DNA of 61,993 nt from NCBI GenBank assembly GCA_015222055.1, contig JADFUR010000110.1, positions 1 to 61,993 of the forward strand, read 5' to 3'. Source of the DNA: Bacteroidota bacterium. GTDB lineage: Bacteria; Bacteroidota; Bacteroidia; Bacteroidales; B39-G9. Shown piece after piece: positions 1 to 61,993 of this stretch. The notes beneath the pieces are model-generated. The model did no database searches. It was given only the letters and a program-made list of their open reading frames with translations, and was not told the origin of the DNA. Every line of letters starts with the position of its first letter. Position 1 is the stretch's first letter. The position numbers were made by a program, and so were the translations under genes.

Positions 1-1
1 A

Positions 2-478
2 GTGTTAAACCAACTAAAAAACGGAAAAGGTAAACTTGACCCAAACGCCGTCAATAAACGATTGTCAAAAATGTTGGCTCAACAAGAAATATTTCAAAAT
101 ATGCTAAACGAATTATCAAACAATTCAGCAAAAGAAATGAGAAATGCTCTTGACCAAATTAATCATAGCGTACAGGATAATATCAATGATATTATTAATA
201 AAAATATTAATTCTCAAACAATTAATAGACAAAACATGATTATTTCAAGATTGTTAAAAGCTGAGAAAGCTGAATATGAAAGAGAAATAGATAAAAAAAG
301 ATTAGCAAAACAAATAATAAATCATAAAATAAGTAACCCCAAAAAAATATTTGAGTATAAAAGAGAAAATGTTAACTTTAACGAAATTTTACAATTAAAG
401 AATTTAAAACTTAATACTTATTATAACAATCGATACAAGAAATATTTAAGAGAACTTAAAAATATTGTTAATGAGTAA
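2..478 (+). CDS. C-terminal part of a DUF4175-like coiled-coil protein (5' end outside window)
   Basis: The frame is open from the window edge to the stop at 478, so this is the tail of a longer gene. The 158 visible residues are Lys/Asn/Glu-rich and almost entirely helical. The segment RQNMIISRLLKAEKAEYERE followed by KR resembles the conserved end of the long Bacteroidota DUF4175 proteins, which have N-terminal membrane helices and are often over 1000 residues. The gene order (this tail, a small HATPase, ybeY, mnmG) fits that family. Its last 8 bases overlap the next gene, suggesting translational coupling. No molecular function is established for the family; the assignment rests on the tail motif and the neighbours. 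Confidence 0.6.
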   Translation: MLNQLKNGKGKLDPNAVNKRLSKMLAQQEIFQNMLNELSNNSAKEMRNALDQINHSVQDNINDIINKNINSQTINRQNMIISRLLKAEKAEYEREIDKKRLAKQIINHKISNPKKIFEYKRENVNFNEILQLKNLKLNTYYNNRYKKYLRELKNIVNE

Positions 479-866
479 TACTTTATTTATTTCATCTAAA
501 ATTGAAAATATTTCTATAATAGAAAGTTTAGTTGACCAATTGTCGGTTGAATATTCTTTAGGTGTCGATATTTATGGTAATATTTTGGTTGCTTTGCTTG
601 AAGCCGTTACCAATTCAATAATGCATGGGAATAAATCAAATCCGGAAAAAAAAGTTAAACTTACTTACTCATTATCGGAGGAATTTATTGAATTTTGTAT
701 TTCAGATGAGGGTGAAGGATTTGATTTCGAGAATATTCCTGATCCAACAAGACCACGAAATGTCGAAAAACCAAACGGGAGAGGTGTATTTCTTATGGCA
801 CACTTAACCGATGAACTAATTTATAATAAGGATAATTGTGAAGTTATTATGCGATTTAAAATTTAA
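471..866 (+). CDS. Stand-alone HATPase (RsbW/anti-sigma-type serine kinase fold)
   Basis: A 131-residue single-domain GHKL ATPase. The N-box is at E44-N48-H52 (EAVTNSIMHGN), the G1 box at residues 79-84 (DEGEGF) and the G2 box at 103-107 (GRGVF), so all ATP-binding motifs are present. Such proteins (HATPase_c_2) bind and sometimes phosphorylate regulatory partners such as anti-anti-sigma factors, but no STAS partner is encoded nearby. I chose the ATG at 471, inside the end of the preceding gene (8-bp overlap), because the family starts just before the first strand; an in-frame TTG at 465 is less likely. ybeY starts 6 bp downstream, so the genes are probably co-transcribed. Confidence 0.85.
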   Translation: MSNTLFISSKIENISIIESLVDQLSVEYSLGVDIYGNILVALLEAVTNSIMHGNKSNPEKKVKLTYSLSEEFIEFCISDEGEGFDFENIPDPTRPRNVEKPNGRGVFLMAHLTDELIYNKDNCEVIMRFKI

Positions 867-872
867 TTTGTT

Positions 873-1283
873 GTGATACGTTTTTACTTTGAGAGTACCA
901 AAGAGTTCCCACTTAAAAAATTGGAAATAAAAAACTGGTTAAATAAAGTCATAATTAATGAAAATTATGAAAGTGGAGATCTAAATATTATTTTTTGCAG
1001 TGATGTGTATTTAATTGAGATTAATAAAAAATACCTTTCTCACGATTATTATACCGATATAATTACTTTTAATTATTGTGAAGATAAAATAATTTCTGGT
1101 GATGTTTATATTAGCACCGATAGAATTAATGAAAATACCTCAATTTATTCTACGAGTTTTCAAAATGAACTAAATAGAGTAATGGTTCACGGAATACTTC
1201 ATCTCCTAAAATATAATGACAAAACAGAGGAGGAAAAAAAGGAAATGACCTCAAAAGAAAACCAATATTTAAATATACTTTAA
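873..1283 (+). CDS. ybeY: Endoribonuclease YbeY (16S rRNA maturation)
   Basis: This 136-residue metalloprotein belongs to the UPF0054/YbeY family, which matures rRNA 3' ends and takes part in ribosome quality control. The metal motif is HGILHLLKYND, close to the C-terminus. The first two histidines match the usual H-x3-H-x5-H signature, while the third ligand is Asp, which I recall as common in Bacteroidota YbeY. The start is GTG at 873, 6 bp after the ATPase stop. A weak hairpin (TTTTTGC / GCAAAAA, 1291-1311) follows the gene; the same bases contain TAATTTTGC (1298-1306), which resembles a -7 element and could serve mnmG instead. Confidence 0.9.
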   Translation: MIRFYFESTKEFPLKKLEIKNWLNKVIINENYESGDLNIIFCSDVYLIEINKKYLSHDYYTDIITFNYCEDKIISGDVYISTDRINENTSIYSTSFQNELNRVMVHGILHLLKYNDKTEEEKKEMTSKENQYLNIL

Positions 1284-1448
1284 CAATTTATTTTTGCTAA
1301 TTTTGCAAAAATAAATATGTTATAGCATTGTTCCGTCTAATTTAAATGACATTATTTCATCGTGTTAATAATTTTTTTTATTCTTAAAATTTAATTTTTT
1401 GTTTAAGATTGAAAATTTCAAACAAACAATTTTACAAATTTAAAATAT

Positions 1449-3323
1449 ATGTTACCTTTTTATGATATAATTGTAGTGGGAGCAGGCCATGCAGGTTGCG
1501 AAGCCGCTGCTGCTGCTGCTAATCTTGGCTCCAGAGTTTTGTTAATTACTATTGATATGTCTAAGATTGCTCAAATGTCATGTAATCCTGCTATGGGAGG
1601 CATTGCTAAAGGTCAAATCATTAAAGAGATTGATGCTTTAGGTGGTTATTCTGCTATTGTAACAGATAAGTCGATGATTCAATTTCGCATGCTTAATCGT
1701 TCGAAAGGACCAGCCATGTGGAGTCCACGTGCTCAATGCGATAGAATGAAGTTCTCTGAAGAATGGCGAAAAGTTCTCGAAGGTATTCCACAATTAGACA
1801 TGTTTCAAGATACCGTTTCTGAATTAATTATTGAAGGCAAAGAGATTAAAGGTGTAGTCACTGATTTGGGTTTTAGGTTTTTTTCTAAAGTAGTTATTTT
1901 AACAAACGGCACATTTTTAAATGGCTTAATGCATGTAGGTCAAAAAAAAGTGGAAGGTGGCAGAATTTCTGAACCATCATCTTACGGATTGACAGAGCAA
2001 CTTAAAAAAAATGGGTTTGTTTCTGGCAGAATGAAAACAGGAACACCCGCCCGAATTGATGGTCGCTCAATAGATTTTTCAAAATTAGACGAACAAAAAG
2101 GAGATGAGTTGCCACAAAATTTCTCATTTCTCCATACAGAACAAATTCTTAAAAATCAAAGAAGTTGTTTTATTACATATACAAACAAAGATGTTCACGA
2201 TAAATTAAAAACAGGTTTTGACGATTCTCCAATGTTCGATGGAACTATTAAAAGTATTGGCCCCAGATATTGCCCGAGTATTGAAACAAAACTAATTACT
2301 TTTGCTGATAAAGATAAACATCAATTATTTCTTGAGCCAGAAGGAAAAGAAACAATAGAGTATTATATAAACGGATTTTCGTCTTCTTTACCTTGGGATG
2401 TTCAATTAGCAGCAATTCATAAAATTAAAGGTTTAGAAAATGCTAGAATTTTCAGACCGGGTTATGCAATAGAATATGATTATTTCGACCCCACACAAAT
2501 TAATCACACTCTTGAGACTAAGCTTATTTCTAATTTATATTTTGCGGGTCAGATAAATGGTACTACTGGATACGAAGAAGCCGCTGCTCAGGGTTTGATG
2601 GCTGGAATTAATTCGCACTTAAAACTTTTAAATAAAAACGAGTTTCTTTTAAGTCGCGACGATGCTTATATTGGAGTTCTTATTGATGATTTAGTTACAA
2701 AAGGTGTTGATGAACCATATAGAATGTTTACTTCTCGTGCTGAATATAGAATTTTGTTACGTCAAGATAATGCTGATTTAAGACTAACCGAAAGAGCTCA
2801 TAATTTAGGATTAGCTTCTGAAAAACGTTTCGAAAATTATCTTTATAAAAAAGAAAAAATTGAACAAATTGTCGATTTCGTTAAGAATAAAAGTGTAAAA
2901 CCTGAAACAGTTAATGAGAAACTTGTCGAGCTAAAAACATCCCCAATTAAACAATCGGGGAAATTGATTAATTTAATTTTGCGACCCCAAGTAAATATTT
3001 TTGATTTATATCAAGTCGTTCCCGATTTTAAGAAGATGGTTGATCAGATTAGCTTTAATACAAATAATATTTTAGAAGCAGCCGAAACCGCAATGAAATA
3101 TTCGGGCTACATTCAAAGAGAACAACAAATAGCTAACAAATTAAAACGACTCGAAAATGTAAAGCTAAATACAGAACTTGACTATAATCGTTTTTTGTCA
3201 ATTTCTACAGAAGCCCGACAAAAATTAAATAGAATTAAACCAAAAACAATAGGGCAGGCTTTGCGTATTAGCGGAATATCTCCTTCCGATATAAATGTGC
3301 TTTTGGTTGCCATGGGGAGATAA
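1449..3323 (+). CDS. mnmG: tRNA uridine-34 5-carboxymethylaminomethyl modification enzyme, FAD subunit
   Basis: A 624-residue protein, the usual MnmG/GidA length. With MnmE it installs the cmnm5 group on wobble uridine of tRNAs using FAD and methylene-THF. The N-terminal dinucleotide fold is GAGHAG (residues 11-16), and the family signature SCNPAMGGIAKG lies near residue 45. The C-terminal helical domain that contacts MnmE and tRNA is complete. The 165-bp leader suggests its own promoter. The stop codon forms part of a 24-bp palindrome centred on a parS-like core. Confidence 0.97.
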   Translation: MLPFYDIIVVGAGHAGCEAAAAAANLGSRVLLITIDMSKIAQMSCNPAMGGIAKGQIIKEIDALGGYSAIVTDKSMIQFRMLNRSKGPAMWSPRAQCDRMKFSEEWRKVLEGIPQLDMFQDTVSELIIEGKEIKGVVTDLGFRFFSKVVILTNGTFLNGLMHVGQKKVEGGRISEPSSYGLTEQLKKNGFVSGRMKTGTPARIDGRSIDFSKLDEQKGDELPQNFSFLHTEQILKNQRSCFITYTNKDVHDKLKTGFDDSPMFDGTIKSIGPRYCPSIETKLITFADKDKHQLFLEPEGKETIEYYINGFSSSLPWDVQLAAIHKIKGLENARIFRPGYAIEYDYFDPTQINHTLETKLISNLYFAGQINGTTGYEEAAAQGLMAGINSHLKLLNKNEFLLSRDDAYIGVLIDDLVTKGVDEPYRMFTSRAEYRILLRQDNADLRLTERAHNLGLASEKRFENYLYKKEKIEQIVDFVKNKSVKPETVNEKLVELKTSPIKQSGKLINLILRPQVNIFDLYQVVPDFKKMVDQISFNTNNILEAAETAMKYSGYIQREQQIANKLKRLENVKLNTELDYNRFLSISTEARQKLNRIKPKTIGQALRISGISPSDINVLLVAMGR

Positions 3324-3343
3324 TGTTCCACGTGGAACATTAT
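3320..3343. promoter_or_regulatory. parS-like palindrome 1
   Basis: A perfect 24-bp palindrome with core TGTTCCACGTGGAACA overlaps the mnmG stop codon. The core is within two bases of the widely conserved chromosomal parS consensus (TGTTNCACGTGAAACA) bound by ParB. It has no loop and is not followed by a T run, so it is a poor terminator. No parA or parB gene is in the window. Confidence 0.65.
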
Positions 3344-3407
3344 TGTTTTAATTATAAAACATTAAATGTTAGGGTTTTGGAGCTGTTGGGCTCTATTATA
3401 AATTTAA

Positions 3408-3439
3408 TTAGACAATGTTCCACGTGGAACATTGTCTAA
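3408..3439. promoter_or_regulatory. parS-like palindrome 2
   Basis: A perfect 32-bp palindrome carries the same 16-bp core as palindrome 1, with centres 92 bp apart. The flanking arms (TTAGACAA / TTGTCTAA) differ from those of the first copy, so only the core is shared, as expected of protein-binding sites rather than of a copied repeat. A T run follows about 11 bases later (around 3450), so a terminator role for mnmG cannot be excluded. Confidence 0.6.
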
Positions 3440-3825
3440 AAGCGCCTGTTTTTTTTGAATGAAAATTACAGGTTCTTTTTTTTGTCGTAATTAAGATAAA
3501 GATGAATTGGTTTCGATTTCTCCTGTGATTATAATCTGTTGGTTTGTATAATGTTTATTATTCCTGTCTGTATTTATAATGTAAGATTTTTGCATTCTTA
3601 AAACGGAGATTAAACTATAGGTTTCTTTTGAATGTGAGTTTTGTTTTACGTGGTAATTTGGAGTTGAATTTATTGCAAATACTAATTGATGAGTTTTTTT
3701 AGAAAATATTATAACGAAATTGAAAGGTTTTTATGAAAAGTTTCTTGGTAAGAAAACATTAATTTTGTTTGTGCTTTTTATAAATAATAATATTAATATT
3801 AACTTGGGTTTTAAAATTAATAATA
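3440..3825. other. Non-coding spacer between the parS-like sites and adeC
   Basis: No credible reading frame, RNA fold or repeat was recognised. The stretch is T-rich on the plus strand and presumably holds the adeC promoter, which I cannot place. There is no family A or B repeat here. Confidence 0.5.
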
Positions 3826-5466
3826 ATGGATATAAAAGAATATGAAATTTCAGGAACAATTGCAGATGTAGTAAATAAACGTTTCTACAAAGGAGTTGTT
3901 AAGGTTCGGGACAATAAAATAATTGATATTGTTAAAAAAGATAATGTTGAAAATCAATTTATATTGCCGGGGCTAATAGATTCTCATATACATATAGAGA
4001 GTTCAATGCTTGTGCCAAGTGAATTTGCAAAACTTGCTGTGTTACACGGTACTGTTGCAACGGTTTCTGACCCACATGAAATTGCTAATGTCTTGGGAAT
4101 TGAGGGTGTCGATTTTATGATTAACAATAGTAAGACCGTCCCTTTTAAGTTTTTTTTTGGTGCTCCGTCATGCGTGCCTGCGACAGGTTTTGAAACTTCA
4201 GGCTTTGAACTAAATAGTGCCGACATTGAGAATTTGTTAAAAAGGGATGATATTTATTATCTGTCCGAAATGATGAATTTTCCGGGTGTTATATATAATG
4301 ATAATGAGGTTATTAATAAAATCAATCTAAGCAAAAAGTTTAATAAACCAATTGATGGTCATGCTCCAGGATTATCTGGTAACGATTTAAAAAAATATGT
4401 TGATTCTGGAATATCTAACGATCACGAATGTTCTACAATAGAAGAGGCTCTCGAGAAAATTAACTGTGGCATGAAAATACAAATACGAGAAGGTAGTGCG
4501 GCTAAAAATTTTGAGGCTCTCTGTAAATTAATCGATTCTCACCCAGATAAAGTAATGTTGTGTTCAGATGATTTGCATCCCGATAATTTAATTCAAGGGC
4601 ACATTAATAAATTAATTAAAAAAGCACAGAAAAAAGGGTTCGATTTTTTTAATATTTTACGTGCAGCAACTTATAATCCGGTTAAACATTATGGCTTAAA
4701 TGTTGGTTTGCTACAAAAAAACGATCCTGCTGATTTTATAGTTGTTGATAATTTGGATGATTTTAATGTTTTGAAAACTTTCGTAAACGGCCAAAAAGTT
4801 GCTGAAAATAATAATGCTCTATTTGATACAAAAAAGGCTGAGATAATTAATAATTTTTCTGTTAAAGGAATAAGCAAAAACGATTTAATTGTAAAGGCGG
4901 AAAATGATAAAACAATGAATCTTATTAATGCTTTTGATGGCGAATTGTACACCAAGGGAATTACAGTAAAACCAAAAATTGAAAATAATTGTATCGTTTC
5001 TGATATTGAAAATGATATTTTGAAGATTGTTGTTGTTAACAGATACGATGAAAAGGCAAAACCTGCTGTTGGTTTTGTAAAAGGATTTGCATTAAAAAGA
5101 GGTGCTATTGCAAGTAGCATTGCCCACGATAGTCATAACATTATTTGTGTAGGTACAAATGATACTGATATTTTAAGTGCTATCACAAAAATAATTGATA
5201 ATAAGGGTGGTATAGTTGCTTGTAATGAAAAAAATATTTATGATTTACCATTACCAATTGCAGGACTTATGTCAAATAAATCAGGCAAAGAAGTTGCAAG
5301 TCAATACAAGTTTCTTAATGATAAAGCACTTGAATTCGGATCGAAATTTGCGGCTCCATTTATGAGCTTGGCTTTTATGGCTCTTCTTGTTATTCCTGAA
5401 CTAAAAATTGGAGATAAAGGTTTGTTTGATGTTAATAAATTTAAATTAACATCTTTGTTTCAGTAG
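3826..5466 (+). CDS. adeC: Adenine deaminase
   Basis: A 546-residue amidohydrolase that deaminates adenine to hypoxanthine for purine salvage. The metal-binding DSHIHIESSM near residue 50 and the following SDPHEIANV are diagnostic of the AdeC branch. The later HAPGLSG and SDDLHPD segments supply further metal and catalytic residues, and the adenine-deaminase C-terminal domain (ATITKIIDNKGG region) is complete. It stands alone: the following spacer ends in a bidirectional hairpin and the next gene converges. Confidence 0.95.
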   Translation: MDIKEYEISGTIADVVNKRFYKGVVKVRDNKIIDIVKKDNVENQFILPGLIDSHIHIESSMLVPSEFAKLAVLHGTVATVSDPHEIANVLGIEGVDFMINNSKTVPFKFFFGAPSCVPATGFETSGFELNSADIENLLKRDDIYYLSEMMNFPGVIYNDNEVINKINLSKKFNKPIDGHAPGLSGNDLKKYVDSGISNDHECSTIEEALEKINCGMKIQIREGSAAKNFEALCKLIDSHPDKVMLCSDDLHPDNLIQGHINKLIKKAQKKGFDFFNILRAATYNPVKHYGLNVGLLQKNDPADFIVVDNLDDFNVLKTFVNGQKVAENNNALFDTKKAEIINNFSVKGISKNDLIVKAENDKTMNLINAFDGELYTKGITVKPKIENNCIVSDIENDILKIVVVNRYDEKAKPAVGFVKGFALKRGAIASSIAHDSHNIICVGTNDTDILSAITKIIDNKGGIVACNEKNIYDLPLPIAGLMSNKSGKEVASQYKFLNDKALEFGSKFAAPFMSLAFMALLVIPELKIGDKGLFDVNKFKLTSLFQ

Positions 5467-5606
5467 ATTTCAAAACCTTAAAGATATGGAATTTTTTTAT
5501 TCTCTTTAACTTAAATTTTTCCGGGGTTTTGTTACCGCAAAATTTCCAGCGTTTGAAAAACCCGGAAGCGTTGTTTTTATATATTAGGTGTTCTTTCGAA
5601 TTAATC

Positions 5607-5680
5607 TGTTATGCTAATCTCGTTTCAACATCTGTTTATATTATCAACAAATGGATTCTAAAACAAGTTCGGAGTGTCGA
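5607..5680. repeat. Long imperfect inverted repeat of the gtcat-N-gaatgac type
   Basis: Left arm TGTTATGCTAATCTCGTTTC and right arm AAAACAAGTTCGGAGTG are diverged versions of a roughly 26-bp hairpin. Related copies occur at 6722-6795, 10096-10168, 22295-22376, 35771-35852 and, more distantly, 58556-58635. It lies between adeC and xth, next to the terminator hairpin. Confidence 0.55.
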
Positions 5681-5694
5681 ATAGTTAAAATGCA

Positions 5695-5727
5695 AAACGT
5701 GTCAGGTTTCAGAAACCTGACACGTTT
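5695..5727. terminator. Bidirectional terminator between adeC and xth
   Basis: A perfect 15-bp stem (5695-5709 with 5713-5727, three-base loop) carries AAA on one side and TTT on the other. It sits between the convergent adeC and xth genes. The stem contains CCTGACA, a motif that recurs in the family A repeats. Confidence 0.7.
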
Positions 5728-5752
5728 GTTTATTAATAAACAAATAAAGAAA

Positions 5753-6520
5753 TTAAAAATCCATTTCAACCACAACAGGGCAGTGGTCAGAATGTTTTAC
5801 ATCGGGTAAAATATACGCGTTTTTTATTTTGTCAGAAATTTCATTTGTAACCATGTTATAATCAATTCTCCAACCTTTATTTCTCACTCTCGAACCTGCA
5901 CGGTAACTCCACCAGCTGTAATTGTGAGGTTCTTCGTTAAATTTTCTGAAACTATCAACATATCCGTCGTCAACAAAATTTTGAAACCATTCTCTTTCCT
6001 CGGGTAAAAATCCGGATGTTTTTTGTTGCTTTTCAGGATTATGAATATCTATCCATAAACGGCAAATATTATAATCGCCTGATATAATAAGATTCGGTCT
6101 CTTTTTTCTTAATTTATTAAGATGATTTTGGAAAGCTAGCAACCACTCCATCTTGTATTCCTGACGAACACCGCCGGTTGTGCCGGCAGGGAAATAAGCA
6201 CTAAAAATACTTATTTCGCCAAAATCAACACGAATTGCTCGTCCCTCATTATCATATTTTTCATTATTTATTCCATATTCTACTTTGTCTGGTTCTTGCC
6301 TGCTTAATATTGCAACACCGCTATAGCCTTTTTTTTGTGCGGAATAACAATAGCAATTATACCCAATACTTTTAAATAATTCTTTATCAATCTGTTCTGG
6401 CTGTGCTTTTGTTTCCTGAATACAAACAACATCGGGATTTTCTTTTTGTAACCATTCTGCAAAACCTTTATTTATTGCAGCTCTTATTCCGTTTACATTA
6501 TATGATATTATTTTTTTCAT
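5753..6520 (-). CDS. xth: Exodeoxyribonuclease III (AP endonuclease)
   Basis: A 255-residue exonuclease/endonuclease/phosphatase-fold enzyme of base-excision repair. It cleaves 5' of abasic sites and degrades DNA 3' to 5'. Visible catalytic motifs are SYNVNGIR (residues 6-13), IQETKAQ with metal ligand E36, YFPAGTTGG, SGDYNI and the terminal HSDHCPVV bearing the catalytic His. The length is normal. The gene is monocistronic, followed by the shared hairpin at 5695-5727. Confidence 0.95.
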   Translation of the reverse strand: MKKIISYNVNGIRAAINKGFAEWLQKENPDVVCIQETKAQPEQIDKELFKSIGYNCYCYSAQKKGYSGVAILSRQEPDKVEYGINNEKYDNEGRAIRVDFGEISIFSAYFPAGTTGGVRQEYKMEWLLAFQNHLNKLRKKRPNLIISGDYNICRLWIDIHNPEKQQKTSGFLPEEREWFQNFVDDGYVDSFRKFNEEPHNYSWWSYRAGSRVRNKGWRIDYNMVTNEISDKIKNAYILPDVKHSDHCPVVVEMDF

Positions 6521-6721
6521 GATTTTGGGCTTTTGCTTATGCTATTTCTGATTTGTAATTTGAAAGTTTAAATATACATAAAAGAAAACATTTTTTTATC
6601 CATCTAATTTTCCAAATCTTTAAGATTTTGATTTTTTTTCTTTAGTTTTTTTTGAATAAAATATCACACCTGTCAGACACTCTGTTTTAATAACCTTTGC
6701 TCGCTTCTGTTTTGTGACTTT

Positions 6722-7135
6722 TGTCATGCTGAACTTGTTTCAGTATCTGTTTATAAAATTAATAATGAGATTTTGAAACAAGTTCGGAATAACGAATCGT
6801 TTAAAATACCATACCTGATAGGTTTTAAAAATTTGTCAGGTGTCTGTAATTAAAGAAAAACCAAGTGTTTTTTCAATCAATATTTTCCTGAAAGGAAAAA
6901 ATATGAATAGCCCCTGATTTTATACCAAGTTTCGTAGATATATGAAATATCGAAAAAACTGTTAAATTTGGAATAATGCCGATAGACTTTTTACATAATT
7001 TCAGAAACGAAGTGAACTGAAATTATTGTATAAAAGCAAATCGGTATTAATCGGGGGTGTTGATAATAAAAAATTTAACCGCAGGCAGCAGTATGGTGAT
7101 TATAAAAAATTAATTTTATTACCCTGCGGAATTAA
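6722..7135. repeat. Family A composite repeat, copy A1 (interrupted)
   Basis: This fills most of the xth-peptidase spacer (6521-7295). In order: the inverted repeat 6722-6795, an approximately CCTGAtAGG motif, the stretch with CCTGAAAGGAAAAAATATGA, then the core whose ends pair as CCGCAGG / CCCTGCGG (about 7079-7129). The small central hairpin (CCCCTGATTTTA / AATCGGGGG) is split by about 125 bp of foreign DNA (about 6923-7047), listed separately. No gene was found in 6521-7295. Confidence 0.7.
6923..7047. mobile_element. Small MITE-like insertion nested in repeat A1
   Basis: Compared with copies A2-A5, the short hairpin of A1 is interrupted after GATTTTA. The insert begins ATACCAAGTTTC and ends with the complement of ATACCGATTTGC, i.e. 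imperfect terminal inverted repeats, with a possible TA/TTA target duplication. Inside is a perfect 10-bp inverted repeat (ATAATTTCAG / CTGAAATTAT). It encodes nothing. Confidence 0.5.
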
Positions 7136-7236
7136 CATCGTTGTTAATAGCCCTAGTAAGGATCGTTTATTTAATGCCCAAACAAAAAAAATAAACAGCT
7201 AACAATTAAGTATATCCCCGCTACGGATTATACAAA

Positions 7237-7280
7237 AAAAACAAAGGCCTGGCATTTAAAAACTACCAGACCTTTGTTTT
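7237..7280 (-). terminator. Terminator of the secreted papain-like peptidase gene
   Basis: The stem AAAACAAAGG / CCTTTGTTTT, extended by CTGG / CCAG, lies just downstream of the minus-strand stop codon at 7296. A U run follows in the transcript direction. Confidence 0.65.
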
Positions 7281-7295
7281 AAAAAAAAATATTAA

Positions 7296-9617
7296 TTAAA
7301 CAATAATTAAAAGTTTTCCGTTATAATTATTGTTTTCCGAACTGATTTTATAATAATATAGTCCTTTTTGTATTTTCGGTAGTTTAAAATTAGTGGTGCT
7401 GTTTTTTTCTATATTGTTTATTGCTTTACCGAACAATAATTTTCCGCTTACATCATACAATTTAAAAAATATTTTTTGTGAATTGTTATTAATTTTAATA
7501 TTAACAGTTCCCTTAGATGGATTAGGAAATAATTCAAAACATTTTTTGCTGTTTAAATCTTTAATATCTAATGGAAACTTTACAGAAATTGAAACCAGTT
7601 CGGAATAACTGCACATATTTCCATCTTCAACAGAAACAAGAAAAGTGTGTTCTCCCGAGCCAAGTTCTGAACCTTTAATGGTTTTTGAATATGTTGTTGA
7701 ACTGTCGTTCCACATAACATTGAAATAGAACGGATTAAACAAAATCGTTATTGAATCTTCATAAGCTATACTTGTGTCAGTAGTTGATAAAATCCATGGT
7801 TTAGGATATACATCAACATTTATTGTGTCAGATCTTCCTATGCAGCCATAAATTGTGTCAAGTTGATAAACATAATAGCTTCCTGCAGAATCAGCAAAGA
7901 GAGACGGGCTTTTTTTAAATTCTTTTTCGTTGCTCCAACGGTAGGTACAATACCAGAGATTGTGTTCAAATAAATCGAGCTGTGCTCCATTGCAGACAAG
8001 AGTATCATTAGCCAATAATATTTTGGCAGGAGCTTGAACTGACCTTGATGTTATTCTTGCTGTTTCTGCTACACCTTCACCAACTTCATTAATTCCTTTA
8101 ACTGTAAGCTTTACAGTTCCTGTATATTTATCAGACCAATCAATTTCCACAATCGAATCATGTGTGAAAAGAATTCCTGCAGAATCTGGGTGCAAAGACC
8201 ATTGGTAAGAATTTGCATTTTTTGAATATGTTTGATATGATGTGTTAACATTATTTTTGCAAATTGTTGAAGGTCCCTCTGGAATACTTGCTTTTGTTGG
8301 ATAATTTTTTGGTGCAATTGTAAGTCCTTTAATACAAAAATTTCCTGTTGGTTCTATTGTATTAAAATCATTCCATTTATTGTTTTCAGAATAAAAACTT
8401 TCTCCTGTTTTTGCAGAAGATTCAACAAGCGTTTCGTTTTTTGCCCCTAATAATAACGATACTGTTGATGTTCTGTCAAATGCCAATCCACCATCCGAAA
8501 CTTTAAGATAAATATAAAATTTATTACCCGAAGTAATTTGAGCAACAGAATTTAAGTCAATTGTATGAAACCCTTTATGTTCAATAAACCCAGATTTTGT
8601 GCAAATTTGATTGCTTAACGCATTGTTTATAAATGCGTTATAAATAATTATAGAATAATTTACGCTGTCTTCGGTGGTATAAAAACTTACAGATTTTAGT
8701 AATTCATCGCCTTGAGCATTAAATGCATTAAATGCCTCATAAATATTTGTTTTAGTATCTCGCCAGCCGTGATAATCGTGGTAATACACATTGTTGTATT
8801 TAAATAGCTCAACATCCTTAAATGAAACAGCACCCATTTCAGGATGTTGTCCGCAATGTTTGTCATAAAAAGAGATCCAAAAACAACCATCATTAGAAGA
8901 ACCGAAATCTGTACCCCAGCTGTTTTTAGCTAACCAAGCACCAGGCAAAGGGGCTTGTGTTGTGAGAGTGTCGTTCCAACCGATTATTGCAATCGAATGA
9001 TTTGGGTCTTGATTATCTGTTGAAGGTTGATAATGTATTCCGTCAACAAGCCAGTTGTCAACGTCTATACATGTTCCCATAGCACCATTATCAATAATCG
9101 TTTTTTTTATATTGTTGATGTTTTCAAGATTTTTACCTACTTTATGCCATTCAATATTTCTGGGATAATAATGATGAAAATTTTGTGTGCTTTTTAAAGG
9201 AGGTTTGTCAAATGATTGCCCGTCAATATCTCTTACTGCTCCACCTCCTCTTGAAAGATATGCTGCTGAAATAAGATAATCGCCGCCGTTATGAATAATT
9301 ATTCCGTCTCCCTGTTTTTCAATATCTTCATTATTAAAATCATTAAATCCATTCCACCAGTCAAGATGATATTCGGAAAGATTTGGCTCTCCTTTTTCTT
9401 CGTTATTTCTCCATTCTCCAGAAATTAACAGATTGCTTTCAATAGCAGACATTGTTCCGTGTGTCCAGCATGTGCCCCCTTGTTGGCTTTTAATTGAACT
9501 AATAAAATTTTTTCCGTTTACATCTCTTAAGTCAAATGTAATGGGAAGGCTGATGTTTTGCCCAAAACAAAGATTCGATATTGCGGCGATTAAGGCTAAT
9601 AAAAATAATTTTTTCAT
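7296..9617 (-). CDS. Secreted papain-family (C1A) peptidase with T9SS sorting tail
   Basis: This 773-residue protein begins with a signal peptide (about residues 1-19). The peptidase domain has Gln46 and Cys50 in SQQGGTCWTHG, His207 in DPNHSIAIIGW and Asn232 in AKNSWGTDFG, so the C1A triad is complete. A beta-rich middle follows, including a PKD-like stretch around residues 440-610 (EGPSTICKNN onward). The last 80 or so residues (ELFPNPSKGTVNIKI to the end) are a type-A T9SS C-terminal domain, so the enzyme should be exported and processed at the cell surface. It is distinct from the three C1 peptidases at 17.7-22.1 kb. It is monocistronic, with family A repeats on both sides. Confidence 0.9.
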   Translation of the reverse strand: MKKLFLLALIAAISNLCFGQNISLPITFDLRDVNGKNFISSIKSQQGGTCWTHGTMSAIESNLLISGEWRNNEEKGEPNLSEYHLDWWNGFNDFNNEDIEKQGDGIIIHNGGDYLISAAYLSRGGGAVRDIDGQSFDKPPLKSTQNFHHYYPRNIEWHKVGKNLENINNIKKTIIDNGAMGTCIDVDNWLVDGIHYQPSTDNQDPNHSIAIIGWNDTLTTQAPLPGAWLAKNSWGTDFGSSNDGCFWISFYDKHCGQHPEMGAVSFKDVELFKYNNVYYHDYHGWRDTKTNIYEAFNAFNAQGDELLKSVSFYTTEDSVNYSIIIYNAFINNALSNQICTKSGFIEHKGFHTIDLNSVAQITSGNKFYIYLKVSDGGLAFDRTSTVSLLLGAKNETLVESSAKTGESFYSENNKWNDFNTIEPTGNFCIKGLTIAPKNYPTKASIPEGPSTICKNNVNTSYQTYSKNANSYQWSLHPDSAGILFTHDSIVEIDWSDKYTGTVKLTVKGINEVGEGVAETARITSRSVQAPAKILLANDTLVCNGAQLDLFEHNLWYCTYRWSNEKEFKKSPSLFADSAGSYYVYQLDTIYGCIGRSDTINVDVYPKPWILSTTDTSIAYEDSITILFNPFYFNVMWNDSSTTYSKTIKGSELGSGEHTFLVSVEDGNMCSYSELVSISVKFPLDIKDLNSKKCFELFPNPSKGTVNIKINNNSQKIFFKLYDVSGKLLFGKAINNIEKNSTTNFKLPKIQKGLYYYKISSENNNYNGKLLIIV

Positions 9618-9803
9618 AGGGATGTTTTTATTGATTACTAGAGTAGATTTTTTTTAAAGATACATTTATTTTTATTTAAAATAAAAAGCTAATTATTTTT
9701 AGCAAAAAATATTGTTTTAATAACCGTATCACGGGTCGGTTAATTTAATGCCAAACACATAAAAAACAAATAGTTAATAATTAAGAATATTTTTACTAAG
9801 GCC

Positions 9804-10031
9804 TTTGTCATGCTGTCCGCCAGCAGTCGGATTGAAATGAAGAATAGCTTAAAATTTCACACCTGACAGGTTTCTGTAATTAAATAAAAAAAGGTTTTTA
9901 ATCGACATTTTTTTGAAAGGAAAAAATATGATTAGCCCCCGATTTTAATCGGGAGTATTAAGAATAAGCAAGATAACCGCAGGGAGAAGTCTGGTGATTA
10001 GAAAATTAATTTTATTCCCCTGCGGAATTAA
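9804..10031. repeat. Family A composite repeat, copy A2
   Basis: It contains a partial gtcat inverted-repeat arm (from 9807), CACACCTGACAGGTTTCTG (about 9858-9876), the CCCCCGATTTTAATCGGG hairpin (about 9936-9953) and the core bounded by CCGCAGGG (about 9977) and CCCCTGCGG (ending 10025). The whole peptidase-uvrC spacer (9618-10166) has no gene; the rest holds another gtcat hairpin at 10096-10168. Confidence 0.7.
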
Positions 10032-10095
10032 TATCGTTGTTAATTGCTGTAGCCAGGTTCTGCTAATTTGTTGCGAAAAATTTTGTTTTTTATTT

Positions 10096-10168
10096 TGTCA
10101 TGCTGAACTCGTTTCTGCATCTGGATATAATGTAAATAAAGGGTTTATGAAACAAGTTTGGAATGACT
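10096..10168. repeat. gtcat-type long hairpin overlapping the uvrC stop
   Basis: Left arm TGTCATGCTGAACTCGTTTC and right arm GAAACAAGTTTGGAATGACT can pair over about 25 bp. The uvrC stop codon (10167-10169) lies at the edge of the right arm, so the hairpin may act as the uvrC transcript end. Confidence 0.55.
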
Positions 10169-11981
10169 ATTGGCTTTTTTTCAAATATTCAAAAATCAAT
10201 TTAGCTTTAGCTTTGCCAATAATTTTTTCTAATTCACTAAAATTAGCTTTTTTTATATTTTTAAGAGATTTTAGTTCAATCAGTAATTTTTGTTTTGTCT
10301 TTTCACCAATTCCGTTAATCTCATCCAACTCCGATTTAATCATTGCTTTAGAGCGTTTATCACGATGAAAAGTAATACCAAAACGGTGAGATTCGTCTCT
10401 TACCTGTTGAATAACCCTTAATGTTTCTGAATTTTTGTCAAGATATAGAGGAATGGGGTCGTCTGGGAAAAATATTTCTTCTAATTTTTTGGCAATTCCT
10501 ATTATTGCAATTTTATCTTTTAGCTTGAGTTTGTCAAGACTTTTTAATGCAGAACTAAGTTGACCTTTTCCTCCGTCAATAATTATTAATTGCGGAAGCG
10601 ATTGCTTTTCTTTAATTAATCGTTTATATCTTCTATAAACAATTTCTTCCATTGAGGCAAAGTCATTAGCACCGTCAACGGTTTTAATATTATATTTACG
10701 ATATTCTTTTTTGCTAGGTTTGGCATTTTTAAAAACCACACACGAAGCAACAGGTATGGTGCCCTGAATATTCGAATTATCAAAACCCTCTATATGAACA
10801 GGTAAAGAATCTAAGTGTAAATCTTTTTGCATGGTTTGCAAAATTCTGTCTGCATGCTTATTGCGATTTATTTTTTCATATTGTTTATGCCTTTCAAGTC
10901 TGAATATTTTTGCATTTCTTTCCGACAAATCAAGGAGCTTTTTTTTATCACCTTGTTTAGGAATCAAAAAATTTATATTGTTTAAAACGTAATCTATTTT
11001 AAACGGCACAATAATTTCTTTCGAAAGGCTCTGCACGCGTTGTCTTATTTCTGTTATTAAAATAGGAAGAAGTAGCGATTTTTCTTCATCAAGTTTCTTT
11101 TTAATTTCAATATTTTGTGCCTGAATAATTGCTCCATTAACGACTTTTAAATAATTTACATAAGCATACTCTTCATCATCAATAATTGAAAAAACATCAA
11201 CATTGTTAATTTTTGGATTAACAACGGTTGATTTTTTTTGAAAATTTTCTAGAAACAAAATTTTTTCTTTCACATCATTAGCCAGTTCAAATTTATATAG
11301 CTCTGAATACTTCAACATTAAATTGCGAAGACGTTTGGTTACAGTGCTGATGTTGCCGGTTAAAATGTTTTTTATTTCATTTATTGAGTTTCGATAATCT
11401 TCGGCAGTTTGTTTCCCTACACAAGGAGCTTTGCAGTTTCCAATATGATATTCTAAACAAACCTTATATTTTCCACTTTGAATATTTTCATCACTAAGTT
11501 TTAATTTGCAAGTTCTTGTTTTATAATGATGACGAAGCATCTCAAGTATGTTGCGAACTAACCTAACCGAAGTGTATGGACCAAAGTATTGTGAGCCGTC
11601 TTTAATAATTCTTCTTGTTAAAAAAATTTGAGGGAACTCTTCATTTTTTATGCAAATCCAGGGATAAGTTTTGTCGTCTTTTAATAAAACATTATACTTG
11701 GGGCGATACTTTTTTATTAAATTGTTTTCAAGCAACAAAGCCTCTTCTTCTGTATCAACAATTGTATGCTTAATTTCATTTATTTTTTTTACAAGAAGTT
11801 GTGTCTTTGAACTTTTGTGTTTTTTAAAGAAATAAGATGAAACGCGTTTTTTTAAATTTTTTGCCTTTCCTATATAAATAATTTTATCTGACTTATCAAA
11901 AAATTGATATATACCGGGTTTGGTTGGCATTACATTAAGTAATGATTTAATATATTCAATATTGCTGTTAATATTTATCAC
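10167..11981 (-). CDS. uvrC: Excinuclease ABC subunit C
   Basis: A 604-residue nucleotide-excision-repair nuclease that makes both incisions after UvrB loading. The GIY-YIG domain opens the protein (PGIYQFF, then IYIGKAKNLKKR). The Cys-containing YHIGNCKAPCVG follows at about residue 180, then the UvrB-binding stretch, the C-terminal RNase-H-like nuclease domain (VEGFDNSNIQG-like and IIIDGGKGQL motifs) and a helix-hairpin-helix end (INGIGEKTKQKLL). It is full length and divergent from the polyprenyl synthase gene. Confidence 0.96.
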   Translation of the reverse strand: MININSNIEYIKSLLNVMPTKPGIYQFFDKSDKIIYIGKAKNLKKRVSSYFFKKHKSSKTQLLVKKINEIKHTIVDTEEEALLLENNLIKKYRPKYNVLLKDDKTYPWICIKNEEFPQIFLTRRIIKDGSQYFGPYTSVRLVRNILEMLRHHYKTRTCKLKLSDENIQSGKYKVCLEYHIGNCKAPCVGKQTAEDYRNSINEIKNILTGNISTVTKRLRNLMLKYSELYKFELANDVKEKILFLENFQKKSTVVNPKINNVDVFSIIDDEEYAYVNYLKVVNGAIIQAQNIEIKKKLDEEKSLLLPILITEIRQRVQSLSKEIIVPFKIDYVLNNINFLIPKQGDKKKLLDLSERNAKIFRLERHKQYEKINRNKHADRILQTMQKDLHLDSLPVHIEGFDNSNIQGTIPVASCVVFKNAKPSKKEYRKYNIKTVDGANDFASMEEIVYRRYKRLIKEKQSLPQLIIIDGGKGQLSSALKSLDKLKLKDKIAIIGIAKKLEEIFFPDDPIPLYLDKNSETLRVIQQVRDESHRFGITFHRDKRSKAMIKSELDEINGIGEKTKQKLLIELKSLKNIKKANFSELEKIIGKAKAKLIFEYLKKSQ

Positions 11982-12052
11982 GTTTTTTAAACTATTAAGA
12001 AAAATTTATGTAAATTTAATTATTAACTTTGAAATTTCAACATATATATCTT

Positions 12053-13027
12053 ATGTCATCATTAGATTTAATAAAAGCCCCGATTATTGAAGAATTGAAA
12101 AGATTTGAACCGGTTTTTAAATCTTCAATGAAAAGCAACAAAAAACTTTTAAATATAATTATTAATTATATTGTTAAAAGCAAGGGCAAGCAATTGCGGC
12201 CCACAATTGTTTTTCTCACGGCGAAAATGTTAGGCGAGATAAATAAATCGACCCATCATGCAGCTGCATTAATTGAGTTGATGCATACTGCTACTTTAGT
12301 TCACGACGATATTGTTGATGAAGCAAATAAAAGGAGAGGGGCATTTTCAATAAATGCATTATGGAAAAATAAAGTTTCGGTTTTGGTTGGGGATTATTTA
12401 CTTGCCAAAGGATTGCTATTGGCTGTTGATAATGATGAGTTTGATTTACTTAGAATTGTTTCTCTATCTGTTAAAGATATGAGCGAAGGTGAATTATTGC
12501 AAATTGAAAAATCAAGAAAACTAGATATTACCGAAGATATTTATTTTGAGATAATAAGAAAGAAAACAGCTTCTTTAATTTCTTCGTGTGCAGCAATAGG
12601 AGCTAAGTCGGTTGGTGCTGACGATGAAACAGTTGAGAAAATGAAACTTTTTGGCGAAAATCTTGGTATTGCATTTCAAATTAAAGACGATATCTTTGAT
12701 TATCAAAATAATAAGATAATAGGAAAACCCACGGGAAACGATCTTAAAGAACAAAAATTAACCTTGCCAGTTATATTTGCTTTAGAAAACTCTACAAACT
12801 CTGAAAAGCGAAAAATTATTAACATAATAAAAAATCATAATGACGAAGCAAAAAAAGTTAAGCAAGTAATTGATTTTGCTGTGAAAAATAATGGATTAGA
12901 ATATTCTACAAACAAAATGATTGACTACAAAAACAGAGCGATTAAAATTCTTGCTGAATTTCCTGATTCTGAAGCAAAAACAGCATTGTTAAACTTGTCG
13001 GAATTTGTTGCAGAAAGAAAAAAATAG
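12053..13027 (+). CDS. Trans-isoprenyl diphosphate synthase (octaprenyl-type polyprenyl synthetase)
   Basis: This 324-residue enzyme elongates farnesyl diphosphate with IPP to make the quinone side chain. The first Asp-rich motif is LVHDDIVDEA with the RR of NKRRG after it; the second is QIKDDIFDYQ, followed by the GK of GKPTGNDL. Lys/Arg IPP contacts (GKQLRP) precede them. The start is the ATG at 12053, not the in-frame TTG at 12029. TAACTTTG at 12024-12031 is a good -7 element, giving a short leader. Chain length cannot be read from the sequence. Confidence 0.92.
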   Translation: MSSLDLIKAPIIEELKRFEPVFKSSMKSNKKLLNIIINYIVKSKGKQLRPTIVFLTAKMLGEINKSTHHAAALIELMHTATLVHDDIVDEANKRRGAFSINALWKNKVSVLVGDYLLAKGLLLAVDNDEFDLLRIVSLSVKDMSEGELLQIEKSRKLDITEDIYFEIIRKKTASLISSCAAIGAKSVGADDETVEKMKLFGENLGIAFQIKDDIFDYQNNKIIGKPTGNDLKEQKLTLPVIFALENSTNSEKRKIINIIKNHNDEAKKVKQVIDFAVKNNGLEYSTNKMIDYKNRAIKILAEFPDSEAKTALLNLSEFVAERKK

Positions 13028-13207
13028 TGGATTTTAATCATGTCGTGCAATCATGCTTTGTGGAAAATCGTCAATTGAATTAATTATAATAATTTATGTA
13101 AACCTACGTTTTGTTAATTAAATCAATGAATTTTATTTTGAGAAGAGTTTTCTTGAAAATTTAATTTATAATTAAAATTTATTGACAGTTAATAATTGTG
13201 AATTAAA

Positions 13208-15556
13208 ATGAAAAATAATAAATCAAGTATAAATCAAAAACACATGCGAAAAATTATTTTAATATTGATTTTTTGTTTGATACTGACGAATATTAAAACA
13301 TATTCTCAAACAAAAGTTGGTACATGGCGAGAACATTTGCCTTTTTCTCATGCAACATGTGTTGCAGAGGTTGAAAATAAAATTTTTTGTGCTTCTGAAG
13401 CTGGGTTGTTCTTTTATAACAAATCTGATAATGCAATTGAGACAATAACAAAGAATAATGGATTGTCTGACAATTTAATAAGCACAATTAATTATAGTAA
13501 AAGTTTTAAAACTTTAGTTGTTGCCTATGCCAATGGAAATATTGATTTGCTGAGTGACAAATCAATTTATAATATTTCTGATATTAAAAGAAAAGACATT
13601 ATAGGAACAAAAAAAATTAACGGCATTTTATTTATAAATAATTATGCATACCTGTCTTGTGATTTCGGAATAGTTGTATTAGATATTGACAAAAAAGAAA
13701 TTAAAGACACTTATTTTATTGGTGAAGGAGGCTCTTCGGTAAAAGTTTTCGATATGACTTTTGATGGTTCTTATCTTTATGCTGCAACACAAAATGGACT
13801 GTATCAAGCAGATATTAATTCTCCTAATTTATTGAATTATCAAAATTGGCATCGATTTACCAATCTGCCAACTTACGATAAATCATTTAATACAATTACG
13901 ATTTTTGACAATAAAATATTTGCAAATTATTCTGGTAGTCAGGCCAACTCAGACACAATCTATGTTTACGATGGTGTAGATTGGAATTATTATGATACTA
14001 CAATTACAAAAACGAAGTCACTTTCACAGAGTTATGATAATTTAATAATTGTTGAAAACTGGCATGTTAATGTTTTTAATAAATTACATGAGCGAATTAG
14101 GCATTTTTCAACCCCAGAAAGTAAATATGCAATTTTAGATAAAGATAATATTCTTTGGGTTGCCGATTATCAGGAGGGATTAATCCAAAATGCAGAAACC
14201 TGGCATAAACAAAAAATTTGCCCAAATGGCCCAATTGATTCAAAGGTTTTTGATATTGAAATCGTAAACAATAACTTATGGGTTGCTTCCGGTGGTAGAA
14301 CAAGTGCTTGGGGAAATATTTATAATTCAGCATTAGCACATTCGTTTATTAATGAAAATTGGGAATCTTTTTCCGAAAAGACAATACCCGAAATTGAAGA
14401 GCTTCGTGATATTGTAAATATTGCTATAAACCCAAACAAATCTAATAATGTGTTTTTTGGTACATGGGGAAACGGGATAATTGAATTTAGCAATAATCTT
14501 TTTAAAAAAATTTATAATGAAGATAACACAAATGAAGCTTTACAAAATATTTCGAACCAGACACCAAATTCCTATGTTCGAATAGGCGGAATGACTTTTG
14601 ATAATGATAATAATTTGTGGATAACTAACTCTTCAGTTGAAAACCCCATTGTTGTTAAAAAAGCAAACGGAGAATGGCTAAATTATAATTTTCAAAATAA
14701 AATTAGCAATATTGATATTGGTAAAATTATTGTTGCTCAGAATGCTGATAAGTGGGTTGTTTTACCAAGAGGAAACGGTTTGTTTATATTTAATACAAAC
14801 AATACATTTGATAATTTAAGTGACGATACCTATAAAAGAATTAGTCTTTTAAATGATAAAGGAAAAATTATTTCAAACGATGTTTATTCTATTGCTGAAG
14901 ATTTAGACGGAGAAATCTGGATAGGAACAAACGCAGGGGTTGTTGTTTATTATAACCCACAAAATATTTTATCAAATAATAGTTTTTATGCAACACAACC
15001 AATTCTCGAAGTAGATGGCATTTCTAATTATTTGCTATTGACCGAAACCGTTTCGGCAATTGCGGTTGATGGTGCTAATCGTAAGTGGTTTGGGACACAA
15101 AACGGCGGAGCTTTTTTAGTTTCTGATGACGGTGGAAAACAAATTCTTAATTTTAATGTTGACAACAGTCCATTACCATCAAATAATATAACAAGCATTT
15201 CAATTAATCATAATACAGGAGAAGTTTTTTTTGGAACAAGCCTTGGAATTGTATCTTATAAAAGTTCAGCAACGAGAGGATCCTCCGATTTTAGCGGAGT
15301 ATATGTTTATCCCAATCCTGTTAAACCAAATTACAATGGCTTAATTACAATTAAAGGGCTTGTTGCTGATGTTAATGTTAAAATAACAGATATTTCAGGA
15401 AATATTGTTTATGAAACAGATGCAAATGGTGGTGAAGCTGTTTGGAATGGAAAAAATTTTTCGGGAAAAAAAGTACATACTGGCGTGTATATCGTTTTTT
15501 GCACAAACGAAGATGGTTCAAAATCTTTTATTACAAAGTTGTTATTTGTTAATTAA
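13208..15556 (+). CDS. porZ: T9SS-associated beta-propeller protein PorZ
   Basis: A 782-residue exported protein; the signal peptide (MRKIILILIF to YSQ) starts at an internal ATG, 13244, which may be the true start. It opens with the PorZ-typical GTWREHLPFSHATCVAE, followed by two-component-regulator-type propeller repeats (for example IWIGTNAGVVVY and KWFGTQNGGAF). The last 80 or so residues (VYPNPVKPNYNGLITIKG to the end) form a type-A T9SS C-terminal domain. PorZ works at the cell surface in the type IX attachment complex, delivering anionic LPS to the sortase PorU. A porZ-recO neighbourhood is familiar in Bacteroidota. Confidence 0.85.
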   Translation: MKNNKSSINQKHMRKIILILIFCLILTNIKTYSQTKVGTWREHLPFSHATCVAEVENKIFCASEAGLFFYNKSDNAIETITKNNGLSDNLISTINYSKSFKTLVVAYANGNIDLLSDKSIYNISDIKRKDIIGTKKINGILFINNYAYLSCDFGIVVLDIDKKEIKDTYFIGEGGSSVKVFDMTFDGSYLYAATQNGLYQADINSPNLLNYQNWHRFTNLPTYDKSFNTITIFDNKIFANYSGSQANSDTIYVYDGVDWNYYDTTITKTKSLSQSYDNLIIVENWHVNVFNKLHERIRHFSTPESKYAILDKDNILWVADYQEGLIQNAETWHKQKICPNGPIDSKVFDIEIVNNNLWVASGGRTSAWGNIYNSALAHSFINENWESFSEKTIPEIEELRDIVNIAINPNKSNNVFFGTWGNGIIEFSNNLFKKIYNEDNTNEALQNISNQTPNSYVRIGGMTFDNDNNLWITNSSVENPIVVKKANGEWLNYNFQNKISNIDIGKIIVAQNADKWVVLPRGNGLFIFNTNNTFDNLSDDTYKRISLLNDKGKIISNDVYSIAEDLDGEIWIGTNAGVVVYYNPQNILSNNSFYATQPILEVDGISNYLLLTETVSAIAVDGANRKWFGTQNGGAFLVSDDGGKQILNFNVDNSPLPSNNITSISINHNTGEVFFGTSLGIVSYKSSATRGSSDFSGVYVYPNPVKPNYNGLITIKGLVADVNVKITDISGNIVYETDANGGEAVWNGKNFSGKKVHTGVYIVFCTNEDGSKSFITKLLFVN

Positions 15557-15604
15557 TTAATGATTGAGTTAAACAAGGTTTATAACTTTAAAAATTAATA
15601 GTAT

Positions 15605-16330
15605 ATGCTTAATAAAACTCGAGGCATAATTTTACATCAAATAAGATATTCCGATTCAAGTAAAATTGTAAATGTTTATACGGAAAAATTTGGAAGACAA
15701 GATTTTATTATATCGGAATCGAAAAATAAAAAAGCAAAAAATAAACACAATGTTTTACAAGCATTGTTTTTAGTTGAGATAGATGCCTATATAAAAAACA
15801 CCAGACAATTACAGCGAATAAAAGAAATAAAAAATATTTATCCATTTAAAACGATACCTTATAATATTTCTAAATGCACTATTGCTCAGTTTATTGCTGA
15901 AATATTATATAAATCTTTGCAGCCCGAGGATATAAATGAAAATTTGTTTAATTTTTTATTTCAATCAATTCAATTATTTGATGAAGAAATACAAGGTGCT
16001 GCAAATTTTCATTTGTTTTTATTGGTTCATTTAACAAAATTTTTAGGATTTTTTCCTAGTGGTCATTATTCGGACGAAGCTACTTTTTTCGATTTGCTCG
16101 AAGGTAGGTTTGTTATGTTGCCACCAATACACAAAAAATTTATAAATAAACAAAACAGTATTGTTTTTGACGAAATTTTAAATTTATCTTTTGATAAACT
16201 ATATAAAATTCAAATTTCTAATAATATTAGAGCGCAGCTTTTAAGCAGTATTATTGAATACTATCAACTTCATATATTGTTTTTTAAGGAAATAAAATCA
16301 CTGCAAGTTTTTAAATCTGTTTTTGAATAA
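15605..16330 (+). CDS. recO: DNA repair protein RecO
   Basis: A 241-residue recombination mediator that, with RecR, loads RecA onto SSB-coated gaps. The N-terminal OB fold is recognisable (KTRGIILHQIRYSDSSKIVNVYTE, in two parts), followed by the helical domain. The zinc-binding cysteines of many RecO proteins are absent, as I recall is usual in this phylum. It lies 48 bp after porZ on the same strand. Confidence 0.9.
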   Translation: MLNKTRGIILHQIRYSDSSKIVNVYTEKFGRQDFIISESKNKKAKNKHNVLQALFLVEIDAYIKNTRQLQRIKEIKNIYPFKTIPYNISKCTIAQFIAEILYKSLQPEDINENLFNFLFQSIQLFDEEIQGAANFHLFLLVHLTKFLGFFPSGHYSDEATFFDLLEGRFVMLPPIHKKFINKQNSIVFDEILNLSFDKLYKIQISNNIRAQLLSSIIEYYQLHILFFKEIKSLQVFKSVFE

Positions 16331-16410
16331 GCAAAGACATTCTTAATTGTTGAAAATTTTTATAATTTTGTCGACCCTAGCGGAAAAAAAATTAGAATAA
16401 AAAAAAGATA

Positions 16411-17568
16411 ATGATATATCCAAATGCAATAGCATCAAAATTACCAAATATAGGAACAACCATTTCTGCTGTTATGTCAAGAATGGCAGATGAACATAAT
16501 GCAATAAATTTATCAAGCGGTTTTCCTGACTTTAATTGTTCTCCAAAGCTTATAAGCCTTGTAAATAAATATATGAAAAAAGGCTTTAATCAATATTGTT
16601 CAATTGAAGGAATAATGCCTTTGCGAGAAGCAATTTCGCAAAAAACCGAAGAAATTTATTCGACAAAATATAATCCCGAAACGGAAGTAACTATTACTAA
16701 CGGAGCAACCGAAGCAATAAATGCTGCTATATTAGCATTTGTGCAAGATGACGATCAGGTTATTGAGATAGAGCCTGCTTACGATTGTTATGTTCCCGCA
16801 ATAAAATTAGCCGGAGGACAACCAATTTTTTCTCCCCTAAAAGAGCCAGATTATAACATTGATTGGGATGAATTACAAAATAATATTACTCCTCAAACAA
16901 AAATGATTATACTTAATACTCCACAAAATCCAACAGGAGCAGTGTTCTCTTCAGGTGATATGGAGAAACTTAGTAGAATTATTGCGGGAACAAATATTAT
17001 TATTCTTAGCGACGAAGTTTACGAGCATATTGTTTTCGATAATTTTGAACATCAGAGCATAGCCAGATATCCCAAATTAGCCGAACGATCTATTATTGTT
17101 TCTTCCTTTGGAAAAACGTTTCATGTTACTGGCTGGAGATTAGGGTATTGTATTGCTCCTGAAAATTTAATGAAGGAATTCAGAAAAGTTCATCAGTTTT
17201 TAATGTATACAGTTAACACTCCTATCCAGTATGCTGTGGCAGAATACTTGAAAGAAAAAGATGAATATTTAAAATTAGGTGAGTTTTTTCAACAAAAACG
17301 CGATGTTTTTATCAATGGTTTAAAAGAATCTAATTTTATTATTCGCCCTTCTCGAGGAACATATTTCCAATTGCTCGATTATAGCAAAATTTCAGACGAA
17401 AAAGATACCGTCTTTGCCGAACGTCTTACTAAAGAATTTGGCGTTGCTTCAATACCTGTTTCTGTTTTTTATCATGATAAGATTGATAACAAGGTTTTAA
17501 GGTTTTGTTTTGCCAAAAAAAATGAGACATTAGAAAAAGCTGTCGAAAAATTACTTAAATTGAAATAA
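16411..17568 (+). CDS. PLP-dependent aminotransferase, methionine/kynurenine (YbdL) type
   Basis: A 385-residue fold-type I aminotransferase. NTPQNPTGAVF, the SDEVYEHIVFD loop and SSFGKTFHVTGWRLGY (PLP lysine in GKT, around residue 235) are present, as is the C-terminal Arg in VLRFCFAKK. The SSFGKTFHVTGWR wording is typical of the YbdL methionine aminotransferase / glutamine transaminase K group. The exact substrate is an inference. It is probably transcribed alone. Confidence 0.88.
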   Translation: MIYPNAIASKLPNIGTTISAVMSRMADEHNAINLSSGFPDFNCSPKLISLVNKYMKKGFNQYCSIEGIMPLREAISQKTEEIYSTKYNPETEVTITNGATEAINAAILAFVQDDDQVIEIEPAYDCYVPAIKLAGGQPIFSPLKEPDYNIDWDELQNNITPQTKMIILNTPQNPTGAVFSSGDMEKLSRIIAGTNIIILSDEVYEHIVFDNFEHQSIARYPKLAERSIIVSSFGKTFHVTGWRLGYCIAPENLMKEFRKVHQFLMYTVNTPIQYAVAEYLKEKDEYLKLGEFFQQKRDVFINGLKESNFIIRPSRGTYFQLLDYSKISDEKDTVFAERLTKEFGVASIPVSVFYHDKIDNKVLRFCFAKKNETLEKAVEKLLKLK

Positions 17569-17596
17569 ATAAAATATTTTTGTTCAAAAATAAATT

Positions 17597-17668
17597 GGCC
17601 TCGTAGTTCAATGGATAGAATAGAAGTTTCCTAAACTTTAGATATGAGTTCGATTCTCATCGAGGCTA
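17597..17668 (+). tRNA. tRNA-Arg (anticodon CCT)
   Basis: It folds as a full cloverleaf. The acceptor is GGCCTCG / CGAGGCT with a G-T closing pair; the anticodon arm is GAAGT-TTCCTAA-ACTTT (anticodon CCT, reading AGG); the T arm is ATGAG-TTCGATT-CTCAT; the discriminator is A. CCA is not encoded. Confidence 0.93.
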
Positions 17669-17735
17669 CAAATTATTTTTATCGTTTTATCCATCACAAT
17701 GGAATTTTAATAATTTATATTCAATTTTAAATAAT

Positions 17736-18944
17736 ATGAAAAAATTTTTATCATTATTGTTTGTAAGCGTTTTAGTGTTAAACTTAACCGCACAAGAAAA
17801 AGCAGACACAACAAAACCAGAAGCTTACCAATTCACTATGGTAAAACAGCTTAAAACAACACCTGTTAAAAATCAATATCGCTCGGGCACTTGCTGGAGT
17901 TTTGCCAGTATGAGTTTTATTGAAACAGAAATGCTACGTAAAGGAAAAGATTCCGTTGATTTGTCAGAGATGTTTACTGTTTATCATGTTTATTCAGACA
18001 AAGCCGTAAAAGATGTTCGTATGCATGGAGAATTTAATTTTGGTGGTGGCGGTGGAGACAACGATGTCTTTGATGTATTAGAAAAATATGGAATTGTTCC
18101 CGAAAGTGTATACTCTGGTCTTAACTATGGTTACGATAATCATGTTCATGGAGAGATGGACGAAGTATTGAAATCTTATGTTGATGGTGTTATAAAAAAC
18201 AAAAATAAAAAATTAACCCCTGTTTGGCATAAAGGCTTCGAAGGAATTTTAAATGCTTATCTTGGAGAAATCCCCGAAACATTTACCTACAAAGGTAAAG
18301 AATATACTCCCAAAACATTTGCCAAAAAAATTGTCGATATAAATATTGATGATTATGTTTTTATTAGCTCTTTTTCTCACCACCCGTTTTACAAACAATT
18401 TATTTTAGAAGTTGAAGACAACTGGTCTTACAGTAAAACATACAATGTGCCAATCGACGATTTAATAAGAATTATTGATAATTCAGTTAATAAAGGTTAT
18501 TCTGTTGTTTGGGGAGCTGATGTTAGCGAAAAAGGTTTTTCTTTTAGAAACGGTGTGGCTGTAGTTCCCGAAAAAGATATTGCAAACATGTCTGACAGCG
18601 AAAGATCAAAATGGGAAAAATTATCAAAAAGAGAAAAAGAAGGACAATTATATAAATTTGACAAACCTAGAAAAGAAAAAGAAATTACCCAAGTGCTTAG
18701 ACAAGAAGCTTTTGATAATTATGAGACAACAGATGATCATGGTATGCACATAACCGGAATTGCTAAAGACCAAAATGGGGCAAAATATTATTATGTAAAA
18801 AATTCATGGGGAACTTCTTATAATGATTATGATGGATATTTTTATGCATCCGAAGCTTTTGCCAGATATAAAACAATGTCAATTGTTGTTCATAAAGATG
18901 TTTTACCAAAAGATATTGCAAAAAAATTAGGCATTAAGAAATAA
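17736..18944 (+). CDS. Secreted C1 (aminopeptidase C/bleomycin-hydrolase-like) peptidase, paralogue 1
   Basis: A 402-residue exported cysteine peptidase with a signal peptide ending LNLTAQ (residue 20). Gln47 and Cys53 lie in KNQYRSGTCWSF, His335 in TTDDHGMHITG and Asn356 in VKNSWGTSYN, giving a complete PepC/BLH-type catalytic set with the family's long insert between Cys and His. It is the first of three tandem paralogues that share most residues. It has no clear terminator; the next copy begins 115 bp on. Confidence 0.92.
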   Translation: MKKFLSLLFVSVLVLNLTAQEKADTTKPEAYQFTMVKQLKTTPVKNQYRSGTCWSFASMSFIETEMLRKGKDSVDLSEMFTVYHVYSDKAVKDVRMHGEFNFGGGGGDNDVFDVLEKYGIVPESVYSGLNYGYDNHVHGEMDEVLKSYVDGVIKNKNKKLTPVWHKGFEGILNAYLGEIPETFTYKGKEYTPKTFAKKIVDINIDDYVFISSFSHHPFYKQFILEVEDNWSYSKTYNVPIDDLIRIIDNSVNKGYSVVWGADVSEKGFSFRNGVAVVPEKDIANMSDSERSKWEKLSKREKEGQLYKFDKPRKEKEITQVLRQEAFDNYETTDDHGMHITGIAKDQNGAKYYYVKNSWGTSYNDYDGYFYASEAFARYKTMSIVVHKDVLPKDIAKKLGIKK

Positions 18945-19059
18945 TATATTTTAGTTTCTTATTTGTAACATTTTTTAGACTTTTTCGTCTAATATTTATT
19001 CCTTAATTTCTTATTATATGCTAAGGAATCGTTTATTAACTCACTAATTTTAATTTTAT

Positions 19060-20265
19060 ATGAAAAAAATTATTTCATTATTGTTTGTTTGTGCTTTAGT
19101 ATTAAATTTAAATGCACAAGAAAAAGCAGACACAACAAAACCGGAAGGTTACAAATTTACAATGGAAAAGCAAGTAAAAACTACTTCTGTTAAAAATCAA
19201 TATCGCTCAGGCACATGTTGGAGTTTTTCAAGTTTAGGTTTTATTGAATCGGAGATGATTCGTATCGGAAAAGATTCTGTTGATTTATCAGATATGTTTG
19301 CTGTTTATCATGTTTATTCTGATAAAGCGGTTAAAGATGTTCGCATGCACGGAGAGTTTAATTTTGGTGGTGGCGGTGCTGTTAACGACCCTATTGATGT
19401 AATAGCTAAATACGGAATGGTTCCCGAAAGTGCTTATTCTGGAATAAATTACGGAGAAGAAAATCATGTTCATGGCGAAATGGACGAAGTGTTAAAAGAT
19501 TATATGGAAGGCGTTATCAAAAATAAAAATAAAAAATTATCACCGGTTTGGCATAAAGGTTTTGACGGTATTTTAAATGCTTATCTTGGGGAAATACCTG
19601 AAAAATTTACTTATAAAAATAAAGAATATACACCCAAAACTTATGTTAAAAAAGTAATGGGTATTAATCCTGACGATTATGTTTATATTACATCTTTTTC
19701 ACACCATCCTTTTTATAAACCATTTATTTTAGAAGTTCCTGACAACTGGTCATATAAAGAATTTTATAACCTTCCTCTCGACGATATGCAGAAAGTTATT
19801 GATAATGCAATTAATAATGGTTATTCTGTTGGTTGGGCTTCAGATGTAAGCGAAAAGGGATTTTCTTTTAGAGACGGACTTGCTATAGTTCCCGAAAAAG
19901 ATATTGCAAATATGTCTGATAGCGAAAGATCAAAATGGGAAAAATTATCAGCAAGAGAAAAAAGTGCTAAGCTATATAAATTTAAAAAACCCGGAAAAGA
20001 AAAAGTAATTACTCAGAAAATCAGACAAGAAGCTTTTGATAATTATGAAACAACGGATGATCATGGAATGCAAATCGCAGGAATAGCCAAAGATCAGAAT
20101 GGAACAAAATATTATTATGTAAAAAATTCTTGGGGCTTGGGTTATAATGGTTATGATGGATACTTCTATGCTTCAGAATCATTCGTAAGATATAAAACAA
20201 TGTCTATGGTTGTGAACAAAAATGCTTTGCCAAAAGATATTGCCAAAAAATTAGGCATTAAGTAA
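19060..20265 (+). CDS. Secreted C1 peptidase, paralogue 2
   Basis: A 401-residue paralogue of the preceding gene with the same architecture: signal peptide (MKKIISLLFVCALVLNLNAQ), KNQYRSGTCWSF, DDHGMQIAG and VKNSWGLGYN. It is closer to paralogue 3 than to paralogue 1 in several stretches (for example IAKYGMVPESAYSGINYGEE). A strong terminator (20296-20333) follows. These proteins lack T9SS tails, so they are probably periplasmic or simply secreted. The substrate is unknown. Confidence 0.92.
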   Translation: MKKIISLLFVCALVLNLNAQEKADTTKPEGYKFTMEKQVKTTSVKNQYRSGTCWSFSSLGFIESEMIRIGKDSVDLSDMFAVYHVYSDKAVKDVRMHGEFNFGGGGAVNDPIDVIAKYGMVPESAYSGINYGEENHVHGEMDEVLKDYMEGVIKNKNKKLSPVWHKGFDGILNAYLGEIPEKFTYKNKEYTPKTYVKKVMGINPDDYVYITSFSHHPFYKPFILEVPDNWSYKEFYNLPLDDMQKVIDNAINNGYSVGWASDVSEKGFSFRDGLAIVPEKDIANMSDSERSKWEKLSAREKSAKLYKFKKPGKEKVITQKIRQEAFDNYETTDDHGMQIAGIAKDQNGTKYYYVKNSWGLGYNGYDGYFYASESFVRYKTMSMVVNKNALPKDIAKKLGIK

Positions 20266-20295
20266 CAATCAAAAAGTTATTTATATTAACTACAG

Positions 20296-20333
20296 AACTA
20301 CCGAAGCTTCAAAAACTTTGGTAGTTTTTTTTT
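20296..20333 (+). terminator. Terminator of C1 peptidase paralogue 2
   Basis: The stem AACTACCGAAG / CTTTGGTAGTT is followed by nine or more T. The same terminator, slightly diverged, follows paralogue 3, so it belongs to the duplicated unit. Confidence 0.8.
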
Positions 20334-20339
20334 GATTTA

Positions 20340-20760
20340 TTCGCAAAATATTTATCACAGCAAAACCTTTCTGCGTTTGAAAAGTCAGTAAGCGTTAGTT
20401 ATCTATAATAGCCGTAGCACGGTTCTGTTAATTTAATGCGGAACATATAAATATTTGTCATTTCGACCCTTAGAGAGAAATTCCATTCCGTTAATGAATT
20501 TAAGGTTGCATTTACACGAAACCTCTAACCCCTTCGAGGGTTTTGTTTTCCAGCTTGTACAAACCTGTAATTAAATAAAACTCAAATGTTTTTTCAATCA
20601 ACAATTTCTCGAAAGGAAAAAATAAGAATATCCCTCGATTTTAATCGTAGGTGTTTATAATAAACAAGATAATCGCGGGGAGCAGTCTGTCGATTATAAA
20701 TAAATAATTTTATTCCCCTGCGTAATAAAGATGAGTTTTCGAAAAGCAGAGCTTCATAAA
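20340..20760. repeat. Family A composite repeat, copy A3
   Basis: It occupies the spacer between peptidase paralogues 2 and 3 (20266-20904). In order: the module around GCGTTTGAAAAGTCAGTAAG, a TGTCATTTCGACCC arm, then the core (about 20591-20730) with degenerate versions of both hairpins: CCCTCGATTTTAATCGTAGG and CGCGGGGAG ... TTCCCCTGCG. A tail with TTTTCGAAAAGCAGAGCTTC is shared with A5 and partly with A4. No gene is seen. Confidence 0.7.
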
Positions 20761-20904
20761 TTAAATTTTTTTATTAATTTTGAGAATTAAATATATTCAT
20801 AATAATTCGATTTTTATCTAACACAACTTTATTGAATTACAATTTGTATTAATCGAACGAAGCTTATTAATGAATTCTTTACTAACCAATTAATTATAGT
20901 GTAT

Positions 20905-22110
20905 ATGAAAAAAATTATTTTATTATTGTTCGTTTGTGTTTTGGTTTTAAACCTAAAAGCACAAGAAAAAGCAGACACATCAAAACCCGAAGGTTATAAA
21001 TTTATTATTGTAAAGCAAGTGAAAATGACATCTGTTAAAAGTCAATATCGCTCAGGAACATGCTGGAGTTTTGGAGGTATGTCTTTTATCGAGTCTGAAA
21101 TGTTACGTCTAGGAAAAGATTCTGTTGATTTATCTGAGATGTTTAATGTTTATCATGTTTATTCAGACCGAGCAATTAAAAATGTTCGTATGCACGGAAA
21201 ATTTAATTTTGGAGGCGGGGCTGAAATTAGCGACCCAATTGATGTAATTGCAAAATATGGAATGGTTCCCGAAAGTGCTTATTCTGGAATAAATTACGGT
21301 GAAGAAAATCATGTTCATGGTGAAATGGACGAGGTATTAAAAGATTATATTGCCGGAGTTATAAAAAATAAGAATAAAAAACTAACACCTGTTTGGCACA
21401 AAGGATTTGTTGGAATATTAGACTCTTATCTTGGAAAAATTCCCGAAACATTTGCTTATAAAGGAAAAGAATACACACCAAAAACTTTTGCTAAAAATGT
21501 TGTAGGCATTAATCCCGACGATTATGTTTATATTACATCTTTTACACACCATCCATTTTATAAACCATTTATTTTTGATGTGCCCGACAATTGGGCTTAT
21601 AAAGAGTTTTATAATCTTCCTCTTGACGAGATGGAGCAAGTAATTGATAACGCTATTGACAAAGGATATTCTGTTGGCTGGTCAGCTGATGTAAGCGAAA
21701 AAGGATTTTCTTTTAGAGATGGTCTTGCCATTGTTCCCGAAAAAGATATTGCAAATATGTCTGATAGCGAAAGATCAAAATGGGAAAAATTATCAAAAAA
21801 AGAAAAAGAGGCTAAGTTGTATAAATTTGACAAACCCGGAGAAGAAAAAGTAATTACCCAGAAAATGAGACAAGAAGCTTTTGATAATTACCAAACAACT
21901 GACGATCACGTTATGCACATAACAGGAATTGCCAAAGACCAGAACGGGGGAAAATATTATTATGTAAAAAATTCTTGGGGAACTTCATATAATGATTATG
22001 ATGGATTTTTTTATGCTTCGAAATCTTATATTAGATATAAAACAACGTCAATTGCAATTCACAAAGATGCTTTGCCAAAAGACATTGCCAAAAAACTAGG
22101 CATTAAGTAA
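20905..22110 (+). CDS. Secreted C1 peptidase, paralogue 3
   Basis: A 401-residue paralogue; I use the ATG at 20905 rather than the GTG at 20899 because it aligns the signal peptide with copies 1 and 2. The catalytic Cys (SQYRSGTCWSF), His (DDHVMHITG) and Asn (VKNSWGTSYN) are all present, so it should be active. The residues next to Gln and His differ (Ser for Asn, Val for Gly). Family A repeats lie on both sides, and its terminator matches that of paralogue 2. This points to a duplication that carried gene, terminator and repeat together. Confidence 0.92.
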   Translation: MKKIILLLFVCVLVLNLKAQEKADTSKPEGYKFIIVKQVKMTSVKSQYRSGTCWSFGGMSFIESEMLRLGKDSVDLSEMFNVYHVYSDRAIKNVRMHGKFNFGGGAEISDPIDVIAKYGMVPESAYSGINYGEENHVHGEMDEVLKDYIAGVIKNKNKKLTPVWHKGFVGILDSYLGKIPETFAYKGKEYTPKTFAKNVVGINPDDYVYITSFTHHPFYKPFIFDVPDNWAYKEFYNLPLDEMEQVIDNAIDKGYSVGWSADVSEKGFSFRDGLAIVPEKDIANMSDSERSKWEKLSKKEKEAKLYKFDKPGEEKVITQKMRQEAFDNYQTTDDHVMHITGIAKDQNGGKYYYVKNSWGTSYNDYDGFFYASKSYIRYKTTSIAIHKDALPKDIAKKLGIK

Positions 22111-22140
22111 CACTCAAAACGTTATTTACATTAATTACAG

Positions 22141-22176
22141 AACTACCGAGGTTTTTAAAACTTCGGTAGTTCTTTT
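22141..22176 (+). terminator. Terminator of C1 peptidase paralogue 3
   Basis: The stem AACTACCGAGG / CTTCGGTAGTT is followed by TCTTTTT. It is homologous to the terminator after paralogue 2. Confidence 0.75.
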
Positions 22177-22189
22177 TATGTTTATTCGC

Positions 22190-22600
22190 TAAATATTTAC
22201 CACAAAAAAATTTTTCAGCGTTTGAAAAATCTGGGAGCGTTTTTTGTTCAAATTTCCTCTTGGATAAGAGGGAAATGGAGATTGGTTTTTATTTTGTCAT
22301 TCTGTCCGCCAGCTGGCGGATCAGAATCTGGTTGCACTATTAATAAGGGGATTCCTCCATACGGTCGGAATGACGAAATTTTTTTAATATCCCACACCTG
22401 ACAGGTCTCTGTAATTAAATAAAAAAAAGGTTTTCAATCAACATTTTCCTGAAAGAAAAAAATATGATTAGCCCACGATTTTAATCGGGGGTGTTGATAA
22501 TAATCAAGATAATCGCAGGGAGCAGTCTGATGACTATAAAAAAATAATTTTATTCCCCTGCGGAATTAAGAGCGGTTTTCGAAAAGCCCGATTTTTAGAC
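22190..22600. repeat. Family A composite repeat, copy A4
   Basis: It fills the spacer before the DUF4421 gene. In order: the GCGTTTGAAAAATCTGGGAG module, the gtcat hairpin 22295-22376 (with CCGCCAGCTGGCGG inside its left arm), CACACCTGACAGG (about 22393-22405), the hairpin around CACGATTTTAATCGGGG (about 22474-22490) and the core from CGCAGGGAGCAGTCTG to CCCCTGCGG (about 22514-22563). No gene is seen in 22111-22730. Confidence 0.72.
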
Positions 22601-22730
22601 AATTCAAATTTTTTTTAATAGCGTAATAAATTTTTAATATTAAAACTTTCAATGTTTAATAAACCATATGTATTTCGATTGTAAAAAAAATATTATAACT
22701 TTATTGTGAATTTCATATAGAAAAGTCTAA

Positions 22731-23765
22731 GTGAAAAAATCCCGTCTTATAATATTTACAATAATCATATTTGGAAATATTTTTCAATTGTATGCAGCAG
22801 AAGTTTTATACAAAACAAAGCCTGACACAAATTACTATGAAAGCCATAAAAATATGCTGGCAATTAAATTTTTGGGAGTAAGCAAAGGCACATCTTTTGG
22901 TGTTTTTGACAAAAAAAACAAGTCCAAATTATTATACCATCCAAACGAGGCACTTAATATTGGTTTCGGCCTTAGTTATAAATGGTTCGGATTAGATTTG
23001 GCATTTAATATTCCGGGCTTTAACAATGATAATGGGAAATACGGTAGCACGAAAAAATCAGATCTTCAAACACACATTTACACAAAGAATGTAATTATTG
23101 ATGCAAATTTTCAGTATTATAAAGGGTTTTATATAAAAAACCCAAAAGATATAATAGATAGTTGGCAAAGAGATTATCCTTATCCGCAACGATCAGATAT
23201 TGAAACCGTTTTTATTGGGTGCAATTTGACCTATAGTTTTAATAATAAAAAATTTTCGTATAAATCGGCATTTATTCAAAATGAATGGCAAAAAAAGAGT
23301 GCAGGATCTTTTTTGCTGGGAACATTTTCTTCTTTGTTTTCCATGAGAGCGAGTGAAGATATTATACCATATAATTCGACAAAAATTTTTGATGAAAATT
23401 TGCATTTAGTTTCAGCAGCATCCATTAATTTGGGCATATCTTTAGGTTATATTTATACTTTTGTTATTGAAAAAAATTATTTCATTACTCTTTCATTAGT
23501 CCCTGGTTTTGCTTTGGGTGTTTCTTCAGGAACAATAGCTTTAAATAAAACATATTTTAATCCTTCCAAACTTGAAGGCAAATCGCTTGCTAGAGTATCC
23601 ATGGGTTATAACAGCAAAAAATATTATTGTGGATTTTTATTTGTGAACGATAATTATACATCAGCTGGTCAAGATAAAAGTATGGGCGTTAATTATGGAA
23701 CAAATTTTTTTAAATTTTTTCTTGGAAGAAAAATCTCAATAAGAAAGCGAGAGTTCTCAGATTGA
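22731..23765 (+). CDS. DUF4421 family outer-membrane-associated protein
   Basis: A 344-residue exported protein with a GTG start at 22731 and a signal peptide ending near QLYAAE. The body alternates short hydrophobic and polar beta strands, as in a small outer-membrane barrel. It carries features I associate with DUF4421: KPDTNYYESH near the start, GLSYKWFGLDLAFNIPG, and SAFIQNEWQKKSAGSFLLG. The function is unknown. It is transcribed towards, but probably separately from, the ribosomal operon. Confidence 0.78.
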   Translation: MKKSRLIIFTIIIFGNIFQLYAAEVLYKTKPDTNYYESHKNMLAIKFLGVSKGTSFGVFDKKNKSKLLYHPNEALNIGFGLSYKWFGLDLAFNIPGFNNDNGKYGSTKKSDLQTHIYTKNVIIDANFQYYKGFYIKNPKDIIDSWQRDYPYPQRSDIETVFIGCNLTYSFNNKKFSYKSAFIQNEWQKKSAGSFLLGTFSSLFSMRASEDIIPYNSTKIFDENLHLVSAASINLGISLGYIYTFVIEKNYFITLSLVPGFALGVSSGTIALNKTYFNPSKLEGKSLARVSMGYNSKKYYCGFLFVNDNYTSAGQDKSMGVNYGTNFFKFFLGRKISIRKREFSD

Positions 23766-23808
23766 GAATGTGAGATGTAACTTATTAACAAAAATTGTTG
23801 ATAAAGAG

Positions 23809-23838
23809 TTGTTGTTTAATAAAAAAATTGTATTTTTG
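23809..23838 (+). promoter_or_regulatory. Bacteroidota promoter for the rplM-rpsI operon
   Basis: TTG (23809-23811), a 19-bp spacer and TATTTTTG (23831-23838) match the phylum's -33/-7 consensus. The rplM start is about 55 bp downstream of the expected start point. Confidence 0.65.
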
Positions 23839-23900
23839 CACTCCAGATTTCAGAAATTTTTTTACGCATTTGTGTATTAATTAAAAAGTTAGGAAAACAA

Positions 23901-24356
23901 GTGGATACATTAAGTTACAAAACGATATCAGCAAATAAAGCAACCGTGAAAAAATCATGGGTTCTTGTTGATGCAAAAGACGAAGTATTAGGAAGATTGG
24001 CCTCTGTGGTTGCAATCGTCCTAAGAGGAAAGCACAAACCAGAATTTACTCCTCATGTAGATTGTGGTGATAATGTTATAGTTATCAACGCTGACAAAAT
24101 TAAATTAACAGGAAAAAAATGGGATGACAAACAATATGTTCGTTATACCGGTTATCCTGGTGGTCAGAGAATAACTAAAGCAAAAGAACTAATGGTGAAA
24201 AATCCTATTGCAATGGTTGAAAAATCAGTAAGAGGAATGTTACCTATAAATAGATTAGGTAGAGATCTTTTTAGAAATTTGCATGTATATCAGGGTGAAG
24301 AGCATGATCATGTAGCTCAAAAACCAGTAAAAATTAATATAAACTCAATTAAATAA
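23901..24356 (+). CDS. rplM: 50S ribosomal protein L13
   Basis: A 151-residue large-subunit protein that binds 23S rRNA early in assembly. It starts at GTG 23901 (MDTLSYKT, the usual Bacteroidota start). The signatures WVLVDAKDEVLGRLAS, RGKHKPEFTPHVDCGD and VRGMLPINRLGR are intact. It is first in the cluster, with rpsI 5 bp behind, and is driven by the promoter at 23809-23838. Confidence 0.97.
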   Translation: MDTLSYKTISANKATVKKSWVLVDAKDEVLGRLASVVAIVLRGKHKPEFTPHVDCGDNVIVINADKIKLTGKKWDDKQYVRYTGYPGGQRITKAKELMVKNPIAMVEKSVRGMLPINRLGRDLFRNLHVYQGEEHDHVAQKPVKININSIK

Positions 24357-24361
24357 TAAGA

Positions 24362-24748
24362 ATGGAAGTTATTACAGCTACAGGCAGAAGAAAGTCTGCC
24401 ATTGCACGGGTTTATTTGTCACAAGGAACAGGGAAAATTGTTGTAAATAAAAAAGATTATACAAATTTTTTTCCAGTTTCTCAGTTACAATATGTAGTTC
24501 AACAACCTTTAAGTATACTTGAATTATCAGATCAATATGATGTTAAAGCAAACTTAACCGGTGGTGGCGTCAGAGGACAAGCAGAAGCTTTAAGATTAGG
24601 TATTGCCAGAGCTTTAATAAAAATTGATCCTGAATACAAACCTGCATTAAAAGCAGAAGGATTGGTTACAAGAGATCCTCGTCAAGTTGAACGAAAAAAA
24701 CCTGGACAGAAAAAAGCAAGAAAGAAATTTCAATTTAGTAAACGATAG
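24362..24748 (+). CDS. rpsI: 30S ribosomal protein S9
   Basis: A 128-residue small-subunit head protein. ATGRRKSAIARVYL opens it, the LTGGGVRGQAEALRLGIARA loop sits mid-protein, and the C-terminal tail that reaches the P-site tRNA anticodon ends KKFQFSKR with the conserved final Lys-Arg. It is co-transcribed with rplM. A 99-bp gap separates it from rpsB. Confidence 0.97.
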   Translation: MEVITATGRRKSAIARVYLSQGTGKIVVNKKDYTNFFPVSQLQYVVQQPLSILELSDQYDVKANLTGGGVRGQAEALRLGIARALIKIDPEYKPALKAEGLVTRDPRQVERKKPGQKKARKKFQFSKR

Positions 24749-24847
24749 AAATTTTAATCTCAGTTTAGTATCTAAATTGTTAAGATCGTTATTTTTTAAC
24801 GCTACTTATCGATTGTTTTTTAAGAATGTAAACTAAAAAAATTTAAA

Positions 24848-25657
24848 ATGTCAAGAACATCATTTAATGAACTTTTGGATGCTGGTGCACATTTTGGGCA
24901 TCTAAAAAGAAAATGGAATCCTAATATGGCTCCATATATTTTTATGGAACGAAATGGTATCCATATTATTGATTTGCACAAAACCGTAGTAAAAATTGAT
25001 GAGGCAGCTTCTACAATGAAGCAAATTGCAAAATCTGGTAGAAAAATTTTATTTGTTGCAACAAAGAAACAAGCAAAAGATATTGTTGCCGATAAAATTA
25101 AAACAATAAATATGCCATATATTACAGAACGATGGTCTGGTGGTATGTTAACAAACTTTCCTACTATTCGAAAGGCAGTAAAAAAAATGGTCTCTATTGA
25201 TAAAATGTCAAAAGACGGTACATTTAATCACCTTTCTAAAAGAGAAAAATTACAAATTCAAAGACAAAGAGCAAAGTTGGAAAAAAACTTAGGTAGTATT
25301 GCTGATTTAACAAGATTACCTGCTGCAATGTTTGTTGTTGATGTTCAAAAAGAAAAAATTGCTGTTTCTGAAGCTAGAAGATTGAACATTCCTGTTTTTG
25401 CTATTGTTGATACTAATTCAAATCCAAATTTAGTTGATTTTCCTATACCAGCAAATGATGATGCATCTAAATCTATTTCGATAATTTTAGACGCTCTTAC
25501 CGATGCTGTTAAAGAAGGATTGACTGAAAGAAATGCAGAAAAAGAAAAAGATGCCGCTTTAAAAGAAAAAAATGTTCAGAAAAAAGCTACAAAAGTTAAA
25601 GCTGATGGCAAAAAAATAGGAGCAAGAAAATTATCTGCAAGAAAAGAAAATAATTAA
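24848..25657 (+). CDS. rpsB: 30S ribosomal protein S2
   Basis: A 269-residue protein: LLDAGAHFGHLKRKWNPNM at the start, ERWSGGMLTNFPTIR, and the VDTNSNPNLVDFPIPANDD stretch are diagnostic. A Lys/Glu-rich C-terminal extension of about 40 residues makes it longer than the E. coli protein, as is common in the phylum. tsf follows 23 bp later, the standard pairing. Confidence 0.97.
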   Translation: MSRTSFNELLDAGAHFGHLKRKWNPNMAPYIFMERNGIHIIDLHKTVVKIDEAASTMKQIAKSGRKILFVATKKQAKDIVADKIKTINMPYITERWSGGMLTNFPTIRKAVKKMVSIDKMSKDGTFNHLSKREKLQIQRQRAKLEKNLGSIADLTRLPAAMFVVDVQKEKIAVSEARRLNIPVFAIVDTNSNPNLVDFPIPANDDASKSISIILDALTDAVKEGLTERNAEKEKDAALKEKNVQKKATKVKADGKKIGARKLSARKENN

Positions 25658-25680
25658 TAAACAATTTAATTTTTAAAGTT

Positions 25681-26502
25681 ATGCAAATAAAAGCAGTAGA
25701 TGTTGCCAAACTAAGAAAAGCAACTGGTGCAGGCATGATGGATTGCAAAAAAGCACTTCAAGAAGTTAACGGTGATTTTGATAAAGCTGTTGAAATTATT
25801 AGAGAAAAAGGTAAAGCTATTGCAAATAATAGAGCAGATAGAGACGCTACTGAAGGAACCGTTTTAGCTACAACAGAAGGTAAAAATGGTGTTATTTTAG
25901 TTCTTAATTGTGAAACAGATTTTGTTGCCAAAAATGAGAATTATGTTGCATTCGTAAAATCAATTCTTGATGTTGCAATTAAAGAAACACCCGAAGATCT
26001 TAATGCTTTAAAAGAATTAAAACTTGATGCTAAAACAATTGAAGATTCTGTTGTTGAGCAAATAGGAATTATTGGAGAAAAACTTGAATTATCTTATTAT
26101 GATAAAATAAGTGCAGAACATACCGTTGCTTATATTCATCCAGGAAATCGTTTAGCTACATTAGTTGGTTTTAATCAAGCAAATGTTGATGGTCAAGTTG
26201 CTAAAGACGTTGCTATGCAAGTTGCAGCTATGGATCCAATAGCTATTGATAAAGACAATGTTTCTAAAGAAACTGTTGATGAAGAATTAAAAATTGCTCG
26301 CGAAAAAGCACGTTTAGAAGGAAAACCTGAAGAAATGCTTGATAAAATCGCAATGGGTCGTCTTGGTAAATTCTTTAAAGAAAGCACTTTGTTAAACCAA
26401 GCGTTTATTAAAGATAGCAAAAAATCTGTTAAACAATATTTACAAGAAAGTAATAAAGATTTAACTGTTACTGTTTTTAAAAGATTTACATTAAACGTAT
26501 AA
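25681..26502 (+). CDS. tsf: Elongation factor Ts
   Basis: A 273-residue nucleotide-exchange factor for EF-Tu. It has the N-terminal UBA-like domain (VAKLRKATGAGMMDCKKAL), the LNCETDFVAKNE motif and the conserved core VAYIHPGNRLATLVGF. It is full length. The hairpin at 26526-26554 ends the transcript. Confidence 0.97.
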   Translation: MQIKAVDVAKLRKATGAGMMDCKKALQEVNGDFDKAVEIIREKGKAIANNRADRDATEGTVLATTEGKNGVILVLNCETDFVAKNENYVAFVKSILDVAIKETPEDLNALKELKLDAKTIEDSVVEQIGIIGEKLELSYYDKISAEHTVAYIHPGNRLATLVGFNQANVDGQVAKDVAMQVAAMDPIAIDKDNVSKETVDEELKIAREKARLEGKPEEMLDKIAMGRLGKFFKESTLLNQAFIKDSKKSVKQYLQESNKDLTVTVFKRFTLNV

Positions 26503-26525
26503 TCTAATAAATTAAATATATTTAT

Positions 26526-26554
26526 AAAAAAGAGAGCATTTGCTCTCTTTTTTT
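26526..26554 (+). terminator. Terminator after tsf
   Basis: The stem AAAAGAGAGCA / TGCTCTCTTTT with a very short loop is followed by a T run. It separates rpsB-tsf from pyrH-frr. Confidence 0.8.
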
Positions 26555-26762
26555 GTTTTTACACTTTTATTTTATGATTTTTGTTGTTTAATAAACATAT
26601 ATATAAATTAATATTTGCCTTCGATTTAGAGCGAGAGATGTGTTATTTAAAAATATACATATAGGAGATAATTTTTTTATTTAACTTTACCAAAGTTTTA
26701 AATTATGCTAAAGTTGTTGAGCAAAAAAACAAAAAATCATAATAAAATAAAAGTATAAGCAG

Positions 26763-27470
26763 ATGAAATATAAAAGAATTTTATTAAAACTCAGCGGAGA
26801 ATCTTTAATGGGCGAAAACAATTATGGTCTTGATACAAAAAGATTAATTGATTTTGCAAGTCAAATAAAAGAAATTAATGAAATGGGTGTTCAGCTTGCT
26901 ATTGTTATAGGAGGCGGAAATATTTTTAGAGGTTTGAAAGGAGCTGACAAAGGGTTTGACAGAGTAAAAGGCGATTATATGGGAATGCTTGCTACTGTAA
27001 TTAATGGATTAGCCCTTCAATCAACACTCGAAAGTATTAATCAACCCACAAAAGTATTTACTTCAATTAAAATGGAGCCTGTTGCTGAGGCATATAGCAA
27101 ACCAAAGGCTCTTGAAGCTTTAAATAACAATGAAGTGATTATTTTTTCGGGCGGAACGGGAAACCCTTATTTTACAACAGATACCGCATCGTCTCTTCGT
27201 GCAATAGAAATAGAAGCCGATGTTTTGCTTAAGGGCACTCGTGTTGATGGTGTTTATTCTGCTGATCCTGAAAAAGATAACTCGGCGGTTAAATACAACA
27301 ACATAAGTTTTGATGAAGTTTATTCTAAAAATTTAAAAGTTATGGATTTAACATCTTTTACAATGTGTAAAGAAAATAATATGCCTGTTTTGGTTTTTAA
27401 TATGAACACAATAGGAAATCTTAAAAAAATAATTTTAGGTGAAAATATTGGCACATTAGTTAAGAATTAA
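26763..27470 (+). CDS. pyrH: UMP kinase
   Basis: A 235-residue amino-acid-kinase-fold enzyme phosphorylating UMP to UDP. Motifs seen: KLSGESLMG at the start, IVIGGGNIFRG, SGGTGNPYFTTDTASSLRA and LLKGTRVDGVYSADPE. It has its own 260-bp leader after the tsf terminator and is followed closely by frr. Confidence 0.97.
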   Translation: MKYKRILLKLSGESLMGENNYGLDTKRLIDFASQIKEINEMGVQLAIVIGGGNIFRGLKGADKGFDRVKGDYMGMLATVINGLALQSTLESINQPTKVFTSIKMEPVAEAYSKPKALEALNNNEVIIFSGGTGNPYFTTDTASSLRAIEIEADVLLKGTRVDGVYSADPEKDNSAVKYNNISFDEVYSKNLKVMDLTSFTMCKENNMPVLVFNMNTIGNLKKIILGENIGTLVKN

Positions 27471-27504
27471 TATATTTACTCTGTTTTTATAAAAACTGAC
27501 TAGA

Positions 27505-28068
27505 ATGGAAGAAGAAGTTCAATTATTTATTGATGATGCTAAAGAGAAAATGGAAAAATCCATGGAACATCTTAATCGAGAATTAGCAAAAATTCGGGCG
27601 GGAAAAGCCAGTCCAAGCATCCTTGATGTTGTTTCTGTTGATTATTACGGAACACTTACGCCTTTAAGCAGAGTATCTAGTATCAATTCTCCAGATGCCA
27701 GAACCCTAAGGATTCAGCCATGGGAAAAAAACATGATTGGTCCTATTGAGAAAGCCATTATGAAGGCAAATCTTGGATTTAATCCATCAAATAACGGCGA
27801 GGTTGTTATTATTAATATTCCGGTGTTGACTGAGGAAAGACGAATGGATTTAGCAAAACAAGTAAAAGCTGTAGGCGAAAATGCAAAGGTTTCTATTCGC
27901 AGTATCCGCCGAGACACAAATGAAGAATTGAAAAGTTTGCAAAAAGATGGAATGTCTGAAGATGCTGAAAAAGTTGCAGAGACTGTAGTTCAAGAATTAA
28001 CTAATAAATTTAATAAGTTAATTGATGATTATATCGTTCAGAAAGAAAATGATATTATGACAATATAG
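27505..28068 (+). CDS. frr: Ribosome recycling factor
   Basis: A 187-residue tRNA-shaped protein that, with EF-G, splits post-termination ribosomes. LNRELAKIRAGKASPSILD, YYGTLTPLSRVSSI and RRDTNEELKSLQKDGMSEDA are all canonical. It lies 34 bp after pyrH and ends in the hairpin at 28093-28125. Confidence 0.97.
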   Translation: MEEEVQLFIDDAKEKMEKSMEHLNRELAKIRAGKASPSILDVVSVDYYGTLTPLSRVSSINSPDARTLRIQPWEKNMIGPIEKAIMKANLGFNPSNNGEVVIINIPVLTEERRMDLAKQVKAVGENAKVSIRSIRRDTNEELKSLQKDGMSEDAEKVAETVVQELTNKFNKLIDDYIVQKENDIMTI

Positions 28069-28092
28069 TAGTATTGTTAAGCTAATATTTTT

Positions 28093-28125
28093 AAACCGCA
28101 AAATGTTTTTTCTTTGCGGTTTTTT
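28093..28125 (+). terminator. Terminator after frr
   Basis: The perfect 10-bp stem AAACCGCAAA / TTTGCGGTTT is followed by further T. It lies between convergent frr and the permease gene. Confidence 0.8.
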
Positions 28126-28243
28126 AATTAAACACTAAGTTGTGACGGCTTTAAGGTTTGTTTTTAGCTCGATTCGAATGTTTGCGACATTAGTTATTTA
28201 AACAATTTACAAGGCGAAAAGACAAGCTTTAAAAGAGGTTCTT

Positions 28244-29680
28244 TTAGGCTTTGTGAATTTTCACTTTATAGCCTTTCCATCCATAATAGAATAAATATAT
28301 ATATGAAATCATTGGAACAAAAAATGAATAATGATAACCGTTAAAAATATCAGCAAAAAGACCCTGAATAAATGGTAGTATTGCTCCACCTAAAATCATC
28401 ATTACTAATAAAGAAGAAGCCTGCCCAGTATATTCTCCTAAATCTTTAATTGCTAATGTGAAAATATTTGACCACATAATTGAATTAAAAATGCCAATAC
28501 CAACCAAACTCCATAAAGAAATGTAATTGTTTGTAAGCATGGTTAAAGAGAGTAGTCCGATAATTATTAATGAGAAAATTTTTAATGTTGCTTCTGGTTT
28601 TGATTTTCCCATCATGAACGCTAATAGGTTTAAAACAATAAAAATTATATATGGTGCAATTACAGAGAATTTCATTCCGTTTTCGAGAAAAATAATAAAA
28701 TATATTCCAAAAAATGTTAGAAATGCCATTCCTATCATCAAAAAGTATTTTTTATATGAATTTTTATTACTGCTTAATGAAATCGCCCCAAGAAAACGAC
28801 CAATCATAGCACCTCCCCAGTATAGAGCCAAATATGTTTTTGCGTCCATCTCTGCAAGTCCAAGCAATTCGTGGGAATAATTTATAATGATGCTACCGAT
28901 ACTAACTTCGCCACCTACATAGAAAAAAATTGCAAACATACCCAAAACTAAATGACGGTGTCGTAAAGCACCTGCCCCTTTGCTTGTTTTTTCATCGGAT
29001 ACAATTTGTGGTAGTTTGATAAAATAAAAGAGTATTGCTAATAGAAAAAATACCCCTGCAAAAATTAAGTAAGGCAATTGAACACCTAATTTTGAAATAA
29101 CAGCTCCGCCTTCTGTTAATATTGGCGTTCCTAATCTATTAAGTAAGGGCGTTCCAATTTTTGAAAAATAATGAAAAACCAAATATCCGCCTAAGATAGG
29201 TGCTACCGTTGTTCCCATAGAATTAAATCCCTGCGAAAGGTTTAATCTGCCCGAAGCGGTTTCCGGAGAGCCAAGTCTTGCTACATAAGGGTTTGCTGCA
29301 ATTTGTAAAATTGTGAAACCCAAACCTAAAATAAACAAAGATGTTAGAAATAAACCATATATTTTTAATTCGGCAGCTGGGTAAAAAGACACACATGCCA
29401 AAGCAGAAATCAATAAGCCGATTATTATACTTTTTTTATATCCAATTTTTCCTATTGGGTCACCAATGCGTGCCGAGAAAAGAAAATAAAGCAACGATCC
29501 AATAAAATATGCAATAAAAAAAGAAAATTGTACCAACATTGATTGTGCTCGTGTTAGTTCAAAAACTTTTTTTAAAAAAGGAATGAGAATGTCATTCATT
29601 GAAGTGATAAAGCCCCACATAAAAAATAAAAGGGTTATTACTGCTAAAGCGGAAGTGTTCTTTTTTGAATTTTTCATCAT
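28244..29680 (-). CDS. FHS-family sugar:H+ symporter (FucP/GluP-like MFS)
   Basis: A 478-residue inner-membrane transporter with 12 predicted hydrophobic segments. FFMWGFITSMNDILIPFLKK in the first helix, GFTILQIAANPYVARLGSPE and LSQGFNSMGTTVAPILGG mark the fucose/glucose-galactose permease group. Its ATG overlaps the GH92 stop codon (ATGA), so it is translationally coupled to the mannosidase. Mannose or another N-glycan sugar is the likely substrate, an inference from context. Confidence 0.9.
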   Translation of the reverse strand: MMKNSKKNTSALAVITLLFFMWGFITSMNDILIPFLKKVFELTRAQSMLVQFSFFIAYFIGSLLYFLFSARIGDPIGKIGYKKSIIIGLLISALACVSFYPAAELKIYGLFLTSLFILGLGFTILQIAANPYVARLGSPETASGRLNLSQGFNSMGTTVAPILGGYLVFHYFSKIGTPLLNRLGTPILTEGGAVISKLGVQLPYLIFAGVFFLLAILFYFIKLPQIVSDEKTSKGAGALRHRHLVLGMFAIFFYVGGEVSIGSIIINYSHELLGLAEMDAKTYLALYWGGAMIGRFLGAISLSSNKNSYKKYFLMIGMAFLTFFGIYFIIFLENGMKFSVIAPYIIFIVLNLLAFMMGKSKPEATLKIFSLIIIGLLSLTMLTNNYISLWSLVGIGIFNSIMWSNIFTLAIKDLGEYTGQASSLLVMMILGGAILPFIQGLFADIFNGYHYSFFVPMISYIYLFYYGWKGYKVKIHKA

Positions 29681-32628
29681 CTTATTGTTATTTCGTCGGT
29701 AAATATAAACAATTTGTTTCCATGTCCTTTATGCCAGTCAGGACAATATTCTTTTGTTTTTCCAATTATCTTGATATATCGGGCATTTATGGGTTTTATT
29801 TTAATATGAAAATTGTTTCTTGTCACATCCCAATTATCTTCGGCAACAGTATTGTTAACCCGACTTATTGGAAAATATTTTTTCCCATCAGCAGAATAAG
29901 AATATTCAACATATTTTGGCATAAAAATCCATGAGTTTATGTCTTGTATAAAATCTGCCGAAAATTCTGAAACGCTTGTTGTTTTGCCAAGGTCAACAAC
30001 TGCATTTAAATCAACACCGTAAAATCCCTGCCAAGCACCCAAACGAAAATTATCTTTTCCAATAATTCCATCAATCAAAGCAGAATCGCCACCGCCGGTA
30101 TATTGTGGATGAACAGGATATTTTAAACTTATATTTTTTCCTTTTGGAAATTTATATAAGTTCAATTTTGTGATTTTACTTTTAACATTTTGAGAATTTA
30201 TTGTATAATAATTTAATGTGTCTGTTTCCTCAATAATTATTGGTTTTGTATATTGAACAAAGTCTTTTTTTAATAAGCTGTTTTTTTGTGAGTAATAGAT
30301 TTTTGAATTAGAAGCGACTGAAAACAACTCAACTTTAATTGAATCAATAAAAATTCTGTTTTTTACATTGCTATATGGAACGGGTAAAATCAGATTGTTG
30401 GAAATTTTAGATTTAGGAAAGTTTTTTTCGTCAATGCCATAGCTTTTATTAGGCTCTGAACCCATCACAAATAGCAATTCGCCTCCTGCCATAATATCAT
30501 TATAAGTAATATACGTTTTTGTGTAAGCTTTATTGTTTAACAAAACCGACTGAATGTAATAATTTTCATTAGAAATGTTTTGAGCTTTTATAATGAATTT
30601 TTTTCCGTTTTCAAGATTTATAATAGACTTTTTAAAAAGGGGAGACCCAAACACAAAGTCATTGCTGCCGGGTGTTACTGGATAAAAACCAAGCGAAGAA
30701 AGAACATACCATGCAGACATTTGTCCACAATCTTCGTTTCCGGCTAATCCGTCGGCTTGCGATGTGTAAAATTCGTTTGTGATGCGATGAATCATTTTTT
30801 GTGTTTTCCATGGTTTGCCAATATAATTATACAAATATGCCATGTGGTGACTTGGTTCGTTTCCATGAGCGTATTGCCCAATCAATCCGGTGATGTCGAC
30901 CTGTGTTCGTCCTGCCATCTGAGTTGAAGAAGAAAAAAGAAGATCTAATTTTTTGTCAAAATTTTCTTTGCCCTTATAAAGTTTAATTAATCCGCTTAAA
31001 TCTTGCGGCACATAAAAGGAATATTGCCACGAATTGGCTTCGGTAAAATTAAAATCTACTTCGCTTGCATTAAAAGGGTTTTTCCAAACGCCATAATGTT
31101 TTGGACGCATAAATCCTGTGTTTGGATCATAAATATTTTTGTAAGATTGTGCTCGTGTAATAAAATATTTATAATCGTCATTTTTGCCCAGAGCTTTTGC
31201 CATTTGTGCAATGCACCAATCATCATAAGCATATTCTAGTGTTTTGTATATTGATTCGCTTTCTTCTTCTGAAGGAATAAAACCATATTTTTTATATGCC
31301 TTTAATCCCAATTCGTCTGACATGGCACTATGTTTCATCGCTTCAAAAGCTAAATTTTCATCGTAATTTTTAATCCCTTTTAAATAAGCATCTGCAATTA
31401 CCGAAACAGAATGATAACCAATCATGCATCCTGTATAATTTCCGGCTAATTCCCAAACAGGCAGTTTGCCGCCATTGGTATATTGATGCAAAAAAGTTTT
31501 TATAAAATTATTTGTTCGTTTTCTATCAATAATTGTAAAAAGAGGATGCTCGGCTCGATAAGTATCCCAAAGAGAAAAAATAGTGTAGTTTGTGAAATCG
31601 GATGCATGATGAATTTTCAAATCTGTTCCTCGGTATTTTCCATCAACATCCATAAATAGATTTGGACTAAGCAGACAGTGATATAAAGCAGAATAGAAAA
31701 TTTCTTTTTTTTGTTCGTTTCCTTCAACCTGAATTTTATTGAACTCTTTTTCCCATTCGGCAGAAGCTTGTTTTTTTATTTTGTTAAAATTCCAGTCAGG
31801 AATTTCGGCATCTAAATTTTTTCTTGCACCCTCAATGCTAACGGCAGAAATACCAACTTTAACAAGCAGTTTTTTGCCTTTTGCCATTTTACAAAAACCA
31901 ATGGCTGCCTTTAAATTTTTTCCGTCGGCTTCATTAATTTTGTTTAAAACGCTGTCGTTTTTATTAATAACGAATTCTTTTATAGGCTTAGAAAAACGTG
32001 CAACAAAATAAATATATTGATGTTTAGCCCAAGAACTTGATTCTCGAACACCTGCGATCTCATTTTTCGAAATCTTTTTTATTGAAGAGTATATAACATC
32101 GTCCCTGTGTTTTAAATCAACAACAACATAAGCCTTTTTTGTTTTAGAAAATATATATTGTTGAAAGCCTGTTCTTTTACCTGCTGTTAATTCTACTTTT
32201 ACTTTTGGATTTGTGAGAAAAACAGAATAATATCCGGGAGCAGCATGCTCAGTAGATTTTTTAAATTTAGAAAAATATCCTTCTGTGAAATTGTTTTCAG
32301 TTCCATTCGTAAAACTGTATTTGTTAACCATTGGCATGAACAAAATATCCGCATAATCTGAAACACCTGTGCCGCTTAAATGAGTGTGAGAAAAACCCAA
32401 AATTATTGAGTCGGAATAGTGGTATCCCGAACAACCATCCCAGCCTTCAATTCGTGTGTCTGGACTAAGCTGAACCATTCCAAAAGGAAGACTAGCACCA
32501 GGAAAAGTGTGACCGTGACCGCCGGTACCAATAAAAGGGTTTGCATAATTAACACATTGTGCTGAACTATTATTGAATGTTGCTGTTGTAAATAATAGGA
32601 TTAGTAAAAAAGAGAATGTTTTTTTCAT
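29677..32628 (-). CDS. GH92 alpha-mannosidase
   Basis: A 983-residue exported glycosidase with a signal peptide at about 1-23. The family start is unmistakable: NPFIGTGGHGHTFPGASLPFGMVQLSPD (in pieces), then GCSGYHYSDS and GFSHTHLSGTG. Later GH92 hallmarks are LAGNEDCGQMSAWYVLSSLG and YNYIGKPWKTQ. The last 130 or so residues look like a discoidin-type carbohydrate-binding module. GH92 enzymes remove alpha-mannose, often from N-glycans, with calcium. It is upstream of and overlapping the permease. Confidence 0.93.
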   Translation of the reverse strand: MKKTFSFLLILLFTTATFNNSSAQCVNYANPFIGTGGHGHTFPGASLPFGMVQLSPDTRIEGWDGCSGYHYSDSIILGFSHTHLSGTGVSDYADILFMPMVNKYSFTNGTENNFTEGYFSKFKKSTEHAAPGYYSVFLTNPKVKVELTAGKRTGFQQYIFSKTKKAYVVVDLKHRDDVIYSSIKKISKNEIAGVRESSSWAKHQYIYFVARFSKPIKEFVINKNDSVLNKINEADGKNLKAAIGFCKMAKGKKLLVKVGISAVSIEGARKNLDAEIPDWNFNKIKKQASAEWEKEFNKIQVEGNEQKKEIFYSALYHCLLSPNLFMDVDGKYRGTDLKIHHASDFTNYTIFSLWDTYRAEHPLFTIIDRKRTNNFIKTFLHQYTNGGKLPVWELAGNYTGCMIGYHSVSVIADAYLKGIKNYDENLAFEAMKHSAMSDELGLKAYKKYGFIPSEEESESIYKTLEYAYDDWCIAQMAKALGKNDDYKYFITRAQSYKNIYDPNTGFMRPKHYGVWKNPFNASEVDFNFTEANSWQYSFYVPQDLSGLIKLYKGKENFDKKLDLLFSSSTQMAGRTQVDITGLIGQYAHGNEPSHHMAYLYNYIGKPWKTQKMIHRITNEFYTSQADGLAGNEDCGQMSAWYVLSSLGFYPVTPGSNDFVFGSPLFKKSIINLENGKKFIIKAQNISNENYYIQSVLLNNKAYTKTYITYNDIMAGGELLFVMGSEPNKSYGIDEKNFPKSKISNNLILPVPYSNVKNRIFIDSIKVELFSVASNSKIYYSQKNSLLKKDFVQYTKPIIIEETDTLNYYTINSQNVKSKITKLNLYKFPKGKNISLKYPVHPQYTGGGDSALIDGIIGKDNFRLGAWQGFYGVDLNAVVDLGKTTSVSEFSADFIQDINSWIFMPKYVEYSYSADGKKYFPISRVNNTVAEDNWDVTRNNFHIKIKPINARYIKIIGKTKEYCPDWHKGHGNKLFIFTDEITIR

Positions 32629-33115
32629 TTTTCGACTTTTTTAAAATTTTGAGTAAAAATAAATTATTTATCGAAGAATTAAGAAGAAAAATAAATAATT
32701 AACCACAAAGAGCACAAAGAAGTCACTAAGACCACAAATTTTGGTTTGTCAATTTTTTTTAATTTTAAAGCATGAAGGAAAAAAAATTTTCAAAATTATT
32801 GATGTTGTTGTTACCCCCTGTAGCTGTTCGGGATTTGCAATCCCGAACTAATAATATTAATGTTTTTTGATTGTAAATTTGAAAGAGCTTGTTTGTAATC
32901 AGCACATTTTAACCCTTTTAATAAAGGCAATGGATATATAAAAATTTTGATGCTTTTTTTTAGCTAATTTATTGATAGGGATATTCTTAAATAAAGTATA
33001 TTTTTCAATTTTGTTTAGAGAAGAATGAATGTTTCTGCAACGAGATTATTATTTCAAATTAATAAGCAGTATATTAATAGTTTCAGAATTCAAAATTGAA
33101 AGAGCTTAAAAAAAT
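32629..33115. other. Non-coding spacer between GH92 and GH2 genes
   Basis: It contains a low-complexity stretch around ACCACAAAGAGCACAAAG (about 32702-32719) and a perfect hairpin GTTCGGGATT / AATCCCGAAC at 32826-32848. It has no gene, and neither family A nor family B repeat is present. Confidence 0.55.
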
Positions 33116-35647
33116 TTATTTATCCATTGTCTGATAAACCGTTTTTATTTCAATTTTTTCATCGAAATCATTACTTTTTTTATTCGTTATAAATGTTAAT
33201 TGTTTAGATATCCCCGGAATTATATCAAAATAATTATCTGTAAAACAGCCTTTTTCATCAATACTCAAATAAATATTTTTGGCAAGATATTTAGAAGCTA
33301 AATTTATTATATAACCACTGTATGTTTTTTTTGTTTTAAAAGTAATTGTTGGTTCTTTTAGTTTTAAATTTTTTGTTTCGGTAAAATAATGAATATCAGA
33401 ACAGATTTTTTTTTCATCAATTGATAATTCTGAGAGTAGCAAACATTTGTTTTTATCTGCATCAATTAATAAATCGGCAATATTGAATTGTTTGTAAATT
33501 TTGCTTGAATTTGAAGAAATGTTTTCTATAGATTCTTCTTGCTTTAGTATGTTTCCATTAAAATTGATAAGCATGATTTTTATCTTAGCTTTAAAATTTT
33601 TTAGACTGTCGGATACAACAAAAATATTTAATTTGACATTGTCTTCAACCGAAGAAACAATTACATTTTTAAAAGAATTTTTAGCAAAGAAATACACGGC
33701 TTTTTTTCTGCCGTAAAAATCAATAGACGACCACGAAACCGAAGGCCAGCAATCGTTAAATTGCCAAAACAAACTTCCCATGCAGTATGGTTTTGCCCTG
33801 CGGTGAGCTTCAATTCCAATTTTTATTCCCTCTGCCTGCAATAATTGTGAGATGTAAACATAATCGGAAAATTTTTTGGGAACAAAAAAATATTGTTTCA
33901 TATATTGATCAATAATCTCGTTGCCCTGCAAATTTTTTTGATGATTGAGTATTGCTTCTGAATTTATATTTGGATTTTTTTCTTCAACAAAAGCTTTAAT
34001 TGTTTTAATGCAAGGATAAGATTGAAAGCCATATTCACTCATAAATCGTCCAGTGTTGGGAATAAACGAATTGAAATTTTTCCGGTCGTGCCAAACACCC
34101 CAGTAATGAGAATCGCCCTGCACAAGGCTTTGTTTATTGCCTCTGCCAAATTTTGGCGAAGAACTAACATAGGCAATGTCACCATGGAATTTTTTTACAA
34201 TATTGGGCAAAATTTCATGAAAAATGGTTTTGTAATTTTCCCAAAGTCTTGCCGAATCTTTTGCGGAATAGCTGTGAGACCATCCCCAATTGTGCCATGC
34301 TTCATCAATTTCGTTATTTCCGCACCACAATGCCAAACACGGATGATTTCGTAAACGAACAACATTTTCAACAGCTTCGACTTTTATATTTTCGATAAAA
34401 TGCTTTGTGTCAGGAAAAAGATTATTGGCAAACATAAAATCTTGCCAAACTAAAATGCCATATTGGTCGCATAAATCGTAAAAAACATCATTTTCATATA
34501 TTCCGCCGCCCCAAACTCTTAGCATATTAATGTTTGCCGCTACTGCATCTTTAATTATTTGTTCATATTTATCGGCAGTAACTCGGTTAAGAAAAACATC
34601 CTGAGGTACATAGTTTGAACCTTTCATAAAAACCGGATTGCTGTTTAGCTTAAAATAAAATGTTTTGCCGGCTTTGTCTTTATCTCTAACAAGTTCAATT
34701 TTTCGTAGGCCTGTTTTTGTGGTTTTTTTATCAAGCAGAATGGATTTATTGCTGAGCGAATTTTCAAAACAATATAAATACGGTTCGCCAATATTATGAA
34801 CCTGCCATAAACGGGGATTGTTTATTTCAAATTCACAGCTTAATATATTTGAGCCTTTTTTTAAATTAAATTTTTTGCTAAAAACAATCTTGTTCTCTTT
34901 TGTGTTTTTTATTTCAATATTTACTCTTGTTTTTTCGTCAGACGAGATATTATATTCGGCTTTAATCACAGCTTTATCGGTGCTTAAAATATTTGAAGAA
35001 AAATAAATATTGTTAATTTTGCATTTATCCCACGCAACAATTTCAATCGGTTTCCAAATGCCGCAGTTTAAAAGTTTTGGTGCCCAGTCCCAGCCATAAT
35101 GATATGCGGCTTTTCGTGTAAAACTTTTTTTTCCTTCGGGAAAACGAAGATTGCTTTTTGACTGTAATTGTTTTTCGGTTTTATTAACAGATGAAAAAAC
35201 TATTTTTAAACTGTTTTCGTCATTTTTTAAATGAGGTTTAGCATCAATTTCCCATTTTCGAAACATGTTGTCAGCTTTGAGAATAAGGCTGTCGTTTAAA
35301 AATACTTTGGCATAAGTGTCGAGACCATGAAAAATTATTTTCGTGTTTTTTTTATTAAGAATTTCGTCGGGTAAAATAAATTTGCATGAATATTCCCATT
35401 CTTTTTCAGCTATCCATTGTAAATTTTTTTCATTATCGGAAAAAAAAGGATTTTTAATAATTTTGTTTTTCATCAGATCGGTGAAAACACAAGATGGCAC
35501 CTTAGCATCAATAAAGTTTCCAGTTCCTTTTTTTCTTAATTTCCAGTTGCTTTCTATAACAAAAGATTTCACATTTTTATTTTGTTTTGTTGAGCAAGAA
35601 ATCGTGAATAATAGAAAGATGATGAATATTTTGTTGCAGAGATTCAT
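33116..35647 (-). CDS. GH2 beta-mannosidase, lipoprotein
   Basis: An 843-residue glycosidase exported as a lipoprotein (FTISC, lipid Cys18). The order is: N-terminal jelly roll, immunoglobulin-like domain, then the TIM barrel. The acid/base lies in LWCGNNEIDEAW and the nucleophile Glu in FMSEYGFQS. The LRVWGGGIYENDVFYDLCD segment and the AYHYGWDWAPKL region are typical of beta-mannosidases, including those cutting the Man-beta-GlcNAc core of N-glycans. It is probably functionally linked to the GH92 and permease genes 0.5 kb downstream. Confidence 0.92.
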   Translation of the reverse strand: MNLCNKIFIIFLLFTISCSTKQNKNVKSFVIESNWKLRKKGTGNFIDAKVPSCVFTDLMKNKIIKNPFFSDNEKNLQWIAEKEWEYSCKFILPDEILNKKNTKIIFHGLDTYAKVFLNDSLILKADNMFRKWEIDAKPHLKNDENSLKIVFSSVNKTEKQLQSKSNLRFPEGKKSFTRKAAYHYGWDWAPKLLNCGIWKPIEIVAWDKCKINNIYFSSNILSTDKAVIKAEYNISSDEKTRVNIEIKNTKENKIVFSKKFNLKKGSNILSCEFEINNPRLWQVHNIGEPYLYCFENSLSNKSILLDKKTTKTGLRKIELVRDKDKAGKTFYFKLNSNPVFMKGSNYVPQDVFLNRVTADKYEQIIKDAVAANINMLRVWGGGIYENDVFYDLCDQYGILVWQDFMFANNLFPDTKHFIENIKVEAVENVVRLRNHPCLALWCGNNEIDEAWHNWGWSHSYSAKDSARLWENYKTIFHEILPNIVKKFHGDIAYVSSSPKFGRGNKQSLVQGDSHYWGVWHDRKNFNSFIPNTGRFMSEYGFQSYPCIKTIKAFVEEKNPNINSEAILNHQKNLQGNEIIDQYMKQYFFVPKKFSDYVYISQLLQAEGIKIGIEAHRRAKPYCMGSLFWQFNDCWPSVSWSSIDFYGRKKAVYFFAKNSFKNVIVSSVEDNVKLNIFVVSDSLKNFKAKIKIMLINFNGNILKQEESIENISSNSSKIYKQFNIADLLIDADKNKCLLLSELSIDEKKICSDIHYFTETKNLKLKEPTITFKTKKTYSGYIINLASKYLAKNIYLSIDEKGCFTDNYFDIIPGISKQLTFITNKKSNDFDEKIEIKTVYQTMDK

Positions 35648-35689
35648 TTTTAATACAAGATTAAAGAAAAAACTGAATTAAAAAAAATT

Positions 35690-36050
35690 TTTATAACGCA
35701 ACTAAACCTGAAAGGTTTTTAAAACAGGGAAGTGTTGTTTTTATATATTAGAAGTATTATCGAATTAATCTGTCATGCTGTCTGCCAGCTGGCGGATCAG
35801 CATCTGTTTATGCTATAAATAAAGGGATTCCGAAACAAGTTCGGAATGACGAATAGGTTTTAACAGCCGTAGCACGTTTTTTCAATTAAAAATTTTATGA
35901 AAGGAAAAAACAAGATTAGCCACCGATTTTAATCGGGGGTGTTGGTAACAAACAAGATGCCGCAGGGAGCAATCTGTTGATTAGAACATAGAATTTATTC
36001 CCCTGCGGAATAAAGAGAGTTTTTCGAAAAGCAGAGCTTCTTAAATTAAT
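35690..36050. repeat. Family A composite repeat, copy A5
   Basis: It lies between the GH2 gene and the sulfur operon (spacer 35648-36182). It contains the gtcat hairpin 35771-35852 (GCCAGCTGGCGG inside the left arm), then ATGAAAGGAAAAAACAAGA, the CACCGATTTTAATCGGGGG hairpin (about 35921-35939), the core from CCGCAGGGAGCAATCTG to CCCCTGCGG (about 35960-36009) and a TTTTTCGAAAAGCAGAGCTTC-like tail. Confidence 0.72.
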
Positions 36051-36122
36051 GTTCTCTTGAGCCAAAATTTTAACTATTGTGATGTTTATTGCTGAGCATT
36101 AGTATTAATCGCATAAAAAAAG

Positions 36123-36160
36123 AAAAACAGCAGAAGAAAAATACATCTTATGCTGTTTTT
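36123..36160 (-). terminator. Terminator of the rhodanese/TSUP operon
   Basis: The stem AAAAACAGCA / TGCTGTTTTT lies just downstream of the minus-strand TSUP stop (36183). In the transcript it is followed by a U-rich run (plus strand about 36113-36122, A-rich). Confidence 0.7.
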
Positions 36161-36182
36161 AATATGTTATTTATTTTCTGAA

Positions 36183-36962
36183 TTATGATAAAACATTTAC
36201 AATCATTATTACAGAAGCGACCAATTGAGTGCCTGCAAATAAATATTTCAGGTTTTTGGGTTTTGATTTCAGAGCCATTTTAGCACCAAAAAATCCACCA
36301 ATCAAACCAGCTACAGCAAGAGGAATAGCTAACTGAGGATAAAAAATTCCTGCACCAAGATGCCCGAAAAATCCTGCGGCTGCCGAAATGGTAACTAATG
36401 TAGTTGATGTGCCAACAGCTATATGCATTGGAACACTCATGGTTAGAAGCATTAAAGGCACTAAAAAGGAACCACCCGAAACACCTACCATGCCAGAAAT
36501 AAATCCGGTAAGTAATACAATGGGAACGGTTACCAATAGGTTAACATAGTATTCTTCACCGTTTGACTTCAATGAAATTATCCATTTACGATTACTTTTT
36601 AGATGTTGTTTTGGCTTTCGTAACATAAGCAATGCTGCAATAAACATAACTACAGCAAAAATACCTTTAAGCAATTTTTCATCAAAATAATGTCCTAAAA
36701 AACCACCACTCATTGCCGATACAAAAATTAATACACCCAAAAGGATGGTTAATTTCCAGTGATTCATTTTTTGCTTACTAAAAAGAATTGTAGCCATAAG
36801 TGATGAACACATTAAAACAAACTGACCAGTTGAAGCCGAAAGGTTCATGCTAATACCTGCTAAAACAAGTGTAAGCACATAAAAATTTCCGCCACCTCGT
36901 CCTGTCATCGTCATTAAAAAAGCAATAAGCATTATGATGACCGCTAATATCCAAATGTTCAT
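36183..36962 (-). CDS. TSUP/TauE-SafE family anion exporter
   Basis: A 259-residue integral membrane protein with eight or so hydrophobic segments. It shows the duplicated TSUP signature: GRGGGNFYVLTLVLAGI in the first half and GFISGMVGVSGGSFLVPLM in the second. The family moves sulfite, sulfonates or other small sulfur anions. It starts 3 bp after the rhodanese stop, and the operon (secreted rhodanese, ArsR regulator, rhodanese, TSUP) supports a sulfur substrate. Confidence 0.88.
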   Translation of the reverse strand: MNIWILAVIIMLIAFLMTMTGRGGGNFYVLTLVLAGISMNLSASTGQFVLMCSSLMATILFSKQKMNHWKLTILLGVLIFVSAMSGGFLGHYFDEKLLKGIFAVVMFIAALLMLRKPKQHLKSNRKWIISLKSNGEEYYVNLLVTVPIVLLTGFISGMVGVSGGSFLVPLMLLTMSVPMHIAVGTSTTLVTISAAAGFFGHLGAGIFYPQLAIPLAVAGLIGGFFGAKMALKSKPKNLKYLFAGTQLVASVIMIVNVLS

Positions 36963-36965
36963 ATG

Positions 36966-37355
36966 TTATTTGTTGAGTTTTTTATACAATTTTCCTGGCA
37001 TTACAGCTGCCATCAGTGGAAGATAACCGCCAAGGATTATTTTCACATCATTATATCCTTTACTTTTCAGGTAAGCAAAAATAATGGTTGCCCGAGTGCC
37101 TGCTGAACAAAAAACACCAATAGTTTTATCTTTTGGAATTTCGTTTATTCTTTTTGGGATTTCATTGGTTGGTATTTCTAAAACTTTGCAATGATGAGTA
37201 AGAGAAAGCTTTATGCTTTCTTGTTCTTCTTTTGCTCTTACATCTAATAAAATTGTGTTATCAGTTGCAAAAAATGTATCTGCATCCATTTTATGCTGTC
37301 CTGTTCCAAAGTATTTGAAATCCATTTCACTAATTACTTTTTCTATGTCATTCAT
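36966..37355 (-). CDS. Cytoplasmic single-domain rhodanese
   Basis: A 129-residue protein starting at the ATG at 37355 (MNDIEKVISEM); an upstream in-frame start would extend it oddly. The rhodanese fold is intact with the active-site loop VFCSAGTRAT, so it can carry a persulfide on Cys. There is no signal peptide, so it acts in the cytoplasm and passes sulfane sulfur between acceptors. It sits between the ArsR regulator and TSUP genes. Confidence 0.88.
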   Translation of the reverse strand: MNDIEKVISEMDFKYFGTGQHKMDADTFFATDNTILLDVRAKEEQESIKLSLTHHCKVLEIPTNEIPKRINEIPKDKTIGVFCSAGTRATIIFAYLKSKGYNDVKIILGGYLPLMAAVMPGKLYKKLNK

Positions 37356-37405
37356 TTTTATAAAATTATTATTTGGTGTAATAACCAAAACGGTTTGTAA
37401 ATTTT

Positions 37406-37699
37406 TTATTTTTTATTGATAACTTTATTTGCACAGCTCATAAAATCAAGAATACAAGGAATTTCTAAATGGTAATAAATAAAATTTTTAACCTTTTCAC
37501 CTTTAATTATTTTGTGTTTTTTTAGAATATCAAGATGCTTCGACATTGTTGATATGTCAATACCAACCAATTCAGAAAGTTCTTTTACTGACAATTTTTT
37601 ATCTTTCACCGTATGAATAATAAATAAGCGTGTTGGATGTGCTAGGGCTTTAAAAATTTCAGCTTTCTCCAAATATTCCTTTTCAATATCCTTGTTCAT
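37406..37699 (-). CDS. ArsR/SmtB-family transcriptional regulator
   Basis: A 97-residue winged-helix regulator, read from ATG 37699. EIFKALAHPTRLFIIHTV and LSELVGIDISTMSKHLDILK (recognition helix) are the family core. Two cysteines near the C-terminus (IPCILDFMSC) could form a thiol switch, as in persulfide-sensing ArsR proteins such as SqrR/BigR, although their positions differ from those I recall for that group. Its location between two rhodaneses suggests it represses this operon in response to sulfane sulfur; that is an inference. Confidence 0.85.
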   Translation of the reverse strand: MNKDIEKEYLEKAEIFKALAHPTRLFIIHTVKDKKLSVKELSELVGIDISTMSKHLDILKKHKIIKGEKVKNFIYYHLEIPCILDFMSCANKVINKK

Positions 37700-37710
37700 A
37701 GTAATTATTT

Positions 37711-38103
37711 TTAATTGCGAACTGTTTTGTATCCTGATGAAATCCAAGCATTTATTCCGTCGGCAATAAATGTTATTTTACCCTTATATTTCAATTCTTT
37801 TAATATTTCAATTATCGCTTCTGCTCTTTTGTGATTTGTACAATAAACGATAATCTTTTTTGCTTCTAAATATTTTTTTAATTCCGTTTTAACTAAATCG
37901 CTAAAAGCATCAATATTAATAGCTCCGTCTATGTGTTTTTTTGCATACATTTCGTCACTTCTGCCATCAATTATTATTGTACTTGGTGTATCCCGATTGT
38001 AAACAACTTCAAAAGCATCTTTTGCCTTTATTTTTTCAATAGATTGACTTTTTGCATTTATGCATAAAAGAAAACAACAAATTATCGTAATGTATAGTTT
38101 CAT
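37711..38103 (-). CDS. Exported rhodanese-like protein
   Basis: A 130-residue protein with a signal peptide (MKLYITIICCFLLCINAKSQ) and one rhodanese domain. The putative active-site Cys is in IVYCTNHKRAE. It is the first gene of the operon, 11 bp before the ArsR gene. Unlike its cytoplasmic neighbour it should work in the periplasm. TATTTTG-like matches upstream are too weak to call a promoter. Confidence 0.85.
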   Translation of the reverse strand: MKLYITIICCFLLCINAKSQSIEKIKAKDAFEVVYNRDTPSTIIIDGRSDEMYAKKHIDGAINIDAFSDLVKTELKKYLEAKKIIVYCTNHKRAEAIIEILKELKYKGKITFIADGINAWISSGYKTVRN

Positions 38104-38403
38104 ATTTTGGCTATTTTTGTATTTGGCGAAATTACAAAATAGACTTTAACATCCAAGGTAAATTTAATTTTTTTTTGTTGCTGATGGGAAATTATAAGTT
38201 TTTGTTGCTCAATAATTTTAAATTTGTAACTAGTGCAAGCGTCCACGCTTGTGCTTTTATAAAATGAATAAGCAAACAATGGTACAAGCGAAGACGCTTG
38301 CACCATTTGAGCTTTTATTAACAGACACCTGACAGGTGTGGATATTTTAAAAAAAACAACTTAACCGCAGGGAGCAGTCTGTTAATCGACCCACACTTAT
38401 AAA
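38104..38403. repeat. Spacer with two small hairpins and a partial family A copy (A6)
   Basis: There are two related hairpins built on CAAGCGT/ACGCTTG, at 38232-38254 and 38281-38304. Then comes a shrunken family A segment: CACCTGACAGGTG (about 38326-38338) and CCGCAGGGAGCAGTCTG (about 38364-38380), lacking the right half of the core. No gene is seen. Confidence 0.6.
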
Positions 38404-38438
38404 AAAAAGGCTTGCATCATACAGATGCAAGCCTTTTT
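38404..38438 (-). terminator. Terminator of the OsmC gene
   Basis: The 15-bp stem AAAAAGGCTTGCATC / GATGCAAGCCTTTTT with a five-base loop lies just past the minus-strand OsmC stop at 38455, with an A run (U in the transcript) beyond it. Confidence 0.85.
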
Positions 38439-38454
38439 AGGTTTAACCAAATTA

Positions 38455-38889
38455 TTATTTAATCTCCGTTACAACTTTAGTAACATTTTTAATATTGTCT
38501 CCAACAGGACATCTGTCTATAACTGCAGCAATCCATTTGTCCATAGTTTCTTTGTCGGCTTTACAGTCAGGCTTTACAGTAATTTGAATTTCTTTATAGC
38601 CTGCACGTTCGTCAAAAGACTTTCCAAATAATCTGTCAGGATTAAGATTTCCAACTAAATCAATTTTAACGCCTTTCAATTCAATGCCCAATTCTTTAGC
38701 ACAAACATGAGACATTACATTTATGCAACCAGCATAGGCTGCTAATAAATATTCAACAGGATTAGCACCTTGGTTTGTTCCTCCTAATTCCTGTGGTTCA
38801 TCTACAACTATTTCAAAACCTCTTGCCGTAACAATTGTTTTTGTTGGGTTTTCGCTATGAGCTTTTACTCTAAATTTTAAATCTGCCAT
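38455..38889 (-). CDS. OsmC-family peroxiredoxin-like protein
   Basis: A 144-residue OsmC/YhfA-type protein with the two conserved cysteines (YAGCINVMSHV and IDRCPVGDNI) and the Glu/Arg environment of the family. These proteins reduce organic hydroperoxides, and some act on persulfides, which would fit the neighbouring rhodaneses. A -7-like TAATTTTG lies on the minus strand at 38921-38928 without a clear -33. It is divergent from the Crp/Fnr gene. Confidence 0.88.
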   Translation of the reverse strand: MADLKFRVKAHSENPTKTIVTARGFEIVVDEPQELGGTNQGANPVEYLLAAYAGCINVMSHVCAKELGIELKGVKIDLVGNLNPDRLFGKSFDERAGYKEIQITVKPDCKADKETMDKWIAAVIDRCPVGDNIKNVTKVVTEIK

Positions 38890-39068
38890 TTTTTTTTATT
38901 TTTATATTATTAATATTCACCAAAATTAGTGTTAACAGTTTTTAAAAAGGCATACTTCGGCAGTGCGGATACTATTATATTAAATTTAATTTTTAATATT
39001 ATATATTGTATTTTTACATTATTGATGATGTAGTTTAATGATGTTGAAAATATAAATAACTGATTATT

Positions 39069-39767
39069 ATGCTTGAAGGATTTAAATCTAATATTAATAC
39101 TTTTCAAGAGATAAATATCTCTGCCGATAAATGTTTTGATGTTTTAACAGATATTGAGAAACAAGAGTTGTTAAAAAGCAAAATGGAAATAGAATTTAAG
39201 GCGGGGGAGACAATAATAAAAAAAGGTTTTGTTGCAAGCAATATTTTATATATTGAAGAGGGCTTAGTTCGAATAGATATTGAAACAGATAAACAATCAA
39301 CGACTGTTAATATTTTGCCGCCGAAACATTTTATTGGTATTATTTGTTCATTTGCCAGTCTTAATTTTGATTTTTCGGCTGTGGCTCTCGAAAAAACAAC
39401 CATAAGTTTATTTAATATTAAGTTGTTCGAAAAGTTTATTCAGCAAAACGGGAAGTTTGCCTTTAATTTTGTTCGGCATCTGTCATTTTTATCTAAAAAT
39501 ACAATTCATAGAATTGCCAGGCTTTCTCAAAAAAATATTTATGGAGCGGTAGCAATTCTTCTTTGTGATTTTAGCAAAATTTATAATTCCGATTCTTTTA
39601 CTCTGCCGATGAACAGAAAGGAAATGGCAAATATTTTCGGCTATTCAAAAGAAAGTGTTATAAACACCTTGTCGAAACTTAACAAAGACGGTATTTTAAA
39701 TGTTAATGACAAAAAAATTGTAATTTTAGATAAAAAGAAATTAATTCAAATAGGGGAAAGGGGCTGA
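39069..39767 (+). CDS. Crp/Fnr-family transcriptional regulator
   Basis: A 232-residue regulator: a cyclic-nucleotide-binding-like sensor fold (residues about 20-140, FKAGETIIKKGFVASNILYI) followed by a Crp-type helix-turn-helix (MNRKEMANIFGYSKESVINTL). There are no Fnr iron-sulfur cysteines near the N-terminus. It is divergent from osmC and may control the sulfur genes. Its last 225 bp and the following 23 bp occur again, damaged, at 41777-41838 and 46667-46890, so its 3' end marks an island junction. Confidence 0.9.
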   Translation: MLEGFKSNINTFQEINISADKCFDVLTDIEKQELLKSKMEIEFKAGETIIKKGFVASNILYIEEGLVRIDIETDKQSTTVNILPPKHFIGIICSFASLNFDFSAVALEKTTISLFNIKLFEKFIQQNGKFAFNFVRHLSFLSKNTIHRIARLSQKNIYGAVAILLCDFSKIYNSDSFTLPMNRKEMANIFGYSKESVINTLSKLNKDGILNVNDKKIVILDKKKLIQIGERG

Positions 39768-39934
39768 GTTTTTTTTATTTGATATTAAGAGAAGCAGTTT
39801 TTTTAAATGGTATGGAACGATGGCAATATGGAATGAAGCGGATTGCGAGCAATTCACTATCAAACTGAGATTAAGTTGAAACGGATTAAAGCCGCTTCAA
39901 TTAAACACTTCACCGCTTTTTGCTATATTGCGTG

Positions 39935-40867
39935 TTAGCGGTTGTTATTTATAAATTGTCTATCACTTGGGAATATTGATAATAAAACAATTGGATATTT
40001 TCTCCTTGCAAAATATTTACTGTAATCTTCTTTTTTTCCACTTTCTATTAAATCAATATATTTCTCTCGCTTGTTTTCAACTTCACTAAAAATATAATAT
40101 AAACACTCTATATAATCTTCATAAGTATTGTTCAAACTCATGTCAATTACAAAAATATAATTCCCTTTTTCTAAAATATTGTTAATCGAATTTGCAATAT
40201 TTTTTGATTTAATTTTAACTCCATCAATTATCAAACTTTTTTGTGACAATGAAAACACATACAAATCTTTGTTGTTCTCTAAATTTTTCAGTTTTCCATT
40301 TTTTATTCTAAGAAATATATCTTTAGGTTTTGTCTGTCTAGTTATCGGAATAGACTCTTCTGTATATTCACCTTCATTATCATTTTCGATTAAGCAATCA
40401 CTCCATTCTGTAATATTTGGATAGTATAAACCCTTATTTTTAAAAAAATCAATCTTTAAATCTGAAGAAGAATTCAGTCGTAAGAAATATCCATTATTCT
40501 CTTTTCCTTTGAGTTTATAAAAAACTGTAAAAAGATTGAGACCTTGCAATTCATTTCGAATTGAATCCAGTACCAATATTTCTGTGTTTTTGTTTAAATA
40601 AAAGGAAACGTATCCTGTTGGAATATCAATATAGTTAACATTTTTTCTTTTAATCAATGTGCAGATAGAATCCTTAATTGATTTTATTGTTTGCACCCGC
40701 ATGTCCTCAAGATAATAGCATGAATCATTATAAGTTATCCGAAGCAATTCTTTTCTTTCATCAAGATTTTCCTCATGTACATTCTCAATCTCAGGCAAAT
40801 CTTGTCCTGATGCCGTATTATACAAAGAGATAATTAATAGTAATACTAAAATTCTAAAAATTTTCAT
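39935..40867 (-). CDS. Exported protein of unknown function
   Basis: A 310-residue protein with a signal peptide (cleavage after ASGQ, about residue 22). I do not recognise the family. Residues about 205-265 (KSLIIDGVKIKSKNIANSIN onward) loosely recall the periplasmic domain of ExbD-like proteins, but no transmembrane anchor fits that architecture. The stop codon lies inside GTGTTAGCGGTTGTTATT (39932-39949), and an imperfect inverted copy (40898-40912) lies before the start. So the gene is bracketed like a cassette. Repeat B1 is immediately upstream. Confidence 0.75.
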   Translation of the reverse strand: MKIFRILVLLLIISLYNTASGQDLPEIENVHEENLDERKELLRITYNDSCYYLEDMRVQTIKSIKDSICTLIKRKNVNYIDIPTGYVSFYLNKNTEILVLDSIRNELQGLNLFTVFYKLKGKENNGYFLRLNSSSDLKIDFFKNKGLYYPNITEWSDCLIENDNEGEYTEESIPITRQTKPKDIFLRIKNGKLKNLENNKDLYVFSLSQKSLIIDGVKIKSKNIANSINNILEKGNYIFVIDMSLNNTYEDYIECLYYIFSEVENKREKYIDLIESGKKEDYSKYFARRKYPIVLLSIFPSDRQFINNNR

Positions 40868-40897
40868 TTGTTAAACTTTTTCGTTGGTGCTTATTCT

Positions 40898-41100
40898 AAT
40901 AACCGCCAACACTTCAATAACACACCCCAGCATGTCTTATTTTCGTTATATATTTATTAGTTAAACTCAAAGTTATCAAAAAAAAGCAAAAAAAATAAAT
41001 ATTGGGATTGTAATTTTTTTTAATTCGTTTTAAATGCTGGAAAAAAATAGACAATATTTTGGTGCTGGTTGGTGTCGTAGTCAGAGACTACGACAAGCGG
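40898..41100 (-). repeat. Family B element, copy B1
   Basis: About 200 bp. The left end is a hairpin built on AATAACACACC / GCATGTCTTATT. The centre is A/T-rich and carries TAACTTTG on the minus strand (40968-40975), a perfect -7 element without a good -33. The right end is the hairpin TGTCGTAGTC-aga-GACTACGACA (41073-41095). In the minus direction it points into the exported-protein gene 31 bp away. Its right end replaces the 3' part of the RhuM gene. Confidence 0.75.
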
Positions 41101-41517
41101 AGATTTTTTTAATTGCTCGTTCTGTTGAGTTAATAGATTTTTATTTAATGCGTAACCTTTAATTAAGTAGTCTTTCAAAATTTTATTTGCCCAAATCCGA
41201 AATTGAGTACCCCTTTGGGATTTAATTCTGTATCCAATAGATATAATAACATCTAGATTAAAGAATTCAATGTTCCTTTCAACTTCTCGACCACCCTCGT
41301 TTTGAACTGTTGCATATTTTGCAACAGTTGCCTTTCTGGATAATTCCTTTTCTTTGAATACATTGTTTATATGCCTAGATACGACTGACTTATCACGCTC
41401 AAACAAATCTACCATTTGATTTAAACTCAACCAAACAGTATCATTATCCAACTGTACGTTTATTTCTGTTTTTCCGTCCTCTGACTGGTATATTCTAATA
41501 TCCGAGTTTTTTATTAT
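41020..41517 (-). pseudogene. Truncated RhuM-family gene
   Basis: The frame encodes the N-terminal half of a RhuM-type protein (VWLSLNQMVDLFERDKSVVS; FNLDVIISIGYRIKSQRGTQ). Two defects are visible. The upstream in-frame codons that still look like RhuM (IRIYQSEDGKTEI) contain no ATG, GTG or TTG before the stop at 41518-41520. And after about residue 115 the protein runs into repeat B1, giving an unrelated tail (PLVVVSDYDT onward). RhuM proteins are normally over 300 residues. It lies between copies B1 and B2. Confidence 0.75.
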
Positions 41518-41590
41518 TCAATTTTTTTTTAAATATACAAATCTTAATTACGATAATGATTTTGTATGTAGAGCGTTAGTTTTAATGCAT

Positions 41591-41776
41591 GCTAACATTT
41601 CAATAAGACACCCCAGCATGTCTTATTTTCATTATATATTAAATAGTTAAACTCAAAGTTATCAAAAAAAAGCAATAAAAATAAATATTGGAATTGTAAT
41701 TTTTTTTTAAGTAGTGAAAAAAATATAGACAATATTTTGGTACTGGTAGGTGTTGTAGTCAGATACTACGACAAGC
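41591..41776 (-). repeat. Family B element, copy B2
   Basis: It is very similar to B1. The left end is GCTAACATTTCAATAAGACA with its hairpin partner GCATGTCTTATT; the minus-strand TAACTTTG is at 41654-41661; and the right hairpin is a diverged TGTTGTAGTC / GATACTACGACA. It points towards the RhuM remnant, and its right end abuts a crp fragment. The 41518-41911 spacer holds only this, the crp fragment and about 70 bp of unassigned DNA. Confidence 0.75.
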
Positions 41777-41838
41777 GGAGCGGTAGCAATTCTTCTTTGT
41801 GATTTTAGCAAAATTTATAATTCCGATTCTTTTACTCT
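41777..41838 (+). pseudogene. 62-bp internal fragment of the Crp/Fnr gene
   Basis: It is identical over all 62 bp to 39543-39604 inside the intact regulator gene, then diverges. It is joined directly to the right end of repeat B2. It is far too short to function. Confidence 0.85.
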
Positions 41839-41911
41839 TCCAAGCAAACCACTGACTGTCAAATTATTTATAATGCGTGTTAACGCCTGGCATTTTTTTA
41901 TCTTAGTTCAA

Positions 41912-43081
41912 TTAGTAGTTTAATCCAAAAGCCCAAAGAGGTATTACATTGAGGTAACCAAATTCAATATCATCTTTAACCACAAATGATTTACCATCTT
42001 TCTCAATTTGTTTTTGTTGCTTATTTTTTCCTCCAATTTCAAACGTATAATTATCAATAACAAAATCCGCATTTTTTGAAGATATTACTTCATTTTCTAC
42101 TCGCATTTGATTGAAAAAGAATGTTTCTCGTATATTCCCCACATTTGATTTATCTCCAACCAAGTTGAAAATAATATTTGTATTATCTAAATACACCTTA
42201 TCAATCTTTCCTAATCCTCTAATACCACTTGTTTCATTGCGTAACTGCCCAATAAGTCCAGCTTTTTCCATGTATGAAAAATAATCATCTAAAGAATTAC
42301 GACTTGCACTGATTATTTCTGCAATTTTTGAGAAATTGGGCTTAAACGGCACACTTTCTGCGATAATAGAAAGTAATCTTTTTAGTTTACGACTTGTTCC
42401 AACATTTAGGTTTGCATATTGCGGAATATCTGTTTCTAATGTTTGTACAATGATTTGACCTAAACGTAAATTTATTTCATTTTCAATTCCAAAAGGATAG
42501 TATCCGCGTTTTATATAGTCATTAAACAATGGTAGCGGATGTGATATGTTTGTAAGTTTCACTTCGTTATTGACTATTTGTTTTAACGAATAAACTTCTG
42601 TTTCATAATTATGAAAGAATTTCAAATATTCCCGAAATGAAAGTCCTTGTAATTTGTAGATTATTGCACGGCGACTTAAATCGGCAGAACCTTTAAGTAT
42701 ATCAAGTACAGAAGAACCAGTAAATACAACTTTTAAAGTAGGAAATGAATCGTAAATGTTTTTTAATTCACGCGACCAGTCATTGTATTTATGTATTTCA
42801 TCAATAAACAAATATTCTCCTGCATTTTTATAGAAGTCATCAGCTAAATCAAGAAGTCTATTTTCACTAAAATACATATCGTCTGCCGATACGTATAATG
42901 CTTTCTTACTATCCAGATTTTCCTTGATGTGTTGCAAAATCATCGTAGTTTTACCGACACCTCGAGCACCAATAATCCCAATCATTCGACTATCCCAAGA
43001 GACTTTTTCGTACAAATAACGTTTAAAGTCTGTGTTTGTATTTTGTAAAAGCGTTTCAAATTTCTGATAAAGTGTTCTCAT
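41912..43081 (-). CDS. AAA ATPase with DUF4143 C-terminal domain
   Basis: A 389-residue P-loop protein: Walker A GARGVGKTT (residues 37-45), Walker B YLFIDEIHKY, sensor FTGSSVLDI, then the winged-helix and nuclease-like DUF4143 region (ETDIPQYANLNV; NADFVIDNYTFEIGGKNK). The biological role of this large family is unresolved; it is typical of accessory regions. It has its own promoter (43104-43133) and is bracketed by GTTAACGCC (41879-41887) and GGCGTTAAC (43187-43195), an inverted pair. Confidence 0.9.
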   Translation of the reverse strand: MRTLYQKFETLLQNTNTDFKRYLYEKVSWDSRMIGIIGARGVGKTTMILQHIKENLDSKKALYVSADDMYFSENRLLDLADDFYKNAGEYLFIDEIHKYNDWSRELKNIYDSFPTLKVVFTGSSVLDILKGSADLSRRAIIYKLQGLSFREYLKFFHNYETEVYSLKQIVNNEVKLTNISHPLPLFNDYIKRGYYPFGIENEINLRLGQIIVQTLETDIPQYANLNVGTSRKLKRLLSIIAESVPFKPNFSKIAEIISASRNSLDDYFSYMEKAGLIGQLRNETSGIRGLGKIDKVYLDNTNIIFNLVGDKSNVGNIRETFFFNQMRVENEVISSKNADFVIDNYTFEIGGKNKQQKQIEKDGKSFVVKDDIEFGYLNVIPLWAFGLNY

Positions 43082-43103
43082 TGTTTTGATAAACTATTTT
43101 TCA

Positions 43104-43133
43104 CAAATATACGAATTTGCACAACAATATCAA
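43104..43133 (-). promoter_or_regulatory. Promoter of the AAA/DUF4143 ATPase gene
   Basis: On the minus strand: TTG (43133-43131), a 19-bp spacer and TATATTTG (43111-43104), a full consensus match. The expected start point leaves a leader of about 17 bases before the ATG at 43081. Confidence 0.65.
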
Positions 43134-43201
43134 CAATTTTTTTAATTAATGCTCAATCAGATGTGCAAAATGCCGTTTTTTTACTTGGCGTTAACGATAG
43201 T

Positions 43202-43555
43202 CTGTCTAAAAACCTTCGTATTTAATTAATACTTTATCAAAAACATTTGCTTTTTTTTGAATTAATGATGTGTCAAATATGCTTATTTTACTTCTAATAA
43301 GACTTCTTACGATTAAAAATCGTCGAAATTTAACTTCCAAATAATCCTTCAAAGCACTGATAAAATGCCAATTAACTTAAATTCGTTATCTACACTTATT
43401 GAAATCTCTAATGAAATTGGGAAAATTGATATTTGATTTCTATTTTCTCCATTTATGTATTTCATACTGTAAAAATACAGAATATCAATGGTTTATATCT
43501 GTTGATAAATGGGTTTTTATTAACAATTACAAAAAAAAACGAGGTTTTTAGACAG
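43202..43555 (-). mobile_element. Decayed IS1182-family element
   Basis: It is bounded by a 14-bp perfect inverted repeat, CTGTCTAAAAACCT (43202-43215) and its complement (43542-43555). On the minus strand 43465-43349 reads as a 38-residue fragment, MKYINGENRNQISIFPISLE and on to a stop. This matches the start of IS1182-type transposases (Y-I-x-G-E-x-R-x-Q-x-x-x-F-P). The rest of the transposase is missing, so it cannot move by itself. Confidence 0.6.
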
Positions 43556-43603
43556 TCTGACGGTTAGTATAAGAAACGTAAGTGATTTCGAAGCACCTAC
43601 CTG

Positions 43604-43864
43604 TCAATTTACACTGAGCCACTTATGTTTTTTATACATTGTTAGCGTTTCGTGCTTTATCATTGCTGTCTCTCCATGCGTTGGCAAAGCAAGCTCTTTG
43701 GCTGGTTTTGGCCGTGTGTCTGCTGGGGCGACCAGACAATGTGCTTGACGGTGCGTTGGCAGAACACCCGCTGCTGCGATAGATGTTCCAATAGTCCAAA
43801 AAGTTTCGACCAACGAAGTCAGCCCAGTTTTCCAGTTTATTTTTACATTGTTTTTATGTTCCAT
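43604..43864 (-). CDS. Possible small membrane peptide gene, probably chimeric
   Basis: An 86-codon frame starts at 43864 behind AAAGGAGACAA, an unusually good Shine-Dalgarno for this genome. Residues 1-36 (ending SIAAAGV) look like a short peptide with one hydrophobic helix. The rest lies in a patch clearly richer in G+C than the surroundings (about 43670-43800), with the direct repeat TGCGTTGGCA at 43677-43686 and 43752-43761, and does not look like protein. The original 3' end was probably replaced. I do not recognise a family. Confidence 0.3.
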   Translation of the reverse strand: MEHKNNVKINWKTGLTSLVETFWTIGTSIAAAGVLPTHRQAHCLVAPADTRPKPAKELALPTHGETAMIKHETLTMYKKHKWLSVN

Positions 43865-44009
43865 ATTTGTCTCCTTTCTTTGTTTTAATTTTAATAAATC
43901 TATTAAAAATCTAGTTGCAATTAATGTTAATACAAAAAGAACTAAAGGAACATAACTACCGCAGCTTAAGGTGCCTACCCCTAGGGTCGCTAAGGATATT
44001 TTAAATTTC

Positions 44010-44810
44010 TTACTTTTCCCATATTACACTAATTATCGTTTTATATTGTTTTGTTGGGATACAATATTCATAAAAATCTGAATCTTCATCATATTTACGC
44101 AACTCACACCATGTTGACTTACATATTTCTTGAGCTTTTTCTGTACCTGTGTATATAAAATCGTAATCTGCATTTATATATTCTAAAGCAACAGAATCGC
44201 TAGGTGGTGGTATTTTTGTACATTCCTTAATCTTGTATCTCCAACTAGAAGATTTATCCCAATTCCGAACTACTCCATTATGAATATATATCACCATTAA
44301 TGGGTGAATATCTAAATTCATGCAACGAATTAATGTTGATGATATACTAGTTTTAAATCTTTCGGACAAATACTTGACTAAATCAGGTGTAAATGGTTTG
44401 CCTTTAGTTTCTGCATAAAATAATTGTTCTGGCAATAATAATTCAGAAGCAAAGTCATTAGCTTCCCATTCTTGTAATCCTTTTTTTAATTGGTTCTCTG
44501 TACTTTTAAACCAATTAAGTGTATTAGAATTCTCATTATGCACTTCAATTTTATCATGCATTAAAAAATGACCAGCTTCATGGGCTATGGTAAAACGTTT
44601 TTTTGATTCATATGGGATTTCTGAATTGACTTTAATTAAAGTTTTAGATTTACCTCGTACTATCTTTCCATCTGAATTATCAAGCTTTTCTTCAACTAAA
44701 GTCGCACCTAATCCTGAAACAAAAAGCTTCATGGATAAATCAGTTATTTCATCAAATCCAATTTCTATCAATAACTTTTTTGCTCTTATGCTTCCTCTAC
44801 AATTCTTCAT
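44010..44810 (-). CDS. ImmA/IrrE-type zinc metallopeptidase
   Basis: A 266-residue COG2856-type protein. The zinc motif is FTIAHEAGHFLMHD (HExxH near residue 75), and a downstream Glu in QEWEANDFASELLLP is the likely third ligand. Family members cleave repressors or anti-sigma-like regulators (ImmA on ImmR, IrrE on DdrO). Here it is last in an operon with a sigma-like protein and a small helical protein, and overlaps the latter by 14 bp. Cleavage of one partner is plausible but inferred. No HTH domain is fused to it. Confidence 0.85.
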   Translation of the reverse strand: MKNCRGSIRAKKLLIEIGFDEITDLSMKLFVSGLGATLVEEKLDNSDGKIVRGKSKTLIKVNSEIPYESKKRFTIAHEAGHFLMHDKIEVHNENSNTLNWFKSTENQLKKGLQEWEANDFASELLLPEQLFYAETKGKPFTPDLVKYLSERFKTSISSTLIRCMNLDIHPLMVIYIHNGVVRNWDKSSSWRYKIKECTKIPPPSDSVALEYINADYDFIYTGTEKAQEICKSTWCELRKYDEDSDFYEYCIPTKQYKTIISVIWEK

Positions 44811-45207
44811 CGTCCTCTAAATTTTCAAGAATTTCAAGCAGGTTATGGTCTTTGATTATACTTTTAATTTCGTCATGAGATAGTTTATCTAAATTACGAT
44901 GCTGAAAAGCAATCTGATTTGTTGCAACTAAATTTCGTAGATAGCTTATTGGCTTTTCAATGTTTTTATCAATTGCTTCTTGAAAATATCTAACTGCCTT
45001 TTCTAAAAGCATTTCATCTCTCTCTGAATTCATTTGCCCTTTGATTGAGAATGATGTTTTCTTATAGCATTTATCTGCTATTTTATTAATTTCACTCAAA
45101 TCATAACCACTCTCTTCTAAAAAAGAATCAATAGTAGAACTGTCACTATCTTTTATAGAAGAAAGTATGAATTCGTCCATTTTATTTAATAATTCTTTTT
45201 TCATCAT
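44797..45207 (-). CDS. Small helical protein of unknown function (middle gene of the sigma-like/ImmA operon)
   Basis: A 136-residue acidic, almost wholly helical protein without a signal peptide or Cys pairs. I recognise no family. It begins at an ATG that overlaps the sigma-like gene by 4 bp and ends 14 bp inside the metallopeptidase gene, so the three are translationally coupled. From position and size it is a candidate anti-sigma or adaptor and possible peptidase substrate; nothing in its sequence proves this. Confidence 0.75.
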   Translation of the reverse strand: MMKKELLNKMDEFILSSIKDSDSSTIDSFLEESGYDLSEINKIADKCYKKTSFSIKGQMNSERDEMLLEKAVRYFQEAIDKNIEKPISYLRNLVATNQIAFQHRNLDKLSHDEIKSIIKDHNLLEILENLEDDEEL

Positions 45208-45800
45208 TTAATATTTTTAATCATTTCCTTTAATGCAGGTAATCTTCTTACTAATCTCTTTTTAATATTAGTCGCTTCTTGTTCAGTTATTCCATTTTCT
45301 TTTGCAATATCTGACCTTTTCATTTCGTGAACAATATAAGGTTCAAATAAAAGCAATTCTTCATCTGAAGCACCTTTTTCCTCAAGAAATTTCAAAGACA
45401 ATTCAAGTAATTCATCATAATCTCCATTGTCTTCTGCTGATATTTTACAATCTTCAATATTTGTATTGGATAGAGCAGTTTTCTCTAATTCTTTCTTAAT
45501 TGTGTTAGAGATTTGACTATCTAGAGAACTAATAACTTGTTCTGCAAAATCTGGAAACTCTGATTTATTCCAGTTTCTACCACCGTCATTTTTGACAAAT
45601 GATAACATTAGCTCACTAATCATATCTTCAACCATTATCCCCCGGAATCCACGATTTAAATCGTATTTGATATTAAATTTCGTATTTATTCTAATAATCG
45701 CATACTTAATCAATCGCAAATTAAACTTAGGAGTAAACACTTCCTGAACTGCACCTTGCAATTCTGTGTTTGTAGCTAATTTCTTTTTTGTAACCTCCAT
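45204..45800 (-). CDS. Sigma-70-like regulator
   Basis: A 198-residue protein laid out like a small sigma factor. The helical region around residues 50-75 (MVEDMISELMLSFVKNDG) recalls region 2. An acidic linker follows, then a C-terminal helix-turn-helix like region 4 (MKRSDIAKENGITEQEATNI, then KKRLVRRLP). It is more divergent than standard ECF factors, so 'sigma-like' is as far as I go. It is first of three overlapping genes. The upstream divergent region carries two palindromes (45832-45848, 45872-45890). Confidence 0.65.
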   Translation of the reverse strand: MEVTKKKLATNTELQGAVQEVFTPKFNLRLIKYAIIRINTKFNIKYDLNRGFRGIMVEDMISELMLSFVKNDGGRNWNKSEFPDFAEQVISSLDSQISNTIKKELEKTALSNTNIEDCKISAEDNGDYDELLELSLKFLEEKGASDEELLLFEPYIVHEMKRSDIAKENGITEQEATNIKKRLVRRLPALKEMIKNIK

Positions 45801-45831
45801 CTATTTATTAATGCTAGTTTTTTTATTTTAT

Positions 45832-45848
45832 TTTCCATGTCATGGAAA
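45832..45848. promoter_or_regulatory. Palindromic operator candidate upstream of the sigma-like operon
   Basis: TTTCCATG-T-CATGGAAA is a perfect 8+1+8 inverted repeat, 32 bp before the sigma-like start codon, in the 147-bp region between the divergent transcription units. Confidence 0.45.
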
Positions 45849-45871
45849 TTTTCTGGTTTTATTCAGCATAA

Positions 45872-45890
45872 CCTAATGTAAACATTTAGG
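45872..45890. promoter_or_regulatory. Second palindrome in the divergent region
   Basis: CCTAATGT-aa-ACATTTAGG is an inverted repeat with one bulged base. It lies 24 bp from the first palindrome and 58 bp before the first micro-gene start. Confidence 0.35.
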
Positions 45891-45947
45891 ATAAGCTTCC
45901 AATCCTTTAAGCTGGGAGCATAGTTTTAATTGATAAATACTTATAAC

Positions 45948-46079
45948 ATGAGTAAAACGTCGACAAGAGTAAGAGATGCCCGTTCTGGACAATTTGTTCC
46001 ATCTCGGGAAGCTACAAGACGACCTGCTACTACTGTCACTGAGAAAGTGAAAGTTGGTCCTACAAAGAAACGTAGCTAG
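45948..46079 (+). CDS. 43-residue basic protein (micro-gene 1)
   Basis: The ATG at 45948 opens a 43-codon frame: MSKTSTRVRDARSGQFVPSR, then EATRRPATTV and TEKVKVGPTKKRS. The composition (Arg/Lys/Thr/Ser, no hydrophobic core) and the RVRDxxSGxFV and RRPATTVTE phrases match a type of short conserved protein I have seen annotated only as hypothetical in Gram-negative accessory DNA. It is divergent from the sigma-like operon and 60 bp before micro-gene 2. Confidence 0.6.
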   Translation: MSKTSTRVRDARSGQFVPSREATRRPATTVTEKVKVGPTKKRS

Positions 46080-46139
46080 TAATGTTTTTATATCTAGTTT
46101 AGATATTGAACGAGTTTTTAATTTTTTAAATTTTAATTT

Positions 46140-46280
46140 ATGTACACTACTGGAGAAAAACCTGGTAAAGGTCGCTACAAATGCGTGAAATGTGGAGAAA
46201 TAATCACACTTGATGATAATTCTGATACACTTCCACCATGTCCAAGCTGTCATGGTACCAAATGGACAAAAGTTGGTTAA
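46140..46280 (+). CDS. 46-residue zinc-ribbon protein (micro-gene 2)
   Basis: The ATG at 46140 opens a 46-codon frame starting MYTTGEKPGKGRYKCVKCGE. The CVKC and CPSC pairs, 17 residues apart, form a rubredoxin-like zinc ribbon (TLPPCPSCHGTKW at the end). It is probably co-transcribed with micro-gene 1 and ends at a clear terminator (46284-46320). The intact frame and cysteine pairs argue that it is real despite its size. Confidence 0.7.
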   Translation: MYTTGEKPGKGRYKCVKCGEIITLDDNSDTLPPCPSCHGTKWTKVG

Positions 46281-46283
46281 CTG

Positions 46284-46320
46284 AAAGGACTGTTTCTTAA
46301 TTGGGGCAGTCCTTTTGTTT
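46284..46320 (+). terminator. Terminator of the two micro-genes
   Basis: The stem AAAGGACTG / CAGTCCTTT is followed by TGTTTTT, four bases after the zinc-ribbon stop codon. This supports the two small frames as a real transcript. Confidence 0.8.
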
Positions 46321-46468
46321 TTCGCACCGCGCGAAGGCAAAAAAATAGCTCTTTTGCAAACTGAAGTATCAGCCTGAGTGTTGGGGTTTGCAAATGTGCT
46401 ATTTGTGCGTTGGGTTTTCATCTCAGTTTTATAATCAGTTTATTAGTTGGATTGTTTTTTTTTGCATT

Positions 46469-46665
46469 ACCCCCAACACTTTAATAAGCCACACTAGTGT
46501 GTCTTATTTTCGTTATATATTTAATAGTTAAACTCAAAGTTATCAAAAAAAAGCAATAAAAATAAATATTGGGATTGTAATTTTTTTAAAATCGTTTTAA
46601 GTGCTGAAAAAAAATAGACAATATTTTGGTACTGGTAGGTGCCGTAGTCAGATACTACGACAAGC
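46469..46665 (-). repeat. Family B element, copy B3
   Basis: The left end is CCAACACTTTAATAAGCCAC with the hairpin partner GTGTGTCTTATT. The minus-strand TAACTTTG is at 46535-46542, and the right hairpin is GCCGTAGTC / GATACTACGAC. The right end joins a crp 3' fragment, as in B2. On the left is about 145 bp of unassigned DNA after the micro-gene terminator; no gene lies in 46281-46874. Confidence 0.75.
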
Positions 46666-46666
46666 A

Positions 46667-46890
46667 GAGCGGTAGCAATTTTTCTTTGTGATTTCAGCAA
46701 AATTTATAATTCCGATTCATTTACTCTGCCAATGAACAGAAAGGAAATGGCAAATATTTTCGGCTATTCAAAAAAAAGTGTGATAAACACCTTGTCGAAA
46801 CTTAACAAAGACGGTATTTTAAATGTTAATGACAAAAAAATTAATTCAAATAGGGGAAAGAGGCTGAGTTTTTTTTATTTGATATTAAGA
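46667..46890 (+). pseudogene. Displaced 3' end of the Crp/Fnr gene
   Basis: It matches 39544-39790 (the 3' third of the intact gene, its stop and the next 23 bp), with about seven substitutions and a 23-bp deletion near the end. It has no promoter or start and cannot make a regulator. Its left edge is fused to B3. Its right edge (TTTTATTTGATATTAAGA) runs into the restriction gene, whose stop codon lies inside this repeat. Confidence 0.85.
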
Positions 46891-47840
46891 AATATGTGAT
46901 TTGTAAATAGCGTATGTGGTGCACTTACAAGATTAATATCAAATTTTAGCGATGGTTCTACTCTTGAACTTGCATTGTGAATTCTAAACGAAATTTGCCA
47001 ACCTTCGTTTAATGAAACCAAAAGAGTTGTTGTCGAATTCTCTTGGTAAACAATTTCAATTAATCGGGAAGGCAATTTTAATTTTGGAATCCTTGCTTTT
47101 GGTTTAACTTTTTTAAAGGGTTGATTTAATGAACCGTGTAGATTATATGCTTGAATTTCAACTGTCTTATTCCCTTTGATTACTTTGTAAAAGTCTTTGT
47201 TGCCAATAAGATATTGCACAAGATTTTTTGCAACAATATTTGAATTTTCTTTATCAAGACGCAAAAGCTCTTTTTTGAATGCATTTAGGATTGGAATATA
47301 AATAACTTCGTGCATATTTTCAATAGAAGTCCATTTTGTTGATTTGTTTTTGGCTTTTAAATCTGCTAACATCTCAAAAATCGGGTTAATCTCTTGATAA
47401 TACTCTTTGGAACAAGGAAAACCTAACCATTTTTTTCCAAAATCAATACTCTGTGATAATCTTGAATGCTTAACTGCTCTATGATTATTTTTAGCTGAAA
47501 TTCCAATTTCCCATTTTTGTGAAGACCTTATCATCAAAACATCTCTAACATCTCCTGTTTGTCCCGCTTGGTCACTAACCAGTTCTAATACAAGAGTATC
47601 GTTCTCATTTATTCCGTTTGACAATCGAGGTTCAATATCAATAAGAAAATTGATTGACGCACTTGCAGTAATTCTAAATGTATCTTGCTCTTTGTCTTCA
47701 AAACCATCAAAAAATTCTTTTGCAGTTTTATACGGCTTATTTTCGGTTACTGAAACATTAGTGATTGTTTTTAACCTTTCTAATAATTCTAGAAGTAAAG
47801 CATATTCAAATGCTTTTCCATTAATTGTTTGTGTTGCCAT
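46875..47840 (-). CDS. HaeIII-family type II restriction endonuclease
   Basis: A 321-residue protein beginning MATQTINGKAFEYALLLEL. It contains the family phrases QAGQTGDVRDVLMIRSSQ and KWEIGISAKNNHRAVKHSRL, which I recognise from R.HaeIII. With the adjacent M.HaeIII-like methylase it should cut GGCC. It lies 3 bp after the methylase stop. Its last five codons and stop lie in the 22-bp direct repeat shared with the crp 3' flank and with 49344-49365. Confidence 0.88.
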   Translation of the reverse strand: MATQTINGKAFEYALLLELLERLKTITNVSVTENKPYKTAKEFFDGFEDKEQDTFRITASASINFLIDIEPRLSNGINENDTLVLELVSDQAGQTGDVRDVLMIRSSQKWEIGISAKNNHRAVKHSRLSQSIDFGKKWLGFPCSKEYYQEINPIFEMLADLKAKNKSTKWTSIENMHEVIYIPILNAFKKELLRLDKENSNIVAKNLVQYLIGNKDFYKVIKGNKTVEIQAYNLHGSLNQPFKKVKPKARIPKLKLPSRLIEIVYQENSTTTLLVSLNEGWQISFRIHNASSRVEPSLKFDINLVSAPHTLFTNHIFLNIK

Positions 47841-47843
47841 AAT

Positions 47844-48893
47844 TTATGATGCAATAGATTCTAATTTCAAAGTGTTTCTCGTTGTTTTCTTAAATTTGTA
47901 TTCAGCGTGCTTGATTTGAGATTTAATGCTTTCTGCTAAATATTTTGCTAAGTTGACAGGAACAGCATTTCCAATCATCTTATATCCTGCTGCAATTTTT
48001 TTGTAATAAAAAATAAAATCATCAGGGAATGTTTGAATCCTTGCACATTCTCTTACGCTTAATCTGCGGTATAAATTTTCTTTTCCAGGGACAAATATGC
48101 GTTTATCTTGTTCTATAAATTTCATTTTAGGAGCTTGCGGATGAATAGGTGCGTGCCGTCCACCAGCTTGTATAGTAAATGATTGTTCATCCCACGTTCT
48201 TACTCGATTTCTTGACATAAATATTGTCGAGAAACCACCAATCATATATTCATGATTAGGGATAATGCAATTTTTTCCATTTGTATTATTATATTCCAAA
48301 GCAGGTAAAACGTCTTCTTTTAAGTCTGATATTGAGGATTCAAGACTTATTTTTGAAAAAGTTTCTGTTGGAAATTTATATTTAAAATTAAGGTCTTTTC
48401 TAATCCCGATGAAAAAGATTCTCTTTCTGTCTTGTGGAACATTATAATCTGATGCATTTAACATTTGAAATGAAAGTTCATATCCAATTCCTGCATTTCT
48501 AAATAGTTCTTTTATTCCTTCAAGAGCTTCTGAATGCTTTGATATTAGCATTCCGCTCACATTCTCAGCTAAGAAAAATTTAGGCTGTTTTGCCTCTAAT
48601 ATTCTAATGAAATCATAAAATAATTGACCTCTTTTATCTTTTATTCCTCTTGCAGAACCTGCTTCACTCCAACTTTGGCAAGGTGGTCCGCCAATTATTC
48701 CATCACAATCAGGAACGTCATCAGCAGGAATATCTACAATACTTCTTTTGTCAAGTGTCGTTTTGGGGTGATTCTTTTCATAAGTTTCCCAAATTTCTTT
48801 GTCATATTCATTTGCCCATACAACATTGAAACCTGCTTTCTGGAACCCTAAATCTAAACCTCCAGCTCCTGCAAAAAATGATACTACCTTCAT
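47844..48893 (-). CDS. DNA (cytosine-5) methyltransferase, M.HaeIII-like
   Basis: A 349-residue C5 methyltransferase: motif [17 protein letters not shown], catalytic motif [14 protein letters not shown], motif VI ENVSG, motif [14 protein letters not shown], and [10 protein letters not shown] at the end. YPNHEY-like and [20 protein letters not shown] segments in the target-recognition region closely resemble M.HaeIII, so GGCC is the likely site. It overlaps the upstream regulator gene by 4 bp; regulator, methylase and endonuclease form one operon. Confidence 0.93.
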
Positions 48894-49207
48894 AACGCTT
48901 TTTTTTTATTCAACACTCTTCTATATTCCGCTTTTTCTTCTGCAACTTTTAAAAGTTGTTTACTACAATTCATCTCATAAATCTGTTTTCCAATTTGGTC
49001 TGTCACATATTCATCTTGTAGCGTTTTAAGATTCAACTTGAGACTTTTAGCTAATTTTGGCAGTCGTTTTTCATCAAAGTCACGTTTTCCATTCTCAATT
49101 TTACTTAAATTTGCAGAATCTAAATCAAGTTTAGCTGCTAACTGAGTTAAGGTCATTCCATTCTCAGACCTAAGTTTTTTAATGTATTCTCCAAATGTAG
49201 TTTTCAT
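48890..49207 (-). CDS. XRE-family regulator of the restriction-modification operon
   Basis: A 105-residue protein starting at ATG 49207 ([20 protein letters not shown]). The lambda-repressor-type HTH is [20 protein letters not shown]; a short helical tail follows. It precedes the methylase with a 4-bp overlap. A palindrome over its own -7 element (49213-49229) suggests autoregulation like that of C proteins, which delay the nuclease until the host is methylated. It is longer than most C proteins, so that role is inferred. Confidence 0.85.
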
Positions 49208-49212
49208 TCGAC

Positions 49213-49257
49213 TTGTCAATTTATGACAAAAATACATCAATTTTTAATACAGGTCAA
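49213..49257 (-). promoter_or_regulatory. Promoter and operator of the restriction-modification operon
   Basis: On the minus strand: TTG (49257-49255), 20 bp and TATTTTTG (49234-49227). The 17-bp inverted repeat TTGTCA-N5-TGACAA (49213-49229) overlaps the end of the -7 element and lies 5 bp before the regulator's start codon, a good place for repression. Confidence 0.55.
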
Positions 49258-49343
49258 GTTTGCGTAGGGAAAATTTCACTCTTTTGTTTTTTTGTGTTTG
49301 GATATGGGGTTGGCGAAAAACAAATGTGTAAAATATGCAGTAA

Positions 49344-49365
49344 TTTTTTTTATTTGATATTAAGA
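49344..49365. repeat. 22-bp direct repeat at the right edge of the restriction-modification module
   Basis: It is identical to 46869-46890 at the module's other edge and to 39769-39790 just after the intact crp gene. The match to the crp flank continues (GAGAAG) beyond the 22 bp, so this copy looks like the original continuation of that flank. Confidence 0.8.
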
Positions 49366-49437
49366 GAAGGCGTTTTTATATATAATTTATAATCAACCCT
49401 TTCACGAACTTAAAGAACCTCATTACTTTAATAATTA

Positions 49438-51789
49438 TCAAAATTGAATTTTATAACTTATATAAGGGAAGATAATAGTTAAGCCATAAGGTTCAACTGT
49501 GTTTGTTTTGTAATTAAAAGCATGTCCAAGAGATTCTTCTTGCATTAGAATGTTTTTTGCCTGCAAAATAATCGATTGAGAATAGCCGGCTTTATTTATT
49601 GTATAGTTAAGCGAAATATCGACATAATAATTTGTTGGTAATTGGGTTTCGTAAATTCTCGAATAATCGTAAATAACATATTCGTTTTGAATTGATTTTT
49701 CATTGTTTACAGGCGACTGTCTTTTTCCGCCAATAATTGTTAATTTTCCGTTTATCCCAAAAGTATTGTTGTTGCTAAGCTGCCATTCTTTACCCGACAA
49801 CGCGTTGAAAACAAAATTTTGATTATATCGTGTATCTCTTTCTTTATTGTCGCCTCCTGTGTATTTAGAATCGTAAACAGAAGCAGTAATCATATAATAG
49901 AAGCCGTTGAAAAGAAATTGCTCCAGAGTTAAATCAATTCCGGTGTTTTTGCCGGTTCCTATATTATATAACTGGTTTGTGAAAAAAGTTTCGCTGTCGT
50001 AGTTTCGCATTGAAAACGAACTGTCTGCAATTACAGGAACATCATATAAATATTGAAAATAAGGCTCAATTTTTAGATGCGTTTTTTTGCCAAGTTTTAT
50101 ATCATAGCCTAACACAAAGTGATGTGCTTTTGTTATATTTAAAGAAGAATTTAGCTTTTCAAAAGTGTTGCCAACAGGAATTTTTGTTAAGTAAATTCTA
50201 AGAGGCTCTATTCTACTGTGTTTTCCGTAAGCAAAACTGAGCGTTTGTTTGTGAGTAATTTTCCAATTTATGCCAAGTCGTGGTTCTACAATTATTTCAT
50301 TATTGATGTTGAAATTCATAATGTGAATTCCTGCATTAATATTTAAGTTTTTTGTTAAAAAGTATTTCGACTGAGAATAAAATTGATAAGTATTAGCGTG
50401 TCCTTTGTTTTTGACAAAAAAATCGGCAAGGTCATTTTCTGCAACGTTTGTGTTGTTTCCAACATCAAAATTATATGACAATCGGCTAATCACAAATCCT
50501 GTTCTGTTTGTGTGCCTACTGTTAAATTTGCGATTTATATATGAGGTGAATGATAAATTTGAGTTAAGTTCATTCTGGTTTGTTAGAGGAATTTCCTGCA
50601 AAGTTTTTTTAAAAAATACATTTTTGTTTGTGTATTCGGTTGCTGAGAAAGAAACAGAAGTAAACAAATATGTTTTATTGTTTAATATTTTTCTGTTATT
50701 AATACCCGAAGCTGTCAGATTATATGAAATGTCATATTTGAAACTTTCCATGTTTGTTACCCACGATGAAGTATCTTTATCTAAATCATTTGCAATATTT
50801 CCTATTCCGTTTATACTCCATAAAGAAAAATTTCCGTATTTTTTTGTCGGGAAATTAAATTTTAACGATAAATCAGAGTACGTCGGCAAACCCGTTACCT
50901 GAGGCATTAAGTTTTGTAATAGACCTAATGTTGAATATCTGTAATTAATTAAATAAGAAGAGCGTTTGTTTTTTTGTAGCGGCCCTTCAAGAGAAAAATC
51001 AAGACCCATTGACCCAATCTGAAAAGCATACTCTCTTTTATCAACATTACCTGTACGCATTTTCATGTCAAACACGCCTGAAATTGCATTGCCATATTCA
51101 GAAGGGAACGCGCCAGTTAAGAAATCAGAATTTGCCAGCATGTTGCTGCTAAACATAGTATTAACGCCTCCGCCTGAAAACATTCCGGCAAGATGATTTG
51201 GTGCAGGAATTTCCATTCCTTCTAATCGCCATAAAATACCTTTTGCAGCATTTCCTCTAATAACAATTTCATTATTGTCAACCGTGCTTGGGCTTACTCC
51301 TGCATAAGTGCTTGCTAAACGAGAAGGGTCGTCCATTCCTCCGGCAAAACGTTGTGCATCTTCAACCGAAAATGTTCGTGCCGACAAGGTCGCCATTTTG
51401 TTTAACGCTTCTTCTTTGTTTGATTTTGCTTTTATTACTACCTCGTCGATTTTTGAAAAAGATTCTTTTAGTTCAATGTTTAGAGAAATTTCTTTCCCCG
51501 AGTTTACTGACAGGTCTGAAATGTATCTGTCTTCGTAGCCGAGAAAGCTTATTTTTAAAGAGATTCTACCTACAGACACATTGTTTAGTCTAAAATATCC
51601 ATTATTGTCAGATATTGTTCCTTGCAAAGGGTCTGAGTTTAAAACAACAATTGTTGCTCCGGGCAATCCTATCTGAGTTTCATTATCAATAATTTTACCT
51701 TTTATCGTTTGAGATAGTTCTTGTGCTTGAATCGTATTAAGCAAAAAACAGACAGAAGCAAATAAAATTATAAAAGTTTTTTTTTTCAT
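49438..51789 (-). CDS. TonB-dependent receptor with carboxypeptidase-like regulatory domain
   Basis: A 783-residue outer-membrane protein read from ATG 51789; a signal peptide ends at IQAQ. Order: the CarboxypepD_reg-like domain (IKGKIIDNETQIGLPGATIV), the plug (DDPSRLASTYAGVSPSTVDN, VIRGNAAKGILWRLEGMEI), then a beta barrel to the C-terminal aromatic residue (SYKIQF). No SusD partner is adjacent, so the substrate is open. It lies just past the right end of the restriction-modification module and may be the ancestral neighbour of crp. Confidence 0.9.
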   Translation of the reverse strand: MKKKTFIILFASVCFLLNTIQAQELSQTIKGKIIDNETQIGLPGATIVVLNSDPLQGTISDNNGYFRLNNVSVGRISLKISFLGYEDRYISDLSVNSGKEISLNIELKESFSKIDEVVIKAKSNKEEALNKMATLSARTFSVEDAQRFAGGMDDPSRLASTYAGVSPSTVDNNEIVIRGNAAKGILWRLEGMEIPAPNHLAGMFSGGGVNTMFSSNMLANSDFLTGAFPSEYGNAISGVFDMKMRTGNVDKREYAFQIGSMGLDFSLEGPLQKNKRSSYLINYRYSTLGLLQNLMPQVTGLPTYSDLSLKFNFPTKKYGNFSLWSINGIGNIANDLDKDTSSWVTNMESFKYDISYNLTASGINNRKILNNKTYLFTSVSFSATEYTNKNVFFKKTLQEIPLTNQNELNSNLSFTSYINRKFNSRHTNRTGFVISRLSYNFDVGNNTNVAENDLADFFVKNKGHANTYQFYSQSKYFLTKNLNINAGIHIMNFNINNEIIVEPRLGINWKITHKQTLSFAYGKHSRIEPLRIYLTKIPVGNTFEKLNSSLNITKAHHFVLGYDIKLGKKTHLKIEPYFQYLYDVPVIADSSFSMRNYDSETFFTNQLYNIGTGKNTGIDLTLEQFLFNGFYYMITASVYDSKYTGGDNKERDTRYNQNFVFNALSGKEWQLSNNNTFGINGKLTIIGGKRQSPVNNEKSIQNEYVIYDYSRIYETQLPTNYYVDISLNYTINKAGYSQSIILQAKNILMQEESLGHAFNYKTNTVEPYGLTIIFPYISYKIQF

Positions 51790-52099
51790 TATAGAATTTT
51801 GTAAAGTTTTGGCAGCCATGAGAAATTTAAAAATTCTTCATTTAGAGACTGAAAACTAAGCAATCAATTTTTTCAACGCAAATAGATTGTATCTTTAAAA
51901 CGGGAATTTGCAAATAAAATTTTTTGCACTGTCTCATTAGTTAAATATACCCATCTAATATAATTAATTTTTTAAAGATAGAGATTGCCGATTGTTTGTT
52001 TATAAGTGTTCATACGGTAAATATACACCGACAAAAAATTCTTGAAAAATTCGCATGAAGCTATTAAACTCGCAAAAAATTATGGTTTGATTTATTAGT
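51790..52099. other. Spacer upstream of the TonB receptor gene
   Basis: It is A/T-rich with no recognisable gene or repeat and presumably contains the receptor promoter, which I cannot place with confidence. Repeat B4 follows. Confidence 0.45.
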
Positions 52100-52189
52100 G
52101 GTTTTTTTTTAATTTGTTTTAAGTCCTGAAAAAAAATACAGACAATATTATGGTGCAGGCTTGTCGTAGTCAGAGACTACGACAAGCGG
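52100..52189 (-). repeat. Family B element, partial copy B4
   Basis: Only the right half is present: the T-rich stretch, TAAGTCCTGAAAAAAAATAC and the perfect right hairpin TTGTCGTAGTC-aga-GACTACGACAA. The left hairpin and the -7-like motif are missing. It lies just downstream of the DUF6090 gene. Confidence 0.65.
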
Positions 52190-52236
52190 TGTTTAACTCA
52201 TTAAGTGTTCAATTTACAGTGACCTTTATTTTATGC

Positions 52237-52947
52237 TTATAGTTTATTTTTAGCACCTGCTTCGTTATTTTTATATGCTTTATTGGCGGTAGTTAATAAT
52301 TGATTTAGTTCTTTTAATTTTTTTAAGTTCACTTTATATTCTTTTAGTTTTTGAGTTAAAAGAGCATCATATCCAATTACAATATTTTCAAATTCAGGAT
52401 TTTTTACAAAGTTTTCCTTGAGAAATGTAAAATTACTAAGTCTTACATTGTCAAAGAAGAAAGGTGTTACATATTGCTTTGCATAGTCAGATAATATATC
52501 TTCATATTGTGATGTAGTTTGATAAGAATTATAAGTGTCAATTAATTTTTCTCTAAATTCAAAATTGCTAATTAGTTCAAAATCACCTGATGCCGTAATG
52601 TTTTCCATTGTTATTAAAGCAGGATGAAAATCAGACCATGTCATCATACTTGCTGGGAGGTCTTTAATCCTATCATCTTCGTAATTTTTTGAAAGAAGAA
52701 TTTGTTTTAAAGTGTCAATATTTTTTTTATTGGATTCGGAAAATTTCAGAGCAGAAATAAGTTTAGCTTCGTTATCTCTATTTTCTTCATAGAAATTTTT
52801 CAAATAGTCCTTTTCCTGTGCCTTTGATTTGTTTGATTCATTTAGGTTATTTAGCTGAAAAGCTATAGTAATACCAATTATTACAATTAGAAGGTCAATC
52901 AATTTTGATTTCCAGTCTATTTTTAACTTCTTTTTTGTTTTTTTCAT
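52237..52947 (-). CDS. DUF6090-type membrane-anchored protein
   Basis: A 236-residue protein with one N-terminal transmembrane helix (LIDLLIVIIGITIAFQLNNL, residues about 16-35) and a helical, charged periplasmic part. The I-x-I-G-I-x-I-A-F/L-Q-x-N-N-x-N-E pattern at the end of the helix is what I associate with DUF6090, common and uncharacterised in Bacteroidota. It starts 5 bp after the CPBP protease stop, so the two are probably one operon. Confidence 0.75.
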   Translation of the reverse strand: MKKTKKKLKIDWKSKLIDLLIVIIGITIAFQLNNLNESNKSKAQEKDYLKNFYEENRDNEAKLISALKFSESNKKNIDTLKQILLSKNYEDDRIKDLPASMMTWSDFHPALITMENITASGDFELISNFEFREKLIDTYNSYQTTSQYEDILSDYAKQYVTPFFFDNVRLSNFTFLKENFVKNPEFENIVIGYDALLTQKLKEYKVNLKKLKELNQLLTTANKAYKNNEAGAKNKL

Positions 52948-52952
52948 TACTA

Positions 52953-53657
52953 CTATAATATTAATCCGCTAATAAATTCAGTAATAGCTCTTTCTTCACC
53001 GAAGTAAAGTAACGTAATACCAATCATATCATAAAATCCGTGTGTAAACATTGCTATAGAAAGGTTTTTACGATGTCGGAAAAATATCATTCCCATAATA
53101 AATCCAATAATTCCGGTAGTAATTACTCCTGAAGTTCCTTGGTATATGTGTGCAAGCCCAAATATTATAGACGTAATTATAACTGACATAAACCAAGAAT
53201 AGTTAGTATCTCCAAAAATTATTGCTAACCTTTTTACAATATAACCTCTGAAAAGAAATTCTTCTCCAAAGCCAGCAACAATCCACATAAAAAGACTAAG
53301 AATTATATAATTTATAAAATTACCTTTTATTCCGTCAAAAGATTGTAAATCTATTTCGCCAAGAAGATTTTCCAAAATAGGCTGTATTATAACATCTACT
53401 ATAAGGAAGATGCCAATAGCGTATAATATGCCACGAATAATTGATTTGCCCCAATTTGGCTTTGACAATCCAAAATAATTCCAATCCCATCTCTTGGCCC
53501 AAAATGTAATTAAAGCGATGGTAATTCCAAAAAAGTATCCAAGTCCGCCTGTGAAAATGGTTAAGATTACAACAATTATTATTGCTAAAATAATAAAGAG
53601 AGGTCTCTCAAATAACATACCGATTCTGTCTCTAAAATTTGATTTGTTTTTATTCAT
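52953..53657 (-). CDS. CPBP-family intramembrane metalloprotease-like protein
   Basis: A 234-residue membrane protein (ATG 53657) with about seven hydrophobic segments. The Abi/CPBP motifs are present: GFGEEFLFRGYIVKRL (EExxxR), FGLAHIYQG and MFTHGFYDMIG (the two His motifs). Family members include the Rce1-like CAAX proteases and bacteriocin-immunity proteins. The whole of repeat B5 lies upstream, its left end 19 bp before the start codon and pointing the same way. Confidence 0.85.
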   Translation of the reverse strand: MNKNKSNFRDRIGMLFERPLFIILAIIIVVILTIFTGGLGYFFGITIALITFWAKRWDWNYFGLSKPNWGKSIIRGILYAIGIFLIVDVIIQPILENLLGEIDLQSFDGIKGNFINYIILSLFMWIVAGFGEEFLFRGYIVKRLAIIFGDTNYSWFMSVIITSIIFGLAHIYQGTSGVITTGIIGFIMGMIFFRHRKNLSIAMFTHGFYDMIGITLLYFGEERAITEFISGLIL

Positions 53658-53675
53658 AATATTTAGTTTAATTAC

Positions 53676-53860
53676 TTCTAACATCAAAATAAGACACAAG
53701 AGTGTCTTATTTCTATTATATATTTAATAGTTAAACCCAAAATTAGTAAAAAAAAACAAAAAAGATATTAATTGAGATTATAATTTTTTTTAAGTACTGA
53801 AAAAAAATACAATAAGCCTTTGCTAACAGGTGTCGTTGTCAGAGACTACGACAAGCGGGA
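53676..53860 (-). repeat. Family B element, copy B5
   Basis: The most diverged full copy. Its left hairpin is the clearest: AATAAGACAC-aaga-GTGTCTTATT (53688-53711). TAATTTTG lies on the minus strand at 53738-53745, where the other copies have TAACTTTG. The right hairpin is TGTCGTTGTC / GACTACGACA. It abuts the CPBP gene on the left and a truncated secreted frame on the right. Confidence 0.72.
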
Positions 53861-54037
53861 TTTCCTGTACTAATCCAATTTTTTTTTCAGTTATAATTTT
53901 TTTTGGTGTAATATATGCATCGAGGAAAAAAGGGGATGTTATAATTAGTTGAGCAATGCTTGTTCGCAATGCAAAAATTGAGATTAGTATTGCAAGATTA
54001 ATTTTTTTCTTATTTTTTCCTATTTGAGAATTTTGCT
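53861..54037 (-). pseudogene. Remnant of a secreted-protein gene cut by repeat B5
   Basis: On the minus strand the frame reads KKKINLAILISIFALRTSIAQ, a textbook signal peptide without a start codon. About 35 more residues follow (ending LVQEI) before it enters B5 with the tail PLVVVSDNDTC and a stop. The same B-derived tail ends the RhuM remnant. The family cannot be told from what remains. Confidence 0.4.
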
Positions 54038-54082
54038 CAAAATAAAAAAACAGGCTACAAAAAGATGCAACCTGTTTTTTTG

Positions 54083-54155
54083 TCGGCTCGGTGGGTTTCG
54101 AACCCACGACCCCATGATTAAGAGTCACGTGCTCTGCCAACTGAGCTACGAACCG
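54083..54155 (-). tRNA. tRNA-Lys (anticodon CTT)
   Basis: Complete cloverleaf on the minus strand: acceptor CGGTTCG / CGAGCCG with one T-G pair, discriminator A, anticodon loop CTCTTAA (CTT) and a normal T arm with GTTCGAA. No CCA is encoded. Confidence 0.92.
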
Positions 54156-54333
54156 AAAATTTTTGCAAAGGTAAAAAATAAATGAGTTTTGTGACGGTAA
54201 TTACAGATAATTTTTATAAAAATTATGTTGGGACAATTGTTGAATTGTTTGCAACAATTTAAGAAAATAAAAAAGGGGTTTTTTCAGCAGAAAAGAAAGA
54301 TATTTAATTTGTTTTGATTTTCTTTCAAAATGT

Positions 54334-54364
54334 TTTGTTTATTAAAAAAAAGCTATTACTTTTG
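54334..54364 (+). promoter_or_regulatory. Promoter of tRNA-Asn
   Basis: TTTG (54334-54337), exactly 19 bp, then TACTTTTG (54357-54364): the full Bacteroidota consensus. The expected start point is within a few bases of the tRNA 5' end. Confidence 0.75.
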
Positions 54365-54375
54365 CATCACAAAAT

Positions 54376-54449
54376 TCCTCCATAGCTCAGTTGGTTAGAG
54401 CATCTGACTGTTAATCAGAGGGTCCTAGGTTCAAGTCCTAGTGGGGGAG
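54376..54449 (+). tRNA. tRNA-Asn (anticodon GTT)
   Basis: Complete cloverleaf: acceptor TCCTCCA / TGGGGGA with a T-G pair, discriminator G, anticodon arm CTGACTGTTAATCAG (GTT) and T arm CTAGG-TTCAAGT-CCTAG. A short stem with AAAAGCCAAA / TTTGGCTTTT (about 54453-54482) follows and may end the transcript. Confidence 0.93.
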
Positions 54450-54603
54450 CAAAAAAGCCAAAATTAACATTTTGGCTTTTTTTATGAAAATTTTTTTGAG
54501 AACAGATTTATTTATTATTTCATTCAAAAAAATAATTTTTAAGCTTCATTTTTTTTACCAATTGACTTTTTTATATCTTTACAAAAAATTAATAAGAATT
54601 AAA

Positions 54604-55581
54604 ATGGCAAAAGTTTTAGGTATAGGCAATGCTCTAGTTGATATTTTGATTAGACTCGATAGTGATGATACTTTAAGTGATTTTTCATTACCCAGAGGAA
54701 GTATGCAACTTGTAGACATATCTCAATCGAATACGATTTTAAAGGAAACACCTAATTTAAAAAGACAACAATCGTCTGGTGGCTCCGCAGCTAATACAAT
54801 AAACGGTTTAGCTAACCTCGGTGTTAAAACAGGATTTATTGGCGAGATTGGAAATGATGAGTTTGGAGAGTTTTTTAAATCAGATATGGAGATTAAAGGA
54901 ATTGTTCCAAAATTATTTTTAGGAAGCAAAGAAACAGGTCGAGCTATTGGTTTAATCAGCCCAGATTCGGAAAGAACTTTTGCAACTTATCTGGGGTCAT
55001 CAATTGAATTGTCTGATAAAGATTTGTCAAAAGAATTGTTTGAAGACTATGAGTTTTTTCATATTGAAGGTTATCTTTTACAAAATCATGCTTTAATTGA
55101 ACAGGCATTAATTTTTGCCAAACGAAACAATTTAATTGTGTCAATTGATTTTGCAAGCTTTAATGTTGTTGAAGAAAATTTAGAGTTTTTAACAAAAATC
55201 ACCAAAAAATATGTTGATATTGTTTTTGCCAACGAAGATGAGGCAAAAGCTTTCACAGGAGAAGAACCCAGAAAAGCTTTAGATATTATTGCAGAGATGT
55301 GCGAAATTGCTGTTGTGAAAATTGGAAAAAAAGGCTCTTTAATCAAGAGAGATAATAAAGTATATAAGATTGGAATTATTGAAGCAAATTGTATTGATAC
55401 TACTGGTGCAGGTGATTTATATGCTGTAGGATTCCTTTATGGATTAATCAACAATATGCCAATGAATAAATGCGGAGAGATTGGTTCGCTTCTTTCCGGC
55501 AAAGTAATTGAAGTTATTGGTGCTAAAATGAATTCTGACAAATGGAAAGAAATTAATAATGAATTAAATATAAGCATGTAA
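54604..55581 (+). CDS. PfkB-family carbohydrate/nucleoside kinase (adenosine-kinase-like)
   Basis: A 325-residue ribokinase-fold enzyme starting at ATG 54604 (MAKVLGIGNALVDILI). The upstream in-frame stretch overlaps the tRNA tail and is not coding. The substrate-side motif SGGSAANTINGLANLG and the catalytic ATP-site motif IDTTGAGDLYAVGFLYG are intact. The N-terminal G-x-G-N-A-L-V-D-I is typical of the adenosine-kinase-like branch. The sugar or nucleoside used is not determinable. Confidence 0.88.
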   Translation: MAKVLGIGNALVDILIRLDSDDTLSDFSLPRGSMQLVDISQSNTILKETPNLKRQQSSGGSAANTINGLANLGVKTGFIGEIGNDEFGEFFKSDMEIKGIVPKLFLGSKETGRAIGLISPDSERTFATYLGSSIELSDKDLSKELFEDYEFFHIEGYLLQNHALIEQALIFAKRNNLIVSIDFASFNVVEENLEFLTKITKKYVDIVFANEDEAKAFTGEEPRKALDIIAEMCEIAVVKIGKKGSLIKRDNKVYKIGIIEANCIDTTGAGDLYAVGFLYGLINNMPMNKCGEIGSLLSGKVIEVIGAKMNSDKWKEINNELNISM

Positions 55582-55617
55582 GTTTTTTAAACAGTCAAAA
55601 AACATTGTTAAATTATT

Positions 55618-55662
55618 AAAGGGATAACTTGTTAAAAAACAACAAATTATCCCTTTGTTTTT
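55618..55662 (+). terminator. Terminator after the PfkB kinase
   Basis: The perfect 10-bp stem AAAGGGATAA / TTATCCCTTT (55618-55627, 55647-55656) is followed by GTTTTT. It lies between convergent pfkB-like and polA genes. Confidence 0.75.
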
Positions 55663-55721
55663 AATAAAAAATGGAATAAAAAAATAAGAATAAATTTTAA
55701 TGTTTCTGACGTCTCTTTTTT

Positions 55722-58493
55722 TTAATGAGCCTCTAGCCAATTGTTTCCTTTGTCCATATCAACGCTTAACGGAATATCGAAACTAACAGCATTTTCCATT
55801 TCGTGTTTAACAATTTTTTCTACAATGTCGACTTCCGGTTTATAAACATCAAAAATTAATTCATCATGAACTTGCAATATCATTTTTGATTTAAGATTTT
55901 CTTCTTTAAAGCGTTTATAAACATTAATCATTGCAATTTTAATAATGTCGGCAGCCGAACCCTGTATTGGTGCGTTTATTGCATTTCGCTCAGCACCGCC
56001 TCTCACAAAAGAGTTGTTTGAATTAATATCGTTTAAATATCTTTTTCTGCCGAAAATCGTTTCACTATAGCCCTTTTCTTTTGCGATTTCAATACTTTTA
56101 TCCATAAAGTTTTTCACTGCAGGATAGTTTTCAAAATAATCATCAATTAATTTTTGAGCGTCTTTTCTCGGAATATTTAAGTTTTGAGATAAGCCGAAAG
56201 CAGAAATTTTATAAATAATTCCAAAGTTGGCTGCTTTTGCAATTCCTCTCATTTCTTTTGTAACATCAGTAATATTGACTTTAAATATTTTTGAAGCTGT
56301 AGCAGAGTGAATATCCTCATTCTGTTTAAAAGCAGCAATCATATGAGGGTCTTGGCTTAACTGAGCCATTATGCGAAGCTCAATTTGAGAGTAGTCTGCT
56401 GAAATTAATAAATGCTCATCGTCTGTTGGAATAAATGTTTTTCTTATTTCACGACCAAGCTCCTCGCGAATAGGGATGTTTTGTAAATTTGGTTTTTTTG
56501 AACTTAATCGCCCTGTTGATGTAACCGCCTGATTAAAAGAAGTGTGAATTCTGCCGGTCTTTGCGTTTATTAATTTTGGCAAGGCATCAACATAAGTTGT
56601 TAATAATTTTTTTAAGGTTCGGTATTTTAATATGTTTTTAATTATTTCGTGCTTGTCTGTTAATTTTGATAAAATTTCTTCGCCTGTTGAGTATTGTTTT
56701 GTTTTTGTTTTTTTTGGATTGTCAACAATTTTTAATTTTTCAAAAAGTATTTCACCCAACTGTTTTGGCGATGATATGTTAAATTCAACTCCGGCTAATT
56801 TATATATTTCCTGTTCTTCTGTTAAAATTGCGATTCTTAATTGTTTAGAAAAATTATGTAGAGCTTCAACGTTAATTTTTACTCCGGTATTTTCCATTTC
56901 TGCCAAAACTTTCACAAGTGGCATTTCAATATTATTAAACAATTCATTTAATTGTTTCTTGTTAAGCTCTTCACTTAAAACGTTTTTTAGTTGGAATGTA
57001 AAATCAGCATCTTCACAAGCATATTCTTTAACCGTGTCAACAGGAATATCTCTCATGTTGAGTTGGTTTTTTCCTTTTTCTCCAATTAGTTCTTGAGTGG
57101 CAACTTTTTTATAGTTTAAATAAATCTCAGATAAAAAATCAAGATTATGCCTTAATTCCGGTTGGATGAGGTAATGTGCTAACATTGTGTCGAAAAACTC
57201 ACCACTTACTTCTATGTCATAATTTCTTAGAACAAGAATGTCGTATTTGATATTTTGTCCGATTTTAATAATTTTTTCATTTTCGAAAAACACACGGAAT
57301 TTTTCAACAATTTTATTTGCCTCTGCTTCTTCTTGTGGAACAGGTACATAGTATGCCTCATGTTCTTTAATTGCAAATGACATTCCTACTAATTTGGCAA
57401 TATGCACATCGAGACTTGTTGTCTCTGTATCGAAACAAACTTCTTTTTGATTTAATAAAAGGTTTAATAAATCATTCATTTTGGCTTCATTATCAACTAG
57501 ATAATAATCATGTTTTATTGTATTAATATTTTCGTGATTTTCATCTGAAACAGTCGGAGCTTCTGCTTCAAAATTGTCGAATAATGAACCTTGAGCCGGC
57601 CGTGGTTTAGGTTTTTCTTGTTGAGGAAAATATCTTTTTGCAAGATTTCTGAATTCAAATTCCTCAAAAAGGGATGTTAGTTTTTCGTTATCAGGATTAG
57701 ATAGTTTTAGTTGTTCTTCATCAAAAGGAACATCCACATCTAAAATAATTGTTGCTAAAACTTTTGATAATAGAACCTGCTCTTTAAAATTTATAAAGTT
57801 TTCTTTCTGCTTTCCCTTTAAGTCTTCTAAGTTATTATATATGTTTTCAACAGAACCATATTCGCCAATTAATTTTTTTGATGTTTTTTCACCCACTCCG
57901 GGGCATCCAGGAATATTATCAACGCTATCGCCCCATAATGCTAAAATATCAATTACTTGCTCAGGATTATTAATGCTGAATTTTTCTTTAACTTTATCTA
58001 CGTCCCAAATCTCGACTCCCTTTCCTAAGTGCCGTGGTTTGTACATAAAAATTTTATCGGAAACAAGCTGAGCATAATCTTTATCTGGAGTCATCATATA
58101 AGTAACAAATCCTTTTTGTTCAGCCACTTTTGCCATTGTTCCAATAACATCGTCAGCTTCAAAGCCGGGTTTCTCAATAATTGGGATGTTGAAGGCTTTA
58201 ATAACTTCTCTAATATATGGAATTGCTAATCTTAAATCTTCGGGCATTTCTTCACGATTTGCTTTATACTCAGAAAACATCTTGTGGCGAAAAGTTGGTG
58301 CGTGAACGTCAAAAACAATACCAATATGCGAAGGGTTTTCCTTTTTCAGAACATCAAGAAGCGAATTTGTAAAACCTAAAATTGCTGAGGTGTTAAGTCC
58401 CTTTGAGTTAAATGTTGGATTTTTAATTAAAGCAAAGTATGCTCTGTAAATTAAAGCGTAAGCATCAAGTAGAAAAAGTTTTTTAGTCGGCAT
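55722..58493 (-). CDS. polA: DNA polymerase I
   Basis: A 923-residue enzyme for Okazaki-fragment maturation and repair. All three domains are present: the 5' nuclease (FLLDAYALIYRAYFAL; TPDKDYAQLVSD; WGDSVDNIPGCPGVG), a 3'-5' exonuclease with the metal-binding DTETTSL motif near residue 355, and the polymerase (ADYSQIELRIMAQLS motif A, AKAANFGIIYKISAFGLS finger helix, QVHDELIFDV motif C). The intact DxE suggests active proofreading. It is monocistronic. Confidence 0.97.
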   Translation of the reverse strand: MPTKKLFLLDAYALIYRAYFALIKNPTFNSKGLNTSAILGFTNSLLDVLKKENPSHIGIVFDVHAPTFRHKMFSEYKANREEMPEDLRLAIPYIREVIKAFNIPIIEKPGFEADDVIGTMAKVAEQKGFVTYMMTPDKDYAQLVSDKIFMYKPRHLGKGVEIWDVDKVKEKFSINNPEQVIDILALWGDSVDNIPGCPGVGEKTSKKLIGEYGSVENIYNNLEDLKGKQKENFINFKEQVLLSKVLATIILDVDVPFDEEQLKLSNPDNEKLTSLFEEFEFRNLAKRYFPQQEKPKPRPAQGSLFDNFEAEAPTVSDENHENINTIKHDYYLVDNEAKMNDLLNLLLNQKEVCFDTETTSLDVHIAKLVGMSFAIKEHEAYYVPVPQEEAEANKIVEKFRVFFENEKIIKIGQNIKYDILVLRNYDIEVSGEFFDTMLAHYLIQPELRHNLDFLSEIYLNYKKVATQELIGEKGKNQLNMRDIPVDTVKEYACEDADFTFQLKNVLSEELNKKQLNELFNNIEMPLVKVLAEMENTGVKINVEALHNFSKQLRIAILTEEQEIYKLAGVEFNISSPKQLGEILFEKLKIVDNPKKTKTKQYSTGEEILSKLTDKHEIIKNILKYRTLKKLLTTYVDALPKLINAKTGRIHTSFNQAVTSTGRLSSKKPNLQNIPIREELGREIRKTFIPTDDEHLLISADYSQIELRIMAQLSQDPHMIAAFKQNEDIHSATASKIFKVNITDVTKEMRGIAKAANFGIIYKISAFGLSQNLNIPRKDAQKLIDDYFENYPAVKNFMDKSIEIAKEKGYSETIFGRKRYLNDINSNNSFVRGGAERNAINAPIQGSAADIIKIAMINVYKRFKEENLKSKMILQVHDELIFDVYKPEVDIVEKIVKHEMENAVSFDIPLSVDMDKGNNWLEAH

Positions 58494-58555
58494 GTTGTTT
58501 AAATTAAAATTAATTTATTTAGTCATAAGTAGTATTTGCAAGAAAACGTCCATAT

Positions 58556-58635
58556 TGTCATTTCGACTAAAAGGAGAAATCTTATAACATAGTGTATTAA
58601 ATTGAATGAGATTTCTCACTTCGTTCGAAATGACA
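58556..58635. repeat. Long hairpin repeat between polA and queD
   Basis: TGTCATTTCGAC ... GGAGAAATCT pairs with AGATTTCTCACTTCG ... GAAATGACA over most of 80 bp. Such tgtcatttcgac...gaaatgaca hairpins are widespread in Bacteroidota spacers. It is related to the gtcat hairpins elsewhere in the window. Confidence 0.6.
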
Positions 58636-58693
58636 GCACAACTAAAATTTTATGGGTTTTCGTGCCAGCACTATGTAATATTTGAACAAATAT

Positions 58694-59143
58694 TTATTCA
58701 TTATCTTCAGCATACCATTCTGAAAAAGAAGTTGATGTTTCGTATAATTTTAAGCTGTGCAATTTTATTTTATCAGGCAACTGCGATTTTATTCTAATTG
58801 CGAAGTCAACAACAAGATTTTCAGATGTTGGTTGATAATCAAGTATTATTTTTTTTCCAAAAATTTCATTGTTCTCCAGAACAGAAGTAAATTTTTTATT
58901 TTGTTGAAGAACAAAAGCATGGTCAAAAAGCTCAACAATTTGTGAGTTAACAATGCTTTTTAAATCAGAAAAGTCAATTAACATCCCATGTTTTGGATTG
59001 CTAATATCGTTTATTGGCTGACCTTTTACTGTAACAAAAAGTTTATATGAGTGGCCATGTATGTTTTTACAAGGACCATCGTAGTTCCAAAGTAAATGAG
59101 CCATTTCAAAATGAAATTCTTTTGTGAGTCTAACTATTGACAT
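58694..59143 (-). CDS. queD: 6-carboxytetrahydropterin synthase (QueD-like)
   Basis: A 149-residue PTPS-fold enzyme. Zinc ligands are the His of FHFEMAHLLW and the two His of NIHGHSYKL; the catalytic Cys lies between them in DGPCKNIHGH, the QueD arrangement. HGMLIDFSDLKSIV is the conserved D-F-x-x-L segment, and the Glu of KLYETSTSF anchors the pterin. It probably serves queuosine synthesis from 7,8-dihydroneopterin triphosphate. No other que genes are in the window, and no preQ1 riboswitch was recognised. Confidence 0.9.
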   Translation of the reverse strand: MSIVRLTKEFHFEMAHLLWNYDGPCKNIHGHSYKLFVTVKGQPINDISNPKHGMLIDFSDLKSIVNSQIVELFDHAFVLQQNKKFTSVLENNEIFGKKIILDYQPTSENLVVDFAIRIKSQLPDKIKLHSLKLYETSTSFSEWYAEDNE

Positions 59144-59411
59144 TTTATCTTAAGATTTTATAATTATAGAAAAAGTGAAATTTTTAGTATAAAATTAAGC
59201 AAAATTATAAATCAATTAGATAAATATCATATTATATTTATAATATTTAAATATTTTTTATAATTTTAGGAAAAATATAAAGAAACATTACACAGGAATC
59301 TTCGCTGAAAGAAAGAATTAAGAAAGATGTTCCATCGAAATATATGTAAAGAATAAAATTTTTATAATTATTGATTTAAAGATTTTTAATTAAATATAAA
59401 ATTATCGTCGG

Positions 59412-60299
59412 ATGAAAAATATAAATGTATTTTATTTGTTCATTGTTCTTTCATTTATTGGATGTGTTTCAGATTCTGATAATTCAAGCGAAGAAATAGT
59501 TGAAAAAATAACAGAAACTAAAGAACTGAAAGCAGAAGTGCAGAAAAAAGATGCAAGGGCTGTTTTTTATGATATGTTTTCGCCTGTTGAAATGGCATCT
59601 GTTTTTGTAAAATCAGGAATAGATTTTAATTATAGGATATTGAATCCAATAGAAAACGCCGATAATTATTTAACAAGCTCCAAAATTGCAACAAACTTAG
59701 GCGTTTATGGAGTTGACTTGTGTTATAACAAAATGTTTAATCAAACACAACAATCTATTAAATATTTAGCCGGTATTCAACAATTATCTGAAAAGCTAGA
59801 TATTCCTCGCAGCTTTTTTTCTTTTACAGAAGGAAGGATAGAGGAAAAGATGAATGACAAAGATTCTTTGTATATTATTGCAGGAGAAGCATATGATTCT
59901 GCAAATAATTTTTTGAAAAAAAATAATAGATCAGAAGCCGCATCCTTAATTGTTTTGGGTGGTTGGATTGAATCTCTTTATATTGCGATGAATGCCTCAA
60001 ACGACATAAATGTTGAATTAATGGAGATTATTGCATCACAGAAATATTCACTTAACAGCTTAATTAATTTGTTAAAAAGTAATCAGAACGACCTTACTGT
60101 TGCAAAATATTTAATTTTGTTGAAAAAACTAAACAAAACATTTTCTCAATTTGAGATAATGTATAAACATGGAGATGTAAATATTGACACAATACATAAA
60201 AGAATAATTATTAACAAACAACACGTTGTTGTTACAAAAGAGCAAATAATAAAGATAAAATCAATTGTTAACTCTATTCGTGCAGATATTGTAGGATAG
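59412..60299 (+). CDS. Lipoprotein of unknown function
   Basis: A 295-residue protein with a lipoprotein signal (FIGC, lipid Cys18), a Ser/Asp/Glu-rich linker and then a mostly helical domain from about residue 55 (VFYDMFSPVEMASVFVKSGI). The Y-D-M-F-S-P-V-E-M-A phrase and the LGVYGVDLCYNKMFNQTQQS stretch suggest a conserved Bacteroidota family I cannot name. It has 267 bp of A/T-rich upstream DNA with no recognised signals. It is monocistronic. Confidence 0.75.
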   Translation: MKNINVFYLFIVLSFIGCVSDSDNSSEEIVEKITETKELKAEVQKKDARAVFYDMFSPVEMASVFVKSGIDFNYRILNPIENADNYLTSSKIATNLGVYGVDLCYNKMFNQTQQSIKYLAGIQQLSEKLDIPRSFFSFTEGRIEEKMNDKDSLYIIAGEAYDSANNFLKKNNRSEAASLIVLGGWIESLYIAMNASNDINVELMEIIASQKYSLNSLINLLKSNQNDLTVAKYLILLKKLNKTFSQFEIMYKHGDVNIDTIHKRIIINKQHVVVTKEQIIKIKSIVNSIRADIVG

Positions 60300-60488
60300 T
60301 GATGCTTTTTTTTATTAAGAAATATAACTTCACTACATAAGATAAAAGAACCTATTTCTTGTTTTGTTTATGTGTTTTTTAAATTGATTTAAGATGACGG
60401 TTTTTGAAAATAAATATTTAGTTTTGGGAAAATATAAATTGAAAATTTTGTTTTGTGATTTTGTTTTGAATTTTAACAAAAAAAATGG

Positions 60489-61790
60489 ATGAAAAAAGTT
60501 TTAATAATAACTTATTATTGGCCACCTTCAGGCGGAATTGGTGTGCAGAGATGCTTGAAATTCGCTAAGTATTTAAGAGATTTTGGTTGGGAACCAATAA
60601 TTTATGCTCCCGAAAACGCACAATATGTCTATTTCGACGAATCTAACCTTAAAGAGATACCTGAAAATATTACAATTTTAAAATGCTCAATAAGGGAACC
60701 GTTTAATCTTTTTAAAAAGTTTTCCGGTCGTAAAAAAGACGATGCTTTTAATCCTATATCAGCCCGAGATAAAAAGGTAAAATTTATTGATAATTTTGCA
60801 ATCTGGATTCGTGGTAATTTTTTTATTCCTGACGCACGTTTTTTGTGGATAAAGCCATCAGTGAAATATTTATCAAAATATATACAAAAAAATCATGTTG
60901 ATGCAATTTTGACAGATGGGCCACCTCATACAAATACTGTTATTGGGTGCAGACTTTCTCAAAAATTTAATATCCCCTGGTTAGCAGATTTTCAAGATCC
61001 ATGGACACAGGTTGATTATTACAAATTTTTTAAATTAACCAAAAGAGCAGATCAAAAACATCATAAATTAGAACAAGAAGTTTTTAAGACAGCAAAAAAG
61101 ATAACTATCGCCAGTCCTTCGTGGAAAAAAGATATTGAGAAAATTGGAGCCAAAAATGTTGATGTTGTTTTGTGGGGTTACGATGAAGATGATTATAAGT
61201 CATTTAAAAATCAAAAATTAGATAAAAAATTTACAATTGCACATACCGGAATACTTGGTTTTGACAGAAATCCCGATGTTTTGTTTGAAGCACTAAAAGA
61301 TATTAAAAACGAAATTCCACAATTTGCAGACGATCTTAAAATAAATCTTGCAGGAATGGTAGATTATTCTGTGATAGAAAGCATCAAAGAAAACGAACTG
61401 GAAAAAAATACGAATTTATTCGGGACAATTAATCGCCACGAGGCAATTAATTTGGTAATGAAAGCACAATTGCTGCTTCTTCCTATAAATAAAGCAGAAA
61501 ATGCTTTGGGACGTATCCCTGCAAAACTGTTTGAATATCTGTGCTCAAAACGACCAATTTTATACTTAGGACCATTAAATGGAGATGTCGCTAACATCAT
61601 AAATTATACTTCAAGTGGCAAATGCTTTGAATATGATAATTATGAAGATATAAAAGATTTTGTTAAATATAGATATAAAAAATATAAAGACGATGAGATA
61701 GATAATTGTACATTCGATATATCCGAATATTCGGTAAAAAAACAAACCGGGAAGATTGCTTCTTATCTGGATGAGATGACTAAAGTGTAA
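60489..61790 (+). CDS. Family 4 glycosyltransferase
   Basis: A 433-residue GT-B enzyme. The N-terminal acceptor domain begins KKVLIITYYWPPSGGIGVQR, with the glycine-rich loop expected for GT4; LADFQDPW follows mid-protein. The C-terminal donor domain has IAHTGILGFDRNPDVLFEAL, the LPINKAENALGRIPAKLFEY segment carrying the E-x7-E-like sugar-nucleotide site, and a final Rossmann helix. It probably builds surface polysaccharide or lipid-linked glycans. The next gene appears to start 80 bp later. Confidence 0.88.
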   Translation: MKKVLIITYYWPPSGGIGVQRCLKFAKYLRDFGWEPIIYAPENAQYVYFDESNLKEIPENITILKCSIREPFNLFKKFSGRKKDDAFNPISARDKKVKFIDNFAIWIRGNFFIPDARFLWIKPSVKYLSKYIQKNHVDAILTDGPPHTNTVIGCRLSQKFNIPWLADFQDPWTQVDYYKFFKLTKRADQKHHKLEQEVFKTAKKITIASPSWKKDIEKIGAKNVDVVLWGYDEDDYKSFKNQKLDKKFTIAHTGILGFDRNPDVLFEALKDIKNEIPQFADDLKINLAGMVDYSVIESIKENELEKNTNLFGTINRHEAINLVMKAQLLLLPINKAENALGRIPAKLFEYLCSKRPILYLGPLNGDVANIINYTSSGKCFEYDNYEDIKDFVKYRYKKYKDDEIDNCTFDISEYSVKKQTGKIASYLDEMTKV

Positions 61791-61870
61791 AATTCTTTTA
61801 ATTAGGACATTTTTATACAATTCAAATAAATATTAAATAGTTTCTATAATTGCAGTTTTAATATTGACCA

Positions 61871-61993
61871 ATGGCTAAATACAAAAACAAAAATTCTTTT
61901 TTTTGGAAGTTGAAAAAAAACGTGCAAAGATTTTTTCTTTTAGATTTTTTTGAAATTGTGTTTTTTCTTTTTGAGCATTTATTTTTAAAAGAA
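61871..61993 (+). CDS. Start of a gene running off the window
   Basis: The ATG at 61871 opens a frame of 41 codons that is still open at the window edge: MAKYKNKNSFFWKLKKNVQR, then FFLLDFF and a hydrophobic stretch. The basic start followed by a hydrophobic helix suggests a membrane protein. It follows the glycosyltransferase on the same strand. Too short to identify. Confidence 0.45.
   Translation, partial: MAKYKNKNSFFWKLKKNVQRFFLLDFFEIVFFLFEHLFLKE

Follow-up and report, generated by a model that had tools for sequence, protein, structure and literature searches.

Organization of the cassette

A predicted sigma factor, a small helical protein and a metallopeptidase are encoded in one operon of a Bacteroidota bacterium (contig JADFUR010000110.1), which diverges from two micro-genes. 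What does this operon control, and by which mechanism? The locus was analyzed within the whole stretch of 61,993 nucleotides, hereafter called the window. A sequence-only reading had described three overlapping genes, two divergent micro-genes, a promoter region common to both operons and a strong terminator closing the micro-genes, and all of these were found. The features are listed below; L096 is a locus in a Bacteroidales MAG, and L008 is a trio locus of Segatella copri.

43639..46429: extent of the cassette common to the window and L096, 89-92% identity
44010..44810, (-) strand: CapP-like M78 metallopeptidase gene, 266 aa, with a HEAGH motif
44797..45207, (-) strand: gene for the middle helical protein, 136 aa, a proposed anti-sigma and putative CapP substrate
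45204..45800, (-) strand: predicted sigma factor gene, 198 aa, sigma2 and sigma4 domains
45948..46079, (+) strand: 43-aa basic microprotein gene (cargo), kept in L096 and L008
46140..46280, (+) strand: 46-aa zinc ribbon gene (cargo), DUF1451 C-terminal type
46282..46317, (+) strand: intrinsic terminator of the micro-gene operon, 15 pairs and a T tract

The sigma and middle genes overlap by 4 bp, and the middle and CapP genes by 14 bp. The divergent gap between the sigma gene and the 43-aa gene is 147 bp (45801-45947). If a TTG start is used instead, the 43-aa gene encodes 49 aa. The terminator is real, with z=-3.9.

The gene trio is the conserved unit

About 30 further genomes or plasmids, mostly of Bacteroidota, carry the order sigma-middle-CapP. 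The genes mostly overlap or abut, and in nearly all cases a cargo operon diverges from the trio. The trio occurs on Bacteroidota chromosomes and also on plasmids of Pontibacter, Spirosoma, Segatella and Chryseobacterium, and weaker cases were seen in one Ignavibacteria, one Myxococcota and one Rhodocyclales genome. A match to the middle protein was present in 15 of 395 Bacteroidota genomes. Twelve of the 15 matches were inspected and every one adjoins genes for a sigma factor and for CapP, counting L208, where the script did not call the ORF of the middle protein. A plasmid search with the sigma protein found none; the plasmid trios came via the peptidase and micro-gene queries. The sequence-only reading had taken a lack of co-occurrence elsewhere as a point against its proposal, and had looked to the five-gene neighborhood. 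The trio genes co-occur widely, but the five genes do not form the unit, since the cargo varies.

Across trios, the cargo includes CBASS cyclases, in one case accompanied by a patatin effector, as well as Pycsar and E1-E2 ubiquitin-like operons. Thus, in these relatives the trio adjoins an immune operon, as CapH+CapP does, a position that known controllers responding to DNA damage also take (PMC13373217). Other trios face DUF2188 or 57-aa microproteins. Microproteins of these two families were seen beside both HTH+M78 pairs and sigma trios (L161, L144, L132, L117, L141, L130 and L151; L112, L101, L210 and many CapH-like loci). Because they adjoin HTH+M78 pairs too, the same kind of cargo is apparently served by different controllers. 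TnsA/TnsB-like transposition genes, identified by a family match in L107 (1196-3795) and by likeness in L198 (2633-5334), face the trio in these loci, which suggests damage-controlled transposition. In the window, only the micro-genes face the trio, and a HaeIII system lies beyond the cassette. No CBASS-type effector was found in the window, and the divergent operon, which consists of the 43-mer and the zinc ribbon, holds no cyclase gene of the CBASS or Pycsar kind.

Two variations in trio surroundings were observed. On a Pontibacter plasmid (L007, 6943-8663), umuD and a Y-family polymerase gene lie directly 3' of the trio. In Seramator thermalis (L102, 3276-5774), about 700 bp separate the middle gene from the CapP gene, and a repeat insertion between them is likely because the intervening ORF resembles another one in the same locus.

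Identity of the three proteins

The peptidase matched PADLOC capP over nearly its full length (E=1.2e-54) and Pfam M78 with E=1.3e-15. Among the solved structures in the PDB, CapP (7T5T) was its sole sequence match (1.6e-6). These results identify a CapP-type M78 peptidase, as in CapH+CapP. The HEAGH metallopeptidase expected from the sequence was therefore confirmed, but its assignment to a generic ImmA/IrrE type was not, since it is CapP-like. No close CapP of this type was detected in the viral contigs searched, and a phage origin is thus unsupported.

The product of the first gene matched TIGR02937, the sigma-70/ECF superfamily model, with an E-value of 6e-7 that is under the curated cut-off of the model; 8 of its 14 homologues matched the same model. 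In the AF2 model (pLDDT 78.5), helices are arranged in two domains. By structural re-alignment, all 50 of the 50 matches listed were sigma factors. The best of them, 3mzy, covered both domains (107 residues, 4.4 A) with a Z of 8.9, to be read with the caveat that helical folds can reach middling Z by chance, and the sigma4 domain of CnrH fitted the model at 2.0 A over 64 residues. The Foldseek E-values were poor (best 0.02), and the PDB sequence search with the sigma alignment gave weak matches only. Taken as fold evidence and not as proof, the AF2 model and the structural alignment point to a two-domain factor with the sigma2 and sigma4 domains of an ECF-like protein, in agreement with the sigma-70-like protein proposed from the sequence.

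The middle protein belongs to a helical family that is conserved across trios. The earlier description as an unrecognised helical protein was right as to the helices, but the protein is not wholly unrecognised: it weakly matched PADLOC capH (E=4.6e-4), as did 10 of 14 homologues. When its own genome was searched with the capH profile, mostly generic HTH genes were obtained. In the hhalign comparison with CapH-like proteins, the sole similarity was in the C-terminal tail (AFQHRNLDKLSHDEIKSI against AFFRKFNKLDPDDKKKI; 18 columns, single-pair E=0.009, probability 4.7%). Family profiles found no HTH family in the middle protein, and the N-terminal HTH that CapH has upstream of CapP is thus not seen here. 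No structural relative and no known anti-sigma fold were found when the model was searched with Foldseek, which is not proof of a new fold, and the PDB sequence search with the middle-protein alignment gave weak matches only. As in ECF-like systems with a co-encoded anti-sigma, a partner gene is co-encoded with the sigma gene; its binding to the sigma factor is putative and comes without a fold match.

A mirrored promoter-like pair between the two operons

In the 147-bp gap, two promoter-like sites face away from a common center.

45810..45837, (-) strand: predicted promoter toward the sigma operon, TGGAAA-N15-TAGCATT, rank 1 of 123,934 window positions
45832..45848: perfect 17-bp palindrome TTTCCATGTCATGGAAA, two facing -35 elements, preserved in L096, with many other loci sharing its form
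45843..45870, (+) strand: predicted promoter toward the micro-genes, TGGAAA-N15-CAGCATA, rank 4 of 123,934 window positions

Both ranks were obtained with matrices trained on other clusters only. The palindrome is composed of TTTCCATG-T-CATGGAAA, and AGCAT(A/T) arms are equidistant on both sides of it. When the gaps were compared side by side, the architecture was a central palindrome with 16 bp each way to an AGCAT-type element, as counted between the 7-mers ATGGAAA and AGCATAA. Distant loci, too, have mirrored sites of this kind (TGGNAA, a fixed spacer and AGCAT), again with -35 elements that overlap.

Since a simple score for the whole dyad was too coarse, a gapped motif search was used instead. 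The blind search in 24 loci yielded TGGNAAA-N13-T(C)AGCAT, for which the likelihood gain was 112, as compared with 40-45 in shuffled sets. Since the 7-mer blocks can shift within a single conserved stretch, spacings from 11 to 16 score alike, and the alignment rather than the block boundary is the result. In 8 of the 24 loci, both strands placed among the top four, as compared with none of 1200 shuffled gaps and none of 76 control loci with HTH+M78 pairs; this leave-out test is not fully blind, because the motif start positions came from the search with all loci. The overlapping geometry was observed in 54% of the trio loci and in 3% of the comparison. One site alone is not diagnostic, because 7 of the 76 HTH+M78 controls reached the top four on a single strand. 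With the same method, the mirrored motif was not recovered in L013, L102, L107, L198 and L207; L207 possesses its own 26-bp palindrome. Thus, the trio and its promoter motif are beyond chance, given the recurrence in about 30 genomes and plasmids and a motif that did better than both the shuffled and the real controls.

Within the whole host genome, the exact motif had a single match, at the site facing the micro-genes, which suggests that the regulon would be local. An ECF-like factor is expected to have its own type of -35/-10 promoter, constant in spacing, ahead of both its own gene and its targets, and the sequence evidence from this gap is consistent with this.

As a point against the sigma reading, the mirrored motif would also suit the large dyad operator of a dimeric or tetrameric repressor. 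The sigma-like HTH protein, dimerised by the middle protein, would then form a split repressor that sits on the palindrome and shuts off both operons until CapP cleavage derepresses them. Such a repressor would explain a perfect palindrome at the promoter center, but the feature that is conserved is a mirrored promoter-like pair, and its -35/-10 spacing is constant across very divergent loci. The C-terminal tail of the middle protein does resemble that of CapH, and all known controllers of this class that PMC13373217 names are repressor systems; however, the first protein has both predicted sigma domains, and repression does not need sigma2. Moreover, no sigma-70-type promoter match was detected between the operons, in a scan that does not cover Bacteroidota promoters. 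Because both sigma domains and mirrored promoter-like sites with fixed spacing are present, we regard repression by a split repressor as unlikely, though it is the rival of most weight, and favor activation by a sigma factor.

Micro-genes and the sister locus

The micro-genes are conserved at the protein level in L096. The 43-mer is 97.7% identical there and 67% identical in the Segatella copri locus, where the homologue lies 3' of a trio and a 322-aa gene. The zinc ribbon (Pfam DUF1451, E=2e-9) is 87% identical in L096. The first cargo gene of L096, which encodes an HNH protein, has no counterpart in the window.

45887..45888, (+) strand: junction lacking 258 bp of L096 (3665-3922 of that locus, encoding an 82-aa HNH protein)

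The window junction sits at a short common TTTA, so deletion is the simpler reading; judging from the two sequences, the HNH stretch was probably lost from the window, and insertion in L096 is the alternative.

The lack of these 258 bp relative to L096 might indicate that the cassette is a degenerate relic, which after the loss of the HNH gene controls functionless leftover micro-genes. We consider this very doubtful, since the five remaining genes are open and both promoter sites are intact. Synonymous changes predominate in the comparison with L096 (5 against 2 non-synonymous in the 43-mer; 10 against 7 in the zinc ribbon), and in Segatella copri, too, the 43-aa gene follows a trio and one other gene.

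The 43-aa gene was absent from the phages searched, and no trio was annotated near its distant copies in Paracoccus and Alteromonas. Next to the cassette, genes for a HaeIII-type restriction enzyme, a cytosine methylase and a small HTH protein are located at 46875-49204. Direct repeats of 65-223 bp, with identities of up to 98%, are scattered in 2-3 copies at 39543-41841 and 46447-46908; the last of them begins just past the cassette end at 46429.

Comparison with known controllers

The CapH+CapP immune-operon controllers are attributed to Lau et al. 2022, as cited in PMC13373217. In these systems, ssDNA activates CapP, which cleaves CapH so that the adjacent operon is derepressed (PMC13373217, PMC10904395). 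The trio shares with them the CapP-type M78 peptidase, the position beside CBASS, Pycsar and ubiquitin-like operons, a weak resemblance between the middle-protein and CapH tails, and the 57-aa and DUF2188 families as neighbors. Unlike CapH+CapP, it is devoid of an HTH repressor and has a predicted sigma factor, a separate helical protein and a mirrored sigma-type promoter.

In CalpL-CalpT-CalpS of type III CRISPR, an ECF sigma factor is held by an anti-sigma, which a protease cuts (PMC11417357). The protease/anti-sigma/ECF sigma logic and the antiviral setting are similar to those proposed for the trio. However, CalpL is a Lon-SAVED protease triggered by cA4, whereas the protease of the trio is an M78/CapP peptidase that is probably triggered by ssDNA. 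No CRISPR link of the cassette was seen.

The sequence-only reading had drawn its analogy with ImmA-ImmR and IrrE-DdrO. The analogy holds in that a COG2856/M78 peptidase is paired with a transcription regulator, as in IrrE/PprI-DdrO. In those systems, however, the regulator is an XRE-type repressor, no HTH_3-type domain was found in the partner genes of the trio, and the trio peptidase best matches CapP; the closest comparison, CapH+CapP and other immune-operon controllers, had been missed. CapW/BrxR and CapK+CapS (PMC13373217) also control adjacent immune operons, and CapK+CapS, like the cassette, is found near restriction systems and occurs beside YegP-like small genes, but their proteins are unrelated to those of the trio. 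CapW, CapH+CapP and CapK+CapS are repressor systems (PMC13373217).

The trio has parts of both CapH+CapP and CalpL/T/S. Since the defining HTH-repressor and Lon-SAVED features are missing, the sigma-based controller is set apart from both and is filed as a variant of the controller class, a member of neither. No account of a sigma factor acting with CapP or IrrE in immunity was found in the literature searched, to which the founding CapH+CapP paper (Lau et al. 2022) did not belong.

Proposed mechanism

We consider it likely that the cassette is a controller of immune or stress genes that works by protease-triggered sigma release. The middle helical protein, as an anti-sigma, would hold the sigma factor inactive. 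Upon DNA damage or phage infection, ssDNA would activate the CapP-like peptidase, which would cut the middle protein, probably in the CapH-like tail. The freed sigma factor would join RNA polymerase and fire the mirrored promoter with its overlapping -35 elements, thereby boosting its own operon and turning on the divergent cargo genes. Here, these would be the genes for the basic 43-mer and the zinc ribbon, the HNH nuclease gene having apparently been lost. A release of the sigma-like factor by peptidase cleavage of the helical protein had already been suggested from the sequence, and it is the best explanation, with strong independent support from the recurrence of the trio, the sigma-factor fold, the match of the peptidase to CapP and the mirrored promoter. 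What changes is that the conserved unit is the trio, with the cargo here apparently minus HNH.

With somewhat less confidence, slightly above even, we suggest that such trios form a further family of DNA-damage immune-operon controllers, in which a sigma factor released by CapP acts on a mirrored, overlapping bidirectional promoter, and that the microproteins (the 43-mer, zinc ribbon, HNH, 57-mer and DUF2188 proteins) would be unrecognised damage-induced effectors. Controllers set when lethal immune systems are expressed. If the proposal is true, this control would be active switching, amplified by the action of the sigma factor on its own operon, and would unite two separate principles: ssDNA sensing by CapP, and the cutting of an anti-sigma as in CalpL/T/S. 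By its sequence, the mirrored promoter may help to locate immune operons under such control, among them unrecognised ones, and it makes the micro-genes testable as effectors.

A toxin-antitoxin-like or autonomous stress unit, with CapP or the micro-genes as toxin and the sigma and middle proteins as antitoxins, is hardly credible: ImmA-type proteins are found in toxin-antitoxin systems and the PDB labels 7T5T as 'CapP toxin', but the trio is constant while the cargo varies, and the conserved promoter architecture points to regulation.

At the sigma end of the gap (45800-45815), the -10-like element stops about 9 nt short of the sigma start codon. Thus, the sigma message may be leaderless.
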